A DNA stretch of 64,000 nt from Ignavibacteriales bacterium (lineage in GTDB: Bacteria > Bacteroidota > Ignavibacteria > Ignavibacteriales > Melioribacteraceae). The first letter of the stretch is position 1. Every line of letters starts with the position of its first letter. The notes under the pieces were generated by a model. The model ran no database searches. It was not told the origin of the DNA and saw nothing but the letters and a program-made list of their open reading frames with translations. Shown here piece after piece: positions 1 to 64,000 of this stretch. Location of the stretch: positions 310,001-374,000 of the forward strand of contig JAIOYW010000001.1 of assembly GCA_021740915.1 (NCBI GenBank), written 5' to 3'. A program made the translations under genes and the position numbers.

Positions 1-971
1 TCTGGTTGTTTCAAAACACATGGGAATCCGATAGTTCCCTCCACTGTCTCTCTCGTGTCCTTGTGAACGATTATAGTTCTTGGTGTAGCAATTTTTGCTC
101 TATTTAACAATTCCGCAAGAAATACCTTATTCGCACACTGAAGTATTGATTTTGGATCATCAATTACCACGAGTCCTTCTGTAAATGCCCTTCTGGAAAA
201 CCTGTATGTGTGATGATTAACGTTAGTTGTTTCCCGGATAAACAAAGCGTCAAATTCTGGTATTCTGCTGAAATCATCCCGTGTGATAAGTTCGGTTCTT
301 AATCCAATGGATTCAGCGGCGTCCATAAAATTTGTAATTGCTTTTTTGTTCGAAGGTGGCTCTTTCTCTTCGTTATTAAGTAATATTGCCAAATCATACA
401 TTGCCATTGGCAGTTTTGCAGTGTAAATTCGTTTTTTTGTAAAATAAGATTTCGCAAACTGCTCAACAAATTCCCGGTGATTTTCTGGAATTTCATTAAC
501 GGGTACGGGTGAAATGTTCATCAGGTTCCAGCGTTTTGTAAATGTAAACTGTGCTCTGATAAGCGGAGCCTGAAAAAGATTATATAACTGCGCTGCCAGA
601 TGATCATACTGTTTAGCTGTATTTTGGCCAAAATAGATGCTAAGAGTAAAGTTCTGAGATTTGATATTTTTCAAACTTTTCTGAATTAGTTCATCAAGAT
701 CATCTGAGATTATCCGAACGATTGTCTGTGATTTTAGGTCCTGCATTGTTGAAACATTCGGAAAAACCCTGTGCCCGCGTGCTTCAGCAAGCAAAGAGAC
801 ATAGTAACCGGTAGCTTGGTAACGATATGAGCGGCAGAGATTGAACACCCGTGCATTTTTGATTTCAGCATACTTTGGATCGGTCAGATAGTTCTTCGCT
901 GCCACTATCTCGACATCATCGATCCCGAAATTCCAGTCTTTTGGATAGTTAACTACAATAAGAGTTCTCAT
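1..971 (-). CDS. RimK-like ATP-grasp ligase with RLAN-type N-terminal domain (partial, 3' end outside window)
   Basis: The minus strand is open from an ATG at 971 to the window edge, giving about 323 residues beginning MRTLIVVNYPKDW. Residues 1 to about 165 look like the N-terminal domain that precedes RimK-type ATP-grasp modules. From about residue 180 a pre-ATP-grasp segment begins, and the sequence leaves the window at FPCVLKQP, typical of the nucleotide-binding Lys region of ATP-grasp enzymes. Such enzymes form amide bonds between a carboxylate and an amino group using ATP. The start lies 9 bases after the stop of the C39-like peptidase, so the two are almost certainly co-transcribed and probably act together on a peptide or modified protein. 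The substrate cannot be told from sequence. The C-terminal catalytic part is not visible. Confidence 0.82.
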   Translation of the reverse strand, partial: MRTLIVVNYPKDWNFGIDDVEIVAAKNYLTDPKYAEIKNARVFNLCRSYRYQATGYYVSLLAEARGHRVFPNVSTMQDLKSQTIVRIISDDLDELIQKSLKNIKSQNFTLSIYFGQNTAKQYDHLAAQLYNLFQAPLIRAQFTFTKRWNLMNISPVPVNEIPENHREFVEQFAKSYFTKKRIYTAKLPMAMYDLAILLNNEEKEPPSNKKAITNFMDAAESIGLRTELITRDDFSRIPEFDALFIRETTNVNHHTYRFSRRAFTEGLVVIDDPKSILQCANKVFLAELLNRAKIATPRTIIVHKDTRETVEGTIGFPCVLKQP

Positions 972-980
972 AAAATTTTA

Positions 981-1682
981 TTATTTTGGAGTAATAATTA
1001 GTAAATTAGCATCATAAGTGACAATACCAAGCATAATTGAGTGGATAAGGCGGTTAGCTCTGACTGAATAATAATTGTTCCCTGAGACAGGATTTGCAGC
1101 AAATGGATCTGCTACGATGATGTGTTGTTTTTCATTGTCATAGCCACAAAGAACAACGAAATGTCCCATCGGTAATCCCCTGACATCATCAAAAATCGAC
1201 GTAACCCCATCGGGAGAATATTCTCTTTTTTCATTATAAAGATAAGTTGCACTCAATCCGGTTAACACAGGAACACCTGACTCAAAATATTTTCTTAGCA
1301 AATGTATAGTCAGATCTTTAAACAAAACTTTTCCCCCTAACTGCAGGAACTCAAGATAGGCATCGCTTGCCATTTGTAACTTTTTACTTCGTTTATGTTT
1401 TTTTTGTTCTGTCAGTTTTTCTGAAAGATCAACATTTCCTTTTCCAAACCATGATGGGTCGAATAATTTTACATTAAAAGTATATATTTTTGCCTTATAG
1501 CCTCTTTTGAGCGCGTGATTTCCAAGAATTACTGCGAGAGTTCCGCCTTCCTCTAATGCTTGAATTTCCGATATAACTGTTTGTAAAGCAATATTATCTC
1601 CGTAAAAATTATAAACCGAGTGTAAACTCGTAGGTCCACAAGACACATCATCGGGTTGAGGCAAGATTTTTAATGGAATCAT
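981..1682 (-). CDS. C39-like cysteine peptidase
   Basis: This 233-residue protein has no signal peptide and is probably cytoplasmic. It shows the papain-like C39 arrangement: a Cys at residue 15 in PDDVSCGPTSLHS, a His at 174 in GHFVVLCGYD and an Asp at 192 in ADPF, so the catalytic triad looks intact. C39 domains classically cleave double-glycine leaders of secreted peptides, but this one is not fused to an ABC transporter. It sits directly upstream of a RimK-like ATP-grasp ligase. Pairs of a C39-like peptidase and a RimK-like ligase are known in other bacteria, where the peptidase is often fused to a GNAT acetyltransferase domain; here no GNAT domain is present. A role in trimming or releasing ligase products is inference. 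Confidence 0.8.
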   Translation of the reverse strand: MIPLKILPQPDDVSCGPTSLHSVYNFYGDNIALQTVISEIQALEEGGTLAVILGNHALKRGYKAKIYTFNVKLFDPSWFGKGNVDLSEKLTEQKKHKRSKKLQMASDAYLEFLQLGGKVLFKDLTIHLLRKYFESGVPVLTGLSATYLYNEKREYSPDGVTSIFDDVRGLPMGHFVVLCGYDNEKQHIIVADPFAANPVSGNNYYSVRANRLIHSIMLGIVTYDANLLIITPK

Positions 1683-1791
1683 TTAATTTTAGCAGAATAC
1701 ATTCTCTTTGTTGCAGAAAACATAAATAAATTTTATCAATAAAAAAACTTTTATCCACGGCTCTCGTCTTAAACGAAAAGGATAAAATAAC

Positions 1792-3954
1792 TTGCTCAAA
1801 CAGATACTGCTTATTATTATAATCCCGTTTATCGTTTTTTCTTTCGAAAGAAATCCTGATTCTGAAAAGACTTATAATCTTCAGGTAACTCAGGAAAAGG
1901 TAAAAGTTGACGGTATTATTGATTTTGTCTGGAGTCAGACAGACTCCGTCAGTGACTTCATAATGTTCCAGCCTTATAATGGCTCCAACCCAACACAGAA
2001 AACCGTTGCCAAAATTTTTGCAAATAATGATGCACTTTATGTCCTGATGGTTATGTACGATAATACAGGCAAAATTCAGGCAAATGCCGGCACACAGGAT
2101 CAGTTCACAGGGGATGTCGTTTCGATAATGCTCGATACATTCGGGGATAATCGGACTGCGTATAAATTTGCGGTTTCAGCATCAGGTGTAAAAAGTGATG
2201 CAAGGCTGCTTGATGACGGCAGGAACAGGGATTATTCATGGGACGGTATCTGGTTTGCAGCCTCCCGTATCTACCCGTGGGGATATGTTGTCGAAATGGA
2301 AATTCCCTTCAAATCTCTTCAGTACAATCCTGATATTTCATCCTGGGGTTTGGATCTGGACAGATGGATTCCCGAAAACTTCGAAGACATTTATTGGTGT
2401 GATTACAATAAGAATGAAGGACTTCGAATTTCCAGGTTCGGAAGACTCTTCCTGGGGAATTTTAGACCGGGCTCTGAAGGACTGAACTTAGAAATTTATC
2501 CGGTCGGCATAATTAAAACTGAAAAACAGGAAAACGGAACTTATAACTTGTCACCCAATGCAGGGATTGATTTATTTTATAATCCTTCGCCTAATTTCAC
2601 CCTAATGATGACATCTAATCCTGATTTCGCTCAGATTGAAGCAGACCCATATGATTTTAATATTTCAAGATACGAATCTTACTTCAAAGAGCGCAGGCCT
2701 TTTTTCACAGAAGGGAATGAAATCTTTTTACCTTCTGGTAAGCAGAGAAATACTGGTTTTTATCAGCCGCTTGAACTCTTTTATTCAAGGAGAATTGGGA
2801 AAAAACTTCCAAACGGGAATGAAGTGCCAATATATTTTGGAAGCAAAGCTTTTGGCAGGCTGGATGACTGGGAATACGGAGGATTCGTTGCATTCACGGG
2901 CGATGAGGAATTCTTTGATGATAACGGGAAGCACATTATTGAAGAAAAAGCACAATTCGCCGCTATAAGAATGAAGAAACAAATATTTGAAAATTCGCAA
3001 ATCGGGTTTTTATTTGTCGGGAAAAAGTCAGGAGATAATTTCCAGGGCGTATTCGATGTGGATGGAGCATTCCGCTCGTCAGATTATCAATTTACTTACC
3101 AGGTCGCTGGTGCAAACGATAATGGAAAGACTGATATGGCTTTCTCTGGCGGTCTGATAGGCTTCACAAAGAATTATAACCTGATGGTTAGAACCCGCCA
3201 CGTTGGAAAGGAATTCAATATTTCACAGACAGGGTTTGTACCTTGGAGAGGAACCACAGAAATTACCTTTATTGCTGGTCCTACCTGGTATCCCGATTCC
3301 GGTTCAATCTCGCAGATTTTTATTTATACAGGCGCTTCTTTGGACTATGAAGCCGCAGATAAATATTGGGATCGAATTCTTGTTTTCGGCTACAATATGA
3401 ATTTTCGGAATAACTTAGGCTTTGAAGTAACTTATTTTCCCGGAAAGTCCAAAGACAATTCCGTCATGTTTAATGCCTACGAAGTTGATATAAGTGCCTG
3501 GTATAATAACAGTCTGTGGAATTTAAATCTATATGGGGGATATGCAAAAACTTATAATTTCTCCCGTGATTTTCTCGCACCTTATGCATGGAGTGGTTTA
3601 TCCATAAATTATCAAGCAATGACAACAATAAATATCGGGACTTCATTCAATGCATATTTCGAAGGGAATCCACAGGGAAGTACTGAGGATTACATACTGA
3701 ATGCAAGGCCATTTATATCTGTCACACCGATTAATTATTTGAATATCCGCATCTATATTGACAATCTATATACTAAAACAAGCGGTAAGATTGACAGGAT
3801 TATTCTTGGAGGACTCTTCTCCTGGAATTTTGCACCTAAAAGCTGGCTATATTTTGCATATAATGAATTCCAGGAAAGGGATCCACTGGCAAATGCATTT
3901 GAAATTATCGAACGTGCAGCAGTTCTCAAACTTAAATACTTGTATTACCTTTGA
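1792..3954 (+). CDS. DUF5916-type outer membrane protein with CBM9-like N-terminal domain
   Basis: The 720-residue product starts at a TTG preceded by an AAGGAT ribosome-binding site, and residues 1-17 (MLKQILLIIIIPFIVFS) form a signal peptide. Residues about 30-215 resemble the carbohydrate-binding family 9-like fold seen at the front of DUF5916 proteins (VDGIIDFVWSQ, then WGLDLDRWIP). The remainder, with YFKERRPFFTEG near residue 295 and many alternating aromatic strands to the C terminus, looks like a beta-barrel. The family is common in Bacteroidota and relatives, and its biochemical role is unknown. It is divergently placed from the C39/ATP-grasp pair and convergent with the alpha-2-macroglobulin gene. 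Confidence 0.85.
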   Translation: MLKQILLIIIIPFIVFSFERNPDSEKTYNLQVTQEKVKVDGIIDFVWSQTDSVSDFIMFQPYNGSNPTQKTVAKIFANNDALYVLMVMYDNTGKIQANAGTQDQFTGDVVSIMLDTFGDNRTAYKFAVSASGVKSDARLLDDGRNRDYSWDGIWFAASRIYPWGYVVEMEIPFKSLQYNPDISSWGLDLDRWIPENFEDIYWCDYNKNEGLRISRFGRLFLGNFRPGSEGLNLEIYPVGIIKTEKQENGTYNLSPNAGIDLFYNPSPNFTLMMTSNPDFAQIEADPYDFNISRYESYFKERRPFFTEGNEIFLPSGKQRNTGFYQPLELFYSRRIGKKLPNGNEVPIYFGSKAFGRLDDWEYGGFVAFTGDEEFFDDNGKHIIEEKAQFAAIRMKKQIFENSQIGFLFVGKKSGDNFQGVFDVDGAFRSSDYQFTYQVAGANDNGKTDMAFSGGLIGFTKNYNLMVRTRHVGKEFNISQTGFVPWRGTTEITFIAGPTWYPDSGSISQIFIYTGASLDYEAADKYWDRILVFGYNMNFRNNLGFEVTYFPGKSKDNSVMFNAYEVDISAWYNNSLWNLNLYGGYAKTYNFSRDFLAPYAWSGLSINYQAMTTINIGTSFNAYFEGNPQGSTEDYILNARPFISVTPINYLNIRIYIDNLYTKTSGKIDRIILGGLFSWNFAPKSWLYFAYNEFQERDPLANAFEIIERAAVLKLKYLYYL

Positions 3955-3975
3955 TCCCAATAATCGAACCTGGAA

Positions 3976-3992
3976 AAATCCGCATTGGATTT
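3976..3992. terminator. weak AT-rich hairpin between convergent genes
   Basis: AAATCC and GGATTT flank a 5-base loop in the 49-base gap between the DUF5916 and alpha-2-macroglobulin genes, with a short T-rich flank. It could act weakly in either direction. The 6-bp stem is short for this base composition. Confidence 0.3.
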
Positions 3993-4003
3993 CATCCGGA
4001 ATA

Positions 4004-7000
4004 TCATCTGACTTGAACTGTTTTTCCTCCATGCACTGATCGGAAATTCGGGTCGTACATTGCCTCAGCAGTTATAGATGGATAATAAAAATTCCCCCGG
4101 CTGACAACACGTGCCAGATACGAAAAAGTGTAGGTTTTCCCTGCAGCAATGTTAATAGCAAAATTTACACGGTCATCTCTAATATCAATAAATTCACAAC
4201 CAACGGAGGAAGAACCATCATAATTTACCCTCCGATCGGATTGAAGTCTTGGATTTTCTATTTCAAAGCCAGCCGGGATCAGGTCAGATACCATAATGTT
4301 ATCTACTGCCATAAATCCGGAAGTTATTGAAATCTGAATCTTCAGAAGCTGTCCCTGTTTAATGGAACCAAGATCAGCAGGATTTCCGCTCCTCTGATCA
4401 ATTATCGTTCGGCGAACACTTATTTCGGAGTCAATCTCCTTTATTTTCCCGCTTTTAGATATGCCTGAAGTTTCAAGTGAGTAATATGCTTCACCGCTAC
4501 CCGATGCATTTAACTTAATTTTCTTAATTCCCTTGAGCAGATCATTAGCAAGAACAAGATCTGTTTTATTAAACTCAGATAATTTTTTCCCATCACCGGA
4601 TATCTCAATCCTGATCTCGCCTGCCAGGCTTCTTTTTGCTGCCTTTCCCATCGCGAGCAGAGCAAAAGCATTTTCCTGTGTAGAAAACGATGTTTTAATT
4701 CTTTCCGAAAGATATTTAATAATTACCGGGATCTGAGAACTTTCTGGTTCAGTTTCCAGTAAAGAATTCAAGATGATCGAATTCGCTCTTAATTCAGAAT
4801 CGAATGTCCCTCCAGTCTCACGAGGTGTCTGAACGGGTAAATATTGCTTTGGCATCAGCGAGCGTGCGGCGGTTCTTTGTCCCGAATGTGCCAATGCAGC
4901 GCTCAAAAGATACTTCATGTCAATCGTCAGCAGATGTGGTTTGGACTTATAATAGTTCATCGAAGCAAAATCAGGTTTTCCGGCAAGAGCGAGTAAATAC
5001 AGCCCATAAACATTTTCTTTGGGAGCTATTTTAATTACTTTTTCACCGGTGCCATGCTGAACTCTAAAATCACGCGTCGTTCTGCTGCTAATTGAAGATC
5101 CAATCGCTGATAATAATTTCTGAAATTTATTTTCATTGATGTTAAACCCTGCCAATTTTGCTTCCAATAGAAAATGTCCGGCATAAATATTTGACCAAAG
5201 ATTAATTTCCGATGAGCCCTGCCAGTAAGATATCAATCCGGAATGCTGATACATAGATTCAATTTTTTTGATTCCTTCACGCACATAATACATTGGGTTC
5301 CGGTACCGGAAAGAAACCGGATCGGATATTTTCGCTAATTCATCAAGGTATATGAGCGGGAACACTTTTGAAACTGTCTGTTCCAGACACCCATATGGAT
5401 AACCGATCAGATTCTTTAATTGTGAAGCAAATTGAACTGCCGGGAATCTGCTGAGTGAGAGTTTGACTTCACGGGATTTTTCAAGATAATCTGGGTCTAC
5501 AATAAGTTCAACAGTTTTTCCTTCTAAAACCTTTCCCGATTTTGAACTCGACGAATAGGGAACATTTGGTCTTACTGAAAAGTCAATTTTATCATTTAGA
5601 TTTTCAAGGCCTTCAGTTTTAAATACTATGTAGGCTTCGCCATGAACATTTTCAGCAATTAGTGAATATTCAAACACAATTCTTTCAGAAGACGAAAGTT
5701 TCTTTTTGAATCTCTTCTGTCCATTTATTTTTACCGGACCACCACATTCGATATTTAGAGTTATTTCTCCTGATCGTTTGGAATTATTAACAATATTTAC
5801 GGAGCCTGAAAGAGAATCACCCGTACCAAGTACCCTCGGAAAAGCCGGTTCCATGATTATATCGGAGGCAACTTTTATACTTTTTACTGCACTGCCGAAT
5901 CGGGATCCTTTATATGCAGTTGCCATCAGCCGAACTTCACCATTATAGTTTTCAACATTTAGCGGAATGCTTGCAGTCCCGTCTGATGAAGTCTTAAGTA
6001 TTCCACTCCAAACTGCAACAGGCTTAAATCTCTTCGATTTAATAGGGTTTGATCTTTTGAGGATTTGCGATGCGAGGTCACTCCCACCCGTTTTTGAAGA
6101 TATTTCGGGCAAAAGAAATTTATAAAGGTCGTAAGTTTCCACACCCAGCATCCTGTCAGCAAAAAACCACGAATAAATATCCGGACTATTATAATTAGAG
6201 ACCTGGAGAATTCCCTCATCAACGGCGGAAAGGGTAATATAAATATCTTTTTCGGGCTTTGTTTTAATGAGAATATTCGTTTTTTGTCCAGGTTTTATTT
6301 TAGCAGGAGCGCTTATACTCAGAGGTAATCGATATTCATCAGACTCGACTTTCACGGATGTAATTCCGTGCCCCACAAGCAAAGGAGACTCTGCTGTAAT
6401 ATCGTGTGGACGGAATAATAAGGCGTTGATGAAAATATTCGGTATAAATCTTTTTTCAGCTTTAATTCTCATCTCCGCAGAACGATTTTTTACTTCCAGA
6501 TATTTTGTTTCAAGAATATCTCCTTGTTCGATACTGACAAGCATTTTCCCGTCATAGGGGGTGGTGAACAATATTTTTATTTCTTCACCACTTTTATAAT
6601 TTTTCTTTTCGGGGATTATCTCAACACGGCCTTCTTTATCTGCCTGAAAGGATGCTAAGGACGAATTCCCCCAATCAAATACAAAAAACTGATATTTGCG
6701 ATAAAGGTCTGACCCTGGAATATAGAACCTCAGTTCATATTTCCCTGCCTGATTTAATGAGAATGAAAGATCTGATGGGCTACCATTAACCTGAATTGTC
6801 TTATCCCAGATTATTTTTTCTGTTTCTGTTGATCTATAAACAAATCTACTTCCATAATCCTGAGTAAGAACTGTATTATATTCCTTTTTAATTAATTCAG
6901 TTTTTAAAGCAGTATTTTTACAGAAATTTTCATCCTGATCTACCATCAATAACTTAAAGGATATCTTATCTCCAGAGCCAAAATATTCGCCGCTGGTTTT

Positions 7001-9361
7001 TATTCCTAAATATTTTTCCTCCGTTATGATACGGCAAATTTCAGCCTTATTAACTGGCCTTCCATTCAAATCGAATACACTGATAAATATATAACCTTCG
7101 ACAACCCCATCATAATAGATATTGGGGGGTACTTCCATTTCTATTTGCGCTTTTCCGTTTTTATCCAATGTCCCTTCGATAAATTCAGGTCTTGCAAAAA
7201 AATCATAGTCAGCAGAAAGAAAAGTATAATCACTGAATTTTGACGGCAAAAATCTTTTCTGGTGAAATTGCAATTCACATTCGTAATTCAGCCCGCCAGC
7301 TTTCCCCCCAAACATGAATTCTGATTCAATATCCAACCTTATTTTATCGCCGGGGCGAAAATCGGCTTTACTTAGTTTCGAGAATATTTTAAGTCTGTCA
7401 GGCACAAAATCTTCGACCTTAAAGTTATAAACTCCACTAAGAATTTTAGAACCGTTCCGAAGCTCAGCCCTGTACCCCCCCGTCAAAGCATAGTCGGGAA
7501 TCTGGATTTTTGTCTCAAAGGAACTTTCATTATTCAACGATACTTTTTCCTCTGAAAAAACTTTTCCATCAGGAGAATATATCTTCAGGAAAAAAGGCTC
7601 ATCAGGAATTTTCTTGTAGCTGATATCTCTGATAACTGCTGATAGATATAAAATCTCTCCTGGGCGATATAAATCCCGATCGCCGTAAATAAAAGCCTGC
7701 AGATTGGGATTAAGAAATGACTTACCTGCAACATCAAATCTGGATGTTTCAAATTTGGTGGAATTCATGTCCAGAAATGCCATATCCGAATTATACTCGG
7801 CAAGAATCAAAGCTGGTACAAATTCCTTTATTTTATTTCCGTAATCCTCAAACGAAACCATACCAGAAGGATCAGTTACCCCGGAAAACAAGGTCTGATT
7901 ATTTTCCGAAATCACTGATATTTTAACATTCTGCATCGGTTCTGAAGTTGAAAGCTTATTAGCAAATATTTTTGCATTCCGTGTTCCAGTCTTTGCTATT
8001 ATACCAATATCGCTAAGACAAATTATCCTTGAATCCTGAATCCATCTATCGCTGCCGGAACGTGCTGTTAAAAGGAAAATGCCTTCGTGCTCAGCTACTA
8101 ATTCCCTCTCGAAATTAAATAAAATAGTCTGCAACCAATTATTCATTTTCTCAAGTTTTATACTTTTTGAGACTATTTTTCGCCCATAGTTTCCGGGATA
8201 ATAGTATTGAGGGTAATCATAATTCACATATCTGTTTTGGCCTAGGAAAAAATTAATATTATTCTTGAATATCTGATAAATTTCTATTTCGATCGACTCG
8301 TTATTAACGCTCTGAATCTCGACATTCCTTAAACCCTGTCTAAGTAAAAATCTGCCTTCTTTTTCCTTAAAAACTACTTGTGGATAAAGTTCAACAAGAC
8401 TGAGCTCTCGTGAAAATTTGTTTTTCAGCTTTCCACCGAAAAGACCCGGAAGATTTTCCTTTATTATTACATTAATTGTTTGAAGGTCCTGAAGATTTGA
8501 AATTATCCTTACTTTATTATCATAAACTTCAGTCGAGTACCTCCTGCCTGGCTCAAGTTCGATATAATCTGAAATCTGGCGATAATTTAACGGCTGAGAA
8601 AATGTGACGTCAATATAATTGATCTCGCCATCGAAACCCGTCGTTGCAGAAACTACTTCAAGTTCAGACATGGCAGGAAGAGTATAATCAAACTCCCGGA
8701 CTTCATTTAGAGCCTTTTTCCCGTATGTTGAAAAGAGTCCGCTTTTAACAATTAGCTTAACATCAAGGTCTTCCTCCGATTGTGTAACTTCACCAAAGTC
8801 AATTGCTATAAGCTCACTATTCGAATTTGTAACAATATTATAATTTTTGATCAGCAATCCATCTGAATAAATTTCTAAATTTTTTGGCAGCTCCGCCGGG
8901 TTGACAGGATAGTTGAAATTTAGGTTAGATCTTATCTGAACAAGCATTTCTTTTTCAGGTACACGGTTGTAAAAAAAATCAACTGATACAAGGTCAAAAT
9001 CAGGAGTCTCAAAAATGTACTCATCACTTGAAAAGCTTAAGTCGCTCCCAAATAATAATTTGTTTGTCGGTTGTGCGGAGTACTTTGTCATCGGCATTAA
9101 AGCAACATCCGGTGAAAATATTAATGTTCTGTTATCAGACCACTTAAATTTTCCTGCAATAGACGGAGAAAATCTAATAAACTCAATATCAGTCCACCTT
9201 TCAACTAAGGAATCAGGCGCAATATTTCGATCAAAAGCAATTGTAAAAGTTGTAAGTCTTTCAACTTTGCCTGTGGGTTCAAAAGATGTTATCTCAAGTC
9301 TGTTTCCTGTGCCGCAGGAAACGAGAATTATGATTGCGAGTATCAATAATATTTTTTTCAT
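4004..9361 (-). CDS. bacterial alpha-2-macroglobulin family lipoprotein
   Basis: This is by far the largest gene here, 1785 residues. The N terminus MKKILLILAIIILVSC ends in a lipobox, so the mature protein should start at Cys16 and be lipid anchored in the periplasm. The middle has MG-like beta domains (for example RDLYRPGEILYLSAVI, the bait-region neighbourhood), and the thioester motif YGCLEQ is intact with Cys1325 and Gln1328, followed by the helical thioester-domain repeats. Known relatives such as E. coli YfhM trap proteases that enter the periplasm, forming a covalent thioester adduct. They are usually paired with penicillin-binding protein 1C, but no pbpC lies beside this gene. An amino-acid symporter gene diverges upstream. 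Confidence 0.93.
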   Translation of the reverse strand: MKKILLILAIIILVSCGTGNRLEITSFEPTGKVERLTTFTIAFDRNIAPDSLVERWTDIEFIRFSPSIAGKFKWSDNRTLIFSPDVALMPMTKYSAQPTNKLLFGSDLSFSSDEYIFETPDFDLVSVDFFYNRVPEKEMLVQIRSNLNFNYPVNPAELPKNLEIYSDGLLIKNYNIVTNSNSELIAIDFGEVTQSEEDLDVKLIVKSGLFSTYGKKALNEVREFDYTLPAMSELEVVSATTGFDGEINYIDVTFSQPLNYRQISDYIELEPGRRYSTEVYDNKVRIISNLQDLQTINVIIKENLPGLFGGKLKNKFSRELSLVELYPQVVFKEKEGRFLLRQGLRNVEIQSVNNESIEIEIYQIFKNNINFFLGQNRYVNYDYPQYYYPGNYGRKIVSKSIKLEKMNNWLQTILFNFERELVAEHEGIFLLTARSGSDRWIQDSRIICLSDIGIIAKTGTRNAKIFANKLSTSEPMQNVKISVISENNQTLFSGVTDPSGMVSFEDYGNKIKEFVPALILAEYNSDMAFLDMNSTKFETSRFDVAGKSFLNPNLQAFIYGDRDLYRPGEILYLSAVIRDISYKKIPDEPFFLKIYSPDGKVFSEEKVSLNNESSFETKIQIPDYALTGGYRAELRNGSKILSGVYNFKVEDFVPDRLKIFSKLSKADFRPGDKIRLDIESEFMFGGKAGGLNYECELQFHQKRFLPSKFSDYTFLSADYDFFARPEFIEGTLDKNGKAQIEMEVPPNIYYDGVVEGYIFISVFDLNGRPVNKAEICRIITEEKYLGIKTSGEYFGSGDKISFKLLMVDQDENFCKNTALKTELIKKEYNTVLTQDYGSRFVYRSTETEKIIWDKTIQVNGSPSDLSFSLNQAGKYELRFYIPGSDLYRKYQFFVFDWGNSSLASFQADKEGRVEIIPEKKNYKSGEEIKILFTTPYDGKMLVSIEQGDILETKYLEVKNRSAEMRIKAEKRFIPNIFINALLFRPHDITAESPLLVGHGITSVKVESDEYRLPLSISAPAKIKPGQKTNILIKTKPEKDIYITLSAVDEGILQVSNYNSPDIYSWFFADRMLGVETYDLYKFLLPEISSKTGGSDLASQILKRSNPIKSKRFKPVAVWSGILKTSSDGTASIPLNVENYNGEVRLMATAYKGSRFGSAVKSIKVASDIIMEPAFPRVLGTGDSLSGSVNIVNNSKRSGEITLNIECGGPVKINGQKRFKKKLSSSERIVFEYSLIAENVHGEAYIVFKTEGLENLNDKIDFSVRPNVPYSSSSKSGKVLEGKTVELIVDPDYLEKSREVKLSLSRFPAVQFASQLKNLIGYPYGCLEQTVSKVFPLIYLDELAKISDPVSFRYRNPMYYVREGIKKIESMYQHSGLISYWQGSSEINLWSNIYAGHFLLEAKLAGFNINENKFQKLLSAIGSSISSRTTRDFRVQHGTGEKVIKIAPKENVYGLYLLALAGKPDFASMNYYKSKPHLLTIDMKYLLSAALAHSGQRTAARSLMPKQYLPVQTPRETGGTFDSELRANSIILNSLLETEPESSQIPVIIKYLSERIKTSFSTQENAFALLAMGKAAKRSLAGEIRIEISGDGKKLSEFNKTDLVLANDLLKGIKKIKLNASGSGEAYYSLETSGISKSGKIKEIDSEISVRRTIIDQRSGNPADLGSIKQGQLLKIQISITSGFMAVDNIMVSDLIPAGFEIENPRLQSDRRVNYDGSSSVGCEFIDIRDDRVNFAINIAAGKTYTFSYLARVVSRGNFYYPSITAEAMYDPNFRSVHGGKTVQVR

Positions 9362-9555
9362 GTTTCAACTTTTTAGTTTATATAATTTGTTAAAACCTGA
9401 ATATAATTTTAATGGTTTAGTTCCTAATGACCAAAAGTGGAATTCAGGGACAGATTATGCGATAGGGATTTTTTTTATTTGGTATTTAGTTATGAAAGTT
9501 TAATATTTGCAAAATTATTATCCCGAATAACTTCACAAATAAAGTTGGAATCTAT

Positions 9556-10917
9556 ATGAATCAACCAAGGGAGCAATGGGCTTCAAAATTAGGTTTTATT
9601 CTTGCGGCTGCAGGATCAGCTATTGGTCTCGGCAATATCTGGAAATTTCCCTATGTCGCAGGTGAAAACGGCGGTGCAGCGTTCATTATTATATATCTTA
9701 TCTGCATATTAGTTATAGGCTTACCTGTGCTTATTTCTGAAATTTTGATCGGGCGAACCACACAATCAAATCCCGTAGGAGCATTCAGGGCCTTAGGTAA
9801 AAATAAATTCTGGATTTCGATAGGTGCAATGGGGGTGATTGCGGGCTTTATTATACTTTCCTTCTACAGTGTTGTTGGAGGATGGTCACTTGGTTATATT
9901 ATTGAAGCATCAAGTGGTGTTTTTAGTAATTTCTCCGATGGAAATGCCGCTAATGCTCATTTTGTATCACTAATCGGAAATCCTGTCTGGATTATTTCAC
10001 TCCATGCCCTTTTTATGACAATTAGTGTTGCAATTGTTCTTGGAGGTGTTCAGAAAGGTATTGAGAAAGGGAGCAAATTCCTTATGCCCTTACTTTTTAT
10101 AATTATGATTGTTCTTGTTTTACGGGGATTAACTCTTGAAGGGGCAGAAAAAGGTCTTGATTTTATTCTTAATCCAAGGTGGGATCAAATCTCGGCTGAA
10201 ACGGTGCTTGTTGCACTCGGACAGGCATTTTTTACGCTTAGCCTTGGAATGGGTGCAATGCTCACATACGGAAGTTATATCTCAGACTCCGATAACATCT
10301 TCGCATCAGGAGTTCAGATTGTTTTTCTTGATACTCTGATTGCACTTCTTGCGGGTGTTGCTATATTCACTGCTGTTTTCGCGACAGGACAAAATCCCGG
10401 GAGCGGACCTGGATTAATATTTCAAACTTTGCCACTCGTATTTACTAAAATGCCCGGTGGATATCTCTTCTCAATTCTGTTCTTCTTACTACTTACTATT
10501 GCTGCAATAACTTCCTCAATATCACTACTTGAGGTTGTTGTTGCATATTTTGTTGATGATAAAGGATGGTCCAGGAAAAATGCTGTTCTCGTCTTCGGGG
10601 GGATTATTTTTATTTTAGGGATCCCCTGTGCTCTTTCATTCAATATTTTAAGTGATTTTACTTTACTTGGTCTGACCTGGTTCGATATGTCTGACTACGT
10701 AACCTCGAATCTTATGCTTCCTCTTGGAGGTTTCTTTATTGCAATTTTTGTGGCATACTTCTGGGGTTATCAAAGAGCCCTCCCAAATCTGAGAAATGGT
10801 GCTGAAATACTTTTTGAAAAATATTCCTGGATTATAACTGCCTGGAAAATATTTCTGAAATATTTCTCTCCTGTAATGATTTTGTTGGTGCTATTGCATT
10901 CACTCGGTGTTTTCTAA
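9556..10917 (+). CDS. sodium-dependent transporter, NSS/SNF family
   Basis: The 453-residue protein is an integral inner-membrane carrier with about 11 hydrophobic segments. The family's signature lies in the first segment (GSAIGLGNIWKFPYV, residues 20-34), where the unwound TM1 binds sodium and substrate, and GMGAMLTYGSY near residue 233 matches TM6-7 of LeuT-like proteins. Bacterial members usually import hydrophobic or aromatic amino acids with sodium; the exact substrate cannot be read from sequence. It is followed 20 bases later by an AGCS symporter gene, so both are probably one transcript ending at the terminator near 12547. It has the short C-terminal end typical of bacterial members. 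Confidence 0.92.
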   Translation: MNQPREQWASKLGFILAAAGSAIGLGNIWKFPYVAGENGGAAFIIIYLICILVIGLPVLISEILIGRTTQSNPVGAFRALGKNKFWISIGAMGVIAGFIILSFYSVVGGWSLGYIIEASSGVFSNFSDGNAANAHFVSLIGNPVWIISLHALFMTISVAIVLGGVQKGIEKGSKFLMPLLFIIMIVLVLRGLTLEGAEKGLDFILNPRWDQISAETVLVALGQAFFTLSLGMGAMLTYGSYISDSDNIFASGVQIVFLDTLIALLAGVAIFTAVFATGQNPGSGPGLIFQTLPLVFTKMPGGYLFSILFFLLLTIAAITSSISLLEVVVAYFVDDKGWSRKNAVLVFGGIIFILGIPCALSFNILSDFTLLGLTWFDMSDYVTSNLMLPLGGFFIAIFVAYFWGYQRALPNLRNGAEILFEKYSWIITAWKIFLKYFSPVMILLVLLHSLGVF

Positions 10918-10937
10918 TCATTAATGTTGGTAGTTAA

Positions 10938-12533
10938 ATGACGAAAAAAAAAGCAGGATTAATTTCCTTCCTAATAATTATTCTCGTGTTGGTTATCGGC
11001 GGAGTTTCATTTTTCGACACGGTCTGGACATTTCCCGGGAATTTTGACTTCATTGCCAATTTTCCTTCATCTGATTCACCAATCGGTTCAATACCTTTCA
11101 TGGTAATTGCACTGCTTGGGACAGGCGTCTTTGTTACATTAAAACTGGGTTTCCCTCAGATCAGACATCTTTGGCACGGATTGAAGGTCACTCGTGGCGT
11201 TTATGACAATCCTGATGATGAAGGCGATCTGAATCATTTCCGTGCCTTAACAACAGCACTTTCAGCAACCGTTGGAATAGGAAACATTGCCGGTGTAGCA
11301 ACTGCCCTTTATTATGGAGGTCCTGGGGCGCTTTTCTGGATGTGGGTGACTGCTTTTTTTGGTACTTCCCTTAAATATGCTGAGGCATCACTCTCGGTAA
11401 AATATCGTGATATCCTGCCGGATGGTAGTACAGCAGGGGGACCGATGTACAATATTGAAAAAGGACTTGGACAGAACTGGCGATGGTTAGCTGTGGCATT
11501 CGCTTCTTTTGCAATAATCTGTTCTTTTGCTACAGGCAATGCGATTCAGTCATTTACTGTATCAGATCAGATATATTCGGAAGTCACCGCAGTTGTGGGA
11601 TTTCAGCACCCGCTTACAATAAAACATGCTATTTTCAGTTGGTTCGAAGTTTCTGCCCAGCAAGTTATTAACGGCATTTTTCTTGCTGCCACTGTCGCAC
11701 TGGTTATCATTGGAGGTATTAAAAGAATCGGCAATGTAACTGGTTACCTCGCTCCTTTTATGGCATTAATCTACTTTGTGGGTGCAATGTTGATAATAGT
11801 AGCGAATTACCAGCGGCTCGGAGAGAGCTTTCAACTTATATTTTCGATGGCTTTTAATCCTCCAGCCGAAATTGCAGGCGCAGCAGGAGGCACTTTCCTT
11901 GTGATCCTGAACACAATGATGTGGGGAATTAAGCGCGGCTTATATTCAAATGAAGCCGGTCAGGGAAGTGCTGCAATTGCTCATTCGACCGCTAAAACAA
12001 CTTATTCAGTGCGGGAAGGAACTGTTGCGATGCTTGAGCCTTTTATTGATACTATTATCATCTGTACATTAACAGGCCTGGTAATTATTAGCACGGATGC
12101 ATGGCATCACACACAATTTTACGTATCAAGGATTGACGCTGGCTTCACAGGCACACTCATGAATAGCAGTATTCTTACTTCTTACGCGTTTAAACAAGGT
12201 TTATCCTGGCTTTTCCCGTATGGAGATAAAATTGTAACGATCAGTGTTTTACTCTTTGCAGTTTCAACAGCAATCAGTTGGTCATTTTATGGTGACAGGG
12301 CTGCTCACTATCTATTTGGTCAAAAAGCTATTTTACCATACAAATGGATATATGTCATTTTCGTATTCATCGGAGCAATAGCTGAATTGGAAGCTGTGTG
12401 GGCGTTTGGCGATGCTGCACTTGGTTTTATGACCTTTCCGAATTTAATTGCAATTATTATGCTTTCAACCGTTCTTAAGAAAATGACGAATACCTATTTT
12501 TCTATTAAACACGAACCTTTTATAAAGAAATAG
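10938..12533 (+). CDS. alanine/glycine:cation symporter (AGCS family)
   Basis: The 531-residue membrane protein has the AGCS hallmarks: an N-terminal hairpin followed by a cytoplasmic stretch (LGFPQIRHLWHGLKVTRG), the binding-site loop GIGNIAGVATALYYGGPGA, and the later motif RGLYSNEAGQGSAAIAHS. These transporters take up alanine or glycine with sodium or protons. It lies immediately downstream of an NSS transporter and is transcribed with it, suggesting a paired amino-acid uptake operon. At 531 residues it is slightly longer than the common 450-500. The extra length is an N-terminal segment (residues about 25-55) and a longer loop near 205-230. Confidence 0.93.
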   Translation: MTKKKAGLISFLIIILVLVIGGVSFFDTVWTFPGNFDFIANFPSSDSPIGSIPFMVIALLGTGVFVTLKLGFPQIRHLWHGLKVTRGVYDNPDDEGDLNHFRALTTALSATVGIGNIAGVATALYYGGPGALFWMWVTAFFGTSLKYAEASLSVKYRDILPDGSTAGGPMYNIEKGLGQNWRWLAVAFASFAIICSFATGNAIQSFTVSDQIYSEVTAVVGFQHPLTIKHAIFSWFEVSAQQVINGIFLAATVALVIIGGIKRIGNVTGYLAPFMALIYFVGAMLIIVANYQRLGESFQLIFSMAFNPPAEIAGAAGGTFLVILNTMMWGIKRGLYSNEAGQGSAAIAHSTAKTTYSVREGTVAMLEPFIDTIIICTLTGLVIISTDAWHHTQFYVSRIDAGFTGTLMNSSILTSYAFKQGLSWLFPYGDKIVTISVLLFAVSTAISWSFYGDRAAHYLFGQKAILPYKWIYVIFVFIGAIAELEAVWAFGDAALGFMTFPNLIAIIMLSTVLKKMTNTYFSIKHEPFIKK

Positions 12534-12546
12534 GAATATAAGAGAT

Positions 12547-12586
12547 TAAAAATGTTCCGGATTTTATTGAATTCGGGACATTTTTA
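12547..12586 (+). terminator. rho-independent terminator after the symporter operon
   Basis: A 13-bp stem (TAAAAATGTTCCG against CGGGACATTTTTA with one G-U pair) sits 13 bases after the AGCS stop and has a T-run inside its 3' arm. The A/T tracts on both sides mean it could act on either strand. Confidence 0.8.
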
Positions 12587-12695
12587 CTGATTTATTTTTC
12601 GAGAATATCCTCAATTTTATTAATATTGATGTGGCTTGTGAAAGTAATTGTCGTGTATGTTTGAGCTAGTATAAATGATTTTATTTTATATTGAA

Positions 12696-12729
12696 TAAAA
12701 AAGGCCGCCTCTTTTTAACGAGAGCGGCC
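12696..12729 (-). terminator. rho-independent terminator after the PcrA-like helicase gene
   Basis: On the minus strand a GGCCGCTCT/AGGCGGCC hairpin (stem between 12703 and 12729, with one bulged base) is followed by TTTTTTATT. It stands about 27 bases downstream of the helicase stop. Confidence 0.8.
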
Positions 12730-12755
12730 AGATAGAGTATATATCAAAATTAAGG

Positions 12756-14930
12756 TTATATTAGTTTGAGATTCGCAAACTTGGTCATAAGGTTTTTTTG
12801 TCCAAATTCCTCAAATGCAACAACCAATCTCTGTTGATCGCCTGAACCATTAATCTGAAGAATTTTTCCATTACCAAATATCTCGTGATAAACCCTGCTT
12901 CCGACACGTAAAGAACGTTTTTCATTATCATCATCGTAGTCAAAATCAATGCCTCCCATATCAACAACCGGCACGGGCTTCTTCCCAGCCCTGCGCGAGC
13001 CTCCACCATTCAATTCGATATAAGTTGACGGGTCCATTTCATCAATAAATCGGGATCTGTTCTGATATGCTACCTCTCCAAATCTGTATCGGCTTCGTGC
13101 GTAACTGATAAATACCCTTTTCATTGCACGGGTCATTGCTACATAGAATAATCTTCTTTCTTCTTCAATCCGGGATTCTGCATCAAACTTCGGACTGAGC
13201 GGGAAAATATCCTCCTCCGCGCCGCTTATAAAGACAACCGGAAATTCCAATCCTTTACTAGCGTGAATAGTCATAAGCGTCACTGAATTCTGATTTTCAT
13301 TATAACGATCAACACCCGTAAAAAGAGTAACTTCCGATAAATAATCCTCCAGATTTGCCTCACTGTTTTCCTGGAAGAAATCCTGAATAGCCTGTAAAAG
13401 CTCCTCAACATTTTCAAGGCGCGATAATGAATCTTCAGAATTTTCATCGCGGTACATTCTTAATATCCCTAACTCATCAACAAGAGCTCTGACTAATTCC
13501 GATGCTGAAAGTTTATCTTTAAGATCAATATATTTATCCAGTAACTGTTTAAAGAACTTAACATTTTTCTGAATCCGCTCCTTAACCTCAATTACTTCAA
13601 AAACTCTTCCCATTGTCTCGAAAAGTGTAATATTTAGCTTACGGGAAAATGCAATCATTTTGGTTATTGAAGTATTTCCGATACCCCTTTGCGGGAAATT
13701 CATTACACGAAGAAGGCTCTCTTCATCTTCCTGATTAATTAATATTTTCAGGTAGGCAAGAATATCTTTAACTTCTTTTCTTTTGTAAAATTCGAGACCA
13801 GCTAATATTTTATATGGAATTTTGTGCTTTCTTAAGCCTTCTTCTAAAGCCCTTGACTGTGAATTAACCCTGTATAGTATCGCAATTTCGTTTAAGGCAA
13901 CTTTTTTGTTTACAACTTCATTTTTTATTAGTGCAGATATCTGGAGAGCTTCATCCTTCTCATCAGAACATCTTATAAGAACTATTTTATCACCCTCTTC
14001 ATTCTCAGTCCAAAGTGTTTTTTTAATCTGATCCTGATTTTTTTTGAGCACGGAATCTGAAGCCTGTAAAATCAATTTTGTTGAACGATAGTTTTGTTCC
14101 AGCCTGAAAATTTTTGTCTTGGCGAATTCTTTCTCAAAATCGAGCATATTCTTGATTTCCGCCCCACGCCAACTATATATACTTTGGGCATCATCGCCAA
14201 CTACGCTGACATTGCCTTTCATTCCGGATAGTTGTTTGATAATCTCATATTGGGCACGATTCGTATCCTGAAATTCATCCACAAGAATATAATTAAACTG
14301 CTTTTTGTACTTCTGCAGAACCCTTGCCTGATTATTGAAAAGTTCAATCGGTTTTAATAAGAGATCGTCAAAATCCATGCTATTATTAAGCACAAGACGA
14401 TTATTGTATTCGGAATATATTGTAGAAAATCTTTTTTCCTGGGCAGTTTTCGCGAAATGTTTCTCAAATTCAATTGGTGAGATCAGATGATTCTTTAGAT
14501 AGCTGATCCTCCGGTGAATCCCGTTTGGTGTCAGTGAATCAAAACTGAAATTAAATTCCTGGATAATATTTCCGACTAAAGAACTGGAATCCTCTGCATC
14601 ATAAATTGAAAATTGAGGTTTATAATTCAATTTTTTTGCTTCCATTCGCAAAATTCTTGCAAATATTGAATGAAAAGTCCCCATCCAGATTTTATCAGCT
14701 TTGTCGCCAATCATTTCCGAAATTCTGGTTTTCATTTCATTAGCTGCTTTATTAGTGAATGTTAGCGCCAGTATTGATTCAGGATCGGCACCAGTTTCAA
14801 GTATATATGCTATTTTATATGTGAGGACTCTGGTTTTTCCAGATCCAGCTCCTGCGACAACAATATGGGGTCCGGAGTTATATTCAACTGCTGCCCTCTG
14901 TGCTGCATTCAATTCATCAAGAATTTTCAT
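12756..14930 (-). CDS. pcrA: UvrD/PcrA-type superfamily 1 DNA helicase
   Basis: At 724 residues this matches the length of PcrA/UvrD. The Q motif (LNAAQRAAV) and Walker A (AGAGSGKT, residues 26-33) are at the N terminus, the Walker B is VDEFQDTN, motif III is GDDAQSIYSWRGA, and the 2A/2B motifs (MTIHASKGLEFPVVF, FYVAMTRA) are all present. The C terminus (RVGSRVYHEIFGNGKIL onward) is the Tudor-like RNA-polymerase-interacting tail typical of PcrA. It unwinds DNA 3' to 5' in nucleotide excision repair, replication restart and conflict resolution. It is a single-gene transcript with its own terminator. A second, divergent UvrD-like helicase is at 32637-34628. Confidence 0.93.
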   Translation of the reverse strand: MKILDELNAAQRAAVEYNSGPHIVVAGAGSGKTRVLTYKIAYILETGADPESILALTFTNKAANEMKTRISEMIGDKADKIWMGTFHSIFARILRMEAKKLNYKPQFSIYDAEDSSSLVGNIIQEFNFSFDSLTPNGIHRRISYLKNHLISPIEFEKHFAKTAQEKRFSTIYSEYNNRLVLNNSMDFDDLLLKPIELFNNQARVLQKYKKQFNYILVDEFQDTNRAQYEIIKQLSGMKGNVSVVGDDAQSIYSWRGAEIKNMLDFEKEFAKTKIFRLEQNYRSTKLILQASDSVLKKNQDQIKKTLWTENEEGDKIVLIRCSDEKDEALQISALIKNEVVNKKVALNEIAILYRVNSQSRALEEGLRKHKIPYKILAGLEFYKRKEVKDILAYLKILINQEDEESLLRVMNFPQRGIGNTSITKMIAFSRKLNITLFETMGRVFEVIEVKERIQKNVKFFKQLLDKYIDLKDKLSASELVRALVDELGILRMYRDENSEDSLSRLENVEELLQAIQDFFQENSEANLEDYLSEVTLFTGVDRYNENQNSVTLMTIHASKGLEFPVVFISGAEEDIFPLSPKFDAESRIEEERRLFYVAMTRAMKRVFISYARSRYRFGEVAYQNRSRFIDEMDPSTYIELNGGGSRRAGKKPVPVVDMGGIDFDYDDDNEKRSLRVGSRVYHEIFGNGKILQINGSGDQQRLVVAFEEFGQKNLMTKFANLKLI

Positions 14931-15033
14931 AACTCTTTATTTTTTTAGATCGCAAATTTAACAAATAATATACTGGTACCCAAATCGGTACGATTACCCT
15001 TCTTTAATCGAACCATGGTAATTAAAAGAATAT

Positions 15034-15062
15034 CGGGTGCATAACCTAAAGTTATGCACCCT
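15034..15062 (-). terminator. perfect hairpin downstream of the ALDH7 gene
   Basis: GGGTGCATAAC and GTTATGCACCC form a perfect 11-bp stem around a 5-base loop, 11 bases after the dehydrogenase stop on the minus strand. The following minus-strand bases (GATATTCTTTTAAT) give only a loose U-rich tract, so termination is probable but not textbook. Confidence 0.65.
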
Positions 15063-15072
15063 GGGAAATCGG

Positions 15073-16605
15073 TTATATATCGAATTTAATACCTTGTGCA
15101 AGCGGTAGTTTGGTTCCGTAATTAATGGTGTTTGTTTGTCTCCGCATGTATGCTTTCCATGCATCTGATCCTGATTCTCGTCCACCGCCTGTTTCTTTCT
15201 CACCACCAAAAGCACCGCCGATTTCAGCGCCGGAAGTTCCTATATTTACATTGGCGATACCACAATCAGAACCAGCTGCGGAAAGGAATTCTTCTGCCTC
15301 ACGCATATTATCTGTAAATATTGAGGATGATAATCCCTGAACAACACCGTTATTGATAGCAATAGCTTCTGAAACATCTCCCGAATATTTGATGAGATAT
15401 AATATTGGAGCAAAAGTCTCCTCTTGTACGATATGATATTCATTTTTAGCTTCAACCAAAGATGGAACGACATAGCACCCAGATTCATAACCTGCTCCAT
15501 TGAGTACCTGACCTCCATAAATTATATTTCCGCCCTCTTCAACAACCTTTTTTAATGCAGTTGTAAATTCGGATACCGAAGCTTTATCAATAAGCGGTCC
15601 TACATGATTTGCACTATCCATTGGTGTACCGATTTTTAATGTGCCGTATGCTTTGAGGAGTGCATCCTTAACTTTGTCATAAATTGTATCCTGAATAATC
15701 AATCGACGAGTAGTAGTACACCTCTGACCGGCTGTACCAACAGCACCAAAAACTACTGCCGGAATCGCAATTTTCAAATCAGCATTTTCAGTGATAATTA
15801 TTGCATTATTACCACCGAGTTCCAAAATACTCTTGCCGAATCTTTTTGCAATAACTTCAGCGCCGTGTCTTCCGACACCCGTCGAACCAGTAATTGAAAT
15901 GAGCGGGATGCGTTTATCGTTAAGCATCTTTTCGCCCACTGTCGAACCCTTACCGATAATAAGTGAGAATAAACCTTCAGGAAGATTATTTTTCTTAATT
16001 ACATCGGCTAAAATATTCTGAACAGCGATTGCTGTAAGAGGCACCTTCGAAGATGGTTTCCATAAGTTACTGTCACCGCAGACAGTAGCGATCATTGCAT
16101 TCCATGACCAAACGGCAACCGGGAAATTGAAAGCGCTTATTGTCCCAACCACTCCGAGCGGATGATATTGATCATACATACGGTGTTTTGGTCTCTCGGA
16201 ATGCATAGTGAAACCATAAAGCTGGCGTGAAATACCTACCGAGAAATCGCAGATATCAATCATCTCCTGTACTTCACCTAAACCTTCCTGTAAAGATTTC
16301 CCCATTTCATAGCTAACAAGATGCCCTAAATCATCTTTAAACTCTCGCAATCTGTTTCCGATTTGTCTTACAATTTCGCCTCTTGCGGGTGCTGGTACTG
16401 TTCTCCAGTATAAAAAAGCCTCGTGTGCCTTTTTCACTACTTCATCATAATCTTTTTCCGAGCACTGATAAACTGAAGCAATTTTTTTGCCATCAGCGGG
16501 CGAATAAACATCAAGAATGCCTGCGTCTGTTGTTGAATTCCATTCTAATCCTGTTGATGCACCAAAATTCGTTTCTTTAATACCTAATTTCTTAAGAAAT
16601 TCCAT
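15073..16605 (-). CDS. amaB: ALDH7-type aldehyde dehydrogenase (alpha-aminoadipic semialdehyde / piperideine-6-carboxylate dehydrogenase-like)
   Basis: The product is about 510 residues, the size of antiquitin. ALDH7-specific sequence is clear: [16 protein letters not shown] around the catalytic Glu and [14 protein letters not shown] around the catalytic Cys. Family members oxidise 2-aminoadipate 6-semialdehyde (in equilibrium with piperideine-6-carboxylate) to 2-aminoadipate with NAD+ in lysine breakdown, or oxidise other aldehydes. The frame stays open to an upstream ATG at 16623, but the ATG at 16605 has GGAG at good spacing and gives the family length, so I chose it. No other lysine catabolism gene is adjacent, so the substrate is not settled. 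Confidence 0.85.
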
Positions 16606-16734
16606 TATTTTTTCTCCATACAATTAGTCTGAAAGGATGTTAAATTAAAAGGATTTACACATACAAAAATAGCATTTTTTGTTATCTTAATTAAATTGAT
16701 ATTTTTTATCTCTCTTTTAATCGGAATTTATTTA

Positions 16735-17433
16735 ATGAATAATTTTGGGCAGTTTTATGTTATTGGGACTCCGATCGGTAATCTTAAGGATATTACAATC
16801 CGGGCATTGGACATCCTCAATTCAGTTGATTTCATCCTATGTGAGGACACACGCCAGACTGGAATTTTACTTAAACATTATCAAATCAGTAAGGAGACAC
16901 ACTCGCTTAATGCCCGAAATGAAAAATATAAATTAAAATATTTTATTTCCAGATTGATGATGGGAGAAAATGCAGCGCTTGTCAGTGATGCAGGAACACC
17001 GCTCATTTCCGATCCAGGTGTTTTTCTGGTTGCAGAGGCTCATAAAAATGGAATTCAGGTCAACAGCATCCCGGGACCATCATCAGTAACCGCGGCTTTA
17101 TCAATTTCCGGTTTCCCATCGGATTCTTTCAGTTTTTTTGGATTTTTACCGCAGAAAAAAGGGAGACAGAAAATTCTTGCAGAAATTTCAGACTATGATC
17201 ATACAATCGTGCTTTTCGAATCATCACACAGAATCGAAAAATTGCTGAAAGAATTATCAGGATTGATTCCTGAAAGATATGTCATGGTTGCAAGAGAGAT
17301 CACTAAGAAGTTTGAGGAATCCCTGCGTGGAAACCCGGCACAGATACTATCACAACTTACTGCTCAAAAGACCAAAGGCGAATTCGTTGTTTTGATAACA
17401 GGGAAAAAATATAAACAATCTATCGATCAATAA
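16735..17433 (+). CDS. rsmI: 16S rRNA (cytidine(1402)-2'-O)-methyltransferase
   Basis: The protein carries all SAM-dependent RsmI/tetrapyrrole-methylase motifs in order: GTPIGNLKDIT at the N terminus, CEDTR, SDAGTPLISDPG, PGPSSVTAALSISGFP and FFGFLP. It 2'-O-methylates C1402 in the decoding centre of 16S rRNA. The frame extends upstream to 16696, but that adds a hydrophobic stretch foreign to the family; the ATG at 16735 has GGAA about 9 bases ahead and places GTPIGNL near the N terminus, as expected. Its last 7 bases overlap the 3' end of the convergent apt gene. Confidence 0.92.
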   Translation: MNNFGQFYVIGTPIGNLKDITIRALDILNSVDFILCEDTRQTGILLKHYQISKETHSLNARNEKYKLKYFISRLMMGENAALVSDAGTPLISDPGVFLVAEAHKNGIQVNSIPGPSSVTAALSISGFPSDSFSFFGFLPQKKGRQKILAEISDYDHTIVLFESSHRIEKLLKELSGLIPERYVMVAREITKKFEESLRGNPAQILSQLTAQKTKGEFVVLITGKKYKQSIDQ

Positions 17434-17939
17434 TGAATTAAAGATTGAATTTCATAACCTTTCAATAGTTCTCTGCCTTTAAGAAAATCTAATTCGATCA
17501 GAAAGGAAATGCCGGTAACAATTCCACCGAGTCTTTCGATAAGTTTGATGGCAGCCTGCATAGTACCTCCTGTTGCCAGTAAATCATCGTGTAAAATTAC
17601 CTTTTCCCCGGATCTTATGGCATCCTCATGAATTTCAATCGTATCAGTTCCATATTCAAGTGAATATGATTCACTGATCTTCTTTGATGGTAGCTTTCCC
17701 GGTTTTCTAATCGGGACAAATCCGGCGCCAATTTTTGAGGCAATTGCGCCGCCAAAAATAAACCCTCGGGATTCGATTGCAGCAATTTTTTCAATTCCTT
17801 TGGCATTAGCGTATTGTACAAATTCATTTAGAGCAAAATTGAATGCTTCGGGTTTCTGAAGAAGAGTCGTGATATCCTTAAATACAATACCTTTTTTAGG
17901 AAAATCAGGCACATCGCGTATTACTGTTAAAAGGTCCAA
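17427..17939 (-). CDS. apt: adenine phosphoribosyltransferase
   Basis: The 170-residue product matches Apt in length and motifs: DVPDFPKKGIVFKDIT at the N terminus, ESRGFIFGGAIA, and the PRPP loop VILHDDLLATGGT. It converts adenine and PRPP to AMP in purine salvage in the cytoplasm. The start is a TTG, supported by a perfect AAGGAGG seven bases upstream that lies inside the end of the polX-like gene, so the two are translationally close. It is the last gene of a long minus-strand run. Its 3' end overlaps rsmI by 7 bases. Confidence 0.94.
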   Translation of the reverse strand: MDLLTVIRDVPDFPKKGIVFKDITTLLQKPEAFNFALNEFVQYANAKGIEKIAAIESRGFIFGGAIASKIGAGFVPIRKPGKLPSKKISESYSLEYGTDTIEIHEDAIRSGEKVILHDDLLATGGTMQAAIKLIERLGGIVTGISFLIELDFLKGRELLKGYEIQSLIHY

Positions 17940-17943
17940 AATC

Positions 17944-19593
17944 TTACCTCCTTAAAATTATTTCCTTAAATTCCTCAAAAGATAAACAATTAATAACTTC
18001 TGCTGATTGCAGTCCGGCTTTTTTGGCGATATCAATACCCCACCGGATATCTCTAATTCCCTTAATACTGTGTGCATCTGGATTTATTGCATGTCTGACC
18101 CCAATTTCCCGTGAATAGAATATATTTTTCCAGGCGAGATCTAATCTATGAGGATTTGAATTAATTTCAATAGCAACATCATTGGCTTTGCAGGCTTCAA
18201 GTATTTTTTTTACGTTCAGAGCGTACCCCTGTCTCGAGAGAAGGAGACGGCCGGTAGGATGACCTATTAATTTAGTATAGGGATTCTCAATTGCCTTAAT
18301 AATCCGTGCAGTCATCTCATCCTCTGTAAGAGAAAATATTGAATGCACCGAAGCAACGATAAAATCGAATTCTCGTAAAATAGATTCATCATAATCCAGC
18401 GAACCGTCTTTTAATATATCGCTCTCTATTCCATGCAAAATATAGGGTCCATTAATACGGTTGAGTTTTTTTATCTCCTCTTTTTGAATCAACAGTCTGT
18501 CTTCAGTCAATCCATTGGCATAAAATGCTGACTTCGAATGGTCGCAAACAACGATGTATTCAAAACCCAGTTTCGCTGCCTCTGTCCTCATTTCCAACAG
18601 ACTATTTTCACCGTCTGAATAATGCGTATGAAAATGGATCAGCCCTTTAAACTTTTCAAATTTGAGATCACTTTCCATTCTCAAATTGTCCGGTAAGGAA
18701 AAGTATTCCGTTTCTCTCATCTCAGGAATTATATATGGTATTTTTACGGACTTAAAAAATTCTTCTTCTGTAGAACAATCTGCCACTTTCGTACTGAAAG
18801 CACTAAGAAATTCTGTTGATCCGGTAAGACCAAGAAGTTTTTGTTTGAAAGAATTTTCAGAATCGACAAAATGAATTGTAACCTTAATACTTGAAGTTTT
18901 AATTGTAACGAAATCCTGAAAATCAGAAATCGTCTTTTCTTTTTCATCAGGAAAAACTTCACATATAATATTTTCTTTTTGAGTCGTATAAATTAGAATT
19001 TCGAGATGGCTGATCGTTTCTTTTTTTCGTCGCAGCTCTCCCACCTCAGATATGCTGCTGTACGAATCAATATTAAGAAGGATTGATTTGTATTTCTCAA
19101 ATAAAGATGTTGCCCTGTGAAGATGAATGCTGTTTCTGTTTTTTGTTAATTCTTCAATCTCATGAAGAATTTTTTGTTCAATTTTTTCACCAAAACCCTT
19201 TAAATCTTTTACTTTTTGATTTATACAGGCTTCTTCAAGTGAGGAAATATCTTCGATACCAAGATGATCGCAAAGTGCACGGACTTTTTTCACGCCTAAT
19301 CCCCTGATCTCCATGATCTCCCTTATTCCGGCAGGCACTTCATTTCTAAGTAGCTCGAGTTCACTTACTAATCCTGATGAGTTATACTCTTCGATAAATG
19401 ACCTTATACCTTTTCCTATTCCCTTTACGGAAAACAAGTTGCCGGTTATTAATGCATCCTCAAAGTCTCCTTCAAATCTTCTTATGGATAAGGCGCCATT
19501 CCTGAATGCATTAATTTTAAATATATTCTCGCCCTTAAATTCCAGAAGATCGGCAAATTCTTCGAGCAGATTAATTATTTCCTTTTTAGTCAA
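17944..19593 (-). CDS. PolX-like protein: HhH domain, degenerate family X polymerase domain, intact PHP domain
   Basis: The 549 residues follow the bacterial PolX layout. Residues 1-80 are the 8-kDa domain with helix-hairpin-helix VKGIGKGI, with further HhH motifs IRGLGVKKVRAL (96-107) and LKGFGEKIEQ (131-140). The palm region is recognisable from GELRRKKETI (185-194), but the family's GDxD catalytic pair is replaced by SHLE (195-198), and the third Asp region reads KVTIHF (237-242). The C-terminal PHP phosphoesterase keeps its metal ligands: HFHTHYSDG (320-328), CDHS, HGIESD, SVHS (415-418), GHPTGR and PDAHS (505-509). I infer loss of polymerase activity with retained 3'-5' exonuclease or phosphatase activity. 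The start is a TTG, 5 bases after the PAP2-like gene. Confidence 0.85.
   Translation of the reverse strand: MTKKEIINLLEEFADLLEFKGENIFKINAFRNGALSIRRFEGDFEDALITGNLFSVKGIGKGIRSFIEEYNSSGLVSELELLRNEVPAGIREIMEIRGLGVKKVRALCDHLGIEDISSLEEACINQKVKDLKGFGEKIEQKILHEIEELTKNRNSIHLHRATSLFEKYKSILLNIDSYSSISEVGELRRKKETISHLEILIYTTQKENIICEVFPDEKEKTISDFQDFVTIKTSSIKVTIHFVDSENSFKQKLLGLTGSTEFLSAFSTKVADCSTEEEFFKSVKIPYIIPEMRETEYFSLPDNLRMESDLKFEKFKGLIHFHTHYSDGENSLLEMRTEAAKLGFEYIVVCDHSKSAFYANGLTEDRLLIQKEEIKKLNRINGPYILHGIESDILKDGSLDYDESILREFDFIVASVHSIFSLTEDEMTARIIKAIENPYTKLIGHPTGRLLLSRQGYALNVKKILEACKANDVAIEINSNPHRLDLAWKNIFYSREIGVRHAINPDAHSIKGIRDIRWGIDIAKKAGLQSAEVINCLSFEEFKEIILRR
17947..17953 (-). promoter_or_regulatory. 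strong Shine-Dalgarno for apt that fixes its TTG start
   Basis: The minus strand reads AAGGAGG ending seven bases before TTG at 17939, within the last codons of the upstream gene. No in-frame ATG lies nearby, so TTG is very likely the true start. Confidence 0.8.
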
Positions 19594-19598
19594 CTTTT

Positions 19599-20189
19599 TT
19601 ACTCGAGTATTTTAAGTATAATGAATGAAACAATATTTCCAAGTGCACCGCCTGCCAATATCTGCGAAAATGTATGTTTTTTTAATTCAAGACGGGACCA
19701 ACCCACAATTGTAAAAATAAGAATTCCAGGAATAATAAATGAAGAATTCAGATAAGCCAGAACAGTGATCGGAGAACTTAGGCCAAGAGCATGTGCACTT
19801 ATTTTCCAGAATCTGTTAATTAAAAGGATAAATAGACTATTGAAAAAATATATTACCCAAATACTAAGCACAAGACCGCTGAACCCAAGAAGATAGGTCA
19901 CTATACCGCCAAAAATAGAAATCAGAATTCCTGCGGTATAAGGCATTGTTCTTTCTTCTTTGATCGTTGCATCCCGATCAGATACAATCCCCTTTCTTCT
20001 GAGCAATATAAAGTACATCAGAGGTAAAAGGAAACCGAGAAAAAAACCAGATAAAATTAAGAGTAATCTATCATTATGATCCAGCTGAATCAAAAACGAA
20101 AGAAAAAGAAATAATAAAAAAGTATTGACTGGAGGAACAAATAAATCGGATAGCCCGCGCGCTAATAGATATTTTTTACTGCTTTTCAT
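19599..20189 (-). CDS. PAP2-family-like membrane protein
   Basis: The roughly 196-residue protein has about five hydrophobic helices and PAP2-like motifs: KEERTMPY (motif 1), SAHALG (motif 2) and SRLELKKHTFSQILAG (motif 3, with Arg and His). PAP2 proteins dephosphorylate lipid phosphates such as phosphatidic acid or undecaprenyl pyrophosphate at the membrane. Motifs 1 and 2 deviate from the strict consensus (TMPY for RP, SAH for SGH), so activity is uncertain. I chose the ATG that overlaps the dusB stop as ATGA; an in-frame TTG two codons earlier is possible. Confidence 0.7.
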   Translation of the reverse strand: MKSSKKYLLARGLSDLFVPPVNTFLLFLFLSFLIQLDHNDRLLLILSGFFLGFLLPLMYFILLRRKGIVSDRDATIKEERTMPYTAGILISIFGGIVTYLLGFSGLVLSIWVIYFFNSLFILLINRFWKISAHALGLSSPITVLAYLNSSFIIPGILIFTIVGWSRLELKKHTFSQILAGGALGNIVSFIILKILE

Positions 20190-21256
20190 TCGCAAATTCT
20201 GTTATTATCTGAATCACATACAATATTTTTGATATTGTCACGATTCGAGTCATTCGATATTTCATTTCCATGTTTTTTGAGTTCCTCCCGAAAACGGTTT
20301 AAACAATCTTCAACTCCTGAATACTCAATATATTGCATTATTTCCTGCCGATATTTTGAAGCATTGTAAAGCCCTCTAAGATATCCTGAATAGTACTTTC
20401 TGAAAGGAATTACTGCGCTTTTCTCAGTCTCACTAAGTTCAATTGAGTAACGCAAATGTCTAAGTATCGTATCGAATCTCTCATCCAGTGATTCTACTGT
20501 GATTCCCTTTCCATGGCTTATTTTTTCTTTTAATACCTTAAAAATTCTCGGATTTCCTATTGCGCCTCTTGCTATCATAACACCATCAGCGCCTGTTTCT
20601 CTAAAAGCTTTTATTCCATCTTCAGCTTCAAATATTCCTCCATTTAGGACTATTGGGATTCCCACTTTTTCTTTAACGCGCGGGATCCATGACCAATCCG
20701 GATCGCCATTATGTGCGTCACTCCTTGTCCTGCAATGGATTGTTAGCGCTTTCGCACCTGCATCTTCTATCCTTTGCGCTACCTCAATAATTTTGATGTC
20801 ATCTTTATCCCACCCTAATCTGGTTTTTACAGTAACTGGAATATTTACGGTTTTCACAATACTTTCTACCATTTTCTGCATATAGGGCAGATCTTTTAAC
20901 AATCCTGCGCCTGCGCCTCTACAGACAACATTTTTCACCCAGCATCCGGCGTTTATATCAATTATTTCTGGTTCCTGCTTCTCGGCAATTCTGGCCGCAT
21001 CGATCATTCGGTCAAGAAAAGCTCCGTAAATCTGGATTCCGACAGGTCTTTCTTCATCGGTAATAATAAGTTTCTTTGCGGTCTTCTTATTATTGCGAGT
21101 CAATCCATCCGCATTAACGAACTCTGTATAAACAACATCAGCGCCATATTCTTTACATATCCGCCGAAACGCAATATTTGTGATATCCTCCATAGGCGCT
21201 AAAAGCAAAGCATTTTCAATATCAATCCTTCCGACTTTGAAACGTCCGTCCATCAT
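20186..21256 (-). CDS. dusB: tRNA-dihydrouridine synthase
   Basis: The 356-residue TIM-barrel FMN enzyme starts APMEDITNIAFRRICKEYGAD, as Dus proteins do, and has NGGIFEAEDG and GVMIARGAIGNP near the phosphate-binding end. It reduces uridines in tRNA loops to dihydrouridine with NADPH. The catalytic Cys is in INAGCWVKNVV, where most DusB proteins have GCP; Trp at this position may be a lineage variant. After the core there is a tail of about 28 residues rich in Asn and Asp (HGNEISNDSNRDN onward). The start overlaps the MFS gene stop by four bases (ATGA), indicating coupled translation. Confidence 0.92.
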   Translation of the reverse strand: MMDGRFKVGRIDIENALLLAPMEDITNIAFRRICKEYGADVVYTEFVNADGLTRNNKKTAKKLIITDEERPVGIQIYGAFLDRMIDAARIAEKQEPEIIDINAGCWVKNVVCRGAGAGLLKDLPYMQKMVESIVKTVNIPVTVKTRLGWDKDDIKIIEVAQRIEDAGAKALTIHCRTRSDAHNGDPDWSWIPRVKEKVGIPIVLNGGIFEAEDGIKAFRETGADGVMIARGAIGNPRIFKVLKEKISHGKGITVESLDERFDTILRHLRYSIELSETEKSAVIPFRKYYSGYLRGLYNASKYRQEIMQYIEYSGVEDCLNRFREELKKHGNEISNDSNRDNIKNIVCDSDNNRICE

Positions 21257-22449
21257 ATTGCATCTCCGTGTTTGATATACTTCTTAAATACTGAGGTGAT
21301 CAGCAGAAAAGTAATAAGAGTAGTAAAAGCACCTGTGAGGAACGGGAACTGATATCCGAGAAAATCATATGAGAAGCCACCCCAAAGTGGACCGAGAACT
21401 CTGCCGAGAGAGGCGAGAGACTGATTCACCCCAAGGATTGATCCCTGTTCATTTTCGGGAGAAAACTTTGAGACCAGACTTAAAACCGTAGGCTGCAAAA
21501 TGCCGGTACCAACCGCTAAAATGATCGTAACAATTGCGAGTCCTGTGATTGTACCACCATACGGAAGCAAACTCAGACCAATGATCATTAAAATCATACC
21601 ATATCTAACTAATGTCATGTCCGAAAATTTTTCTGAAAGTTTCCGTATCAAACCTCCCTGAACAATTGCACCTATCAGTCCGATAATTCCATACATATAC
21701 CCCGTCTGCTGGTCATTTAGATGATATACCTTTAACGTAAGTAATGCAAATGTTCCGTAAATATTCGCCATTGAGAAAACAATTATAAAAAATAATGTCA
21801 CAAACAATCCAAGAGGCATTCTCGAAAGAACTTTCGCGGTGTAGTTAAAATCGATAAGTTTTATAGAAATTTTGGTTTGGTCTTTTTTCTCTTTTAAGGA
21901 TTCCGGCAGAAAAAAGTAGGCGAAAATAAAAGCGATGAATGAAAAGCCTGCCGCAGCAAAACCGGCAATTTCATAACCAAATGTCGATAGGTATCCCCCT
22001 ATCAAAGGACCAAATAAAAAGCCGAGACCAAATGCAGCCCCAATCAGTCCCATTCCTTTAGCTCTCTCATGAGGAGCCGTAATATCTGCGATATAGGCTT
22101 GTGCCGCACCAATATTACTGCCACCAAAACCGGCGATTATCCTTGAAATAAGAAGGAGAAAGAAAGTCGTAGAGAACGAGAATATTATATATGACATTGA
22201 TGTCAGAAACAAAGAATATAATATTACAGGTCTCCTGCCATACTTATCTGATATCTTACCGAAGATTGGATTAAAAAGAAATTGTAAAAGCGAATAAACT
22301 GCTATAACAATTCCAATTGAAAAATCAGAGATGCCAAGAATTTTGCTGGAGAAGGATGGCAGAATGGGAATTAAAATTCCAAATCCCATTAAATCTATAA
22401 ATATTGTAGAAAAGATTATGCCTAAAGCGGGCTTTTTCAAATAGTTCAT
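21253..22449 (-). CDS. MFS transporter, DHA1/TetA-like
   Basis: About 398 residues with 12 hydrophobic segments. The loop 2-3 signature GKISDKYGRRPVILYS and the motif C-like GAAFGLGFLFGPLIGG (TM5) point to the drug:H+ antiporter-1 group that includes TetA. Such carriers export small molecules using the proton gradient; the substrate is unknown and a resistance role should not be assumed. The frame also opens with a TTG three codons upstream (22458); neither start has a clear ribosome-binding site. It is translationally coupled to dusB. Confidence 0.88.
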   Translation of the reverse strand: MNYLKKPALGIIFSTIFIDLMGFGILIPILPSFSSKILGISDFSIGIVIAVYSLLQFLFNPIFGKISDKYGRRPVILYSLFLTSMSYIIFSFSTTFFLLLISRIIAGFGGSNIGAAQAYIADITAPHERAKGMGLIGAAFGLGFLFGPLIGGYLSTFGYEIAGFAAAGFSFIAFIFAYFFLPESLKEKKDQTKISIKLIDFNYTAKVLSRMPLGLFVTLFFIIVFSMANIYGTFALLTLKVYHLNDQQTGYMYGIIGLIGAIVQGGLIRKLSEKFSDMTLVRYGMILMIIGLSLLPYGGTITGLAIVTIILAVGTGILQPTVLSLVSKFSPENEQGSILGVNQSLASLGRVLGPLWGGFSYDFLGYQFPFLTGAFTTLITFLLITSVFKKYIKHGDAI

Positions 22450-22498
22450 CCATTTCAAATCAATTTAAACTTTAAATATAAAAATAGTACCTCAGGTA

Positions 22499-23656
22499 TT
22501 AAAATACATAGAGGAAAGGAATCGGTTGGATGGTTGTTTCTTTTATCTTAACAAAATCATTGGACTTATTCAATTCTAAAAAGTCAAAATAACTTTCTCT
22601 TAATCTCTCCCGCTGGGAAGCCGTAAAATAATCCGGGAAAAAATTCTGAGAAGCAATTACGGATGGGAAAATAATATACTCAAAGCTGGATTCGACATTG
22701 CCCTTGAACACCCAGGTCGGCACTACCTCTGCCTCTTCCAGAATGATAACTTCTTTCTTACCGGGACTCAGAGACAGATTTAATATGCAGCCTGCATCAG
22801 AATATCTCCACTGCTGATTTGATACAAAATTACCAAGAGACCAGGCGACGAAAACACTATCTTTGTTTTTGTTCTTCCTGATAAATGAAAAAGGCTGCAA
22901 AACGTGAGGATGGCTGCCTATTATGAGGTCGGCGCCATATGATACTATTCTTTCGCCCATATTTTTCTGAAACTTGTCCGCATATCTTTGATACTCGATA
23001 CCCCAGTGGACAAAAACAATTACAAATTCAGAACCTCTTATTTTTGCAGATTCGATATCCTTTTTAATTAGAAGAGTATCAATCTGGTTAATGACATAAC
23101 TCTCAGATTCTGGAAGATAATTGCCGTTAATCCCGTAAGTATAAGACAAGAGCGAAAACTTTTTCCCCTTTATTTCAAAAATTCTGACACTATCCCTGTC
23201 ATGTAAATCCCTGAAGGTGCCTGAATACTGCAAACCTCTTTCTTTGATTTTTTCAATCGTACGTTTGAGGCCTTTTACGCCCTGATCTAAAGCATGATTG
23301 TTGGCTGTCACAAGAAGATCAAAACCGCTGGATTTCAGGGCATCCAGATATGAATCCGGAGTATTAAATAATGGGTAACCAGAATACCTGCGACTCGGGC
23401 CTCCTGTCACTGTTTCAAGATTTCCAACGACAAAATCGCTCTCCAGCAGATATGGTTTGACATATTTAAAGACAGGATCAAAATTGTATGTCCCATCAGG
23501 ATTTTCTGCGGCTTTTAATTGCGGAGTATGACACATCAGATCGCCAACAAATGAGATCCTGATCTCAGAGCTGTCCGGAACTATCGCCCGGGCAGCAATT
23601 ATTCCTACAAATACGAAGAGAGTAGTGAGAAATCTAAATACTGTCTGAAAAATCAA
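22499..23656 (-). CDS. CapA-family protein (PGA_cap metallophosphoesterase-like)
   Basis: The 385-residue protein has an N-terminal signal segment (VFRFLTTLFVFVGIIAARA) and the CapA fold motifs RISFVGDLMCHTPQ, VGNLETVTGG, TANNHALDQG, FVHWGIEYQ and GADLIIGSHPHVLQPF. The family was named for poly-gamma-glutamate capsule synthesis, but many members are of unknown role and have a calcineurin-like metal site. The start is a TTG that overlaps the TGA of the upstream Fe-S oxidoreductase gene (TTGA). No capBC genes are nearby, so capsule synthesis is not supported. Confidence 0.85.
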   Translation of the reverse strand: MIFQTVFRFLTTLFVFVGIIAARAIVPDSSEIRISFVGDLMCHTPQLKAAENPDGTYNFDPVFKYVKPYLLESDFVVGNLETVTGGPSRRYSGYPLFNTPDSYLDALKSSGFDLLVTANNHALDQGVKGLKRTIEKIKERGLQYSGTFRDLHDRDSVRIFEIKGKKFSLLSYTYGINGNYLPESESYVINQIDTLLIKKDIESAKIRGSEFVIVFVHWGIEYQRYADKFQKNMGERIVSYGADLIIGSHPHVLQPFSFIRKNKNKDSVFVAWSLGNFVSNQQWRYSDAGCILNLSLSPGKKEVIILEEAEVVPTWVFKGNVESSFEYIIFPSVIASQNFFPDYFTASQRERLRESYFDFLELNKSNDFVKIKETTIQPIPFLYVF

Positions 23657-25647
23657 ATGAGCTTTTCAGAAACAATTTCTGCAATGTCTTTTACTTTAAC
23701 TGAATCATTTTTATCGAAAGCTTTAACTCCATCACTCAGCATTGTCATACAAAATGGACATGCGGAAGCAATAGTATCCGGATTCAGTTTGAGAGCCTCT
23801 TCTGTCCTGTTTTCATTGATCCTTGTGCCTTGATTTTCTTCAAGGAACATTCTTCCGCCTCCTGCACCGCAGCAAAATCCCTTATCTTTGCTTCTATCCA
23901 TCTCAACAATATCCATATTTTTTATGGATTCAAGCGGTTTACGGGGATCATCGTAAATATTATTATATCTTCCAAGGTAACAAGAATCGTGATATGTCAC
24001 TCGAGTAACTTTTTCTGCATCCTTTAATTTTATTTTACCATCTGATATCAGATGGTTTATCATTTCGGTATGATGAATTACCTCAAAATTACCGCCGAAT
24101 TGAGGATACTCATTCTTCAGAGTGTTATAACAGTGAGGACACCCGGTTACTATTTTTTTAACTCCATACCCATTTAATGTCTCAATATTTTCCATCATCA
24201 TGGTCTGGGCTAAGTATTCATTACCAAGCCTTCTGGCAGTATCGCCATTGCATTTTTCTTCGGTCCCTAAAATCCTGAAATCGATACCGCCTTTATTCAT
24301 AATATCGACAAAAGCTCTTGAAACTTTCTGATAACGACTATCAAATGATCCGGCACATCCAACCCAGAATAAATATTCAGTTTCTTTGTCATCTGCCATA
24401 GTTTTTACATCAAGACCCTCAGCCCATGCAGCTCTGTCCTGCCAGTTGAAAGCCCATGGAGAGTAGTTGGTCTCCAGATTCTTGAATACCGGATTTAATT
24501 CAGTTGGAAACTCTGATTCACTGAGTACAAGATATCTCCGCATATCGACAATTGCATCGACATGTTCGATTGTTACCGGACACTCATAAACGCAGGCGTT
24601 GCAGGTTGTGCATGACCATAATTCTTCGGGAGTTATATAGTTATGCAATAAGGTTTTTTCAAGAACTTCCTGATTTTCGAGATTGCCAATCAGAACAGGC
24701 GCCTTCTCTTCAGTCCGGTGTCTGATATCAACAATAATCTTCCTGGGCGAAAGAACTTTCCCAGTATTAGCGGCTGGACAGACAGAAGCGCACCTGCCGC
24801 ACTCAGTACATGCAAATCCATCAAGCATCTGTTTCCAGGTCAAATGATCTGTGTCAGCAGCTCCATAAAACTCTAACGACTCATCTTCAAGATTTATTGG
24901 TCGCAAAGCATATTTGTTCTCACCTGTTTTGGAGAAAAATACATTTGGTAACGAAGTAATTACATGAAAGTGCTTCGAATACGGAAGAAAATTCATAAAT
25001 GCGAAAATCAGTAAAATATGTCCCCACCAAAAAACATCGAACCAGAAAAATCCGTTAACAGGATTTGAGCCAAAAAATATTGGGCTTATCAAAGCTGTAA
25101 CGGGACGGAGTTCATAATCTGAAAGCAAAAACATATTTTTGGCAACGTGAGCAGCATTCTGTCCGTACATTGAGAGTACAACAAAGAGAATCATTACAAG
25201 AATCACCGTAGCATCTCGCCTTCCAGCATCATTTGTCTGTAGTCTGGGGACTCTGATTATATATCGTCTGTATAAAGCATATAAAACCGAAGCGATAACA
25301 AGCAGACCAAAAATATCCTGTGTTAAAGTGATCAGCGAGTATAATGGTCCGAGAAATTCAAAAGTAAATTCCGAATTAAAACCCTGTATCAAAGCCTCTA
25401 AGACAGCAAACAGGAACAGGAGAAATCCCCAGAAAATTAAAACATGGACGATTCCGGCAACCTTATCCCGAAGTATCTTCGATTGTCCTATTCCAATTTT
25501 CAAAACATTTAAGATTCTTAGGGGTATATCTGAAAATCTATTATCTTCTTTACCGGTTTTCAGATATGAAATTATCCTTCTTAAATTGTAGGTTAATAAT
25601 CCTATTGCGGATAGAAAGACTATTAGGAATACAAGGGTTCTTATCAT
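23653..25647 (-). CDS. membrane Fe-S oxidoreductase with NarI-like N-terminus and two CCG domains (EMO-like)
   Basis: The 664-residue protein has an N-terminal membrane domain (about residues 1-240, six or seven helices with His residues suited to haem b), then a ferredoxin domain with CTECGRCASVCP from Cys280 and CTTCNACVYECP, then two cysteine-rich CCG modules (CPHCYNTLKNEYP and CCGAGGGRMF). This is the architecture of the membrane Fe-S oxidoreductases that pass electrons from electron-transfer flavoprotein to menaquinone (EMO-type) and is related to HdrD and GlpC. Acyl-CoA dehydrogenase genes at 27258 and 61081 make ETF a sensible donor, but etfAB are not in the window. A good AGG ribosome-binding site precedes the ATG. 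Confidence 0.85.
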   Translation of the reverse strand: MIRTLVFLIVFLSAIGLLTYNLRRIISYLKTGKEDNRFSDIPLRILNVLKIGIGQSKILRDKVAGIVHVLIFWGFLLFLFAVLEALIQGFNSEFTFEFLGPLYSLITLTQDIFGLLVIASVLYALYRRYIIRVPRLQTNDAGRRDATVILVMILFVVLSMYGQNAAHVAKNMFLLSDYELRPVTALISPIFFGSNPVNGFFWFDVFWWGHILLIFAFMNFLPYSKHFHVITSLPNVFFSKTGENKYALRPINLEDESLEFYGAADTDHLTWKQMLDGFACTECGRCASVCPAANTGKVLSPRKIIVDIRHRTEEKAPVLIGNLENQEVLEKTLLHNYITPEELWSCTTCNACVYECPVTIEHVDAIVDMRRYLVLSESEFPTELNPVFKNLETNYSPWAFNWQDRAAWAEGLDVKTMADDKETEYLFWVGCAGSFDSRYQKVSRAFVDIMNKGGIDFRILGTEEKCNGDTARRLGNEYLAQTMMMENIETLNGYGVKKIVTGCPHCYNTLKNEYPQFGGNFEVIHHTEMINHLISDGKIKLKDAEKVTRVTYHDSCYLGRYNNIYDDPRKPLESIKNMDIVEMDRSKDKGFCCGAGGGRMFLEENQGTRINENRTEEALKLNPDTIASACPFCMTMLSDGVKAFDKNDSVKVKDIAEIVSEKLI

Positions 25648-25656
25648 AGTTTTACC

Positions 25657-26235
25657 TTATATTTTTGGTAAGCGGGGATATTTTTTTGCGAAAGAACTAT
25701 AGATTGCCGCAGCAGCCGATATTTTTAATATGTCGAAGGGAGAAAAAATAATTGCGCCTTTAAACAGAGCATCATAAACTTCCAGCCCCAAAACTGTTGC
25801 CAAATAGAGTGCTCCGCTAAGAACGATAATCGCAGACGCAAGTGTCATTGAAAAAACAACAGAAACAAGTGATTTATTTTTCTCAATAAGGTAACCAGCA
25901 ATAAAAGCAGCAACGGGAAACGCAAGGAGATAGCCTGCCGTGGGTCCCAATATTACCAACATGCCGCCAGAAAAGCCTGCGAAAACTGGTAAGCCTAAAA
26001 AACCTGTTAGGATATAAAGCATTTGTGTATAAGCCGCATTTTTTGATCCAAGAAATGCAGCACTGAGTAGAACTGCCATCGTCTGAAGAGTGAAGGGAGC
26101 AGGGAATGAAGGAATAACCACCTGTGCTGATGCCACAGTTACTAAATAAAAAGAAAGTATCCAAAATATTTCATTTGTCTTTATCCCTGAAACACTGAAT
26201 AAAGATTTTACAGTTGCATTGATTGTTTTATTCAT
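25657..26235 (-). CDS. bioY: biotin transporter BioY (ECF S component)
   Basis: The 192-residue membrane protein has six hydrophobic helices and BioY sequence: VVIPSFPAPFTLQTMAVLL, GAALYLA-like SGALYLATVLG, and the C-terminal LKISAAAAIYSS. It binds biotin in the inner membrane, alone or with an ECF energising module, which is not encoded nearby. Biotin import matches the biotin-dependent acyl-CoA carboxylase beta subunit at 62262-63917. It lies 16 bases after the hydrolase gene and 9 bases before the Fe-S oxidoreductase gene, consistent with an operon. An AGGATAG ribosome-binding site precedes the ATG. Confidence 0.93.
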   Translation of the reverse strand: MNKTINATVKSLFSVSGIKTNEIFWILSFYLVTVASAQVVIPSFPAPFTLQTMAVLLSAAFLGSKNAAYTQMLYILTGFLGLPVFAGFSGGMLVILGPTAGYLLAFPVAAFIAGYLIEKNKSLVSVVFSMTLASAIIVLSGALYLATVLGLEVYDALFKGAIIFSPFDILKISAAAAIYSSFAKKYPRLPKI

Positions 26236-26251
26236 GTATCTATCCTGTTAA

Positions 26252-27082
26252 TTATAATTTACTCTTAAAAAATTGCTCAGTAAATGTAAGAACTTTTAAA
26301 AACTTTTCCGAAATTCCTTCAAAAGGATGGACAATATCAAAAGTGTGTCCGGTTGCCGGGAGTCCAATAAATTCCCTTTGAGCACTTGATGGCGCACTAT
26401 AGAGTTGCTTTCCCTCTTTTACCGGCACGGCAAGATCCTGCTCTCCATGGATGATTAGATAGGGACACTCGATTTTCGAGACCGAATTAATTATGTTTAA
26501 TTCATCCTGCCTCGTTTCAATGATCTCAGTTATATAGTCAGAGGACATTCTAAACACTTGTCCTGTTCGCATATTTTGTACCTCAAAAAATCCATTCTGA
26601 ATCCATTCATCCTTGATCCTTGATGAATATCGATCGAAAGTTGCCACTGAGGCCCAGGTACACAAAGCATGAACTTTCGCATTTTCTGCTGAACATATTA
26701 TTGAGACACCTCCTCCCCGGCTATGCCCGATCAACCCTATTTTTTCTCTGCCGAACTTCCCGAATCTGAATTCACTGGCTAAATTAATCATAATGCCGAG
26801 TTCTTCAACCTCACGTGAAATTGTGTTTCTGGAAAACTTATCAAATTCGGTAAACTCATACGGGTTTTCACCTATACCATTAAGCGAAAAATTAAAAGTC
26901 AGGACTAAATAACCCCTTTCAGCAAAATAGTTACCAACACTTGGAACAAATCCCCAATCTTTAAATCCTTTAAACCCGTGAACATAGATTAAACAACCGG
27001 CTTCTGAAACTCCTGATTCAGAATAGGCAGTTACTCTGATTTTCTCGTTATCGGGTAATTTATACTCAAAATTTTCAATCAT
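26252..27082 (-). CDS. alpha/beta hydrolase of the dienelactone-hydrolase/acyl-peptidase type
   Basis: A cytoplasmic protein of 276 residues without a signal peptide. The oxyanion strand YVHGFKGFKDW is followed by the nucleophile elbow GLIGHSRGGG with Ser121, a late Asp in IHGEQDLAVPV, and the His in ATGHTFDIVHPF, so the Ser-Asp-His triad is complete. Substrate cannot be predicted; the family includes esterases and peptidases. It is the first gene of the long minus-strand run toward apt, so the promoter should lie in the 175-base divergent gap upstream. Confidence 0.85.
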   Translation of the reverse strand: MIENFEYKLPDNEKIRVTAYSESGVSEAGCLIYVHGFKGFKDWGFVPSVGNYFAERGYLVLTFNFSLNGIGENPYEFTEFDKFSRNTISREVEELGIMINLASEFRFGKFGREKIGLIGHSRGGGVSIICSAENAKVHALCTWASVATFDRYSSRIKDEWIQNGFFEVQNMRTGQVFRMSSDYITEIIETRQDELNIINSVSKIECPYLIIHGEQDLAVPVKEGKQLYSAPSSAQREFIGLPATGHTFDIVHPFEGISEKFLKVLTFTEQFFKSKL

Positions 27083-27257
27083 AATGATTATTATGTATGT
27101 TCAGGCTTGAAAAGTCAAATTGTAAACTCTAAATTTGTGATAAAGTAATAGACAATAAAATCTGTTTTGTGTGGATATAGTAACCTGAGTATTTATTTTA
27201 TTGAGCGATCTAAATTTAAGATTTTTTCACCATTTGGAATAAATTTTGGAATAATTG

Positions 27258-28403
27258 ATGATAGGATATTTTAACGAAGAACAAATAATGCTGCAAAAAT
27301 CAGTAAGGGAATTCACTGATCTTTATATTCGTCCCCTTGCTGCTGAGATAGATCAGAATGAAAAAATCCCTGAAGATTTGATTAAGAAAATTGCAGAGAT
27401 GGGTTTATTAGGAACCGCCATTCCAGAAAAATATGGAGGTGGAGGCTTTGGGGAAGTGGGTTATTGCCTCGCGCAAGAGGAAGTTACAAAAGCATGCGGT
27501 TCAACAGCAGCTTTTATCGGCGCACATCAGTCCATTGGAACGAACGCAATTTATCTTGGAGGTTCGGAATCACTTAAGATGAAATATTTACCTGATCTTA
27601 CTTCGGGCAAAAAGATAGCTGCATTTGCTCTAACAGAATCTAATGCTGGTTCTGATTCGTTTAATCTCAGAACTTCGGCAGAGTTTAAGAATGGAAAGTG
27701 GCTGTTAAATGGCGAAAAATTATGGATCACAAATGGCGCAGTTGCTGACATTTTTTCTGTCTTTGCCCGAACTGAGAAGGGAATTTCAGGATTTGTTGTA
27801 GAAAAAAATTTTCCGGGAGTTTCAGTAGGACCGAATGAAAAAAAACTTGGTATTCGTGGAAGTGTCACAAATGCAATTCGATTTGAAAATGTTGAAGTAC
27901 CCGCTGAGAATATTATTGGTGTCGATGGTCGTGGTTTTCTTATTGCAATGCAGACATTAGATCTTGGACGGTTGGGAATTGGCGCCTGTTCGATAGGCGC
28001 TGCCAAGGAACTTCTTGAATTGTCCGTCCAGTATTCAAATCAGAGAAAGCAGTTTAATCAGCAGATCTCAAAATTTCAGGCTATACAGTTTATGCTTTCT
28101 GATATTACAACAAAAATCTATGCTATGGAAAGTATGCTGTATCGCACTGCTGCAAAGTATGATAATGGCGGCGATATTTCTCAGGAAGCGGCAATAGTTA
28201 AATTATTTTGCTCAGAAGCTGTATCAGAAGTCGCTGATCTTGCTCTCCAAATTCATGGTGGCATGGGGTTTTCAAGAGAAATTCCAATCGAAAGGTTCTA
28301 CCGGGATGCAAGAATTCTGCGGATTTTTGAAGGAACGAGCGAGATACAAAAAATAATAATTAGCCGTAAAACGTTAAAAAATAACGGAAAATGGAAAATC
28401 TGA
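27258..28403 (+). CDS. acyl-CoA dehydrogenase
   Basis: The roughly 381-residue flavoenzyme has the three ACAD domains. FAD and substrate-binding motifs include ALTESNAGSDS and WITNGAVADIFSVFA, and the catalytic Glu is in RIFEGTSEIQ near the C terminus, as in short- and branched-chain enzymes. It forms the trans-2-enoyl-CoA and hands electrons to ETF. The frame opens at a TTG at 27255, but the next codon, ATG at 27258, has GGA nine bases upstream and is the better start. The stop is directly followed by the ATG of the HisA-like gene, so they share a transcript. Confidence 0.93.
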   Translation: MIGYFNEEQIMLQKSVREFTDLYIRPLAAEIDQNEKIPEDLIKKIAEMGLLGTAIPEKYGGGGFGEVGYCLAQEEVTKACGSTAAFIGAHQSIGTNAIYLGGSESLKMKYLPDLTSGKKIAAFALTESNAGSDSFNLRTSAEFKNGKWLLNGEKLWITNGAVADIFSVFARTEKGISGFVVEKNFPGVSVGPNEKKLGIRGSVTNAIRFENVEVPAENIIGVDGRGFLIAMQTLDLGRLGIGACSIGAAKELLELSVQYSNQRKQFNQQISKFQAIQFMLSDITTKIYAMESMLYRTAAKYDNGGDISQEAAIVKLFCSEAVSEVADLALQIHGGMGFSREIPIERFYRDARILRIFEGTSEIQKIIISRKTLKNNGKWKI

Positions 28404-29153
28404 ATGTCTAAAATACTCGTTATACCCTCAATTGATATCCAGAATGGGCATACTGTCAGGGTTGTTCAGGGAATTCCCGAATTAAATTGTAAAGAATATG
28501 GCAATGATCCCGTTGAGATGGCAATGATCTGGAGAACGGAAAATGCCAAATGCCTTCATGTCGTCGATTTCGACTCTGCCATTTCTCATTCTCACAGCAA
28601 TTTTCCAATTATCGAGGAAATGTGTGCTTCAGTCGTAATACCCATACAAATGGGTGGAGGAATCCATAACCTTGATGATGCAAAAGCAGCATTTGGGCTC
28701 GGTATTTTCCGTCTCATAATTGGTTCACTCCTATTTGAGAACAAGCGTGAATTTATGAAAATATTGGAGCACTTTGGACCATTAAAAGTTATCCCTGCAA
28801 TTGATGTCGTTGGTGAACAGGTTGTTATTCATGGGAGAAGAGATCCAACCGGACAAAGTGTCCTTGAATACATTAAAAATCTGAATTCAGTGGAACTGAC
28901 CAGAATCGTAGTAACTGACGTCTTACGTAATGGTATGCTCGAAGGTCCAAACCTCCAGCTCTCAAAAAAAGTGTTCGAACAAACCGGACTTAAAATCACT
29001 CATTCAGGCGGCATCGGAGGTTTTTCGGATTTAAGAGAGCTTAAAAACAGTGAAGGCTGCGGCATTGATTCGGTAATAATCGGAAGAGCGCTTTATGAAA
29101 ATAAATTCCCCTGCCAGAAAATCTGGCGAGTAGCGGAAAAGGATTTTGTGTGA
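28404..29153 (+). CDS. HisA-like (betaalpha)8-barrel protein, orphan
   Basis: The 249-residue barrel aligns with HisA along its length: IPSIDIQNGHTVRVVQG with Asp11, QMGGGIHNLDDA, VIPAIDVVG with Asp134, and SGGIGGFSDL with GRALYENKF at the phosphate sites. Two positions differ from the usual enzyme: the Trp after the loop Gly (SGW in E. coli) is Arg145 here, and the Asp in the RDGTL motif is Asn176 (RNGML). HisA isomerises ProFAR in histidine synthesis, but no other his gene is nearby. It could be a divergent paralogue or a working HisA with lineage changes. It is tightly packed between acyl-CoA dehydrogenase and a cNMP-binding protein. Confidence 0.75.
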   Translation: MSKILVIPSIDIQNGHTVRVVQGIPELNCKEYGNDPVEMAMIWRTENAKCLHVVDFDSAISHSHSNFPIIEEMCASVVIPIQMGGGIHNLDDAKAAFGLGIFRLIIGSLLFENKREFMKILEHFGPLKVIPAIDVVGEQVVIHGRRDPTGQSVLEYIKNLNSVELTRIVVTDVLRNGMLEGPNLQLSKKVFEQTGLKITHSGGIGGFSDLRELKNSEGCGIDSVIIGRALYENKFPCQKIWRVAEKDFV

Positions 29154-29160
29154 GGATCCT

Positions 29161-29703
29161 ATGCCAGGAAAAAGTAAAGTATTAAAAAGTAATTTCTGGG
29201 CGAATTTATTCAGATCACAAAACAACCGAAGTGATATTGAGAGTGTTCTGACTGCAATGCCGCCATTTGAAAACATGGACAGGAAACACCTAAAACTCTT
29301 CATGCAGATTATTCATAACAGGGTGTATTCAGCATCCGAGTACGTGTTTTACCAGGGAGATCCCGGTGTTTGCCTATATATTATACTAAGCGGTGAAATC
29401 ACGGTGCATCAGAATGATGAATTGGGAAATAGTTTTGAGCTTGCACGTTTCACCAGAGGAGATTTTTTTGGCGAACTGGCTCTTATTGACGAAGAAACCC
29501 GCTCTGCTACCGCCCAGGCAACAAAAGAGACCACCATCGCAGCAATATTTAAACCTGATCTTGATGAATTCATGGAAAAGTACCCAACTGAAGGCATCAA
29601 AATACTTGGTGGGATTTCGAAAATTATTGCTATGAGATTACGCCGCGTTAACAACGACTATATTTCACTTTACAATAATATTTTTAACAGTAAGGAGGTT
29701 TAG
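29161..29703 (+). CDS. cyclic nucleotide-binding domain protein without DNA-binding domain
   Basis: About 180 residues. The Crp-type cNMP-binding fold spans residues about 35-150, with the phosphate-binding cassette GDFFGELALIDEETRSATAQA intact. After it there is only a short helix, with no helix-turn-helix, so it is a sensor subunit rather than a Crp-like regulator. It may act by protein contact. The frame opens at a TTG at 29146 inside the HisA-like gene, but the ATG at 29161 preceded by GAGGA is the likelier start. A universal stress protein gene follows one base after the stop. Confidence 0.85.
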   Translation: MPGKSKVLKSNFWANLFRSQNNRSDIESVLTAMPPFENMDRKHLKLFMQIIHNRVYSASEYVFYQGDPGVCLYIILSGEITVHQNDELGNSFELARFTRGDFFGELALIDEETRSATAQATKETTIAAIFKPDLDEFMEKYPTEGIKILGGISKIIAMRLRRVNNDYISLYNNIFNSKEV

Positions 29704-29704
29704 T

Positions 29705-30172
29705 ATGTACGAATTCAAGAAAATACTTGTTCCTCTTGACTTTTCAGATTACTCAAAGAAGGCTCTAACCTTTGCCGTCGATTTTGCGATGCGGTTCAAT
29801 TCTCAGATAACGCTGTTATATGTACTGGAGCCAATGATTTATCCGGCTGACCTGGCTTTAGGGCAGATAACACCGCCAGGGATGGATCATGAAAATCTGC
29901 AATTCGCTGAGAAAGAACTACAAAAAATTCAACAGACGCTCATAGCTGGAAAAATTGAATCTGAGATAATTGTTGCAGCTGGAAAACCTTTTTTTGAAAT
30001 AAACAGAACCGCTCAGGAAATCAATGCTGATTTAATAATAATTGCTACACACGGACATACCGGAGTGGAGCATATCTTATTCGGAAGCACGGCTGAAAAA
30101 GTAGTCAGAAAAGCCCCCTGCCCAGTTCTGACACTTAGGGAACCAATAAAAGGATTTCAGTTTAAGCCTTAG
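29705..30172 (+). CDS. universal stress protein (UspA family, ATP-binding type)
   Basis: The 155-residue protein begins KKILVPLDFSDYSKKAL and ends with the ATP-binding signature GHTGVEHILFGSTAEKVV and APCPVLTLR, which places it in the nucleotide-binding (MJ0577-like) group. A strong AAGGAGG lies just upstream, within the end of the cNMP-binding gene. Such proteins modulate survival in stress or starvation. Pairing with a cNMP-binding protein suggests the two respond together to nucleotide signals. The 3' end overlaps the convergent SDR gene by 11 bases. Confidence 0.92.
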   Translation: MYEFKKILVPLDFSDYSKKALTFAVDFAMRFNSQITLLYVLEPMIYPADLALGQITPPGMDHENLQFAEKELQKIQQTLIAGKIESEIIVAAGKPFFEINRTAQEINADLIIIATHGHTGVEHILFGSTAEKVVRKAPCPVLTLREPIKGFQFKP

Positions 30173-30962
30173 GAGTTGATCTGTTAAGAATTTTTGAAAT
30201 GTAACCAGCTGCATTAATCATCATTCGCTTGCTCAGAAGCCGCCCAAGGTTGACGCTAAGACTATTCATAGTTCCATCAACCACAACCGGTTTTTTACCG
30301 AGCGATTTTAATGCAGTCGAAACAACCTGATCCGCCTCACGACTCATTGGCGCGACTTCAATTCCGGCAGTTTTGTGGAACGAGGTCCGGGTACTTCCTG
30401 GATTTAATGAAAGAATATCCACGCCAAAATCTTTATATTCATACCAGATTGCCCCCGAAAGAATATTGTTAAACGACTTTGTTGCTGAATAAACTCCCAT
30501 AAATGGAGTGGACTGGAATGCAACAACCGAACCGAGAAAAATTATTGCGCCGTTTTTTCTGCTCACCATTTTGGGCAATATCTCCCTGGCAAGCAATGCC
30601 GGAGTCATACAATTAAGATTTATCATCTCCTCGATATTTTCTCTCTCCTGTGCAATAAAATCACCACTGAATCCAAAACCGGCATTATTAATCAGAATTC
30701 CAATTTCGTATTTTTTTACTTTCTCAATTAATTCTTTAATTCCGGCTTTCTCTCCAATGTCAATTGCAAGTATAATAATATTAGAATTCGATATACTTGC
30801 AAGACAAGTTTGTAATTCAAGAAGTTTTTGTTCATTCCTGCCGGTTAGGATTAAATCAAATCCCTGCTCAGCCATTCTCTGCGCAAATCTTTCTCCAATA
30901 CCAGATGTTGCTCCGGTAATAAGCACATAACCCGGATACCTTATTTTCAGACTTTTTTTCAT
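30162..30962 (-). CDS. short-chain dehydrogenase/reductase (SDR)
   Basis: The 266-residue protein has the classical SDR motifs: cofactor loop GATSGIGERFAQ, NNAGFGFSG, and catalytic Ser in LGSVVAF with YSATKSF (Tyr and Lys). The cofactor is NAD(P)H; the substrate is unknown. It resembles the DltE/YqjQ-type group of membrane-lipid or aldehyde/ketone reductases. It is a lone gene, convergent with and overlapping the universal stress protein gene, and divergent from the dipeptidase gene by about 50 bases. Confidence 0.88.
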   Translation of the reverse strand: MKKSLKIRYPGYVLITGATSGIGERFAQRMAEQGFDLILTGRNEQKLLELQTCLASISNSNIIILAIDIGEKAGIKELIEKVKKYEIGILINNAGFGFSGDFIAQERENIEEMINLNCMTPALLAREILPKMVSRKNGAIIFLGSVVAFQSTPFMGVYSATKSFNNILSGAIWYEYKDFGVDILSLNPGSTRTSFHKTAGIEVAPMSREADQVVSTALKSLGKKPVVVDGTMNSLSVNLGRLLSKRMMINAAGYISKILNRSTPKA

Positions 30963-31015
30963 ATCTTACGCTTAATTATTCGACATTTCTATTAAACAAC
31001 TTCCAGGACTTAAAA

Positions 31016-32632
31016 ATGCAAATTTCGCCGTTAATTGAAAAAATAATTACGCTTTTCATATTGTTTTTTTTCATCAGCAATTCGATTCAAAGTCAGGATA
31101 AAGAAAAATTTGACCGAGAGGGCGGTATCCCTGAAGGTTGCACAACGGTAATAGTGGGAAAAAAAGCGACATTTGACGGCTCCGTAATTAATTCGCATAC
31201 AGATGACAGTCATCGGGCACGTACGAACATAAATAAAATCCCCGCTTCGAAACTACAACCTGGTTCAACAACGGTGCTATACAAAAGGACAATATGCGAT
31301 TCAATGGCTATGCCTGCTGATATAAAAGTGAAGGTTGGAGAAATCCCGGCAATAGATCACAATTACGGGTTTATTAACTCGGCATATCCGAGTATGAATG
31401 AAAAACAACTTGCAATCGGTGAATCCACATTTGGAGGCAGAGAGGAACTTCAATCGGATAAAGGCTTGATTGACTGCCAGCAACTTGTGCAGCTAATGAT
31501 GGAACGAGCTGCCTCAGCAAGAGAAGCGATTTCAGTTTCCGGACAACTGCTTGCTGAATACGGATGGATTGATGAGGGGGAATGTCTTACAATTGCGGAC
31601 AAAAATGAAGCCTGGGTTTTTGAAATTGTCGGACCCGGAAAAAATAAAATCGGAGCAGTTTGGGCAGCTCAAAGGGTCCCGGATGACCATATTTCAGTTA
31701 ATGCAAATGCTTCAAGAATAAGAGCTATAAAAACGGATGATCCGGATAACTTTCTCTACTCTGAAAATATTTTCAGCTTAGCTCAAGAAAATGGCTGGTG
31801 GAAACCGGGTGAAAAGGAATTCGAGTTTTGCTATGTATATGCACCAGATAGCAGAAATTCAATTGCAGCACGAAGAAGAGAATGGCGTGTTCTTTCACTT
31901 GCAGCACCTTCGCTTAAACTCGATCCTAACAGCGAGAACTACCCATTCTCTGTAAAACCAGATACTCTTGTTACTTTAGAGATGATGGTAAAAATATTCA
32001 AAGACTATTACGAGAATACTGAGTATAATTTTGTAAAAAATATTACATGGACAAATTCTGAAGGAAAAACAGAAATCTCACCACTGGCAAATCCCTTTAT
32101 GCCTTATGATATGAATAAAATTTTTAATATAAATGGAGGATGGGGATGGCGCGGAGAAAGGACAATTGCGAGATGGTACACAGTCTATGGCACTATTATG
32201 CAGTCGCGCTCCTGGCTTCCAGATGAAATAGGCGGTGTTGTCTGGCTTGCCTGGGATAATATTGCTGCGGCAGTATATTCTCCGGTTTATTGTTCTGTAA
32301 CCGACCTGCCTGAGAGTTATAAGATCAATGGGAGAGAATCTGGTTTCAACAAGGAATGTGCATGGTGGGCATTCAACAGATTAAGCACTCTCGCGGCACA
32401 ACGCTGGGGTGATATGAGGAATGATATTGATAAAGAATGGGGACCATTGCAGTCTGAACTTTTTGAAAATCAGTACAGTTTTGAAAAGAAGGCTTTATTG
32501 TTGTTTAATAGGGACAAACAGGCGGCTATTAGTCTCCTTACAGATTATTCAATTGAAAACGGAGAAAAAATAGTTGAGAAAGCATGGAGACTCGGAGATT
32601 TCTTATGGACGAAATACGATGAGAAATTCTAG
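31016..32632 (+). CDS. C69 family dipeptidase, exported
   Basis: The 538-residue protein has a signal peptide (residues 1 to about 26) and then the Ntn-hydrolase nucleophile Cys42 in GIPEGCTTVIVGK, with DGSVINSHTDD close by, typical of C69 peptidases such as PepD. GYGFINS-like NYGFINSAYPSMNEKQLAIGES and WVFEIVGPGKN are conserved landmarks. It should cleave dipeptides outside the cytoplasm. An AGGA ribosome-binding site precedes the ATG. Its 3' end is only 4 bases from that of the convergent helicase gene. Confidence 0.9.
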   Translation: MQISPLIEKIITLFILFFFISNSIQSQDKEKFDREGGIPEGCTTVIVGKKATFDGSVINSHTDDSHRARTNINKIPASKLQPGSTTVLYKRTICDSMAMPADIKVKVGEIPAIDHNYGFINSAYPSMNEKQLAIGESTFGGREELQSDKGLIDCQQLVQLMMERAASAREAISVSGQLLAEYGWIDEGECLTIADKNEAWVFEIVGPGKNKIGAVWAAQRVPDDHISVNANASRIRAIKTDDPDNFLYSENIFSLAQENGWWKPGEKEFEFCYVYAPDSRNSIAARRREWRVLSLAAPSLKLDPNSENYPFSVKPDTLVTLEMMVKIFKDYYENTEYNFVKNITWTNSEGKTEISPLANPFMPYDMNKIFNINGGWGWRGERTIARWYTVYGTIMQSRSWLPDEIGGVVWLAWDNIAAAVYSPVYCSVTDLPESYKINGRESGFNKECAWWAFNRLSTLAAQRWGDMRNDIDKEWGPLQSELFENQYSFEKKALLLFNRDKQAAISLLTDYSIENGEKIVEKAWRLGDFLWTKYDEKF

Positions 32633-32636
32633 GAAA

Positions 32637-34628
32637 TTATTCTTCAAGCAGCCATTCTTCGGCCAGGGATTCGTCAATTCCTGCAATAAACCGTGATGGT
32701 TTTGAAAATGTTACTCCGCGGTATCTGTCGAAGATGTTCATCGGATAAGAAACATAAAGATTTTGTTTGGCTCTTGTGACGGCAACATACATTAATCTTC
32801 TTTCTTCTTCCATTGTATCCAGATTTTCAAATGACTGGCTGCTTGGGAAAAAACCCTCGACAGCATGGATAACGAAGACTGAATGCCACTCCAATCCCTT
32901 GGCCGAGTGAATTGTTGACAGTGTGAGAAATTCCTTCTCTTTATCGGTGGCACTTATGTCCACTACACTCTCATTTGGTGGTTCCAGAGCAAGATCGGCA
33001 AGAAAATCCTGAAGATCATTATAATTTTCAGATATGTTCAGGAAAATTTCGAGATCTTTATGCCTTTTGTTATGATCATCATATGTTGATTTAAAATGAG
33101 GGTAATAGTAATCATACACCTGACCGGAAAGATCAGACGGCAGCGCTTTTTTACCGGTTAATTTTTTGATAAAAGCAAACAAATTCTCAAGATCAGAATT
33201 CACCTTTGGAAGCATAGGTTTAGTAATGTCAACCAGGTTTGTCAGCCCGTATTTTGATATTTCTTCAAGTATCAATTGGGCTTTTTTAGGCCCGATTCCC
33301 TCATGGAGAAGCAGAATCCGATACCAGCTTATGAGGTCTTTTACATTAGTAATAACTCTAAGAAAAGCGATAATATCTTTTACATGTGCTGTTTCAATAA
33401 ATTTCATTCCTCCAAATTTCACAAAAGGAATATTGGCTTTGTTCAATTCAATTTCCAAATCAAAAGAAAAATATGACGACCTGAATAAAACAGCGATCTC
33501 TGCGAGTGGAACACCCTCCTCCCTTAATTCCAGAACACGTTCAACAATAAATCTTGATTGCATATTCTCATTAGTTGCTGAAACGATAGCGGGTAAATTC
33601 CCGCTTGTATTATTGGTAAATAATTGTTTGGGAAATTTCTCAACTGCTGAATCAATGATATGATTTGCAAAATCCAGGATTGTCTGGGTGCTGCGATAAT
33701 TTTGTTCAAGCTTGATCATCCTCGCATCGGGAAACATTTTAGGAAAATTGATAATATTTTTAAAATTTGCACCCCGGAAAGAGTATATCGACTGCGCGTC
33801 ATCCCCTACTACCATAATATTTCTTTTAATTGATGCAAGCCCCCTGACAATATCAGATTGAAGTTTATTTGTGTCCTGATATTCATCAACCATTACAAAC
33901 TCGATCCCTTTGAGGAAACGATGTGCAACAGCAGCACCTTCATCAAGAAAATGTGAAAGGTAAATCAGGAGGTCGTCATAATCAAGTAAGGCATTCTTTG
34001 CCTTATATTTCTCAAACACATCAGTTATTTTAATAATATCTGGTAAAAATTCGAGGAAGTGCGGATAAATATCCTCAATAATTTTTTCTAAAGGTATTCC
34101 GGTGTTTTTTGAGAGGCTGAAGGATTTATAGATTGTATCTTTTTTTGGAAACCTTTTTTTGGAGTCACCAAGATTTATTTGTCCTCGAATCAGGTTAATA
34201 ATATCTTCAGAATCGGATTGGTCAAGAATCGTAAAACCATTATGCAAACCAATAGCCGACCCGAATTTTCTAAGTGTCAGGTTGGCAAATGAATGAAATG
34301 TGCCTCCGCTTACCTTACTGCATCTGCTATCGAGCAACCCGGCAGCTCTGTTCATCATTTCACGTGCTGCTTTTCTTGTAAAAGTAAGTAGCAAAATCGA
34401 AGAAGGATCGTACCCTGATTCTACCAATCTTGCTAATCGGTAAACAAGAGTTCTTGTTTTACCGGTTCCTGCACCGGCAATAAGCAGAAACACTCCATTT
34501 TCAGCAATTGCGGCTTCATATTGTGCCCGATTAAGTTCGTGCTCATAGTCAATGACAAAATTAACCGGAGCGGACCTATTACTTAAATCAGCCCGCCCGG
34601 TTCTTTTTAATACATATTTTTTTGCCAT
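32637..34628 (-). CDS. UvrD/Rep-like superfamily 1 helicase (second copy type)
   Basis: The 663-residue protein has all SF1A motifs: Q motif LNRAQYEAA, Walker A AGAGTGKT (51-58), Walker B VDEYQDTNKLQ, GDDAQSIYSFRGA, LSTIHSAKGLEWHSVF and MYVAVTRAKQ. Unlike the helicase at 12756-14930 it lacks the C-terminal Tudor-like tail and ends soon after motif VI. The 30 residues before the Q motif are basic. It probably acts in recombination or repair as an accessory 3'-5' helicase. Its ATG directly follows the stop of the small membrane protein gene, suggesting co-transcription with floA. Confidence 0.9.
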   Translation of the reverse strand: MAKKYVLKRTGRADLSNRSAPVNFVIDYEHELNRAQYEAAIAENGVFLLIAGAGTGKTRTLVYRLARLVESGYDPSSILLLTFTRKAAREMMNRAAGLLDSRCSKVSGGTFHSFANLTLRKFGSAIGLHNGFTILDQSDSEDIINLIRGQINLGDSKKRFPKKDTIYKSFSLSKNTGIPLEKIIEDIYPHFLEFLPDIIKITDVFEKYKAKNALLDYDDLLIYLSHFLDEGAAVAHRFLKGIEFVMVDEYQDTNKLQSDIVRGLASIKRNIMVVGDDAQSIYSFRGANFKNIINFPKMFPDARMIKLEQNYRSTQTILDFANHIIDSAVEKFPKQLFTNNTSGNLPAIVSATNENMQSRFIVERVLELREEGVPLAEIAVLFRSSYFSFDLEIELNKANIPFVKFGGMKFIETAHVKDIIAFLRVITNVKDLISWYRILLLHEGIGPKKAQLILEEISKYGLTNLVDITKPMLPKVNSDLENLFAFIKKLTGKKALPSDLSGQVYDYYYPHFKSTYDDHNKRHKDLEIFLNISENYNDLQDFLADLALEPPNESVVDISATDKEKEFLTLSTIHSAKGLEWHSVFVIHAVEGFFPSSQSFENLDTMEEERRLMYVAVTRAKQNLYVSYPMNIFDRYRGVTFSKPSRFIAGIDESLAEEWLLEE

Positions 34629-35117
34629 TTACCTTCGTAGGGATTTTGGTTTTCCAATAATCTCCTGAGCAACGATGAGTGCCCCGATACTTTCCTTATT
34701 ACTGAGAAGTTTTAACAGGTTTGATCTTGCACTGTTATGGTCTGAAGCAATCAATTGAGAATTATCAACGATTTCCGATGCATGGGCTCTTGTTCCCAGT
34801 GGAATGAATGAGGCACTGTATTTACTGAATTTACTATCAGTTTTTTCCATACTTTTAACAGGAGCAGCAAATTCATCGCCGGATGTTTCAAAACTATTCT
34901 CTCGATCATAATTATCTTTTGATTCATAAGTCGTAGAAAAATCCGAATCGTATGGCACTTCAATTCCGCTCATCTCATTCGTATCGGAACTACCAGTCTC
35001 CCGCCTTTGTTCCGGCTGCGGCACAGGTTGTTTTTTTTTCCTCTTTTTCCCTAAGACTCCTTCGAGTAATCCGTATAACACAAAGAGTATTATGAGATAA
35101 TCAAAAATGCTATCCAT
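34629..35117 (-). CDS. small single-pass membrane protein of unknown function
   Basis: I do not recognise this 162-residue protein as a named family. Residues 1-20 (MDSIFDYLIILFVLYGLLEG) form one hydrophobic helix, followed by a basic cluster GKKRKKKQ, so the body should be cytoplasmic. Residues about 35-110 are polar and low in hydrophobics, probably disordered. The last 30 residues form a predicted helix ending ALIVAQEIIGKPKSLRR, which looks conserved in style. The gene starts one base after the floA stop and ends exactly where the helicase gene begins, so it belongs to that transcript and may work with FloA at the membrane. Confidence 0.6.
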   Translation of the reverse strand: MDSIFDYLIILFVLYGLLEGVLGKKRKKKQPVPQPEQRRETGSSDTNEMSGIEVPYDSDFSTTYESKDNYDRENSFETSGDEFAAPVKSMEKTDSKFSKYSASFIPLGTRAHASEIVDNSQLIASDHNSARSNLLKLLSNKESIGALIVAQEIIGKPKSLRR

Positions 35118-35118
35118 A

Positions 35119-36105
35119 TTATGACTGTTCTTTTTTACTGTCCGGTTTGGAAATACTTGTTCTCATTTCAGTATCAGCCTGAATATTTTTGAGATTGTAA
35201 TAATCCATTACACCCAGGTTTCCACTCTTAAATGCCTCGGCAATAGCTTTTGGAATCTCAGCCTCAGCTTCCACGACTTTAGCACGCATTTTTTCGACTT
35301 CAGCTTTCATTTCCTGCTCCTTAGCAACTGCCGCTGCCCTTCTTTCTTCAGCTTTTGCCCTTGCGACCTTAAGATCGGCTTCTGCCTGATCTGCCTGTAA
35401 TATTGCGCCAATATTTGTTCCAACATCAACATCGGCTATATCGATTGAAAGTATTTCAAAAGCCGTACCTGCATCAAGTCCCTTGGCGAGCACAACCTTA
35501 GATATGCTATCCGGATTTTCAAGTACTGCTTTATGAGAAGCACTGGAACCGATCGTGGATACAATTCCTTCTCCGACCCTTGCAACTATAGTCTGTTCTC
35601 CGGCGCCACCAACTAATCTTTCAATATTGGCCCTAACAGTAATTCTTGCGGTTGCTTTTAACTGAATTCCATCTTTTGCAACCGCTGCAACCATTGGAGA
35701 TTCGATAACTTTCGGTAAAACTGACATTTTAACTGCTTCTAACACATCTCGCCCAGCAAGGTCAATTGCGGCGGCTCTTTCAAAACTAAGATCAAGATTT
35801 GCCTTACTTGCAGAGATTAAAGCGTTTACAACTTTAATTACATTTCCGCCGGCAAGATAATGAGCTTCGAGCATGGATAGCTCCATTTTAAGTCCTGCCT
35901 TTGTTGCTGTGATCAAACTGCGAACAATGACTGTCGGGGGAACTTTCCTCAGACGCATTCCGATCAGGTCTTTTACAATCTTTACTTTAACGCCTGAAAA
36001 ATAAGCGGTAATGAAAAGTCCTACCGGGATGAAATATGTGAAAACAAACAAAAATAAAATTACGCCGACAATGATAAACAATGATATACTCGTGATTGGA
36101 TCCAT
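35119..36105 (-). CDS. floA: flotillin-like protein FloA
   Basis: The 328-residue protein is a clear FloA: N-terminal hydrophobic segment ([19 protein letters not shown]), then [17 protein letters not shown], an SPFH-like region with [15 protein letters not shown], and a coiled coil rich in Ala, Glu and Lys (about 240-295). FloA assembles into membrane foci that organise lipid-ordered domains and membrane proteins. In many bacteria an NfeD-type gene precedes floA; none is seen here, because the region upstream is the divergent clpC promoter. A GGAGAG ribosome-binding site precedes the ATG. Confidence 0.95.
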
Positions 36106-36244
36106 TTACTCTCCTTGATAATAAGCTTATATGATGTTATTTTAACAACTAATTTAATTAAATAGTTGCGATTATTTTATGGATTAAGATAAATTCATAA
36201 ATCGAAGACACGATAATAATTGCTCCTTAATTCCTTGTTCACTC

Positions 36245-36275
36245 ACAATTGAAACGAAATTCCCCTTTCAATTGT
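36245..36275. promoter_or_regulatory. perfect 10-bp inverted repeat between divergent floA and clpC
   Basis: ACAATTGAAA and its exact complement TTTCAATTGT are separated by 11 bases, giving 21 bases between arm centres, about two helical turns. It lies 31 bases before the clpC ATG. It is neither CIRCE (HrcA) nor a CtsR repeat. A dimeric regulator operator is the likeliest reading; there is no T-run beyond the 3' arm. Confidence 0.5.
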
Positions 36276-36306
36276 TAAAAAAGCAAATACTCATGGGATC
36301 ATATAT

Positions 36307-38796
36307 ATGGATGGTAATTTTTCGGAACGCGTACAGGAAGTTTTAAGATTAAGTCGTGAAGAGGCACTAAGATTAGGTCATGATTATATTGGAACCGAAC
36401 ACCTGCTTTTAGGAATTGTTCGTGAAGGTCAGGGAGTTGCAGTCAGAATACTCAAAAATCTTGAAGTAGATCTTATCAAATTAAAAAAAGCTGTTGAAAA
36501 TACTGTTAGAATTAGCGGTGGAACCCTTACTATCGGAAACCTGCCTCTGACAAAACAGGCTGAGAAAGTACTTAAGATAACTCAGATTGAATCAAAAATC
36601 TATAAATCTGAGATAATAGGCACGGAGCACGTTTTACTCTCCCTGCTCCGTGACGAAGACAATATTGCCACACAGATACTTAATCAGTTCAATATTACAT
36701 ATGAAAATGCAAGGGCTGAACTAAACAATATCCTTAGCAGCCGTAATCCTGAAAAAATGTCACAGGCCCAATCAGCAAAAAAACCGGATAAAACTAAAAC
36801 GCCGGTACTCGATAATTTCGGCAGAGATCTTACTAAACTTGCTGTTGAAGATAAACTCGACCCTGTCATCGGCAGAGAAAAAGAAATTGAACGAGTTGCA
36901 CAGGTACTCAGCCGCAGAAAGAAAAATAATCCTGTTCTAATCGGAGAACCAGGAGTTGGTAAGACTGCTATCGCTGAAGGTCTTGCATTGCGTATTGTCC
37001 AGAGGAAAGTGCCTCGAATACTTCAGAATAAAAGAGTTGTCACCCTTGATCTGGCTGGTCTTGTTGCCGGGACAAAATACCGTGGTCAGTTTGAAGAAAG
37101 GATGAAGGCTTTGATGACTGAACTTGAAAAAGCTGATGATGTTATTCTTTTTATTGATGAGTTACATACAATAGTTGGTGCAGGCGGAGCATCTGGTTCT
37201 CTCGATGCCTCAAATATGTTTAAACCTGCTCTTGCCAGAGGAGATATTCAGTGTATCGGGGCTACAACTCTCGATGAATATCGCAAATTCATTGAGACTG
37301 ACGGAGCACTCGATAGAAGGTTTCAAAAAGTGATGGTTGAACCCCCATCCCTTGAGGAGACTATAGAAATATTACGCTCAATAAAATTTAAGTATGAGGA
37401 GCATCACCGGGTAAAATATTCGGATGATGCCATCACTGCCGCTGTAAAATTGAGCAATAGATATATCACTGACAGATATCTGCCCGATAAAGCGATAGAT
37501 GTTCTCGATGAGGCAGGCTCAAGAGTGCATATGGGTAATTTTACAGTTTCTCAGGAAGTGCTGAGACTCGAAGATGAGATTGAAAAAATCAAGCAGGAAA
37601 AAATTCGTGTAGTTAAACAGCAGGATTATGAAGAAGCTGCGCGGCTCAGAGATAATGAAAGGACCCTGCAAAATGATCTTGAGCAGGCAAAAACAGATTG
37701 GGAAGAAAAAACAAAAGACCTTATGTACGATGTAAGTGAAGATGATATTGGAACGGTTGTTTCAATGATGACCGGGATTCCCGTGACAAGGGTTGTACAA
37801 GCTGAATCAGAAAAACTTCTGAAGATGGAAGTTTCCCTCCGCAGCAGAATTGTCGGACAGGAAGAAGCTGTTGTCAAGTTGTGTAAAGCAATCCGGAGAA
37901 GCCGGGCGGGATTAAAGAATCCTAATAAACCTATCGGTACATTTATCTTCCTTGGTCCAACAGGCGTGGGAAAGACTGAACTTGCAAAAGTTCTGGCTAA
38001 ATACCTTTTTGATTCTGAAGAAGCTCTTATTCGGATTGATATGAGTGAATACATGGAAAAATTCGCTGTATCGCGCCTTGTTGGAGCACCTCCGGGTTAT
38101 GTGGGATACGAAGAAGGCGGTCAGTTGACTGAGAAAGTGAGGAGAAAGCCCTATTCTGTTGTACTTTTCGATGAAATTGAGAAAGCCCATCCCGATGTTT
38201 TTAATATTCTTCTTCAGGTGTTGGATGATGGTTTGCTGACAGACAGTTTTGGGAGAAAAGTCGATTTTAAGAATACTATTGTAATTATGACTTCGAATGT
38301 CGGCACCAAAGACATAAAATCCACGGGGTCTTATGGATTTGGCTCCGGATCGGATCTTGAGAAATACGACCAACTAAAAAATACTATTGAAGATGCTATG
38401 AAACGATTATTTAATCCTGAGTTTTTGAATAGGATTGATGAAACCATAGTTTTCAGACATCTTGAAATTGAGGATATAAAACAGATAATCAAAATTGAGT
38501 TGAAAGAACTGATCAAAAATATCCAGGAAAGGAAAATGAAGCTTGTTTTGAGTCCTGAAGCTGAAGATTTCCTCGCTCAAAAAGGTTATGATCCTAAATT
38601 TGGAGCAAGACCTTTAAAAAGAGCAATTCAAAGGTATGTTGAGGATCCACTTGCAGAAGAACTCCTGCAGGAACATTTTAAGGATGGGGATAAGATTAAA
38701 GTCAAATACCCTGAGGGCAGTGAAGAATTGGTTTTTATTCCTGAAGAAATTTCTGATGAAGAAATCAATGAACATCATGACTCACAATCAAATTGA
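36307..38796 (+). CDS. clpC: ATP-dependent Clp protease ATP-binding subunit ClpC
   Basis: The 829-residue AAA+ unfoldase has two Clp N repeats (residues 1-145), Walker A1 GEPGVGKT (213-220), Walker [14 protein letters not shown], a middle domain with a UVR motif ([14 protein letters not shown], about 438-451), Walker A2 GPTGVGKT (550-557) and a C-terminal D2-small domain. It unfolds damaged or tagged proteins for ClpP, which is not in the window. The UVR motif and length distinguish ClpC from ClpA and ClpB. An inverted repeat 31 bases ahead may control it. The dehydratase gene follows after 9 bases. Confidence 0.96.
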
Positions 38797-38805
38797 TAAT
38801 TCTTC

Positions 38806-39096
38806 ATGTTGTTATCAAAGATTGATATAGATAAGAATATCAAAAGCCTCCATGGATGGACATTTAATGGCGTGGATATTGAGAAAACTTTTGAGTTCTC
38901 TGATTTTCCGGAAGCAATAGCTTTTATTGTTAAAGCCGGAATTGAGGCGGAAAAAATGGGCCACCATCCTGATATCCTGCTTCACTCCTGGAATAAAGTG
39001 AAGATAATGCTCTCTACACACGATCAGGGATGCGTCACAGAAACCGATTTTGCACTCGCCACAAAAATAGAAAATTTAACAAAAAAGCTGCTGTGA
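38806..39096 (+). CDS. 4a-hydroxytetrahydrobiopterin dehydratase (pterin-4a-carbinolamine dehydratase)
   Basis: The 96-residue protein matches the family motif: Glu, then HHPD, a Trp seven residues after the Pro (HSWNKV), His in STHDQG and Asp in TETDFALA. It dehydrates 4a-hydroxytetrahydrobiopterin to keep pterin-dependent hydroxylases running and may also act with molybdopterin-type cofactors. No phenylalanine hydroxylase gene is present in the window, and linkage to clpC has no obvious logic. The stop codon lies inside the loop region of the following terminator. The ribosome-binding site is weak. Confidence 0.9.
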   Translation: MLLSKIDIDKNIKSLHGWTFNGVDIEKTFEFSDFPEAIAFIVKAGIEAEKMGHHPDILLHSWNKVKIMLSTHDQGCVTETDFALATKIENLTKKLL

Positions 39097-39107
39097 GCAG
39101 CTTTTTT
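39081..39107 (+). terminator. perfect rho-independent terminator overlapping the end of the dehydratase gene
   Basis: AAAAAAGCTGCT and AGCAGCTTTTTT form a 12-bp perfect stem with a 3-base loop. The TGA stop codon (39094-39096) spans the loop, so the last codons of the gene form the 5' arm. The A/T tracts make it work in either direction. Confidence 0.92.
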
Positions 39108-39209
39108 GTTTTACTGAATCTTTCTTTTTAAATTTCATTTAGCTACTTGAAAAAGAGAATGAGATAACATAGTATATCTTATTGTTTTTACGTTTTTTAC
39201 CATATCTTG

Positions 39210-39236
39210 CTTAATAATTTGAATGGAGCTATTAAG
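39210..39236. promoter_or_regulatory. 7-bp inverted repeat upstream of the M64/BMC operon
   Basis: CTTAATA and TATTAAG are separated by 13 bases, about 104 bases before the M64 peptidase start, in a 232-base AT-rich gap that otherwise shows no gene. The AT-rich arms make chance occurrence plausible, so this is only a candidate operator. Confidence 0.2.
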
Positions 39237-39339
39237 TCATAATTCATTGCAGTTATATTAATAATTTGCCTTTTTATTAACTTATTTTTCTTTATACATC
39301 ATTATATTTGATGAATTAATTATGGTGGTTTAACTTTCA

Positions 39340-40608
39340 ATGTTTCGGTCAATATTATATTTAATATTATTTATCCCTGCTGTTTATACATCTGCTGATT
39401 TCACTTCTCTCTTTAAGAATAATAGTATGCGATTTGAATACTATGAAACTGGCAACTTTAATAATTCTACAATTTCAGCAGGAAAATTATTCAGGGAAGA
39501 AAAATGGTTTGGTCGTCAGCTATCAACTGAAGATAATTTCAAATATGGAAATTATCGGTTTGAGATAATAGACTCTGTTTCCGGACAAATTATTTACTCC
39601 CAGGGATTCTCAACTCTCTTTTTCGAATGGCAAAATACCGAAGAAGCAAAATCTATCTATCGGACTTTCGAAGGGTTCATTCGGTTTCCGGAACCGGTTA
39701 ACCCTTTTGAATTAAAAATTTTTAAGCGGAACGAGAAATTGGAATTGACTGAAAAGTTTTTGATAAAAGTAAATCCAAATTCAATTTATATTGAACCGTC
39801 CGGAAAAAATGATTACACTTTGCTGGATATTGTAACCACCAAAGATTCGTTAACATACGATATACTATTTATTCCCGAAGGCTATACAAAGGATCAGCTC
39901 CCCGATTTTATTTCGGATTGTAATAAATTTTCCGGATTTTTATTTAAGTACGAACCATTTAAAGAATTAAAAGAACAGATTGCTATCAGAGCTCTATTAG
40001 TCCCCTCTCAGGAGTCAGGTACTGATAACCCCGGAAATTCCACTTTCAAAAATACAGTCTTAGGAAGCTCTTTCTATACTTTTGGCTCAGAACGTTACCT
40101 AATGACAACAGATTACTTCACAATTGGCAGGCTGTCCTCAGGATTTCCCGCTGATAAAATAGTGATTCTTGTTAATACCGAAAAGTACGGCGGCGGCGGC
40201 ATCTATAACTTTTATTCAATATTTGCAGCCAGGAACCAATATGCAGAAAAAGTATTTATTCATGAACTTGGACATGGTATTGCGGGTTTAGCAGATGAAT
40301 ATTTTGGAGATGAGGTGGCTTTTCCCGAACTTTACCCGGAAGGTATCGAACCCTGGGAAATTAATATCACCAGACTTATCGACTTTAAAAATAAATGGGA
40401 AAAATATATTGACCCCGCTACACCAATTCCAACTCCTGTGAGTGAAGACACGAAGGAAATTAATGGGGTTTTTGAAGGAGGCGGATATGCCGTAAAGGGT
40501 ATATACAGATCAACTTTTAACAGTGTTATGAGATCGCTCTCATCGGCTTCCTATAATCCTGTTTCCTCAGAAGCAATTAAACAAATTATTCTTTTTACAG
40601 CACATTGA
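39340..40608 (+). CDS. M64-family metallopeptidase, exported
   Basis: The 422-residue protein has a signal peptide (MFRSILYLILFIPAVYTSA), an N-terminal beta domain to about residue 165, and the M64 peptidase domain. The zinc motif HELGHGIAGLADEY starts at His308, with catalytic Glu309, His312 and the downstream Asp of LADEY, exactly as in IgA-peptidase M64. It should act outside the inner membrane; no cell-sorting tail is visible. It is the first gene of an apparent eight-gene plus-strand run, 15 bases before the phosphatase gene, although a functional link with the nucleoside genes is not obvious. Confidence 0.9.
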   Translation: MFRSILYLILFIPAVYTSADFTSLFKNNSMRFEYYETGNFNNSTISAGKLFREEKWFGRQLSTEDNFKYGNYRFEIIDSVSGQIIYSQGFSTLFFEWQNTEEAKSIYRTFEGFIRFPEPVNPFELKIFKRNEKLELTEKFLIKVNPNSIYIEPSGKNDYTLLDIVTTKDSLTYDILFIPEGYTKDQLPDFISDCNKFSGFLFKYEPFKELKEQIAIRALLVPSQESGTDNPGNSTFKNTVLGSSFYTFGSERYLMTTDYFTIGRLSSGFPADKIVILVNTEKYGGGGIYNFYSIFAARNQYAEKVFIHELGHGIAGLADEYFGDEVAFPELYPEGIEPWEINITRLIDFKNKWEKYIDPATPIPTPVSEDTKEINGVFEGGGYAVKGIYRSTFNSVMRSLSSASYNPVSSEAIKQIILFTAH

Positions 40609-40623
40609 CGCATCGTTGGAGCA

Positions 40624-41862
40624 ATGGAACAAAAAAAAATATTCAGAACAATAGAGACGGTAGCTTCCAAAAAATTTGAAACAGATAAATCTATGTTGGT
40701 CACAGTTATTGACCAACTCGTCTCGATCGATTCAATTAACATAACAGGCGGAAGAGTCTGGCAGCTGCTTCCTGAAAAAAAAGCATATTCCTTAATTTAT
40801 CAGACAGGAAATATCAGCAAAATCGACGATAACTTTCTGCTTTTCCTAAAGGATAACCCTGTACTTAAAAGAATAGTTAAAGAAAAAACAATTCTTGCTG
40901 ATGAAACAAATAAGGCGCTAAGGAGCAAAGGTATTTTTAAATATTCGGCATCCGGAGTGGGCTCAAGAATTAAAATTAACCACGATGTTTATTATCAGTA
41001 TCTTATTGCAGTTAACAGTGACCATGTGGACTCCGAACTCAGAGATACGCTTAATATTGTTGCCACAGTGCTCAGTTCAAAACTGCGGGAAAGGAAAATT
41101 TCTGATTCTCAAAAAACTCTGATGGCCGATATTGATTCAGCAAGACAATTGCAGAAAAGTCTGCTCCCGGAGCATGAATTTTCTTTTTATAATTATGACC
41201 TGTTTGGGGTAACCCTCCCTGCTGAAAATATCGGAGGAGATTTTTTTGATTACGTCAATATTGGTGAAGATGAGGACCGTGTTGGAATTGTGGTTGGCGA
41301 TGCCGCTTCAAAAGGTCTTAGCGCAGCAGCTGAGGCCATGTACATTTCCGGTGCAATCAGAATGGCCAGCACATTTCAGATAAAGATTTCTCCATTTATG
41401 AACAGAATGAACCAGTTAGTTAATAAAATTTTCCGCGATATCAAATTCACTTCCCTTTTTTATGGTGAAATTTCGAAGGATAAAAAGGGGCTTTTTTTAT
41501 ATGCAAATGCCGGCCACAACCCCCCAATATTTTATACTGCCAAAGATAACTGTATCACTTATCTTCAACCAACGGGACCTCTGTTAGGAATTGCGCCAAA
41601 ATCTAAATACGAAACTGATAGTATAAATTTTTCGACCGATGATGTTCTTGTGATTTTTTCAGACGGGATTGTTGATGCAGCTGATGGAAATTTTGATTTC
41701 TATGAAGAAAAACGACTCGAGAAAATAATACGCAAAACAAAACATCTCTCTCCAAAGAGTATTGCTCATGCAATAATTGATGATGTTTACAAATTCTCAA
41801 CACCGAACAGCAAATACCAGGATGATAAAACTGTGGTTGTCATCAAAAGGAAGGAATTGTAA
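40624..41862 (+). CDS. PP2C/SpoIIE-type serine phosphatase with GAF-like N-terminal domain
   Basis: The 412-residue protein has an N-terminal sensor-like region (residues about 1-165, GAF-like), a short helix (ADIDSARQLQKSLLP) and an RsbU/SpoIIE phosphatase domain with metal motifs IGGDFFDYV, VVGDAASKGLSAA and FSDGIVDA. Such enzymes dephosphorylate anti-sigma-factor antagonists in partner-switching pathways. No anti-sigma or antagonist gene is adjacent. Its TAA stop overlaps the ATG of the pduS-like gene (TAATG), indicating translational coupling to the microcompartment genes. Confidence 0.88.
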   Translation: MEQKKIFRTIETVASKKFETDKSMLVTVIDQLVSIDSINITGGRVWQLLPEKKAYSLIYQTGNISKIDDNFLLFLKDNPVLKRIVKEKTILADETNKALRSKGIFKYSASGVGSRIKINHDVYYQYLIAVNSDHVDSELRDTLNIVATVLSSKLRERKISDSQKTLMADIDSARQLQKSLLPEHEFSFYNYDLFGVTLPAENIGGDFFDYVNIGEDEDRVGIVVGDAASKGLSAAAEAMYISGAIRMASTFQIKISPFMNRMNQLVNKIFRDIKFTSLFYGEISKDKKGLFLYANAGHNPPIFYTAKDNCITYLQPTGPLLGIAPKSKYETDSINFSTDDVLVIFSDGIVDAADGNFDFYEEKRLEKIIRKTKHLSPKSIAHAIIDDVYKFSTPNSKYQDDKTVVVIKRKEL

Positions 41863-43178
41863 TGAGCCTTGCAGATAAAATTGCTTCAGCCGGAGTTGTT
41901 GGAGCTGGAGGAGCTGGTTTCCCTACTTACATTAAAGCAAATTCCCATGTAGAATTTATCATTGCGAATGGTGCTGAATGTGAACCATTGCTACACAAAG
42001 ATTATGAAATTATGCTTAATCATCCTGAAGAAATTGTCGCTGGTATGAAAATGATGTACGAGAGTGTCGGGGCCAGAAAGGGATATTTTGGAATTAAGGA
42101 TAAAAACCACAAAGCAATTGAGGAAATATCAAAACATACATCAGGTACAAATATAGAAATGTGTGTACTGGGTGATTTTTACCCATCCGGTGATGAATAT
42201 GAATTAGTTTATGAGGCAACAAAGCGTCTTATACCACCTCACGGAATTCCTCTCGATGTTGGGTGCGTAGTTAATAATGTTGAAACCTACTATAATATTT
42301 TTCAGGCATCTAAGGGTTTTCCTGTTACAGAAAAGTTCGTTTGTGTCACAGGTGCTGTAAAAAACCCGGCTTCTTTTTTTGTGCCGATTGGCACTTCATT
42401 TGCAGAATTGATAAAATTTGCTGGCGGAGCATCTGTGCCGGATTTTGGAATATTTATCAGTGGGCTCCTAATGGGTAAACTTACTTTTGACCCAAACGAA
42501 GTTGTGACCAAGACATGTGCTGGCATAATAGTGCTGCCGACCGATCATTATATGATCAGTAGAATGAACAGACCTCCTCAGAGTATGAACCGGATCGGGA
42601 AATCTGCCTGTGATCAATGCTCTTATTGTACTGAATTCTGTCCCCGATATTTGCTTGGGTATGACGTTCAACCTCATAAAGTAATGCGCTCACTTGTTTT
42701 CACTTCCTCCGGACAGGAATTGTGGAATCAATATGCAGACTTATGCTGTGCTTGTGGCTTGTGTTCTTTATATGCATGTCCCGAAGATTTGTACCCCCGT
42801 GAAGCCTGTGTACAAAGCAAAAATGAACTCCGAAAAAATAATATTCCTAAATATCAGCAACAGAAAGCTTTAAAAGTCCACCCTGTAAAAGAAGGACGAC
42901 GAGTACCGCTCAAACAGTTAATGAAAAGGCTGAATGTTACCCAATATGAACGTCCTGCACCCTATAAAAAGGGATTTGAAGAGCCTGATTCTGTGAAAAT
43001 ATTTTTGAAACAACACACGGGCATTGCTGCGCTTAGTCTTGTTGAAATCGGGACCAAATTAAATAAGGGTGATCTTATTGGAAGGATTCCGGAAAACGCT
43101 CTAGGGGCAAATCTCCACTCACCTATTACCGGACAAGTTACACATGTGTCAGAAGATTTTATACGGATTCAAAAATAA
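41862..43178 (+). CDS. pduS: PduS-like flavo/iron-sulfur electron-transfer protein (RnfC family)
   Basis: The 438-residue protein begins with the PduS/RnfC Gly-rich NADH/FMN region (AGVVGAGGAGFPTYIK; ANGAECEPLL), followed by an SLBB segment and two 4Fe-4S motifs: CDQCSYCTEFCP from Cys250 and CCACGLCSLYACP from Cys295, then a C-terminal barrel-sandwich domain. In propanediol microcompartments PduS is a cobalamin reductase moving electrons from NADH through FMN and Fe-S clusters, and it binds the shell protein PduT. The partner PduT-like gene follows here, but no diol dehydratase or other core enzyme is present. It overlaps the phosphatase gene by one base. Confidence 0.9.
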   Translation: MSLADKIASAGVVGAGGAGFPTYIKANSHVEFIIANGAECEPLLHKDYEIMLNHPEEIVAGMKMMYESVGARKGYFGIKDKNHKAIEEISKHTSGTNIEMCVLGDFYPSGDEYELVYEATKRLIPPHGIPLDVGCVVNNVETYYNIFQASKGFPVTEKFVCVTGAVKNPASFFVPIGTSFAELIKFAGGASVPDFGIFISGLLMGKLTFDPNEVVTKTCAGIIVLPTDHYMISRMNRPPQSMNRIGKSACDQCSYCTEFCPRYLLGYDVQPHKVMRSLVFTSSGQELWNQYADLCCACGLCSLYACPEDLYPREACVQSKNELRKNNIPKYQQQKALKVHPVKEGRRVPLKQLMKRLNVTQYERPAPYKKGFEEPDSVKIFLKQHTGIAALSLVEIGTKLNKGDLIGRIPENALGANLHSPITGQVTHVSEDFIRIQK

Positions 43179-43193
43179 TCGAAAGGTTTGTGA

Positions 43194-43745
43194 ATGCAGA
43201 TGAATTCACTTGGTTTAATAGAAATGACAAGTATCGCGGCAGGCATGGAAGCTGCCGATATTATGTTGAAAACGTCAGAAGTACAATTGATCTTATCTAG
43301 AACGATATGTTCGGGCAAATATATGGTGCTTATCGGCGGTGATGTTGCTGCCGTCCAGGCTGCAGTGGATTCTGCAGCACTTACCTGTGATTATGCACTT
43401 ATCGATACTTTTGTAATCCCTAACGTTCATCCGGATATTTTTCCTGCAATCTCCGGGCATTCGGGTGTTGATCATCTCGAATCATTAGGTATAATCGAAT
43501 CTTTTTCGGTTGCTTCGCTGATTGAGGGCGCTGATGCCGCAGTTAAAGCTTCGAATGTGAAACTGATAGAAATCAGACTTGCAATGGCACTCGGAGGTAA
43601 AGCATTTTGTACATTAACCGGCGAGGTGGCTGCTGTCAGAAGTGCAGTTGACGCCGGAGCTCATTTGATTTCTCAGAAGGGACTCCTGGTTAATAAAGTA
43701 GTCATTGCAAGCCCGCGTCCCGAACTACTCAGTGAGATGGTATAA
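43194..43745 (+). CDS. pduT: PduT-like tandem BMC-domain shell protein
   Basis: The 183 residues contain two BMC domains, about 4-88 (SLGLIEMTSIAAGMEAAD) and 95-178 (SLGIIESFSVASLIEGAD). The pore-side Cys of PduT that coordinates a 4Fe-4S cluster at the trimer axis is conserved here as Cys39 in SRTICSGKY. It therefore should form a shell trimer carrying electrons across a microcompartment wall, partnered with PduS. No BMC-H or BMC-P shell gene is in the window, so the compartment must be completed from elsewhere. The cytidine deaminase gene follows 4 bases after the stop. Confidence 0.9.
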   Translation: MQMNSLGLIEMTSIAAGMEAADIMLKTSEVQLILSRTICSGKYMVLIGGDVAAVQAAVDSAALTCDYALIDTFVIPNVHPDIFPAISGHSGVDHLESLGIIESFSVASLIEGADAAVKASNVKLIEIRLAMALGGKAFCTLTGEVAAVRSAVDAGAHLISQKGLLVNKVVIASPRPELLSEMV

Positions 43746-43749
43746 TCCA

Positions 43750-44157
43750 ATGGAAAATAAAATTATTAAGCAATTAATTCGCGAAGCGGAGGAAGCTAAA
43801 AAGAATTCGTATTCGCCGTATTCCAATTTTAGGGTGGGCGCATCCTTAATTACGAAAGATGGAAGAATATTCCGAGGAACTAATGTGGAGAATGCTTCTT
43901 ACGGGCTGGCTGTATGTGCTGAACGAAATGCCATATTTACGGCCGTTGGACTCGGCTACAGAACTTTTGATGCAATTGCAATAGGTAGTGACCTAAATGA
44001 CTATACCGCTCCCTGTGGAGCTTGCAGACAGGTTATTAACGAATTTGCTGACAGCAACACTAAGATAATTCTTTACAAGTCGGAAGCCGATTATAAGATC
44101 TATAACATTTCCGAATTACTTCCATTTAGCTTCGGCCCCGAAGCATTGGGAAAATAA
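43750..44157 (+). CDS. cdd: cytidine deaminase
   Basis: At 135 residues it matches tetrameric Cdd enzymes. Zinc motifs CAERNAIF (Cys and catalytic Glu) and [12 protein letters not shown] (two Cys) are intact, and [15 protein letters not shown] matches substrate-binding sequence. It turns cytidine and deoxycytidine into uridine and deoxyuridine. The frame is open back to a TTG at 43705 inside the pduT-like gene, but the ATG at 43750 gives the usual length. Its position after the BMC genes suggests feeding pyrimidine nucleosides into catabolism rather than only salvage. Confidence 0.93.
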
Positions 44158-44171
44158 TCAAGAGGATCAAT

Positions 44172-44756
44172 ATGGAATTTATTCAGCATCTCAATCCAAA
44201 GGATACGGGTTGGATTGAAGTAATTACTGGTTGTATGTTCAGTGGCAAGACCGAGGAGCTCATCAGAAGGTTAAGAAGGGCTGAAATAGCTAAACAGAAT
44301 GTTGTAATCTTCAAACCGGAAATTGATAAGCGTTATTCCGACACTAAAATTGTTTCACATAACGAGCTTTCTCTTCCTTCAATTATGATAGGTTCAGCTT
44401 CCGAGATACTTGATAATTCAGAAAATGCACAGGTAATAGGAATTGATGAAGCTCAATTCTTTGATAGGACACTTCTCGATGTCTGCAATAAACTTGCAAA
44501 CACAGGCAAGCGTGTTATAGTTGCAGGGCTGGACCAGGATTACAGAGGAATACCCTTTGAACCAATTCCTGAATTACTGGCAATTGCTGAATATATAACA
44601 AAAACACTTGCAATCTGTGTTGAATGCGGTAATCCAGCCGACAGAACGCAGCGAAAAATTGCATCCGCAGAACGAGTTTTGGTTGGTGCTGCAGATAGCT
44701 ATGAAGCCAGATGCCGGAAATGCCACTATATTCCCGGCGAAGGAGGGTCTCATTAA
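44172..44756 (+). CDS. tdk: thymidine kinase
   Basis: The 194-residue protein has Walker [12 protein letters not shown] (20-30), the DEAQF motif (GIDEAQFFD), the lid DQDYRG and the zinc-binding pairs CVECG and CRKCH of bacterial type II thymidine kinases. It phosphorylates thymidine and deoxyuridine with ATP. Its TAA stop overlaps the ATG of the nupC gene. It sits within a nucleoside uptake and cleavage cluster, so imported deoxynucleosides can be either salvaged or degraded. Confidence 0.94.
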
Positions 44757-46108
44757 TGGATTTCATTGCCCTGCTAAGAGGTATTGGTGGAATAATTGTC
44801 CTCCTTGGAATTGCCTATCTTCTTTCTAATAATAAAAAGCGGATCAATTATAAGTTAATTATTAACGGTCTTCTTATTCAGATCACACTCGCGGTACTTA
44901 TTATAAAAGGCGATGTTTTGGGTAAGATTTTTGCGCCCTTCGGCTGGTTTAAAGGAATATTCAGCGGGATTAGTTATTTCTTTGTCCTTGTGCTCAATTT
45001 TACAACTGAAGGAGCTAAATTTGTTTTTGGTGCCCTCGCGGTTGGTCCAGGAAATTCTGAAAGTATCGGAGTGTTTTTTGCATTTCAGGTTTTACCAACG
45101 ATAATCTTCTTCTCCTCCCTGATGTCAATTCTGTATTATGCGGGGGTCATGCAGAAAGTCGTCGGGTTTATGGCAAAAATTATGGTCAGAATTCTTGGAA
45201 CAAGCGGAGCTGAATCATTATCATGTACCGCCAACATTTTTGTTGGACAGACAGAAGCTCCTCTAATGATCAAACCTTATCTTTCTACAATGACACGAAG
45301 CGAGATATTGACGATCATGATTGGTGGTATGGCAACGATTGCTGGCGGAGTGATGGCAGCTTATATTCAGATTTTAGGTGGATCTTTTGCAGAAACAATG
45401 GGATTAGAAATCAACGAAGCCAGGCACATCTTTGCCACTCATCTTTTAAGTGCAAGTGTCATGGCAGCACCAGCCGCTCTACTCATTTCAAAAATTCTTT
45501 TTCCTGAAACCAGTGAACCGGCGACTAAAGGAAAAGTAAGTGTAAATATCAACAAATCGGGTTCAAATATAATCGAAGCTGCTGCAATCGGTGCAGGAGA
45601 TGGCCTAAAACTTGCCGCAAATGTGGCAGGTATGCTTTTAGCATTCATTGCCCTTATTGCAATGACAAACTATTTCCTTGAATTAGCAGGAAATCTTGCG
45701 GGAATTAATGATTATTTAGTTTCCGAATACGGGAAGCCCTTAAATCTTCAGTTTATTTTGGGTTCTATTTTGCGTGTTCTTGCATTCCTTATTGGTGTAC
45801 CTTGGGAAAGCAGTCTCCAGTTTGGAAGTTTGCTCGGTACAAAAATTGTGTTAAATGAATTTGTCGCTTATCTGGATATGGGAATTCTTATTGCATCCAA
45901 GCAGCTCGTTAACGATAAAACAATATTGATGGCAACCTATGCACTTTGTGGTTTTGCCAATTTCAGCTCAATCGCAATACAAATAGGTGGTCTGACTCCA
46001 ATGGCACCGGAAAGGCGCGCTGATTTTGCATCTTTAGGAATAAAAGCCGTTATCGGAGGAACATTAGCAACCCTTATGACGGCAACTATCGCGGGAGTAT
46101 TATTCTGA
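44756..46108 (+). CDS. nupC: NupC-type concentrative nucleoside transporter
   Basis: The roughly 450-residue inner-membrane protein has the CNT-family features: N-terminal helices, GVMQKVVGFMAKIM, the substrate loop GQTEAPLMIKPYL, LLSASVMAAPAAL, and the C-terminal GTKIVLNEFVAYL and CGFANFSSIAIQIGG. It imports nucleosides with protons or sodium. The frame opens 15 codons upstream inside tdk, but the ATG at 44756 overlaps the tdk stop and follows AAGGAGG, so it is the start. It gives the adjacent deaminase, kinase and phosphorylase their substrates. Confidence 0.94.
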   Translation: MDFIALLRGIGGIIVLLGIAYLLSNNKKRINYKLIINGLLIQITLAVLIIKGDVLGKIFAPFGWFKGIFSGISYFFVLVLNFTTEGAKFVFGALAVGPGNSESIGVFFAFQVLPTIIFFSSLMSILYYAGVMQKVVGFMAKIMVRILGTSGAESLSCTANIFVGQTEAPLMIKPYLSTMTRSEILTIMIGGMATIAGGVMAAYIQILGGSFAETMGLEINEARHIFATHLLSASVMAAPAALLISKILFPETSEPATKGKVSVNINKSGSNIIEAAAIGAGDGLKLAANVAGMLLAFIALIAMTNYFLELAGNLAGINDYLVSEYGKPLNLQFILGSILRVLAFLIGVPWESSLQFGSLLGTKIVLNEFVAYLDMGILIASKQLVNDKTILMATYALCGFANFSSIAIQIGGLTPMAPERRADFASLGIKAVIGGTLATLMTATIAGVLF

Positions 46109-46109
46109 A

Positions 46110-46925
46110 ATGAATTTGCATGATTATTCTGCACAATTAGAGAACAGTTTCTATAAACTTAGAGATTTTGATCTGAAAACTGCTATCATCCTCGGCAGCG
46201 GTTTAAATCAGTTTGGTACTGACCTGCCTCTGCTTTACTCAATTGATACTGCTGATTATGATTTTATGCCAGTATCTACTGTTGAGGGACATAACAGCAC
46301 TATCGAAGTCAGATCCATTTCAGATAAACCATTTCTTCTTTTTCGGGGAAGATTCCATTTTTACGAAGGTTATGATATTTTGCAATGCCTCACTCCTGTC
46401 ATTATTGCAAAAATTGCAAATATTAGCAACCTCATGGCGACTAATGCTGCGGGTGGAGTTAATCCTTATTTTAAGCCCGGCGATCTGATGATTATTAATT
46501 CGTTCAACTCCTTTAATATTAGGAAGGAACTCTCTGACGCATTGCAAGATATTAAAACTGTTGATACCTACCTAGATTACCCTGCTCCGGAATTAATTGA
46601 AAAGTTACTTGAAACATCTTCAGAAACAGGGATTTTACTAAAAGAAGGGTTATATTGGTACAATAAGGGGCCTGCTTACGAAACGCCTGCGGAAATCAAA
46701 ATGATTTCAAAACTTGGATACGATGCCGTTGGTATGTCAACAGTTCATGAAATCTATTTTGCTGCACTATCGGGTATTTCTTCTATTGCAATCTCTTGTA
46801 TAACAAATTATGCTGCCGGTTTAACTGATCAAAAACTTGCTCATTCTGAGGTTGTTGAAACTGCCGACCTTATAAGAACCAAATTTGAAACTCTTATAAG
46901 CAGTTTTATTCTGAAAACAGTGTAA
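46110..46925 (+). CDS. punA: purine nucleoside phosphorylase (trimeric, class II)
   Basis: The 271-residue protein shows the trimeric PNP pattern: IILGSGLNQF (where relatives often have GSGLG), RGRFHFYEGY, TNAAGGVNPYFKPGD, GPAYETPAE and GMSTVHE (often VPE). It splits inosine and guanosine or their deoxy forms with phosphate into base and (deoxy)ribose-1-phosphate. This sugar phosphate is the plausible feed for a microcompartment aldolase pathway. The gene follows the nupC stop at once, and its own stop is 4 bases from the convergent rsmE. Confidence 0.9.
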   Translation: MNLHDYSAQLENSFYKLRDFDLKTAIILGSGLNQFGTDLPLLYSIDTADYDFMPVSTVEGHNSTIEVRSISDKPFLLFRGRFHFYEGYDILQCLTPVIIAKIANISNLMATNAAGGVNPYFKPGDLMIINSFNSFNIRKELSDALQDIKTVDTYLDYPAPELIEKLLETSSETGILLKEGLYWYNKGPAYETPAEIKMISKLGYDAVGMSTVHEIYFAALSGISSIAISCITNYAAGLTDQKLAHSEVVETADLIRTKFETLISSFILKTV

Positions 46926-46929
46926 ATTA

Positions 46930-47649
46930 TTAAAGATTTTTGATGACAGCCAAAACTGAAGCTGCCGATATAATAGCTGTTTCTGAGCGAAGACGGTTTC
47001 CTGTCAGTCGGATTGGTGAATGGCCCTTCAGTTCAGTAATTTCTCTTTCGGAAAAGCCGCCTTCTGGTCCAAATACAAAAACATATTCTTCACTCAAGTC
47101 AATTTCCTTTGCAAATGAGAGAAATTCCTGAGCCCCTCTCTGATCAAATAATCCTACTGAGGCTCCTTTGAAGTTCTGGACTCTTAATTGTTTGTCGAAT
47201 GAAATTATTGGAAGATAGTATCTAAGTGATTGTTTCATGGCCGCGAGGGCAATTTTATTAATTCTTTCCAAATTAACTGTCTTTTTTACTGAACGGTCAG
47301 AGGCGTAAAGCACTATCCGTGTAAATCCAAGCTCAACCAGCTTTTCCACTGCAGTTTCAAGTCGGTCTGATAAACGCAGTATGGGAATCCAGAACTGAAT
47401 ATTTTTCGAGAGGTTTTCCCTTGTTTTAAATGAGATGATCTTTATTTCAGCATTGCGTCTATCAAGCTTTTCAATAATAGCCTCTGCTATTAAACCTGAC
47501 CCATTACAAATATTGATGCCATCTCCCGCACACATTCTTAATACTTTGCTTAGGTGTTCAAATTCTGCCCCCTCAAGAGTTAAGGATTTATCACTTATTG
47601 AGAAATCTCCATAAAATAATTCTGTATCAGAAAGAAAATCCTGTGCCAA
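46930..47649 (-). CDS. rsmE: 16S rRNA (uracil(1498)-N3)-methyltransferase
   Basis: At 239 residues with the SPOUT-fold C-terminal motifs FVFGPEGGFSEREITELK and LRSETAIISAASVLAVI, this is RsmE. It methylates N3 of U1498 in 16S rRNA using SAM. The only plausible start is a TTG overlapping the end of the Omp85 gene by 23 bases, with GGAG about 7 bases upstream. It is the last gene of the long minus-strand run that begins with yceD. Confidence 0.92.
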   Translation of the reverse strand: MAQDFLSDTELFYGDFSISDKSLTLEGAEFEHLSKVLRMCAGDGINICNGSGLIAEAIIEKLDRRNAEIKIISFKTRENLSKNIQFWIPILRLSDRLETAVEKLVELGFTRIVLYASDRSVKKTVNLERINKIALAAMKQSLRYYLPIISFDKQLRVQNFKGASVGLFDQRGAQEFLSFAKEIDLSEEYVFVFGPEGGFSEREITELKGHSPIRLTGNRLRSETAIISAASVLAVIKNL

Positions 47650-48964
47650 TTATCATCTCCGGATTCATAAATTCATCAAATGCGTATTCAAATCTCAGCG
47701 CATTATACGGAAGTACAAGCACTGTAATTCCAAACCCCCAGCCTGAAAGCACTGAGTCAATATCGAATTTAAATCCATGATTGTATGTAAAACCATGGTC
47801 GGAAAAAACGCTAAGATAAAAACCGATTCGTGCACTGGTAAGCTTCTGTGGGATAACCGGAAGATCAAGACTCAGATTCCATTCATCAATAATCGGGATA
47901 CCAAACTCAAAAGAACCAAGAATAAGATTATCGCCTTCCTTTTCGGTGAATCTATGTCCCCGAATATATTCATCAAATCCTAAATATGATTTATCATAAA
48001 AAGGGACTAATTTACCGAAAGTTGACCTATGCAATAAACGCCATTTTGCAGTTATCGACTCAAAAACTTTTCTGTATTCCCTAAAATCGATATTAAAAAT
48101 ATTGTAATTTATTCGGTTGAGACCAAAACCTTTATGAAAAAAGTCCACTTTCGAATAAATTCCGTTTCGTGGAAATTGAACGAGATCACGGGAATCAAAT
48201 AAATAGCCCAATCCTACCATGATTGCTTTATCAATATTACTGCCTGAAGCAGTAATTCCGGGACCGCTTGACAATTCTGTTTGATAACTCGAATAATTCA
48301 AAACAACTGATATAGAATTAAAAAGATTCAGTCTTTTCCCGGCACCAATCCCGAAAAAAAGAACCTCGTAATCAAATTCTTCTCCAGTAATTGTTTCAGC
48401 AATTAAACTTCTATTTGCCGTCCTGCCTTTAAGAAACTCTGATTGAAAAAAAATATTCTGCCCACGCTCGCCTATATCGGGATTTACATAAAGCAGATAA
48501 TAACTTGGGTCATAACCAAAAGTGGTAATAGCTCTCAAACTTTCATTTCTTCCACGGAAATTCTTTATAAGCAGATTAATCCCATAGGAAGAATTCCGCA
48601 ATCCGTTCTCTCTTAGTTTTATGAAAGGTATTGGATATATATACCATGATTCTTTAACATCGATCACTGCAATAAATAAATTATCAGCCTGCCGAACAAA
48701 AATATTAACGTAATTAAAAAGTCCTAAACTGAATACCCTTTCTTTATTGAACTGAATTATGTTTGCATCAATTTCATCGCCTGCGATAAAAGTTAATTCT
48801 CTCAGAATAATAAAATCCTCAGTCTGATCATTTCCAAGAATCATTATTGAGTCAATCCGAATTGTTGTTTCACTTGATAATATGAGAGAGTCACCGGGTG
48901 TATATGCAAGAACCGGTGCAATAAAGAAAGAAAGAAAAACAAGAGTTAGTAAAATATTCCGCAT
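47627..48964 (-). CDS. Omp85/BamA-TamA-like outer membrane protein with one POTRA domain
   Basis: About 445 residues with a signal peptide (MRNILLTLVFLSFFIAPVLA). One POTRA-type domain follows (TIRIDSIMILGNDQTED onward, to about residue 100), then a 16-stranded-type barrel. The L6 hallmark appears as YIRGHRF, close to the usual (V/I)RG(F/Y). Short single-POTRA members may insert or secrete specific substrates. The frame extends four codons to a TTG directly after the previous gene's stop; I prefer the ATG at 48964, which gives a clean signal peptide. Confidence 0.85.
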   Translation of the reverse strand: MRNILLTLVFLSFFIAPVLAYTPGDSLILSSETTIRIDSIMILGNDQTEDFIILRELTFIAGDEIDANIIQFNKERVFSLGLFNYVNIFVRQADNLFIAVIDVKESWYIYPIPFIKLRENGLRNSSYGINLLIKNFRGRNESLRAITTFGYDPSYYLLYVNPDIGERGQNIFFQSEFLKGRTANRSLIAETITGEEFDYEVLFFGIGAGKRLNLFNSISVVLNYSSYQTELSSGPGITASGSNIDKAIMVGLGYLFDSRDLVQFPRNGIYSKVDFFHKGFGLNRINYNIFNIDFREYRKVFESITAKWRLLHRSTFGKLVPFYDKSYLGFDEYIRGHRFTEKEGDNLILGSFEFGIPIIDEWNLSLDLPVIPQKLTSARIGFYLSVFSDHGFTYNHGFKFDIDSVLSGWGFGITVLVLPYNALRFEYAFDEFMNPEMIIGTGFSF

Positions 48965-48976
48965 CAGCAAGAGCAA

Positions 48977-49378
48977 TTAATAACAACAGAAACTATGAGA
49001 AATTTTTATGCAGGTATCCTGGACAACTTCCATACCAGCTTCTGAGAAAGCCCTGGCTGCGGTTTCGTTTCTGATCCCAAGCTGCAGCCAAACGCAGTGC
49101 GGTTTGATTGTTAAGATATCCGGAACCAATCCCGGGATATCTTCAGATTTTCTAAAAACATCCACAATATCTATTTTTTCTGGAATCTGAAGGAGTGAGG
49201 TATATACTTCAATCCCCGGGATTTCAGGACGGGCAGGGTTAACCCCAAATATTTTATAACCCGCCCTTATAAGATATTCTGTAATCTGTCGGCTCGTATT
49301 ATAAGGGAATCGCGATAGTCCAACTACCGCGATTACCTTTGATTTTTTTAATATTTCACACTGTTCATCAATTGTCAT
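48977..49378 (-). CDS. CoA-binding domain protein (YccU-like)
   Basis: About 133 residues forming a single CoA-binding Rossmann domain: [29 protein letters not shown] and [13 protein letters not shown]. The family is widespread, stand-alone, and of poorly known role. The ATG at 49378 overlaps the gcvP stop by four bases (ATGA), so I use it rather than an upstream start inside gcvP. Two Cys near the C terminus (SFCCY) are noticeable. Confidence 0.88.
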
Positions 49379-52269
49379 GCTTCTGTTTCGGCATATTGAG
49401 AAATTGGAAGACAGGAGCACATGAGGTTCCTGTCACCGTAAGCATTGTCAACTCTCGAAACCGAAGGCCAGAACTTTGATTCAACCACCCAAGGCAAAGG
49501 AAAGGATGCTCTTTTACGAGAATAACCGTGATTCCAATCGTCAGCAAGAACACTTTCAGCAGTATGAGGAGCATTTTTAAGCATATTGTCATTTTTATCC
49601 AATGAACCGTCCTCAATCTCCATAATTTCTTTACGAATACTTATCAAGGCATCACAAAACCGATCTAATTCACTCTTGGATTCACTTTCGGTTGGTTCAA
49701 TCATTATTGTGCCGGCAACCGGGAAAGACACAGTGGGAGCATGATAACCATAGTCCATAAGTCTTTTTGCAACATCTTCCGCTTCAATATTCGCTGAATG
49801 TTTAAACTCCCGTAAATCAAAAATCATTTCATGAGCAACATGACCGTTTTTTCCAGTATAGAGTGTCTTATATTTTCCTTCAAGTTTCTTCTTAATATAA
49901 TTTGCATTAAGTATCGCATATTTTGTAGCTTCCGTAAGTCCGTCACCACCCATCATTTTAATATATGCATAAGAAATTATTAGAATTGAGGCACTTCCGT
50001 AAGGAGCAGCAGACACAGGATCTATTCCATGCTCACCACCTGTTTTGATGACTGGATGTGCAGGCAAAAATGGTGAAAGGTGTTCTTTTACTGCAATTGG
50101 GCCCATTCCAGGACCACCACCGCCATGCGGGATACAGAATGTTTTGTGCAGATTCATATGACAAACATCGGCACCAATGGCAGCAGGGCTCGTTAGTCCA
50201 ACCTGAGCATTTAAATTTGCACCATCCATATAAACCTGTCCGCCGAAAGAATGAACAATTTCGCAGATTTCTCTAATGGATTCCTCAAAAACGCCGTGTG
50301 TTGAAGGATAAGTCACCATGAGAGCTGAAAGATTCTCTTTGAATTGCTCAGCTCTGCTTTTTAAATCTACGACGTCGATATTCCCCATGTCATCACACTT
50401 CACAATAACTACTTTACACCCTGCCATGACAGCACTTGCAGGATTAGTACCATGAGCAGAAGATGGGATCAGTACAATATCCCTGTGCCCTTGTCCAAAA
50501 TGTTCCTGGTAAGCGCGGATAACCATAAGACCAGTGTATTCGCCTTGTGCCCCCGAGTTTGGCTGCAAAGATACCCCGTTAAAACCAGTTATCTCATTAA
50601 GCTGACATTTCAATTCGTCAAAAATATATTGATAACCCTCAGCCTGATCTTCAGGAATGAAGGGATGTAATTCTGCAAATTCCGGCCAGGTTATTCCAAA
50701 CATTTCAGTAGATGCATTCAGTTTCATCGTACAGGAACCGAGAGGAATCATCGATGTTGTAAGGGATAAATCTTTTTTCTCGAGTTTTTTAATATACCTG
50801 AGCATCTCGGTTTCACTTCTGTAGGAATTAAAAACCGGATGTTCGAGGAAAGCAGAACTCCTCTCGAGGTTTTCAGGAATTGACGCATTCTTAGAATTTG
50901 TCAGGATCGAATCGATATCTATCTGAGTATCCCTGGCACTTGCAAATATTTCAGCAATCTGGGAAATGTCTTCCATACCATCATATTCACTGAGGGATAT
51001 TCCAATTGATCCATCATTAAAATAACGGAGATTAATCTTTTTCTTTAATGCAATTTCCCTGATTTTTTTAGTTTCAACCGGACTGGATGTATTTATCTTT
51101 AGCGTATCGAAATAGTATTTATTTGACAATTCATACCCGATTTGCTTCAAAGCACTCTGCAGAAGAATTGTTAAACTGTTAATTCTTTTGGCAATCCTGA
51201 CGAGTCCTTCCTTGCCATGATAAACGGAATACATTCCTGACATAATAGCCAGCAATACTTGTGCTGTACAAATATTACTTGTTGCCTTTTCCCGTTTTAT
51301 ATGTTGTTCGCGTGTTTGAAGCGCCATCCGGTAAGCTGGCTTTCCGGAAGCATCCTGCGAAACTCCGATTATCCTTCCGGGTAGAAATCTTTTGTATTCT
51401 TCTTTCGTAGCGAAATATGCTGCATGAGGTCCGCCGTATCCCATGGGGACACCAAATCTTTGTGCACTACCGACAACAACATCAGTACCTAATTCACCAG
51501 GGGGTGTCAATAAGGTTAATGCGAGTAAATCCGATGCAACACAGACTGTCAACCCCTGACTTTTAATATTGCTGATAAGTTTTGACAGATCACGGATTTC
51601 TCCATTGTTATCCGGATACTGCAAGAGAACGGCAAAATCTTCCTGATTAAAAATAAAATCAGGAGTCAATTTTAATTCCTTAATTTTAATTCCAAGTTTG
51701 CCGGCTCTGAGTTTTATGACTGACTTTGTCTGCGGAAAAATCTCTGAATCAATAATAAAAGTGTTTGAATTCTTTTTTATAGTCTTCCTTGTTGCATGCA
51801 GCATTGCCATGGCCTCGGCGCTGGAAGTACCTTCATCAAGGAGAGATGCATTTGATATTTCCATACCGGTAAGGTCGGAAACCATAGTCTGAAAATTGAT
51901 CAGGGCTTCGAGTCTCCCTTGAGAAATCTCCGCCTGATATGGTGTATATTGAGTGTACCAACCTGGATTTTCAAGGATATTTCTTTTTATCACACCGGGA
52001 AGAATTGTGGGGTAATAACCCATACCGATATAAGAACGAAATACTTTGTTTTTAGATGCTATTTCACTCAGATGTCTGAGAAATTCAAATTCAGTCAGGT
52101 TCTTCCCAAGTTCAAGCGGTTTTTCTAATCTAATACCTTTTGGAACAGTTTTATCAATGAGTTCATTCAGAGAATTTACGCCTATTGTTTTAAGCATCTC
52201 AATGGTTTCAGCCGAATCGGGCCCAATATGTCTGTTCTTAAATAATTCCCAATTTTGTTCATTAAGCAT
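49375..52269 (-). CDS. gcvP: glycine dehydrogenase (decarboxylating), P protein
   Basis: The 964-residue protein is a full-length single-chain P protein with both halves. The PLP lysine is Lys709 in [17 protein letters not shown], and [13 protein letters not shown] and [11 protein letters not shown] are further landmarks. It decarboxylates glycine and passes the aminomethyl group to lipoylated H protein. Neither gcvT nor gcvH is nearby, so the system is split across the genome. The upstream 86-base leader shows no glycine riboswitch. It is coupled to the CoA-binding gene by an ATGA overlap. Confidence 0.96.
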
Positions 52270-52355
52270 ACAAATTACCTTAGAAGAAATATTTTTATAT
52301 TTAAATATAGTTAAAAGAACTGCTACAAATTCCGGTTATAGCTGCTAAAATCGCC

Positions 52356-53144
52356 TTAAATATTTCCGGATAATTTTTTAATATTGAGTGTAACTAATGC
52401 AGCTCTTGCAGCCTCCTGCTCAGCTTCTTTTTTGCTTGATCCAACACCCGAACCCAGTATTTCATCATGAAGTTTTACTTCAATCACAAATCTTTTATTA
52501 TGCTGAGGTCCGGTCTCAGATTGGATGATGTAATTTGGCTGGTCCCATTTCTTAAGATGAGAATACTCTAATAATAAGCCCTTATAATTTTCGTCCGTTT
52601 TGTCAAGTCCTGCCTCAATACCTGGTAGAATCAATGTTTTTTCTACGAATGAGGCGGCTGCCTTCAGTCCCTGATCTAAATAAATTGCCCCGATCAATGA
52701 CTCAAAAGCATCAGCAACAATTGATCTGATAGCTTTATCATTATCTCGGAAATAATTACGATTTGTCAGGATTATTTTATCAAGACCCAGCTTGATTCCG
52801 GTATCTGCAAGTGAGTATTTGTCAACAAAATTACTTCTGATTTTGGTCAGGTCGCCCTCGCTCAGGGCAGTGTCCTTTCTGAAAAGGTAATCAGAGAGAA
52901 TCAGATCTAATACAGCATCACCTAAAAACTCAAGCCGTTCATTACATCTTAAATTCAAATGGGTTACTTCTAGGTATGACCGATGGGTCAGGGCTTTAAT
53001 ATATAAACCGGTATCTTTAATCCTGAATGGCAGAATGGATTTAAGTTTTAGTATGGAGTCCTCAACACGTTTCTCAGATAAGGGAGATTTTTTTTCCTTA
53101 AAGAAAAAGAATCTCCCTATTGATCTAAGAATCTCTGAGAACAA
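52356..53144 (-). CDS. rnc: ribonuclease III
   Basis: The 262-residue protein has the RNase III signature NERLEFLGDAVLDL, the second acidic site DAFESLIGAIYLD, and a C-terminal double-stranded RNA-binding domain ending GSSKKEAEQEAARAALV. A basic N-terminal extension (residues 1-30) is slightly long. The only reasonable start is a TTG four bases after the fabF stop. It processes rRNA precursors and double-stranded RNA. It closes the conserved plsX-fab cluster, an arrangement seen in many bacteria. Confidence 0.94.
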   Translation of the reverse strand: MFSEILRSIGRFFFFKEKKSPLSEKRVEDSILKLKSILPFRIKDTGLYIKALTHRSYLEVTHLNLRCNERLEFLGDAVLDLILSDYLFRKDTALSEGDLTKIRSNFVDKYSLADTGIKLGLDKIILTNRNYFRDNDKAIRSIVADAFESLIGAIYLDQGLKAAASFVEKTLILPGIEAGLDKTDENYKGLLLEYSHLKKWDQPNYIIQSETGPQHNKRFVIEVKLHDEILGSGVGSSKKEAEQEAARAALVTLNIKKLSGNI

Positions 53145-53148
53145 ATTA

Positions 53149-54387
53149 CTACTGGAATTTCTTAAAAATTAATGAGGCGTTGTGCCCGCCAAATCCAAAT
53201 GTATTACTCAGTGCATACTTAATATCGCGATTGACGGCTACCTTCGGTGTGTAGTTTAAGTCGCATTCCGGGGATGGTTCATCAAGATTTATCGTAGGAG
53301 GAATGATTCCATTTTTCAGAGCCATTACAGCAGCAATGCTCTCAATAGCTCCTGAAGCGCCAAGAAGGTGTCCTGTCATCGATTTAGTCGAACTTATATT
53401 CATTTTATAAGCATGTTCACCAAAAAGATTCTTAATTGCTTTAGTCTCATTAAGATCATTAAGTTCAGTTGAGGTACCATGAGCATTGATATAATCAATA
53501 TCGGTTGTTTGAATTCCGGCATCGCGTATGGCGTCTCTCATCGACCTGAAAGCGCCTTCTCCTTCAGGGGCAGGGGCAGTAAGATGAAAAGCATCACCCG
53601 TTAATCCGACACCGATAAGCTCAGCGTAAATTTTGGCGCCTCTTTTAACTGCGTGATCATAGTCTTCAAGAATGAGTGTGCCTGAACCCTCACCCATTAC
53701 AAATCCATTTCTATCTTTATCAAATGGACGGGAAGCTTCCAAAAAACGATCGTTCCATGTGGACATGGCTCTTGCCGAATTGAAACCTGCATATGCCATT
53801 TTAGTTATGGATGCTTCGGAACCCCCGCAGATCATAACATCCGATGTTCCACGCTGAATAATCATAAATGCATCAGCGATAGCATGAGATGAAGTTGCGC
53901 ATGCTGAGGTAGTTGCATAATTTGGTCCACGAAACTTAAATTGCATCGATATCTGCCCGGCAGCAATATCCGATATCATCATCGGCACAAAAAACGGGCT
54001 TACCCTTCCAGGACCAAACTCAAGAAAAGCACGGTGTTGCTGCTCAAATGTTTCCATGCCGCCAATACCACTTCCGTAAACAACTCCAGCTCTTTCCAGA
54101 TCAATTTCTTCGGTATTGATTCCTGAATCCTGAATTGCCATAATAGATGTTGCAACTGCATATTGAGTGAAAAGGTCCATTCGGCGGACTGCTTTTTTGT
54201 CTATGTATAGTAGTGGATCAAAATTTTTTACTTCAAAGGCAAATTTTGTGTCGAAATTTACCGGATCAAATTTTGTAAGTGGTCCGGCTCCATTTCTACC
54301 CTCTTTCAAACCTTGCCAATATTCCTCAAGTGTATTACCAATCGGCGTAACTGCGCCAAGACCAGTCACAACTACTCGTTTTCGCAT
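53149..54387 (-). CDS. fabF: 3-oxoacyl-ACP synthase II
   Basis: The 412 residues match FabF: GAVTPIGNTLEEYWQGL at the N terminus, the catalytic Cys in TTSACATSSHAI, and the two His in NAHGTSTEL and SMTGHLLGASG. It elongates acyl-ACP with malonyl-ACP. An AGGAGAG ribosome-binding site precedes the ATG. The 113-base gap to acpP upstream contains a small hairpin and may tune FabF relative to ACP. Confidence 0.96.
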   Translation of the reverse strand: MRKRVVVTGLGAVTPIGNTLEEYWQGLKEGRNGAGPLTKFDPVNFDTKFAFEVKNFDPLLYIDKKAVRRMDLFTQYAVATSIMAIQDSGINTEEIDLERAGVVYGSGIGGMETFEQQHRAFLEFGPGRVSPFFVPMMISDIAAGQISMQFKFRGPNYATTSACATSSHAIADAFMIIQRGTSDVMICGGSEASITKMAYAGFNSARAMSTWNDRFLEASRPFDKDRNGFVMGEGSGTLILEDYDHAVKRGAKIYAELIGVGLTGDAFHLTAPAPEGEGAFRSMRDAIRDAGIQTTDIDYINAHGTSTELNDLNETKAIKNLFGEHAYKMNISSTKSMTGHLLGASGAIESIAAVMALKNGIIPPTINLDEPSPECDLNYTPKVAVNRDIKYALSNTFGFGGHNASLIFKKFQ

Positions 54388-54468
54388 GGGATCTCTCCTG
54401 ATATATGGGGAAATTTGGGGTTGACTAAAAGTTGTTCAACTGGATAATTCTGCATAAGGTTTAATTCT

Positions 54469-54485
54469 CTGAACAGGCTGTTCAG
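54469..54485 (-). promoter_or_regulatory. 7-bp hairpin in the acpP-fabF gap
   Basis: CTGAACA and TGTTCAG pair around a 3-base loop, 16 bases after the acpP stop. It has no U-run, so it may be an RNA stability or processing element or a weak attenuator that lets acpP be made in excess of fabF. This role is inference. Confidence 0.3.
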
Positions 54486-54500
54486 TCAGCCCCCGGCAAA

Positions 54501-54743
54501 TTATCCCTTTTTCTCCTGAAGATATTTTACTGCATCACCAACAGTTCCGATCTTCTCAGCGTCTTCATCAGGGATCTGAATATCAAAAGCCTGTTCAAAC
54601 CCCATGACCAATTCAACTATATCAAGTGAATCAGCGCCCAAATCGTTCTGAAATGATGCACCATCTGTGATCTGGGAATCGTCAACTCCCAATTTATCCA
54701 TGATGATACTTTTTACTTTTTCACGTACTTCTGCTGCATCCAT
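54501..54743 (-). CDS. acpP: acyl carrier protein
   Basis: An acidic 80-residue protein with the phosphopantetheine site [10 protein letters not shown], Ser39. It carries acyl chains as thioesters for the Fab enzymes around it. An AAGGAG ribosome-binding site sits 6-7 bases before the ATG, stronger than those of its neighbours, as expected for an abundant protein. Confidence 0.97.
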
Positions 54744-54790
54744 TTCTTAACTCCTTAAATAAGTTATAAGTTGTTGTTAATAAATAAAAA

Positions 54791-55555
54791 TTACATCCCG
54801 AGACCGCCGTCAACGGCTATTACCTGACCAGTCATATAATCTGCGGAATCACTGCACAGAAAACTTACTACTTTTGCAATATCTTCAGGTTGTCCCATCC
54901 TCTTTAAAGGAATATTCGACAAAAGTGCTTCCCTTTGCTTTTCATTCAATTTTTTGGTCATATCGGTTTCAATAAAACCGGGAGCTATCGCATTAACTGT
55001 GATACCACGAGAAGCGACTTCCTTCGCAATAGATTTCGTGAAACCAATTATACCTGCCTTCGATGCAGAATAATTTGATTGTCCGGGATTTCCAATTACC
55101 CCGACAATTGAAGAGATATTAATTATCCGGCCAAATCTTTGTGGGATCATATATTTCAAGGCTGCTTTCGTATAATTAAAAACGCTTTTAAGATTAACAT
55201 TAATTACTGCATCAAATTCTTCTTCTGACATTCTCAATAAAAGATTATCCTTGGTAATTCCAACATTATTAACAAGAATATCAATCCCGCCAAGTTTTTC
55301 TGCTGCATAAGCAAGCGTTTGCTCGGCTTCTTCAAATGAAGTGGCATCAGCTTTCATTGAATATACTTTTGTTAATGGATTGCCAATCTCACGCTCTATT
55401 TCTTCGGCGCATTCTTCACAGCTATTATAAGCAAAAACAACATCCGAAAATAATACGCCACAGCAACTCCTGGAAGCTAGCTCTTTTACGATAGCTCTTC
55501 CAATCCCGCGGGTTCCACCCGTTACGACAGCTCTTCTTTTAATCTGACCATTCAT
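54791..55555 (-). CDS. fabG: 3-oxoacyl-ACP reductase
   Basis: The 254-residue SDR has the cofactor loop GGTRGIGRAI, NNVGITKDNLLLRM typical of FabG, catalytic Ser in ISSIVGVIGN, and YSASKAGIIGFTKS, ending YMTGQVIAVDGGLGM. It reduces 3-oxoacyl-ACP with NADPH. An insertion-like Cys-rich stretch near residues 28-50 (SRSCCGVLFSD and SCEECAEEIE) is a little unusual but sits in a variable loop. Context between fabD and acpP confirms its role. Confidence 0.95.
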   Translation of the reverse strand: MNGQIKRRAVVTGGTRGIGRAIVKELASRSCCGVLFSDVVFAYNSCEECAEEIEREIGNPLTKVYSMKADATSFEEAEQTLAYAAEKLGGIDILVNNVGITKDNLLLRMSEEEFDAVINVNLKSVFNYTKAALKYMIPQRFGRIINISSIVGVIGNPGQSNYSASKAGIIGFTKSIAKEVASRGITVNAIAPGFIETDMTKKLNEKQREALLSNIPLKRMGQPEDIAKVVSFLCSDSADYMTGQVIAVDGGLGM

Positions 55556-55623
55556 CTGTTATTGAACTTATATTGTTTTAATCAAAATAATAAATATTGC
55601 TGAAAATATGAAAACTTTACAAA

Positions 55624-56538
55624 TCAAAGGTAAGGTATTACTTCCTGATATTTATCAATTCCCCAAACTTTCACAGAAGGATCAATACGTTTAATTAACC
55701 CCTGAAGAACTTTTCCAGGTCCGACCTCTACAAATTCGTCAGCCCCATCTCTGATCATGTTCCGAATTGTTTGTTCCCACAAAACCGGCGCAGTAACCTG
55801 CTCAAAAAGTAATCTTTTAATATCTTCGGGAAATGTTATTGGTTCGGCTGTAATATTTGCATAAACCGGAATTCTTGCTTTGTAAAAATTATTCAACTCA
55901 AGTTCGGTAAATAATTTGTCTTTAGCACTCTGCATCAGAGGTGAATGAAATGCTCCGCTGACAACAAGTTCTTTTACAAGTTTAGCTCCTTCTGCTTTGC
56001 AGCCCTCCATCGCCTTCCTGACACCATCAACTGATCCTGAGATCACAATTTGTCCGGGAGAATTGAAATTTGCACACTGTACAATTCCAACTGAAGAGGA
56101 TTCTTCACAAACTTTTTCTGCTTTTTCAGCAGATAGACCAACTATTGCTGCCATAGTCCCGGGATAATCGATACCCGATTGCAGCATAGATTTTCCTCTG
56201 AATCGGACAACCTTCATAGCATCATAGAACTGAATAGAACCGGCGCAGACCAATGCACTGTATTCACCAAGGGAGTGTCCTGCAGTCATATCTGGTTCGA
56301 GAGTCCTTATAATTGAAGCAAGAACAACGCTATGAAGAAAGATAGCAGGCTGAGTAATATCAGTCATTTTAAGCGATTCTTCAGGTCCATTAAACATTAT
56401 ATGCGATAGACCAACACCTGCAGCTTCTTCAGCCGTCCTGATCATCTCTTTGGCTTCAACAGAATTTTCATACAGATCTTTAGCCATGCCGATATACTGT
56501 GATCCCTGACCTGGAAAAACAAAGGCTCTTTTACCCAT
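55624..56538 (-). CDS. fabD: malonyl-CoA:ACP transacylase
   Basis: From ATG at 56538 the product is 304 residues, the family length, beginning MGKRAFVFPGQGSQYIGM. The nucleophile Ser is in AGHSLGEYSAL and the second His in GAFHSPLM. It loads malonyl groups on ACP. The frame is open 21 codons further upstream inside fabH, but that extension is not family-like. The fabH stop and the fabD ATG are separated by a single base. Confidence 0.95.
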   Translation of the reverse strand: MGKRAFVFPGQGSQYIGMAKDLYENSVEAKEMIRTAEEAAGVGLSHIMFNGPEESLKMTDITQPAIFLHSVVLASIIRTLEPDMTAGHSLGEYSALVCAGSIQFYDAMKVVRFRGKSMLQSGIDYPGTMAAIVGLSAEKAEKVCEESSSVGIVQCANFNSPGQIVISGSVDGVRKAMEGCKAEGAKLVKELVVSGAFHSPLMQSAKDKLFTELELNNFYKARIPVYANITAEPITFPEDIKRLLFEQVTAPVLWEQTIRNMIRDGADEFVEVGPGKVLQGLIKRIDPSVKVWGIDKYQEVIPYL

Positions 56539-56539
56539 A

Positions 56540-57544
56540 TCAGTCAATACCCCAGGTAAGATAAATGGAACCCCAGGTAAATCCTGCGCCAAATGCAACA
56601 AGAATAAGATTGTCGCCTTTCTTCAATTTGCCTGATCTGTAATATTCAGTCATTACTAAAGGTATTGTTGCAGCCGTTGTATTACCATACTTTCCAATAT
56701 TGATCATAACCTTATCCTTACCAAGCCCCATTCTTTCAGCGGTAGCATCAATGATTCTCAGGTTAGCCTGATGAGGCACAAGATAGGCAATATCTTCGGA
56801 CTTGAGATTATTTTTTTTCATTATCTCAACTGAAATATCGGCCATCCCTTTGACAGCAACTTTAAAAACCGCTTTGCCGTCCTGATAAATATAATGTAAT
56901 TTATTATCAACAGTTTCATGAGTGGCTGGATTTAATGATCCGCCGCCTTTCATGTAGAGGCTTTCTTTTCCGGAACCATCAATATGCAGCAGCGAATCAT
57001 GAATTCCATATTTATTATCCTCGCCTGGTTCAAGGAGTACTGCTGAGGCAGCATCACCGAACAAAATACAAGTATTCCGATCGGTGTAATCAACAATTGC
57101 ACTCATTTTATCGGCACCAACAACAACAACTTTTTTATAGTTACCTGTCTCAATAAAATTTGCACCTGTTTCCAGCGCAAAAAGAAATCCTGAGCAAGCT
57201 CCCGAAAGATCAAATCCCCAGGCATTTTTTGCTCCGATTGCGTCCTGTACGAGACAGGCCGTGGCAGGAAAAAACATATCCGGTGTTACGGTGGCAACAA
57301 TAATAAGATCAATCTCCTCTGCTCTAAGACCAGTGGATTTCATCAGATCAAGTACAGATTTGGCGGCCATGTCACTTGTAGGTCCGCTTTTATGAATTCT
57401 TCGTTCAGAAATCCCCGTTCGTGTTTTTATCCATTCATCGTTTGTCTCAACAATGGATTCCAAGTATTTATTATCCAGAATTGTTTCGGGAACATACATT
57501 CCCACACCGGTAATTACTGCTTTAATTTTTTGACTGTTCCGCAT
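56540..57544 (-). CDS. fabH: 3-oxoacyl-ACP synthase III
   Basis: About 334 residues with catalytic Cys in [12 protein letters not shown], His in VPHQANLRI and Asn in [11 protein letters not shown]. It starts fatty acid synthesis by condensing acyl-CoA with malonyl-ACP; FabH selectivity often sets branched versus straight chains. The start at 57544 overlaps the end of plsX by 23 bases, with AAGGA close upstream; the frame remains open to 57589 within plsX, but that would give a non-family extension. Confidence 0.95.
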
Positions 57545-58556
57545 ATTCCTTAAGCGATTCCTCAATTTTATATGCAAGATCTTTAGCATGGATCTCGCGG
57601 GCGCGAATAATCATATTTTTTATTGCTAATGGTGAGCTTGATCCGTGTCCGATTATTGACACACCATTTATTCCAAGAAGGGGCACTCCTCCATACTTTT
57701 GATAATCAAGATCACCAAGCACTTTCTTTAATGTGCCTCTCATCAGTCCAATTTTAATTTTCTTGAAGATACTCTCATTGGCGTAAAGTCCGAGTCTTCC
57801 CTTGAGCAGAGTTATCATACTCTCCGCAAATTTCAATATAACATTGCCAACAAAACCATCACAGATAGCGACATCGCAGGTACCTTTAAGTATGTCTCTT
57901 CCCTCAATATTCCCAATGAAATTCAGTTTGGTCTCTTTTAGCAGTTTATGGGAGAGTAAAGTCAACTCGTTGCCTTTGGACTCTTCCTCACCTACACTGA
58001 GAAGCCCGACCTTCGGATTTTTAATACCAAATATCTCGCGGGCAAAGATGCTGCCCATAATCGCATACTCAAGCAAATGCTGCGGCTTACAGTCAACACT
58101 TGCTCCAGCATCAAAAAGATTACAGACACCGCCGTCAGCTGTGGGAAGAGGTACTCCGATAGTGGGTCTTCCCACACCTTTCACTCTTCCTATGACAAGG
58201 GTTGAGACGGCAAGCATTGCTCCAGTATTGCCAGCGCTGATCAATCCATCTGCAATTTTTTCCCGTACAAGTTTTGCGCCTACCACTAATGAAGAATTTT
58301 GCTTGGATTTTATTGCTGAGGTCGGATTATCATGCATTGTTATTACTTCGTCGGCATGAACGATCTTGTCTTCAGGCCAGGTTATTTTATGCTTGAGCAT
58401 AACATCGGAAATTTTATTTTTATCTCCGACCAATATTATGTCAATATCATCCCGTTCCTGGGAAACCAAATCAGCTCCGAGTACTTCGTTGAGGGGAGAA
58501 AAATCTCCTCCCATCGCATCAACGACGATTACAGATTTAGAATTTTTATGGGTCAT
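57522..58556 (-). CDS. plsX: phosphate acyltransferase PlsX
   Basis: The 344-residue protein has [18 protein letters not shown] at the N terminus, [13 protein letters not shown] and [12 protein letters not shown], all PlsX landmarks. It makes acyl-phosphate from acyl-ACP for phospholipid synthesis. It lies in the conserved rpmF-plsX-fabH cluster and overlaps fabH at its end. Confidence 0.96.
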
Positions 58557-58568
58557 TTTATCCGGCTT

Positions 58569-58748
58569 TTATGCTTCCGGTACGAACATCGACCTTTTTG
58601 CATAGTAGCCGCAATTGGGGCAAGCACGGTGATTTAACTTCATTTCACCACAGTTATCACATTTTGATAAGGAAGGAGTTGTAGCTTTATAATGTGTTCT
58701 CCTTTTATCTCTTCTCGACTTTGAATGTCTTCTTTTCGGATTAGGCAT
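58569..58748 (-). CDS. rpmF: 50S ribosomal protein L32
   Basis: A 59-residue basic protein, found by translating the gap between plsX and yceD. It starts MPNPKRRHSKSRRDKRR and has two zinc-binding Cys pairs (CDNCG and CPNCGYY), then ends RSMFVPEA. Both the sequence and the yceD-rpmF-plsX order identify L32. It is a structural large-subunit protein. The stop lies 12 bases before the plsX start. Confidence 0.97.
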   Translation of the reverse strand: MPNPKRRHSKSRRDKRRTHYKATTPSLSKCDNCGEMKLNHRACPNCGYYAKRSMFVPEA

Positions 58749-58759
58749 AATTTCCTCTG

Positions 58760-59266
58760 CTATTCTAAATTATTTTTCAAACTTTTCAGCGGTCCCCAGA
58801 CCGGATTTTCATCTTCCTGATTACAATTGCACTGAGACTCATTTAGATTTGTTCCACAACGAATACATATTCCTCTACAATCATCTTTACATAATGTTTT
58901 AAGCGGAAGTGCAAGTTCCAGATAATCATAAATATCTGAAGCAAGATTTATCGACGTTACTTCGGGTGCTAAATAATAAACATCAAGTTCACTGTCTTCG
59001 TTTATTTTATCTCTTGTAAAAATATATGTAAGAACAAATTTATTATCTAAACGTTTTCTGAAATCCACGGCACATCGATCACATGTTAACACTGCCTCAC
59101 AGGAGACACTGCATTCCAGTACAATCTGGTATGCCGATTTATCCATTTTGACCTTAGCGAGCAAACTACCAATAAATGGCGACTCTCCCCATTGAAGGGA
59201 TTCTATTTTTTCATCAAAGTCAAACTGATGAATACCATCGCTAAAATTTACAAATTTGATATTCAT
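58760..59266 (-). CDS. yceD: YceD family protein (DUF177), large-subunit rRNA accumulation factor
   Basis: The 168-residue protein has the YceD Cys pattern CDRCAVDF and, near the C terminus, CKDDCRGICIRCGTNLN with a further CNC. YceD homologues affect 23S rRNA accumulation and are nearly always next to rpmF, as here (gap 11 bases). It is the first gene of the lipid-synthesis run. The upstream 264-base gap to nadD contains no convincing gene, and should contain the divergent promoters. Confidence 0.9.
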   Translation of the reverse strand: MNIKFVNFSDGIHQFDFDEKIESLQWGESPFIGSLLAKVKMDKSAYQIVLECSVSCEAVLTCDRCAVDFRKRLDNKFVLTYIFTRDKINEDSELDVYYLAPEVTSINLASDIYDYLELALPLKTLCKDDCRGICIRCGTNLNESQCNCNQEDENPVWGPLKSLKNNLE

Positions 59267-59530
59267 TTTTTTAAAAATTTAAAATTCTAATATATGAAAG
59301 CGGTTTTTGATAATCAAGCATTACCTTTCCAGTGTCAAATGCATCAATATTCAAATTGATTATTGCTCAATTAGATTCAACTAAAATATACAATTACATT
59401 AGGAATGCCTTTATATTTTTTATTTTGTTCCTGTTAATGCTTTTGATTTTGTCGGATTGCAAAAAATTCAGGAATTTTCTGTAATATTGACTTTAGAAAG
59501 TAATCATGGAAACGAATTAATTTTTATTGC

Positions 59531-60106
59531 GTGAAAAATAAAATACTACTATTCGGCGGAACATTTGATCCAGTTCATATTGGTCACCTGATCACCGCCA
59601 GATTTGTTTTTGAGAACAGAAAAGCTGATAGTATAATTTTTATGCCGAATTATCAGTCACCGCTTAAAACCGATTTTATGCCAACGCCGACATTTCACCG
59701 TTTAAATATGCTGCAATTGGCACTTCTCGGTTTAGAGGGGTTTATTGTCAGTGATTTTGAAATCAACCGAAAACAGATAAGTTATACTTACCAGACAATT
59801 GAAGAACTTTCATCACCGGAAAACATTTTAGAGATTATTATTGGTTATGATAACCTCCTGGTATTCGAAAAGTGGATGAAACCTGATCTTATCGTCGAAA
59901 AAGTAAAACTTCTTGTATTAAAAAGAAATACCCACACCAGTGATGACAGAAATCGATTCTTTAAGGATGCTGTTTTTCTTGATACTCCCAGAATTGATAT
60001 CTCATCAACAGAAATAAGAAATAGAGTAAAATCAGGAAGATCCATTGATTTTATGGTACCAGAAAAAGTAAAAGAATATATTTTAGAGAATAATTTGTAC
60101 AAATGA
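59531..60106 (+). CDS. nadD: nicotinate-nucleotide adenylyltransferase
   Basis: The 191-residue nucleotidyltransferase starts with GTG and has the HxGH motif in GGTFDPVHIGHL and the closing ISSTEIRNRV. It makes deamido-NAD from nicotinate mononucleotide and ATP. The start has a weak ribosome-binding site. Its TGA stop overlaps the ATG of meaB by four bases. Confidence 0.94.
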   Translation: MKNKILLFGGTFDPVHIGHLITARFVFENRKADSIIFMPNYQSPLKTDFMPTPTFHRLNMLQLALLGLEGFIVSDFEINRKQISYTYQTIEELSSPENILEIIIGYDNLLVFEKWMKPDLIVEKVKLLVLKRNTHTSDDRNRFFKDAVFLDTPRIDISSTEIRNRVKSGRSIDFMVPEKVKEYILENNLYK

Positions 60107-61074
60107 CGAAAATCCCTATGTCCCCAGCAAACAATATTGCTTCATGGTTGGCATCAAAAAAAACAATAAGTCGACTGATATCCGGTATTGAACTTGAAAA
60201 GGATTTTTCACTTGCAACTTTAAAAAGCCTTCACCACAGAACAGGAGAAGCCTATCGTATAGGAATAACGGGGCCTCCAGGTGCCGGTAAATCAACTATA
60301 ACTAATCTGCTCTCCAGACAATTTCTTCAGCTTGGAAAAAGAGTAGGGATAATCGCCATTGACCCGACAAGCCCTTTTACAGGCGGAGCCCTTCTCGGCG
60401 ACAGAGTTAGAATGACAGAACTTGGCTTAGACGATAATATCTTTATCCGCAGTATGGCAACGAGAGGCAGTTTGGGCGGATTGTGCAAAAAAGCAGTGGA
60501 TACTGCTGATGTACTGGATGCGGCAGGTTACGATATTATCATATTTGAAACTGTTGGCGTTGGACAATCAGAACTTGATATTGTTAGGGCTGCAGACAGT
60601 GTTGCAGTAATTCTTGTTCCTGAGTCCGGAGATGCAATTCAGGCTATGAAAGCGGGTCTTATGGAAATTGCAGATTTCTTTATTCTTAACAAATCCGATA
60701 GACCGGGTGCCGAATCTGCTTATTCAGCGCTCAGAACAGTACTCACGATTCGGAATACTGTTCACGATCCATGGCAGCCGGGAATTATTCGTTCTGTTGG
60801 CACCGAAAATAAAGGAATTCAGGATATTCTGAATGAAATAACACGTCATAGGAACTTTTTAACTTCGACAGGCACTTTAAATGAGAGGCGAGAAATTAAC
60901 GCTAAAAGCAGAGTTAAAGAGATTGTCCAGAAACTTATTGATGATGATCTCTGGAGTAGTGAGAGAGAAATGCAGTTGCTCGATTCTCTGAAATCGATAA
61001 GTGTCGGCAAATTATCACCATACAGTGTTGCTGAGCAAATATTATTAAATTATAAGAAAAGTTTTAGGAGATAA
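60103..61074 (+). CDS. meaB: MeaB/ArgK-type GTPase, methylmalonyl-CoA mutase chaperone
   Basis: The 323-residue G3E GTPase has Walker A GPPGAGKST, then AIDPTSPFTGGALLGDRVRM and FIRSMATRGSLGG, and the G4 motif NKSD, all diagnostic of MeaB. It protects and reactivates adenosylcobalamin in methylmalonyl-CoA mutase. The mutase genes are not in the window. It is coupled to nadD and followed by acyl-CoA dehydrogenase and carboxylase genes, which fits propionyl- and branched-chain acyl-CoA oxidation. Confidence 0.95.
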   Translation: MTKIPMSPANNIASWLASKKTISRLISGIELEKDFSLATLKSLHHRTGEAYRIGITGPPGAGKSTITNLLSRQFLQLGKRVGIIAIDPTSPFTGGALLGDRVRMTELGLDDNIFIRSMATRGSLGGLCKKAVDTADVLDAAGYDIIIFETVGVGQSELDIVRAADSVAVILVPESGDAIQAMKAGLMEIADFFILNKSDRPGAESAYSALRTVLTIRNTVHDPWQPGIIRSVGTENKGIQDILNEITRHRNFLTSTGTLNERREINAKSRVKEIVQKLIDDDLWSSEREMQLLDSLKSISVGKLSPYSVAEQILLNYKKSFRR

Positions 61075-61080
61075 TATTCT

Positions 61081-62250
61081 ATGTCTGAACCAGGATTTAA
61101 TAATCATTTTGTTAATGATTTGAATGAAGATCAATTATTGATTCAGGAAACAATTCGGGAATTTGCAAATAAACAAATTAAACCTGTTGTGATGAATTTT
61201 GACGAGTCACAGGAATTTCCATTAGAGCTAATGCATAAGTTAGGCGAATTGGGATTTTTGGGCATCCTTGTTTCTCCGGAATTTGAAGGGTCAGGATTGG
61301 GGTATGTCGAATATGCGATTGTGATTGAAGAAATTGCAAAAATTGATCCTTCGGTAGCTTTATCAGTAGCTGCCCATAACGGACTTGCGACCAACCATAT
61401 TAATTTATTCGGGAACACATTTCAGAAAAATAAATACCTCAAGGAACTGGCATCAGGGAGGAAAATTGGGGCATGGGGTTTGACAGAACCTTCCTCCGGT
61501 AGTGATGCCGCAGGAATGTTGACAACCGCAGAAAAAGATGGCGATTTTTATATTCTGAATGGGACCAAAAATTTTATCACTCATGGAAAATCAGGTGAAA
61601 TTGCTGTTGTTATGGCATATACTGATAAAACCAAAGGAACAAAAGGCATATCAGCTTTTATTTTAGAAAAAGGAATGAAGGGATTCTCTCCGGGGAAAAA
61701 GGAAAATAAACTGGGAATGCGAGCGAGTGAAACTACTCAGCTGATCTTCGAAAATTGCAAGGTACCTGCTGAAAATCTTCTTGGCAATGAGGGAGAAGGA
61801 TTTAAACAAGCTATGAAAATACTGGAGGGCGGAAGAGTTTCTATCGCTGCTCTCGGATGTGGACTGGCTGGAGGTTGCCTTGATTATAGTATTAATTATT
61901 CAAAAGATCGTAAACAATTCGGAAAATCTCTTGCTGAATTTCAGGCAATTCAATTTAAGCTGGCGGATATGTCCACTGAACTCGAGGCTGCACGATTATT
62001 AACATACAAGAGCGCTGCTGAAAAAGATGCTGGTTTACCAATCAATTTATCGGCTGCATACGCAAAACTCTATTCGAGCGAAATCGCAACTAAAGCAGCT
62101 AATGAAGCAGTTCAGATTTTTGGAGGATACGGTTTCACAAAAGACTACCCTGTTGAAAAGTTTTACCGTGATGTTAAACTGCTTACAATCGGTGAAGGAA
62201 CATCAGAAATTCAGAAAATTGTTATCGCTAGAAATTTATTAAGAGATTAA
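61081..62250 (+). CDS. acyl-CoA dehydrogenase (short/branched-chain type)
   Basis: The 389-residue flavoenzyme has ALTEPS-like GLTEPSSGSDAAG, FITHGKSGEIAVVMA and the catalytic Glu in TIGEGTSEIQ. It differs in sequence from the one at 27258. It oxidises short or branched acyl-CoA and passes electrons to ETF. Adjacency to a methylcrotonyl-CoA-carboxylase-like gene suggests isovaleryl-CoA or another leucine/isoleucine intermediate as substrate. The Glu position is that of short-chain rather than classical isovaleryl enzymes, so this is not certain. Confidence 0.93.
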   Translation: MSEPGFNNHFVNDLNEDQLLIQETIREFANKQIKPVVMNFDESQEFPLELMHKLGELGFLGILVSPEFEGSGLGYVEYAIVIEEIAKIDPSVALSVAAHNGLATNHINLFGNTFQKNKYLKELASGRKIGAWGLTEPSSGSDAAGMLTTAEKDGDFYILNGTKNFITHGKSGEIAVVMAYTDKTKGTKGISAFILEKGMKGFSPGKKENKLGMRASETTQLIFENCKVPAENLLGNEGEGFKQAMKILEGGRVSIAALGCGLAGGCLDYSINYSKDRKQFGKSLAEFQAIQFKLADMSTELEAARLLTYKSAAEKDAGLPINLSAAYAKLYSSEIATKAANEAVQIFGGYGFTKDYPVEKFYRDVKLLTIGEGTSEIQKIVIARNLLRD

Positions 62251-62261
62251 AAAATATTCCA

Positions 62262-63917
62262 ATGAAAAGAATAGGCCATCCCGTTAAAAATGATCTTCAA
62301 TTCAATCAGAGAGAAGATTACCAAAAAAATCTGTTAAGAAAAATTGAAGCCGCCAGGACTCAGATCAAACTGGGCGGAGGCAAAAATGCTATTGAAAAAC
62401 AACATGCAAAAGGTAAACTTACTGCAAGAGAAAGAATTGCTCTCCTTTGCGATTCTGGAATAGCTTTTCATGAATTAAATCTTTTCGCAGCTTACGGAAT
62501 GTATGAAGAATATGGAGGAGCTCCTTCTTCAGGAACAATTTTTGGAATAGGAAAAGTCAGCGGACGTGATTGTGTGATCATTGCGAATGATGCAACTGTC
62601 AAAGCTGGTGCATGGTTCCCGATTACTGCAAAAAAGAATCTGCGGGCCCAGGAAATTGCGATTGAAAACAGATTACCATTAATCTACCTTGTAGATAGCG
62701 CCGGGGTTTTTCTCCCGCTTCAGGAAGATATCTTTCCCGATAAGGAGCATTTTGGAAGGATTTTCCGCAATAATGCAATTATCTCCTCAATGGGAATTCC
62801 TCAGATTTCGGCAATTATGGGTCCATGCGTTGCAGGTGGGGCTTATCTTCCGATAATGAGTGATGAAGCACTTATAGTTAAGGGCGAAGGCTCTGTGTTT
62901 TTAGCCGGTTCTCACCTAGTTAAAGCAGCAATCGGTGAAGATATTGATAATGAATCACTTGGCGGAGCTGTCGTTCAGTCGAATATTTCAGGGGTAACTG
63001 ATTATGTGATGCAAAACGATAAGGAATGTATTTTACAAATACGAAGTCTGGTATCAAAATTTGGGAATAAAGGTGATGCAGGATTTTCACGAATAAAATC
63101 CGCTCCACCATCATTCGCTGAACGCGAAATATTGGGAATCTTGCCGGAAGACACATTTAAGCCCTACGATTCTTATGAATTATTAGCAAGGATTACTGAC
63201 AATTCTGAGATTGATGAATACAAGGCAGGCTTTGGAAAATCGATAATAACTGCTTATGCAAGAATTGACGGATGGGCTGTTGGAATTGTTTCAAATCAGC
63301 GGTCAATCACAAAAACTGAAAAAGGTGAAATGCAAATCGGAGGTGTAATTTATTCGGATTCTGCTGACAAAGCCGCCAGATTCATCATGAATTGCAATCA
63401 GAAAAAAATACCGCTTGTATTCCTTCAGGATGTTACCGGCTTTATGGTCGGAAGTAAAGCCGAACACGGTGGGATAATCAAGGACGGAGCAAAAATGGTA
63501 AATGCTGTCGCAAATTCAGTCGTCCCCAAGATAACTATTATTCTGGGTAATAGTTTTGGTGCAGGAAATTATGCAATGTGCGGCAAAGCATATGATCCGC
63601 GTTTCATTTATGCTTATCCAAACGCTAAAATTGCAGTGATGGGCGGGAGTCAGGCTAGCAGTGTTCTGTTGGACATAAAAATCAAACAGATGGAAAAAGG
63701 GAATAAAGTTTTTACAGAAGAGGATAGAAAAAAATTATTTTCTGAGATTAAAAATTCCTACGATGAAAAAAGCAATCCACTTTACGGCGCTGCGAGACTA
63801 TGGATTGATGATATCATTTCTCCACTTGACACAAGAAGAGTTATATCAGATTCCATCGCTTATGCGTCAAATAATCCTGAGATGCCAAAATTTAACCCGG
63901 GTATAATTCAAACCTGA
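62262..63917 (+). CDS. acyl-CoA carboxylase beta subunit, methylcrotonyl-CoA carboxylase-like
   Basis: The 551-residue carboxyltransferase has the two crotonase-like halves. KGKLTARERIALL and VIIANDATVKAGAWFP with KKNLRAQEIAIENRLP resemble MCC beta more than propionyl-CoA carboxylase beta; IMGPCVAGGAYLP and GNSFGAGNYAMCGKAYDPRF line the CoA and biotin pockets. It carboxylates 3-methylcrotonyl-CoA or a similar acyl-CoA using carboxybiotin. The biotin carboxylase subunit is not in the window and may follow downstream. The remaining 83 bases hold no gene. Confidence 0.9.
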   Translation: MKRIGHPVKNDLQFNQREDYQKNLLRKIEAARTQIKLGGGKNAIEKQHAKGKLTARERIALLCDSGIAFHELNLFAAYGMYEEYGGAPSSGTIFGIGKVSGRDCVIIANDATVKAGAWFPITAKKNLRAQEIAIENRLPLIYLVDSAGVFLPLQEDIFPDKEHFGRIFRNNAIISSMGIPQISAIMGPCVAGGAYLPIMSDEALIVKGEGSVFLAGSHLVKAAIGEDIDNESLGGAVVQSNISGVTDYVMQNDKECILQIRSLVSKFGNKGDAGFSRIKSAPPSFAEREILGILPEDTFKPYDSYELLARITDNSEIDEYKAGFGKSIITAYARIDGWAVGIVSNQRSITKTEKGEMQIGGVIYSDSADKAARFIMNCNQKKIPLVFLQDVTGFMVGSKAEHGGIIKDGAKMVNAVANSVVPKITIILGNSFGAGNYAMCGKAYDPRFIYAYPNAKIAVMGGSQASSVLLDIKIKQMEKGNKVFTEEDRKKLFSEIKNSYDEKSNPLYGAARLWIDDIISPLDTRRVISDSIAYASNNPEMPKFNPGIIQT

Positions 63918-64000
63918 TTGACCAATTCTTTTGGTCTGCCTGATTCGAATTATACTGTGGATTACCTTAATAGAACCATTTTGGCTATTTTGCTTCTCGA

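Follow-up and report, generated by a model that had tools for sequence, protein, structure and literature searches.

The minus-strand gene at positions 17944-19593 of the window (the whole stretch of 64,000 nucleotides analysed here, from an Ignavibacteriales bacterium) very probably encodes a noncanonical PolX protein that adds no nucleotides and whose C-terminal PHP domain works as a nuclease in DNA repair. A dead polymerase site combined with a preserved PHP nuclease had been proposed from the DNA alone, and this original prediction is supported by alignment, by the relatives, by their pattern of divergence and by a structural model. Its coordinates are correct; the strand, which it did not state, is minus, and the plus strand across 17944-19593 has abundant stops in the frame read. 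The features of the gene are as follows.

17944-19593, minus strand: gene of the probable noncanonical PolX (8 kDa, thumb, palm, fingers and PHP domains; 549 residues, TTG start).
18985-19020, minus strand: decayed palm motif ETISHLEILIYT, codons of residues 192-203 including H196 and E198, which align with the first and second catalytic Asp residues (coordinates computed from the residue numbers).
18868-18885, minus strand: KVTIHF, codons of residues 237-242; T239 aligns with the third catalytic Asp.
17947-18651, minus strand: PHP nuclease domain, from residue 315 to the C-terminus, with nine metal ligands and F420, R449, R454, N478, R483 and K525 kept.

The HHH_8, HHH_5 and PHP models score above their Pfam cut-offs in this protein (hereafter the query), the first two agreeing with the proposal that the HhH motifs are preserved. 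The polymerase thumb model falls below its cut-off and the palm model is absent from the Pfam listing; the NCBIfam PolX model scores 425.4, just under its cut-off of 426. A sequence search of solved structures places D. radiodurans PolX nearest (PDB: 2w9m, E = 3.8e-86), followed by T. thermophilus PolX. The genome holds one polX copy. Among 72,556 plasmid records 43 match the protein, and the best 10 of the 43 all show 35% identity or less, with no near relative among them.

The polymerase site was compared in two alignments, one of 111 rows (the query, two solved PolXs and 108 loci, with Thermus numbering as the reference) and one of 191 rows; the domain borders in all comparisons were set by us. 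D198, D200 and D243 of Thermus PolX correspond to H196, E198 and T239 of the query in the 111-row alignment, and the 191-row alignment gives the same assignment. The motif was predicted to read ETISHLEIL at residues 192-200, with His and Glu at the places of both Asp residues, and the region of the third Asp to read KVTIHF; alignment with Thermus PolX bears out both, T239 lying opposite D243. Intact Asp residues at the aligned catalytic positions were looked for in the alignment and not found, and the query has HET where a canonical PolX polymerase has three acidic palm residues. Replacement of the second Asp by Glu is a minor substitution; the loss of the first and third acids breaks the site. 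The dNTP site is also altered: S188, Y258 (the steric gate), K263 and S266 of Thermus PolX become E186, G255, T260 and L263 (44 of 47 canonical rows have Asn at the S266 position). Both the fingers T-G-S (including G258-S259) and the palm R-R are retained. The aligned fingers region is reduced to about half its length, 23 residues in the query where Thermus has 41 and 23 canonical rows have 45-68; the palm region is unshortened (99 residues versus 100 in Thermus and 100-102 in most canonical rows).

An AlphaFold2 model, built from an alignment of the query with 45 sequences of named loci, has a mean pLDDT of 92.7 and a pTM of 0.87 and predicts that the PolX fold is retained over the whole length. 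The decayed triad positions lie in two predicted strands, 196-202 and 237-243. The seven best Foldseek matches to the model are all Thermus and Deinococcus PolX. VIA-align superimposes it on Thermus PolX (PDB: 3au6) with Z = 42.5 and r.m.s.d. = 4.9 (536 residues) and on D. radiodurans PolX (2w9m) with Z = 41.2 and r.m.s.d. = 15.4 (516 residues); since the latter whole-length superposition is poor, the domain arrangement appears to differ between the 2w9m crystal and the model. With the PHP domain alone, the best VIA-align match is E. coli YcdX (Z = 28.5). The T. thermophilus enzyme (3au2, 3au6) shares its fold with the modelled query over the whole length, but its DDD triad and complete dNTP site are both absent from the query. 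D. radiodurans PolX shares domain order, an altered triad and an intact PHP domain with the query; its triad is AEE rather than HET.

The query retains all nine PHP metal ligands (H320, H322, H352, E390, H417, H445, E476, D506 and H508, giving HHHEHHEDH), in line with the original prediction. They are likewise kept, save for one unread residue, in all 144 altered rows, which include at least three apparent second copies (L110-L112, of L016, L020 and L034), and in all 47 canonical rows save for the Gln of Thermus PolX, which occupies the place of the first ligand, His in the query. In B. subtilis PolX, mutation of F440, R469, R474, N498, R503 or K545 is reported to cripple the nuclease activities and not gap filling (PMC6616362). 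By a constant offset of 20, drawn from spacing and motif, these residues correspond to F420, R449, R454, N478, R483 and K525 of the query, all kept. Among the 144 altered rows, the Arg and Asn residues are invariant and the Lys is retained in 137, while the Phe position is occupied by Phe in 63 rows and by Leu in 81.

Proteins of this kind have been described. Prostova et al. (2022; PMC9226535) report altered triads in 809 PolXs (27.5%), the majority falling in a single cluster drawn chiefly from Bacteroidetes and Deinococcus-Thermus. Their noncanonical class, assigned by the triad, carries triad and dNTP-site substitutions, with deletions in palm and fingers in many members but not as a requirement. 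In their assays the PolXs of D. radiodurans and D. gobiensis had no polymerase activity and a strong Mn2+-dependent exonuclease, which was abolished in the D. radiodurans enzyme by a PHP mutation; a 2026 survey likewise finds stronger conservation at the PHP site than at the polymerase site (PMC12926913). The query shares with this class the altered triad and dNTP site, the truncated fingers and HHHEHHEDH. It differs from many members in its untruncated palm, and its core is less degraded than theirs, since T-G-S and R-R are kept and the palm is unshortened. Its setting also differs: dus and apt neighbours, a genome in which neither Ku nor ATP-dependent ligase was found, and an order that the main text of PMC9226535 does not name. 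The word Ignavibacteria is absent from the main text of both papers, Chlorobi likewise from that of PMC9226535, and literature joining PolX with Ignavibacteria was not found among the matches listed. That the polymerase is dead and the nuclease intact has thus been published for the group as a whole, with assays on two Deinococcus members (PMC9226535); the present case extends the known range of polymerase-dead PolX proteins by one order and leaves the 2022 picture unchanged.

By E-value, PolX is present in 33 of the 58 genomes of the order Ignavibacteriales (own included), in three of them in pieces only (G014, G027 and G042). Weak hits attributable to other PHP proteins were not counted as PolX, in 6 of the 39 matching order genomes and, in a wider sample, in G158 (E = 2.6e-12) and G237 (E = 6.7e-23). 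The closest relative found shows 52% identity. All 30 full-length order rows compared (the query and 29 relatives) have altered triads, of 24 different kinds, and L029, L030 and L034, outside this set, are altered too. A sequencing fault is an unlikely cause, because the triads are altered in the query and in 29 of 29 full-length order relatives, in frames without inner stops.

These rows bear on the idea that the altered site might still make DNA weakly, with Glu198 and other acids supporting a poor polymerase beside the nuclease. Glu stands at the second triad position in 22 of the 30 order rows, and weak polymerase activity was once reported for the AEE enzyme of D. radiodurans, as told in PMC9226535, whose authors could not repeat it. 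But in the 30 rows, with their 24 triads, the first position takes 10 different residues and the third 13, both varying freely, the steric gate, the Lys and the Asn/Ser of the dNTP site are gone, the fingers are short, and polymerase activity was found in neither AEE nor ARE enzymes in the 2022 assays (PMC9226535). We regard residual polymerase activity as very improbable.

The divergence of the domains bears on a second idea, that selection has abandoned the polymerase core, now a decaying remnant, and that the PHP domain alone matters. Mean identity within the order is 47% in the 8 kDa domain, 44% in the thumb, 27% in the palm, 35% in the fingers and 62% in the PHP domain, compared with 48, 48, 49, 58 and 59% in 23 canonical rows. 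The ratio of palm to PHP distance, a median over non-independent pairs, is 2.81 in the 30 order rows versus 1.36 in the 23 canonical rows; relative to the PHP domain the palm diverges faster, and it is therefore the palm that is relaxed and not the PHP domain. The low palm identity is what a remnant would show, but the core stays in frame and at about full length across the order (palm 95-116 residues), folds confidently in the AlphaFold2 model and retains fixed residues. Ten positions within residues 151-292 are identical in at least 90% of the 30 order rows; G185, R188, R189, E192, T257, G258 and F262 are conserved to this degree. R189 and G258 correspond to R183 and G274 of Pol beta, which contact each other across palm and fingers (PMC9226535). 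A core wholly free of selection thus has very little probability.

The preferred reading remains a polymerase-dead PolX with a working nuclease. By analogy with the assayed relatives, this PolX descendant would no longer add nucleotides, and its PHP domain would serve in DNA repair as an exonuclease (3'-5', Mn2+-dependent) that also cleans 3' ends, possibly also as an AP endonuclease. Binding of nicked, gapped or broken DNA is probably retained by the HhH domains of the 8-kDa and thumb regions. For palm and fingers we infer, as we do for the pathway, that they keep their fold and serve as a linker or scaffold; the proposal that the polymerase core is kept as a DNA-binding scaffold is plausible in view of the kept fold and of some kept palm-fingers contact residues.

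The neighbours of polX within the window are on the same strand.

17427-17939, minus strand: apt-like phosphoribosyltransferase, the next gene downstream.
19599-20195, minus strand: 198-residue protein just upstream, without a Pfam match.
20186-21256, minus strand: tRNA-dihydrouridine synthase (Dus), an upstream member of the conserved block.

The upstream gene ends 5 bases before polX and the downstream gene starts 4 bases after it; from its look alone, we would guess the 198-residue protein to be 'PAP2-like'. The block of dus, small protein, polX and apt (17427-21256 in the window) is common across the order. With our own locus excluded, apt follows polX on the same strand, no more than 820 bases downstream, in 31 of 32 order loci, the exception (L029) ending at a contig edge. 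Where upstream sequence is available, dus is present in 29 of 30 order loci (L029 lacks it) and the 198-residue protein is matched in 25 of 30. Of the 25 order genomes without PolX, the 20 that are at least 90% complete were searched for the pair; dus and apt are still adjacent, 13 to 1752 bases apart, in 17 of these 20 PolX-less genomes. In the three others the two genes are on different contigs (G007 and G013) or apt has no good match (G001). Since dus and apt are adjacent in relatives without PolX, polX behaves as an optional gene at a fixed place. Its presence requires 13 changes on a dus+apt tree of 46 genomes; we read the patchiness as repeated loss, a count of 13 changes being equally open to gain. 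The conserved dus-polX-apt block, from which polX is often missing in relatives, and the failure to find Ku are modest additions to what is known.

Neither Ku (PF02735) nor an ATP-dependent ligase (PF01068) was found in the query's own genome, and Ku exceeds the cut-off in 0 of the 58 order genomes (own included), with one weak stretch (G038, E = 1.8e-4). Ku/LigD end joining is therefore unlikely as the pathway of PolX here, and the end-joining role favoured in PMC9226535 does not fit this case. In that study NHEJ genes occur in 46.5% of genomes with an altered PolX, so their lack here is unsurprising. A polymerase-dead PolX where Ku was not found argues that the nuclease role need not depend on end joining.

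Other nucleases were compared post hoc, in several comparisons of PolX with exonuclease III (ExoIII) and endonuclease IV, both of which are patchy across the order. SbcD (TIGR00619) is over its cut-off in 2 of the 58 order genomes, with matches, mostly weak, in 48, and is uninformative for the comparison. ExoIII (TIGR00633) occurs in 10 of 33 PolX-bearing versus 17 of 25 PolX-less order genomes (Fisher p = 0.0075, kinship ignored); within the three families p is 0.33, 1 and 0.013, and a kinship-controlled comparison on the 46-genome dus+apt tree (6 independent pairs, on well-supported branches) gives a median p of 0.625. Endonuclease IV (TIGR00587) runs the other way, 24 of 33 versus 11 of 25 (p = 0.033). 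Among genomes at least 90% complete, neither enzyme is present in 4 of 30 with PolX, one of which (G026) has a short endonuclease IV fragment of 45 residues, and in 0 of 20 without; the PolX-less G005 and G029, less than 90% complete, also lack both. The query's own genome has both PolX and ExoIII. In a phylum sample of 296, with canonical and altered PolX pooled, ExoIII accompanies PolX in 81 of 126 genomes and is present in 125 of the 170 that lack PolX (p = 0.097); in the same class outside the order, among the rows listed, the figures are 6 of 21 versus 23 of 24 (p = 3e-6), but these rows cluster by family, and the listing may omit PolX-less genomes that lack ExoIII. Literature on a complementary distribution of PolX and exonuclease III in Bacteroidetes was searched for and not found. 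We treat the tendency of PolX and ExoIII to exclude each other in the order as a lead, not a result. That the polymerase-dead PolX of the order is a general 3'-end and AP-site nuclease outside Ku end joining, overlapping exonuclease III, is a tentative and rather doubtful suggestion.

A quick tree, computed from 101 of the 191 rows with palm and fingers excluded, groups the query with altered Bacteroidota PolXs, as noncanonical PolX is grouped in PMC9226535. The query falls in an 18-row clade of the order (support 100, all altered), which joins, with support 85, a clade of 40 further altered rows consisting mostly of named Bacteroidota; all 58 of the 58 joined rows are altered. Support for the deeper nodes, including the one linking to D. 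radiodurans, is weak. Canonical versus altered state requires 5 changes on this tree, 2 of them forced by well-supported branches, and within the class canonical PolXs occur in other families. A second Ignavibacteria PolX with the triad letters HET (L135, 5992-7668) lies on a distant branch and probably arrived at them independently. Full-length fingers (41 residues in the aligned region) are seen in the altered PolXs L115, L124, L132, L142, L145, L150 and L181, which perhaps represent an earlier stage of decay.
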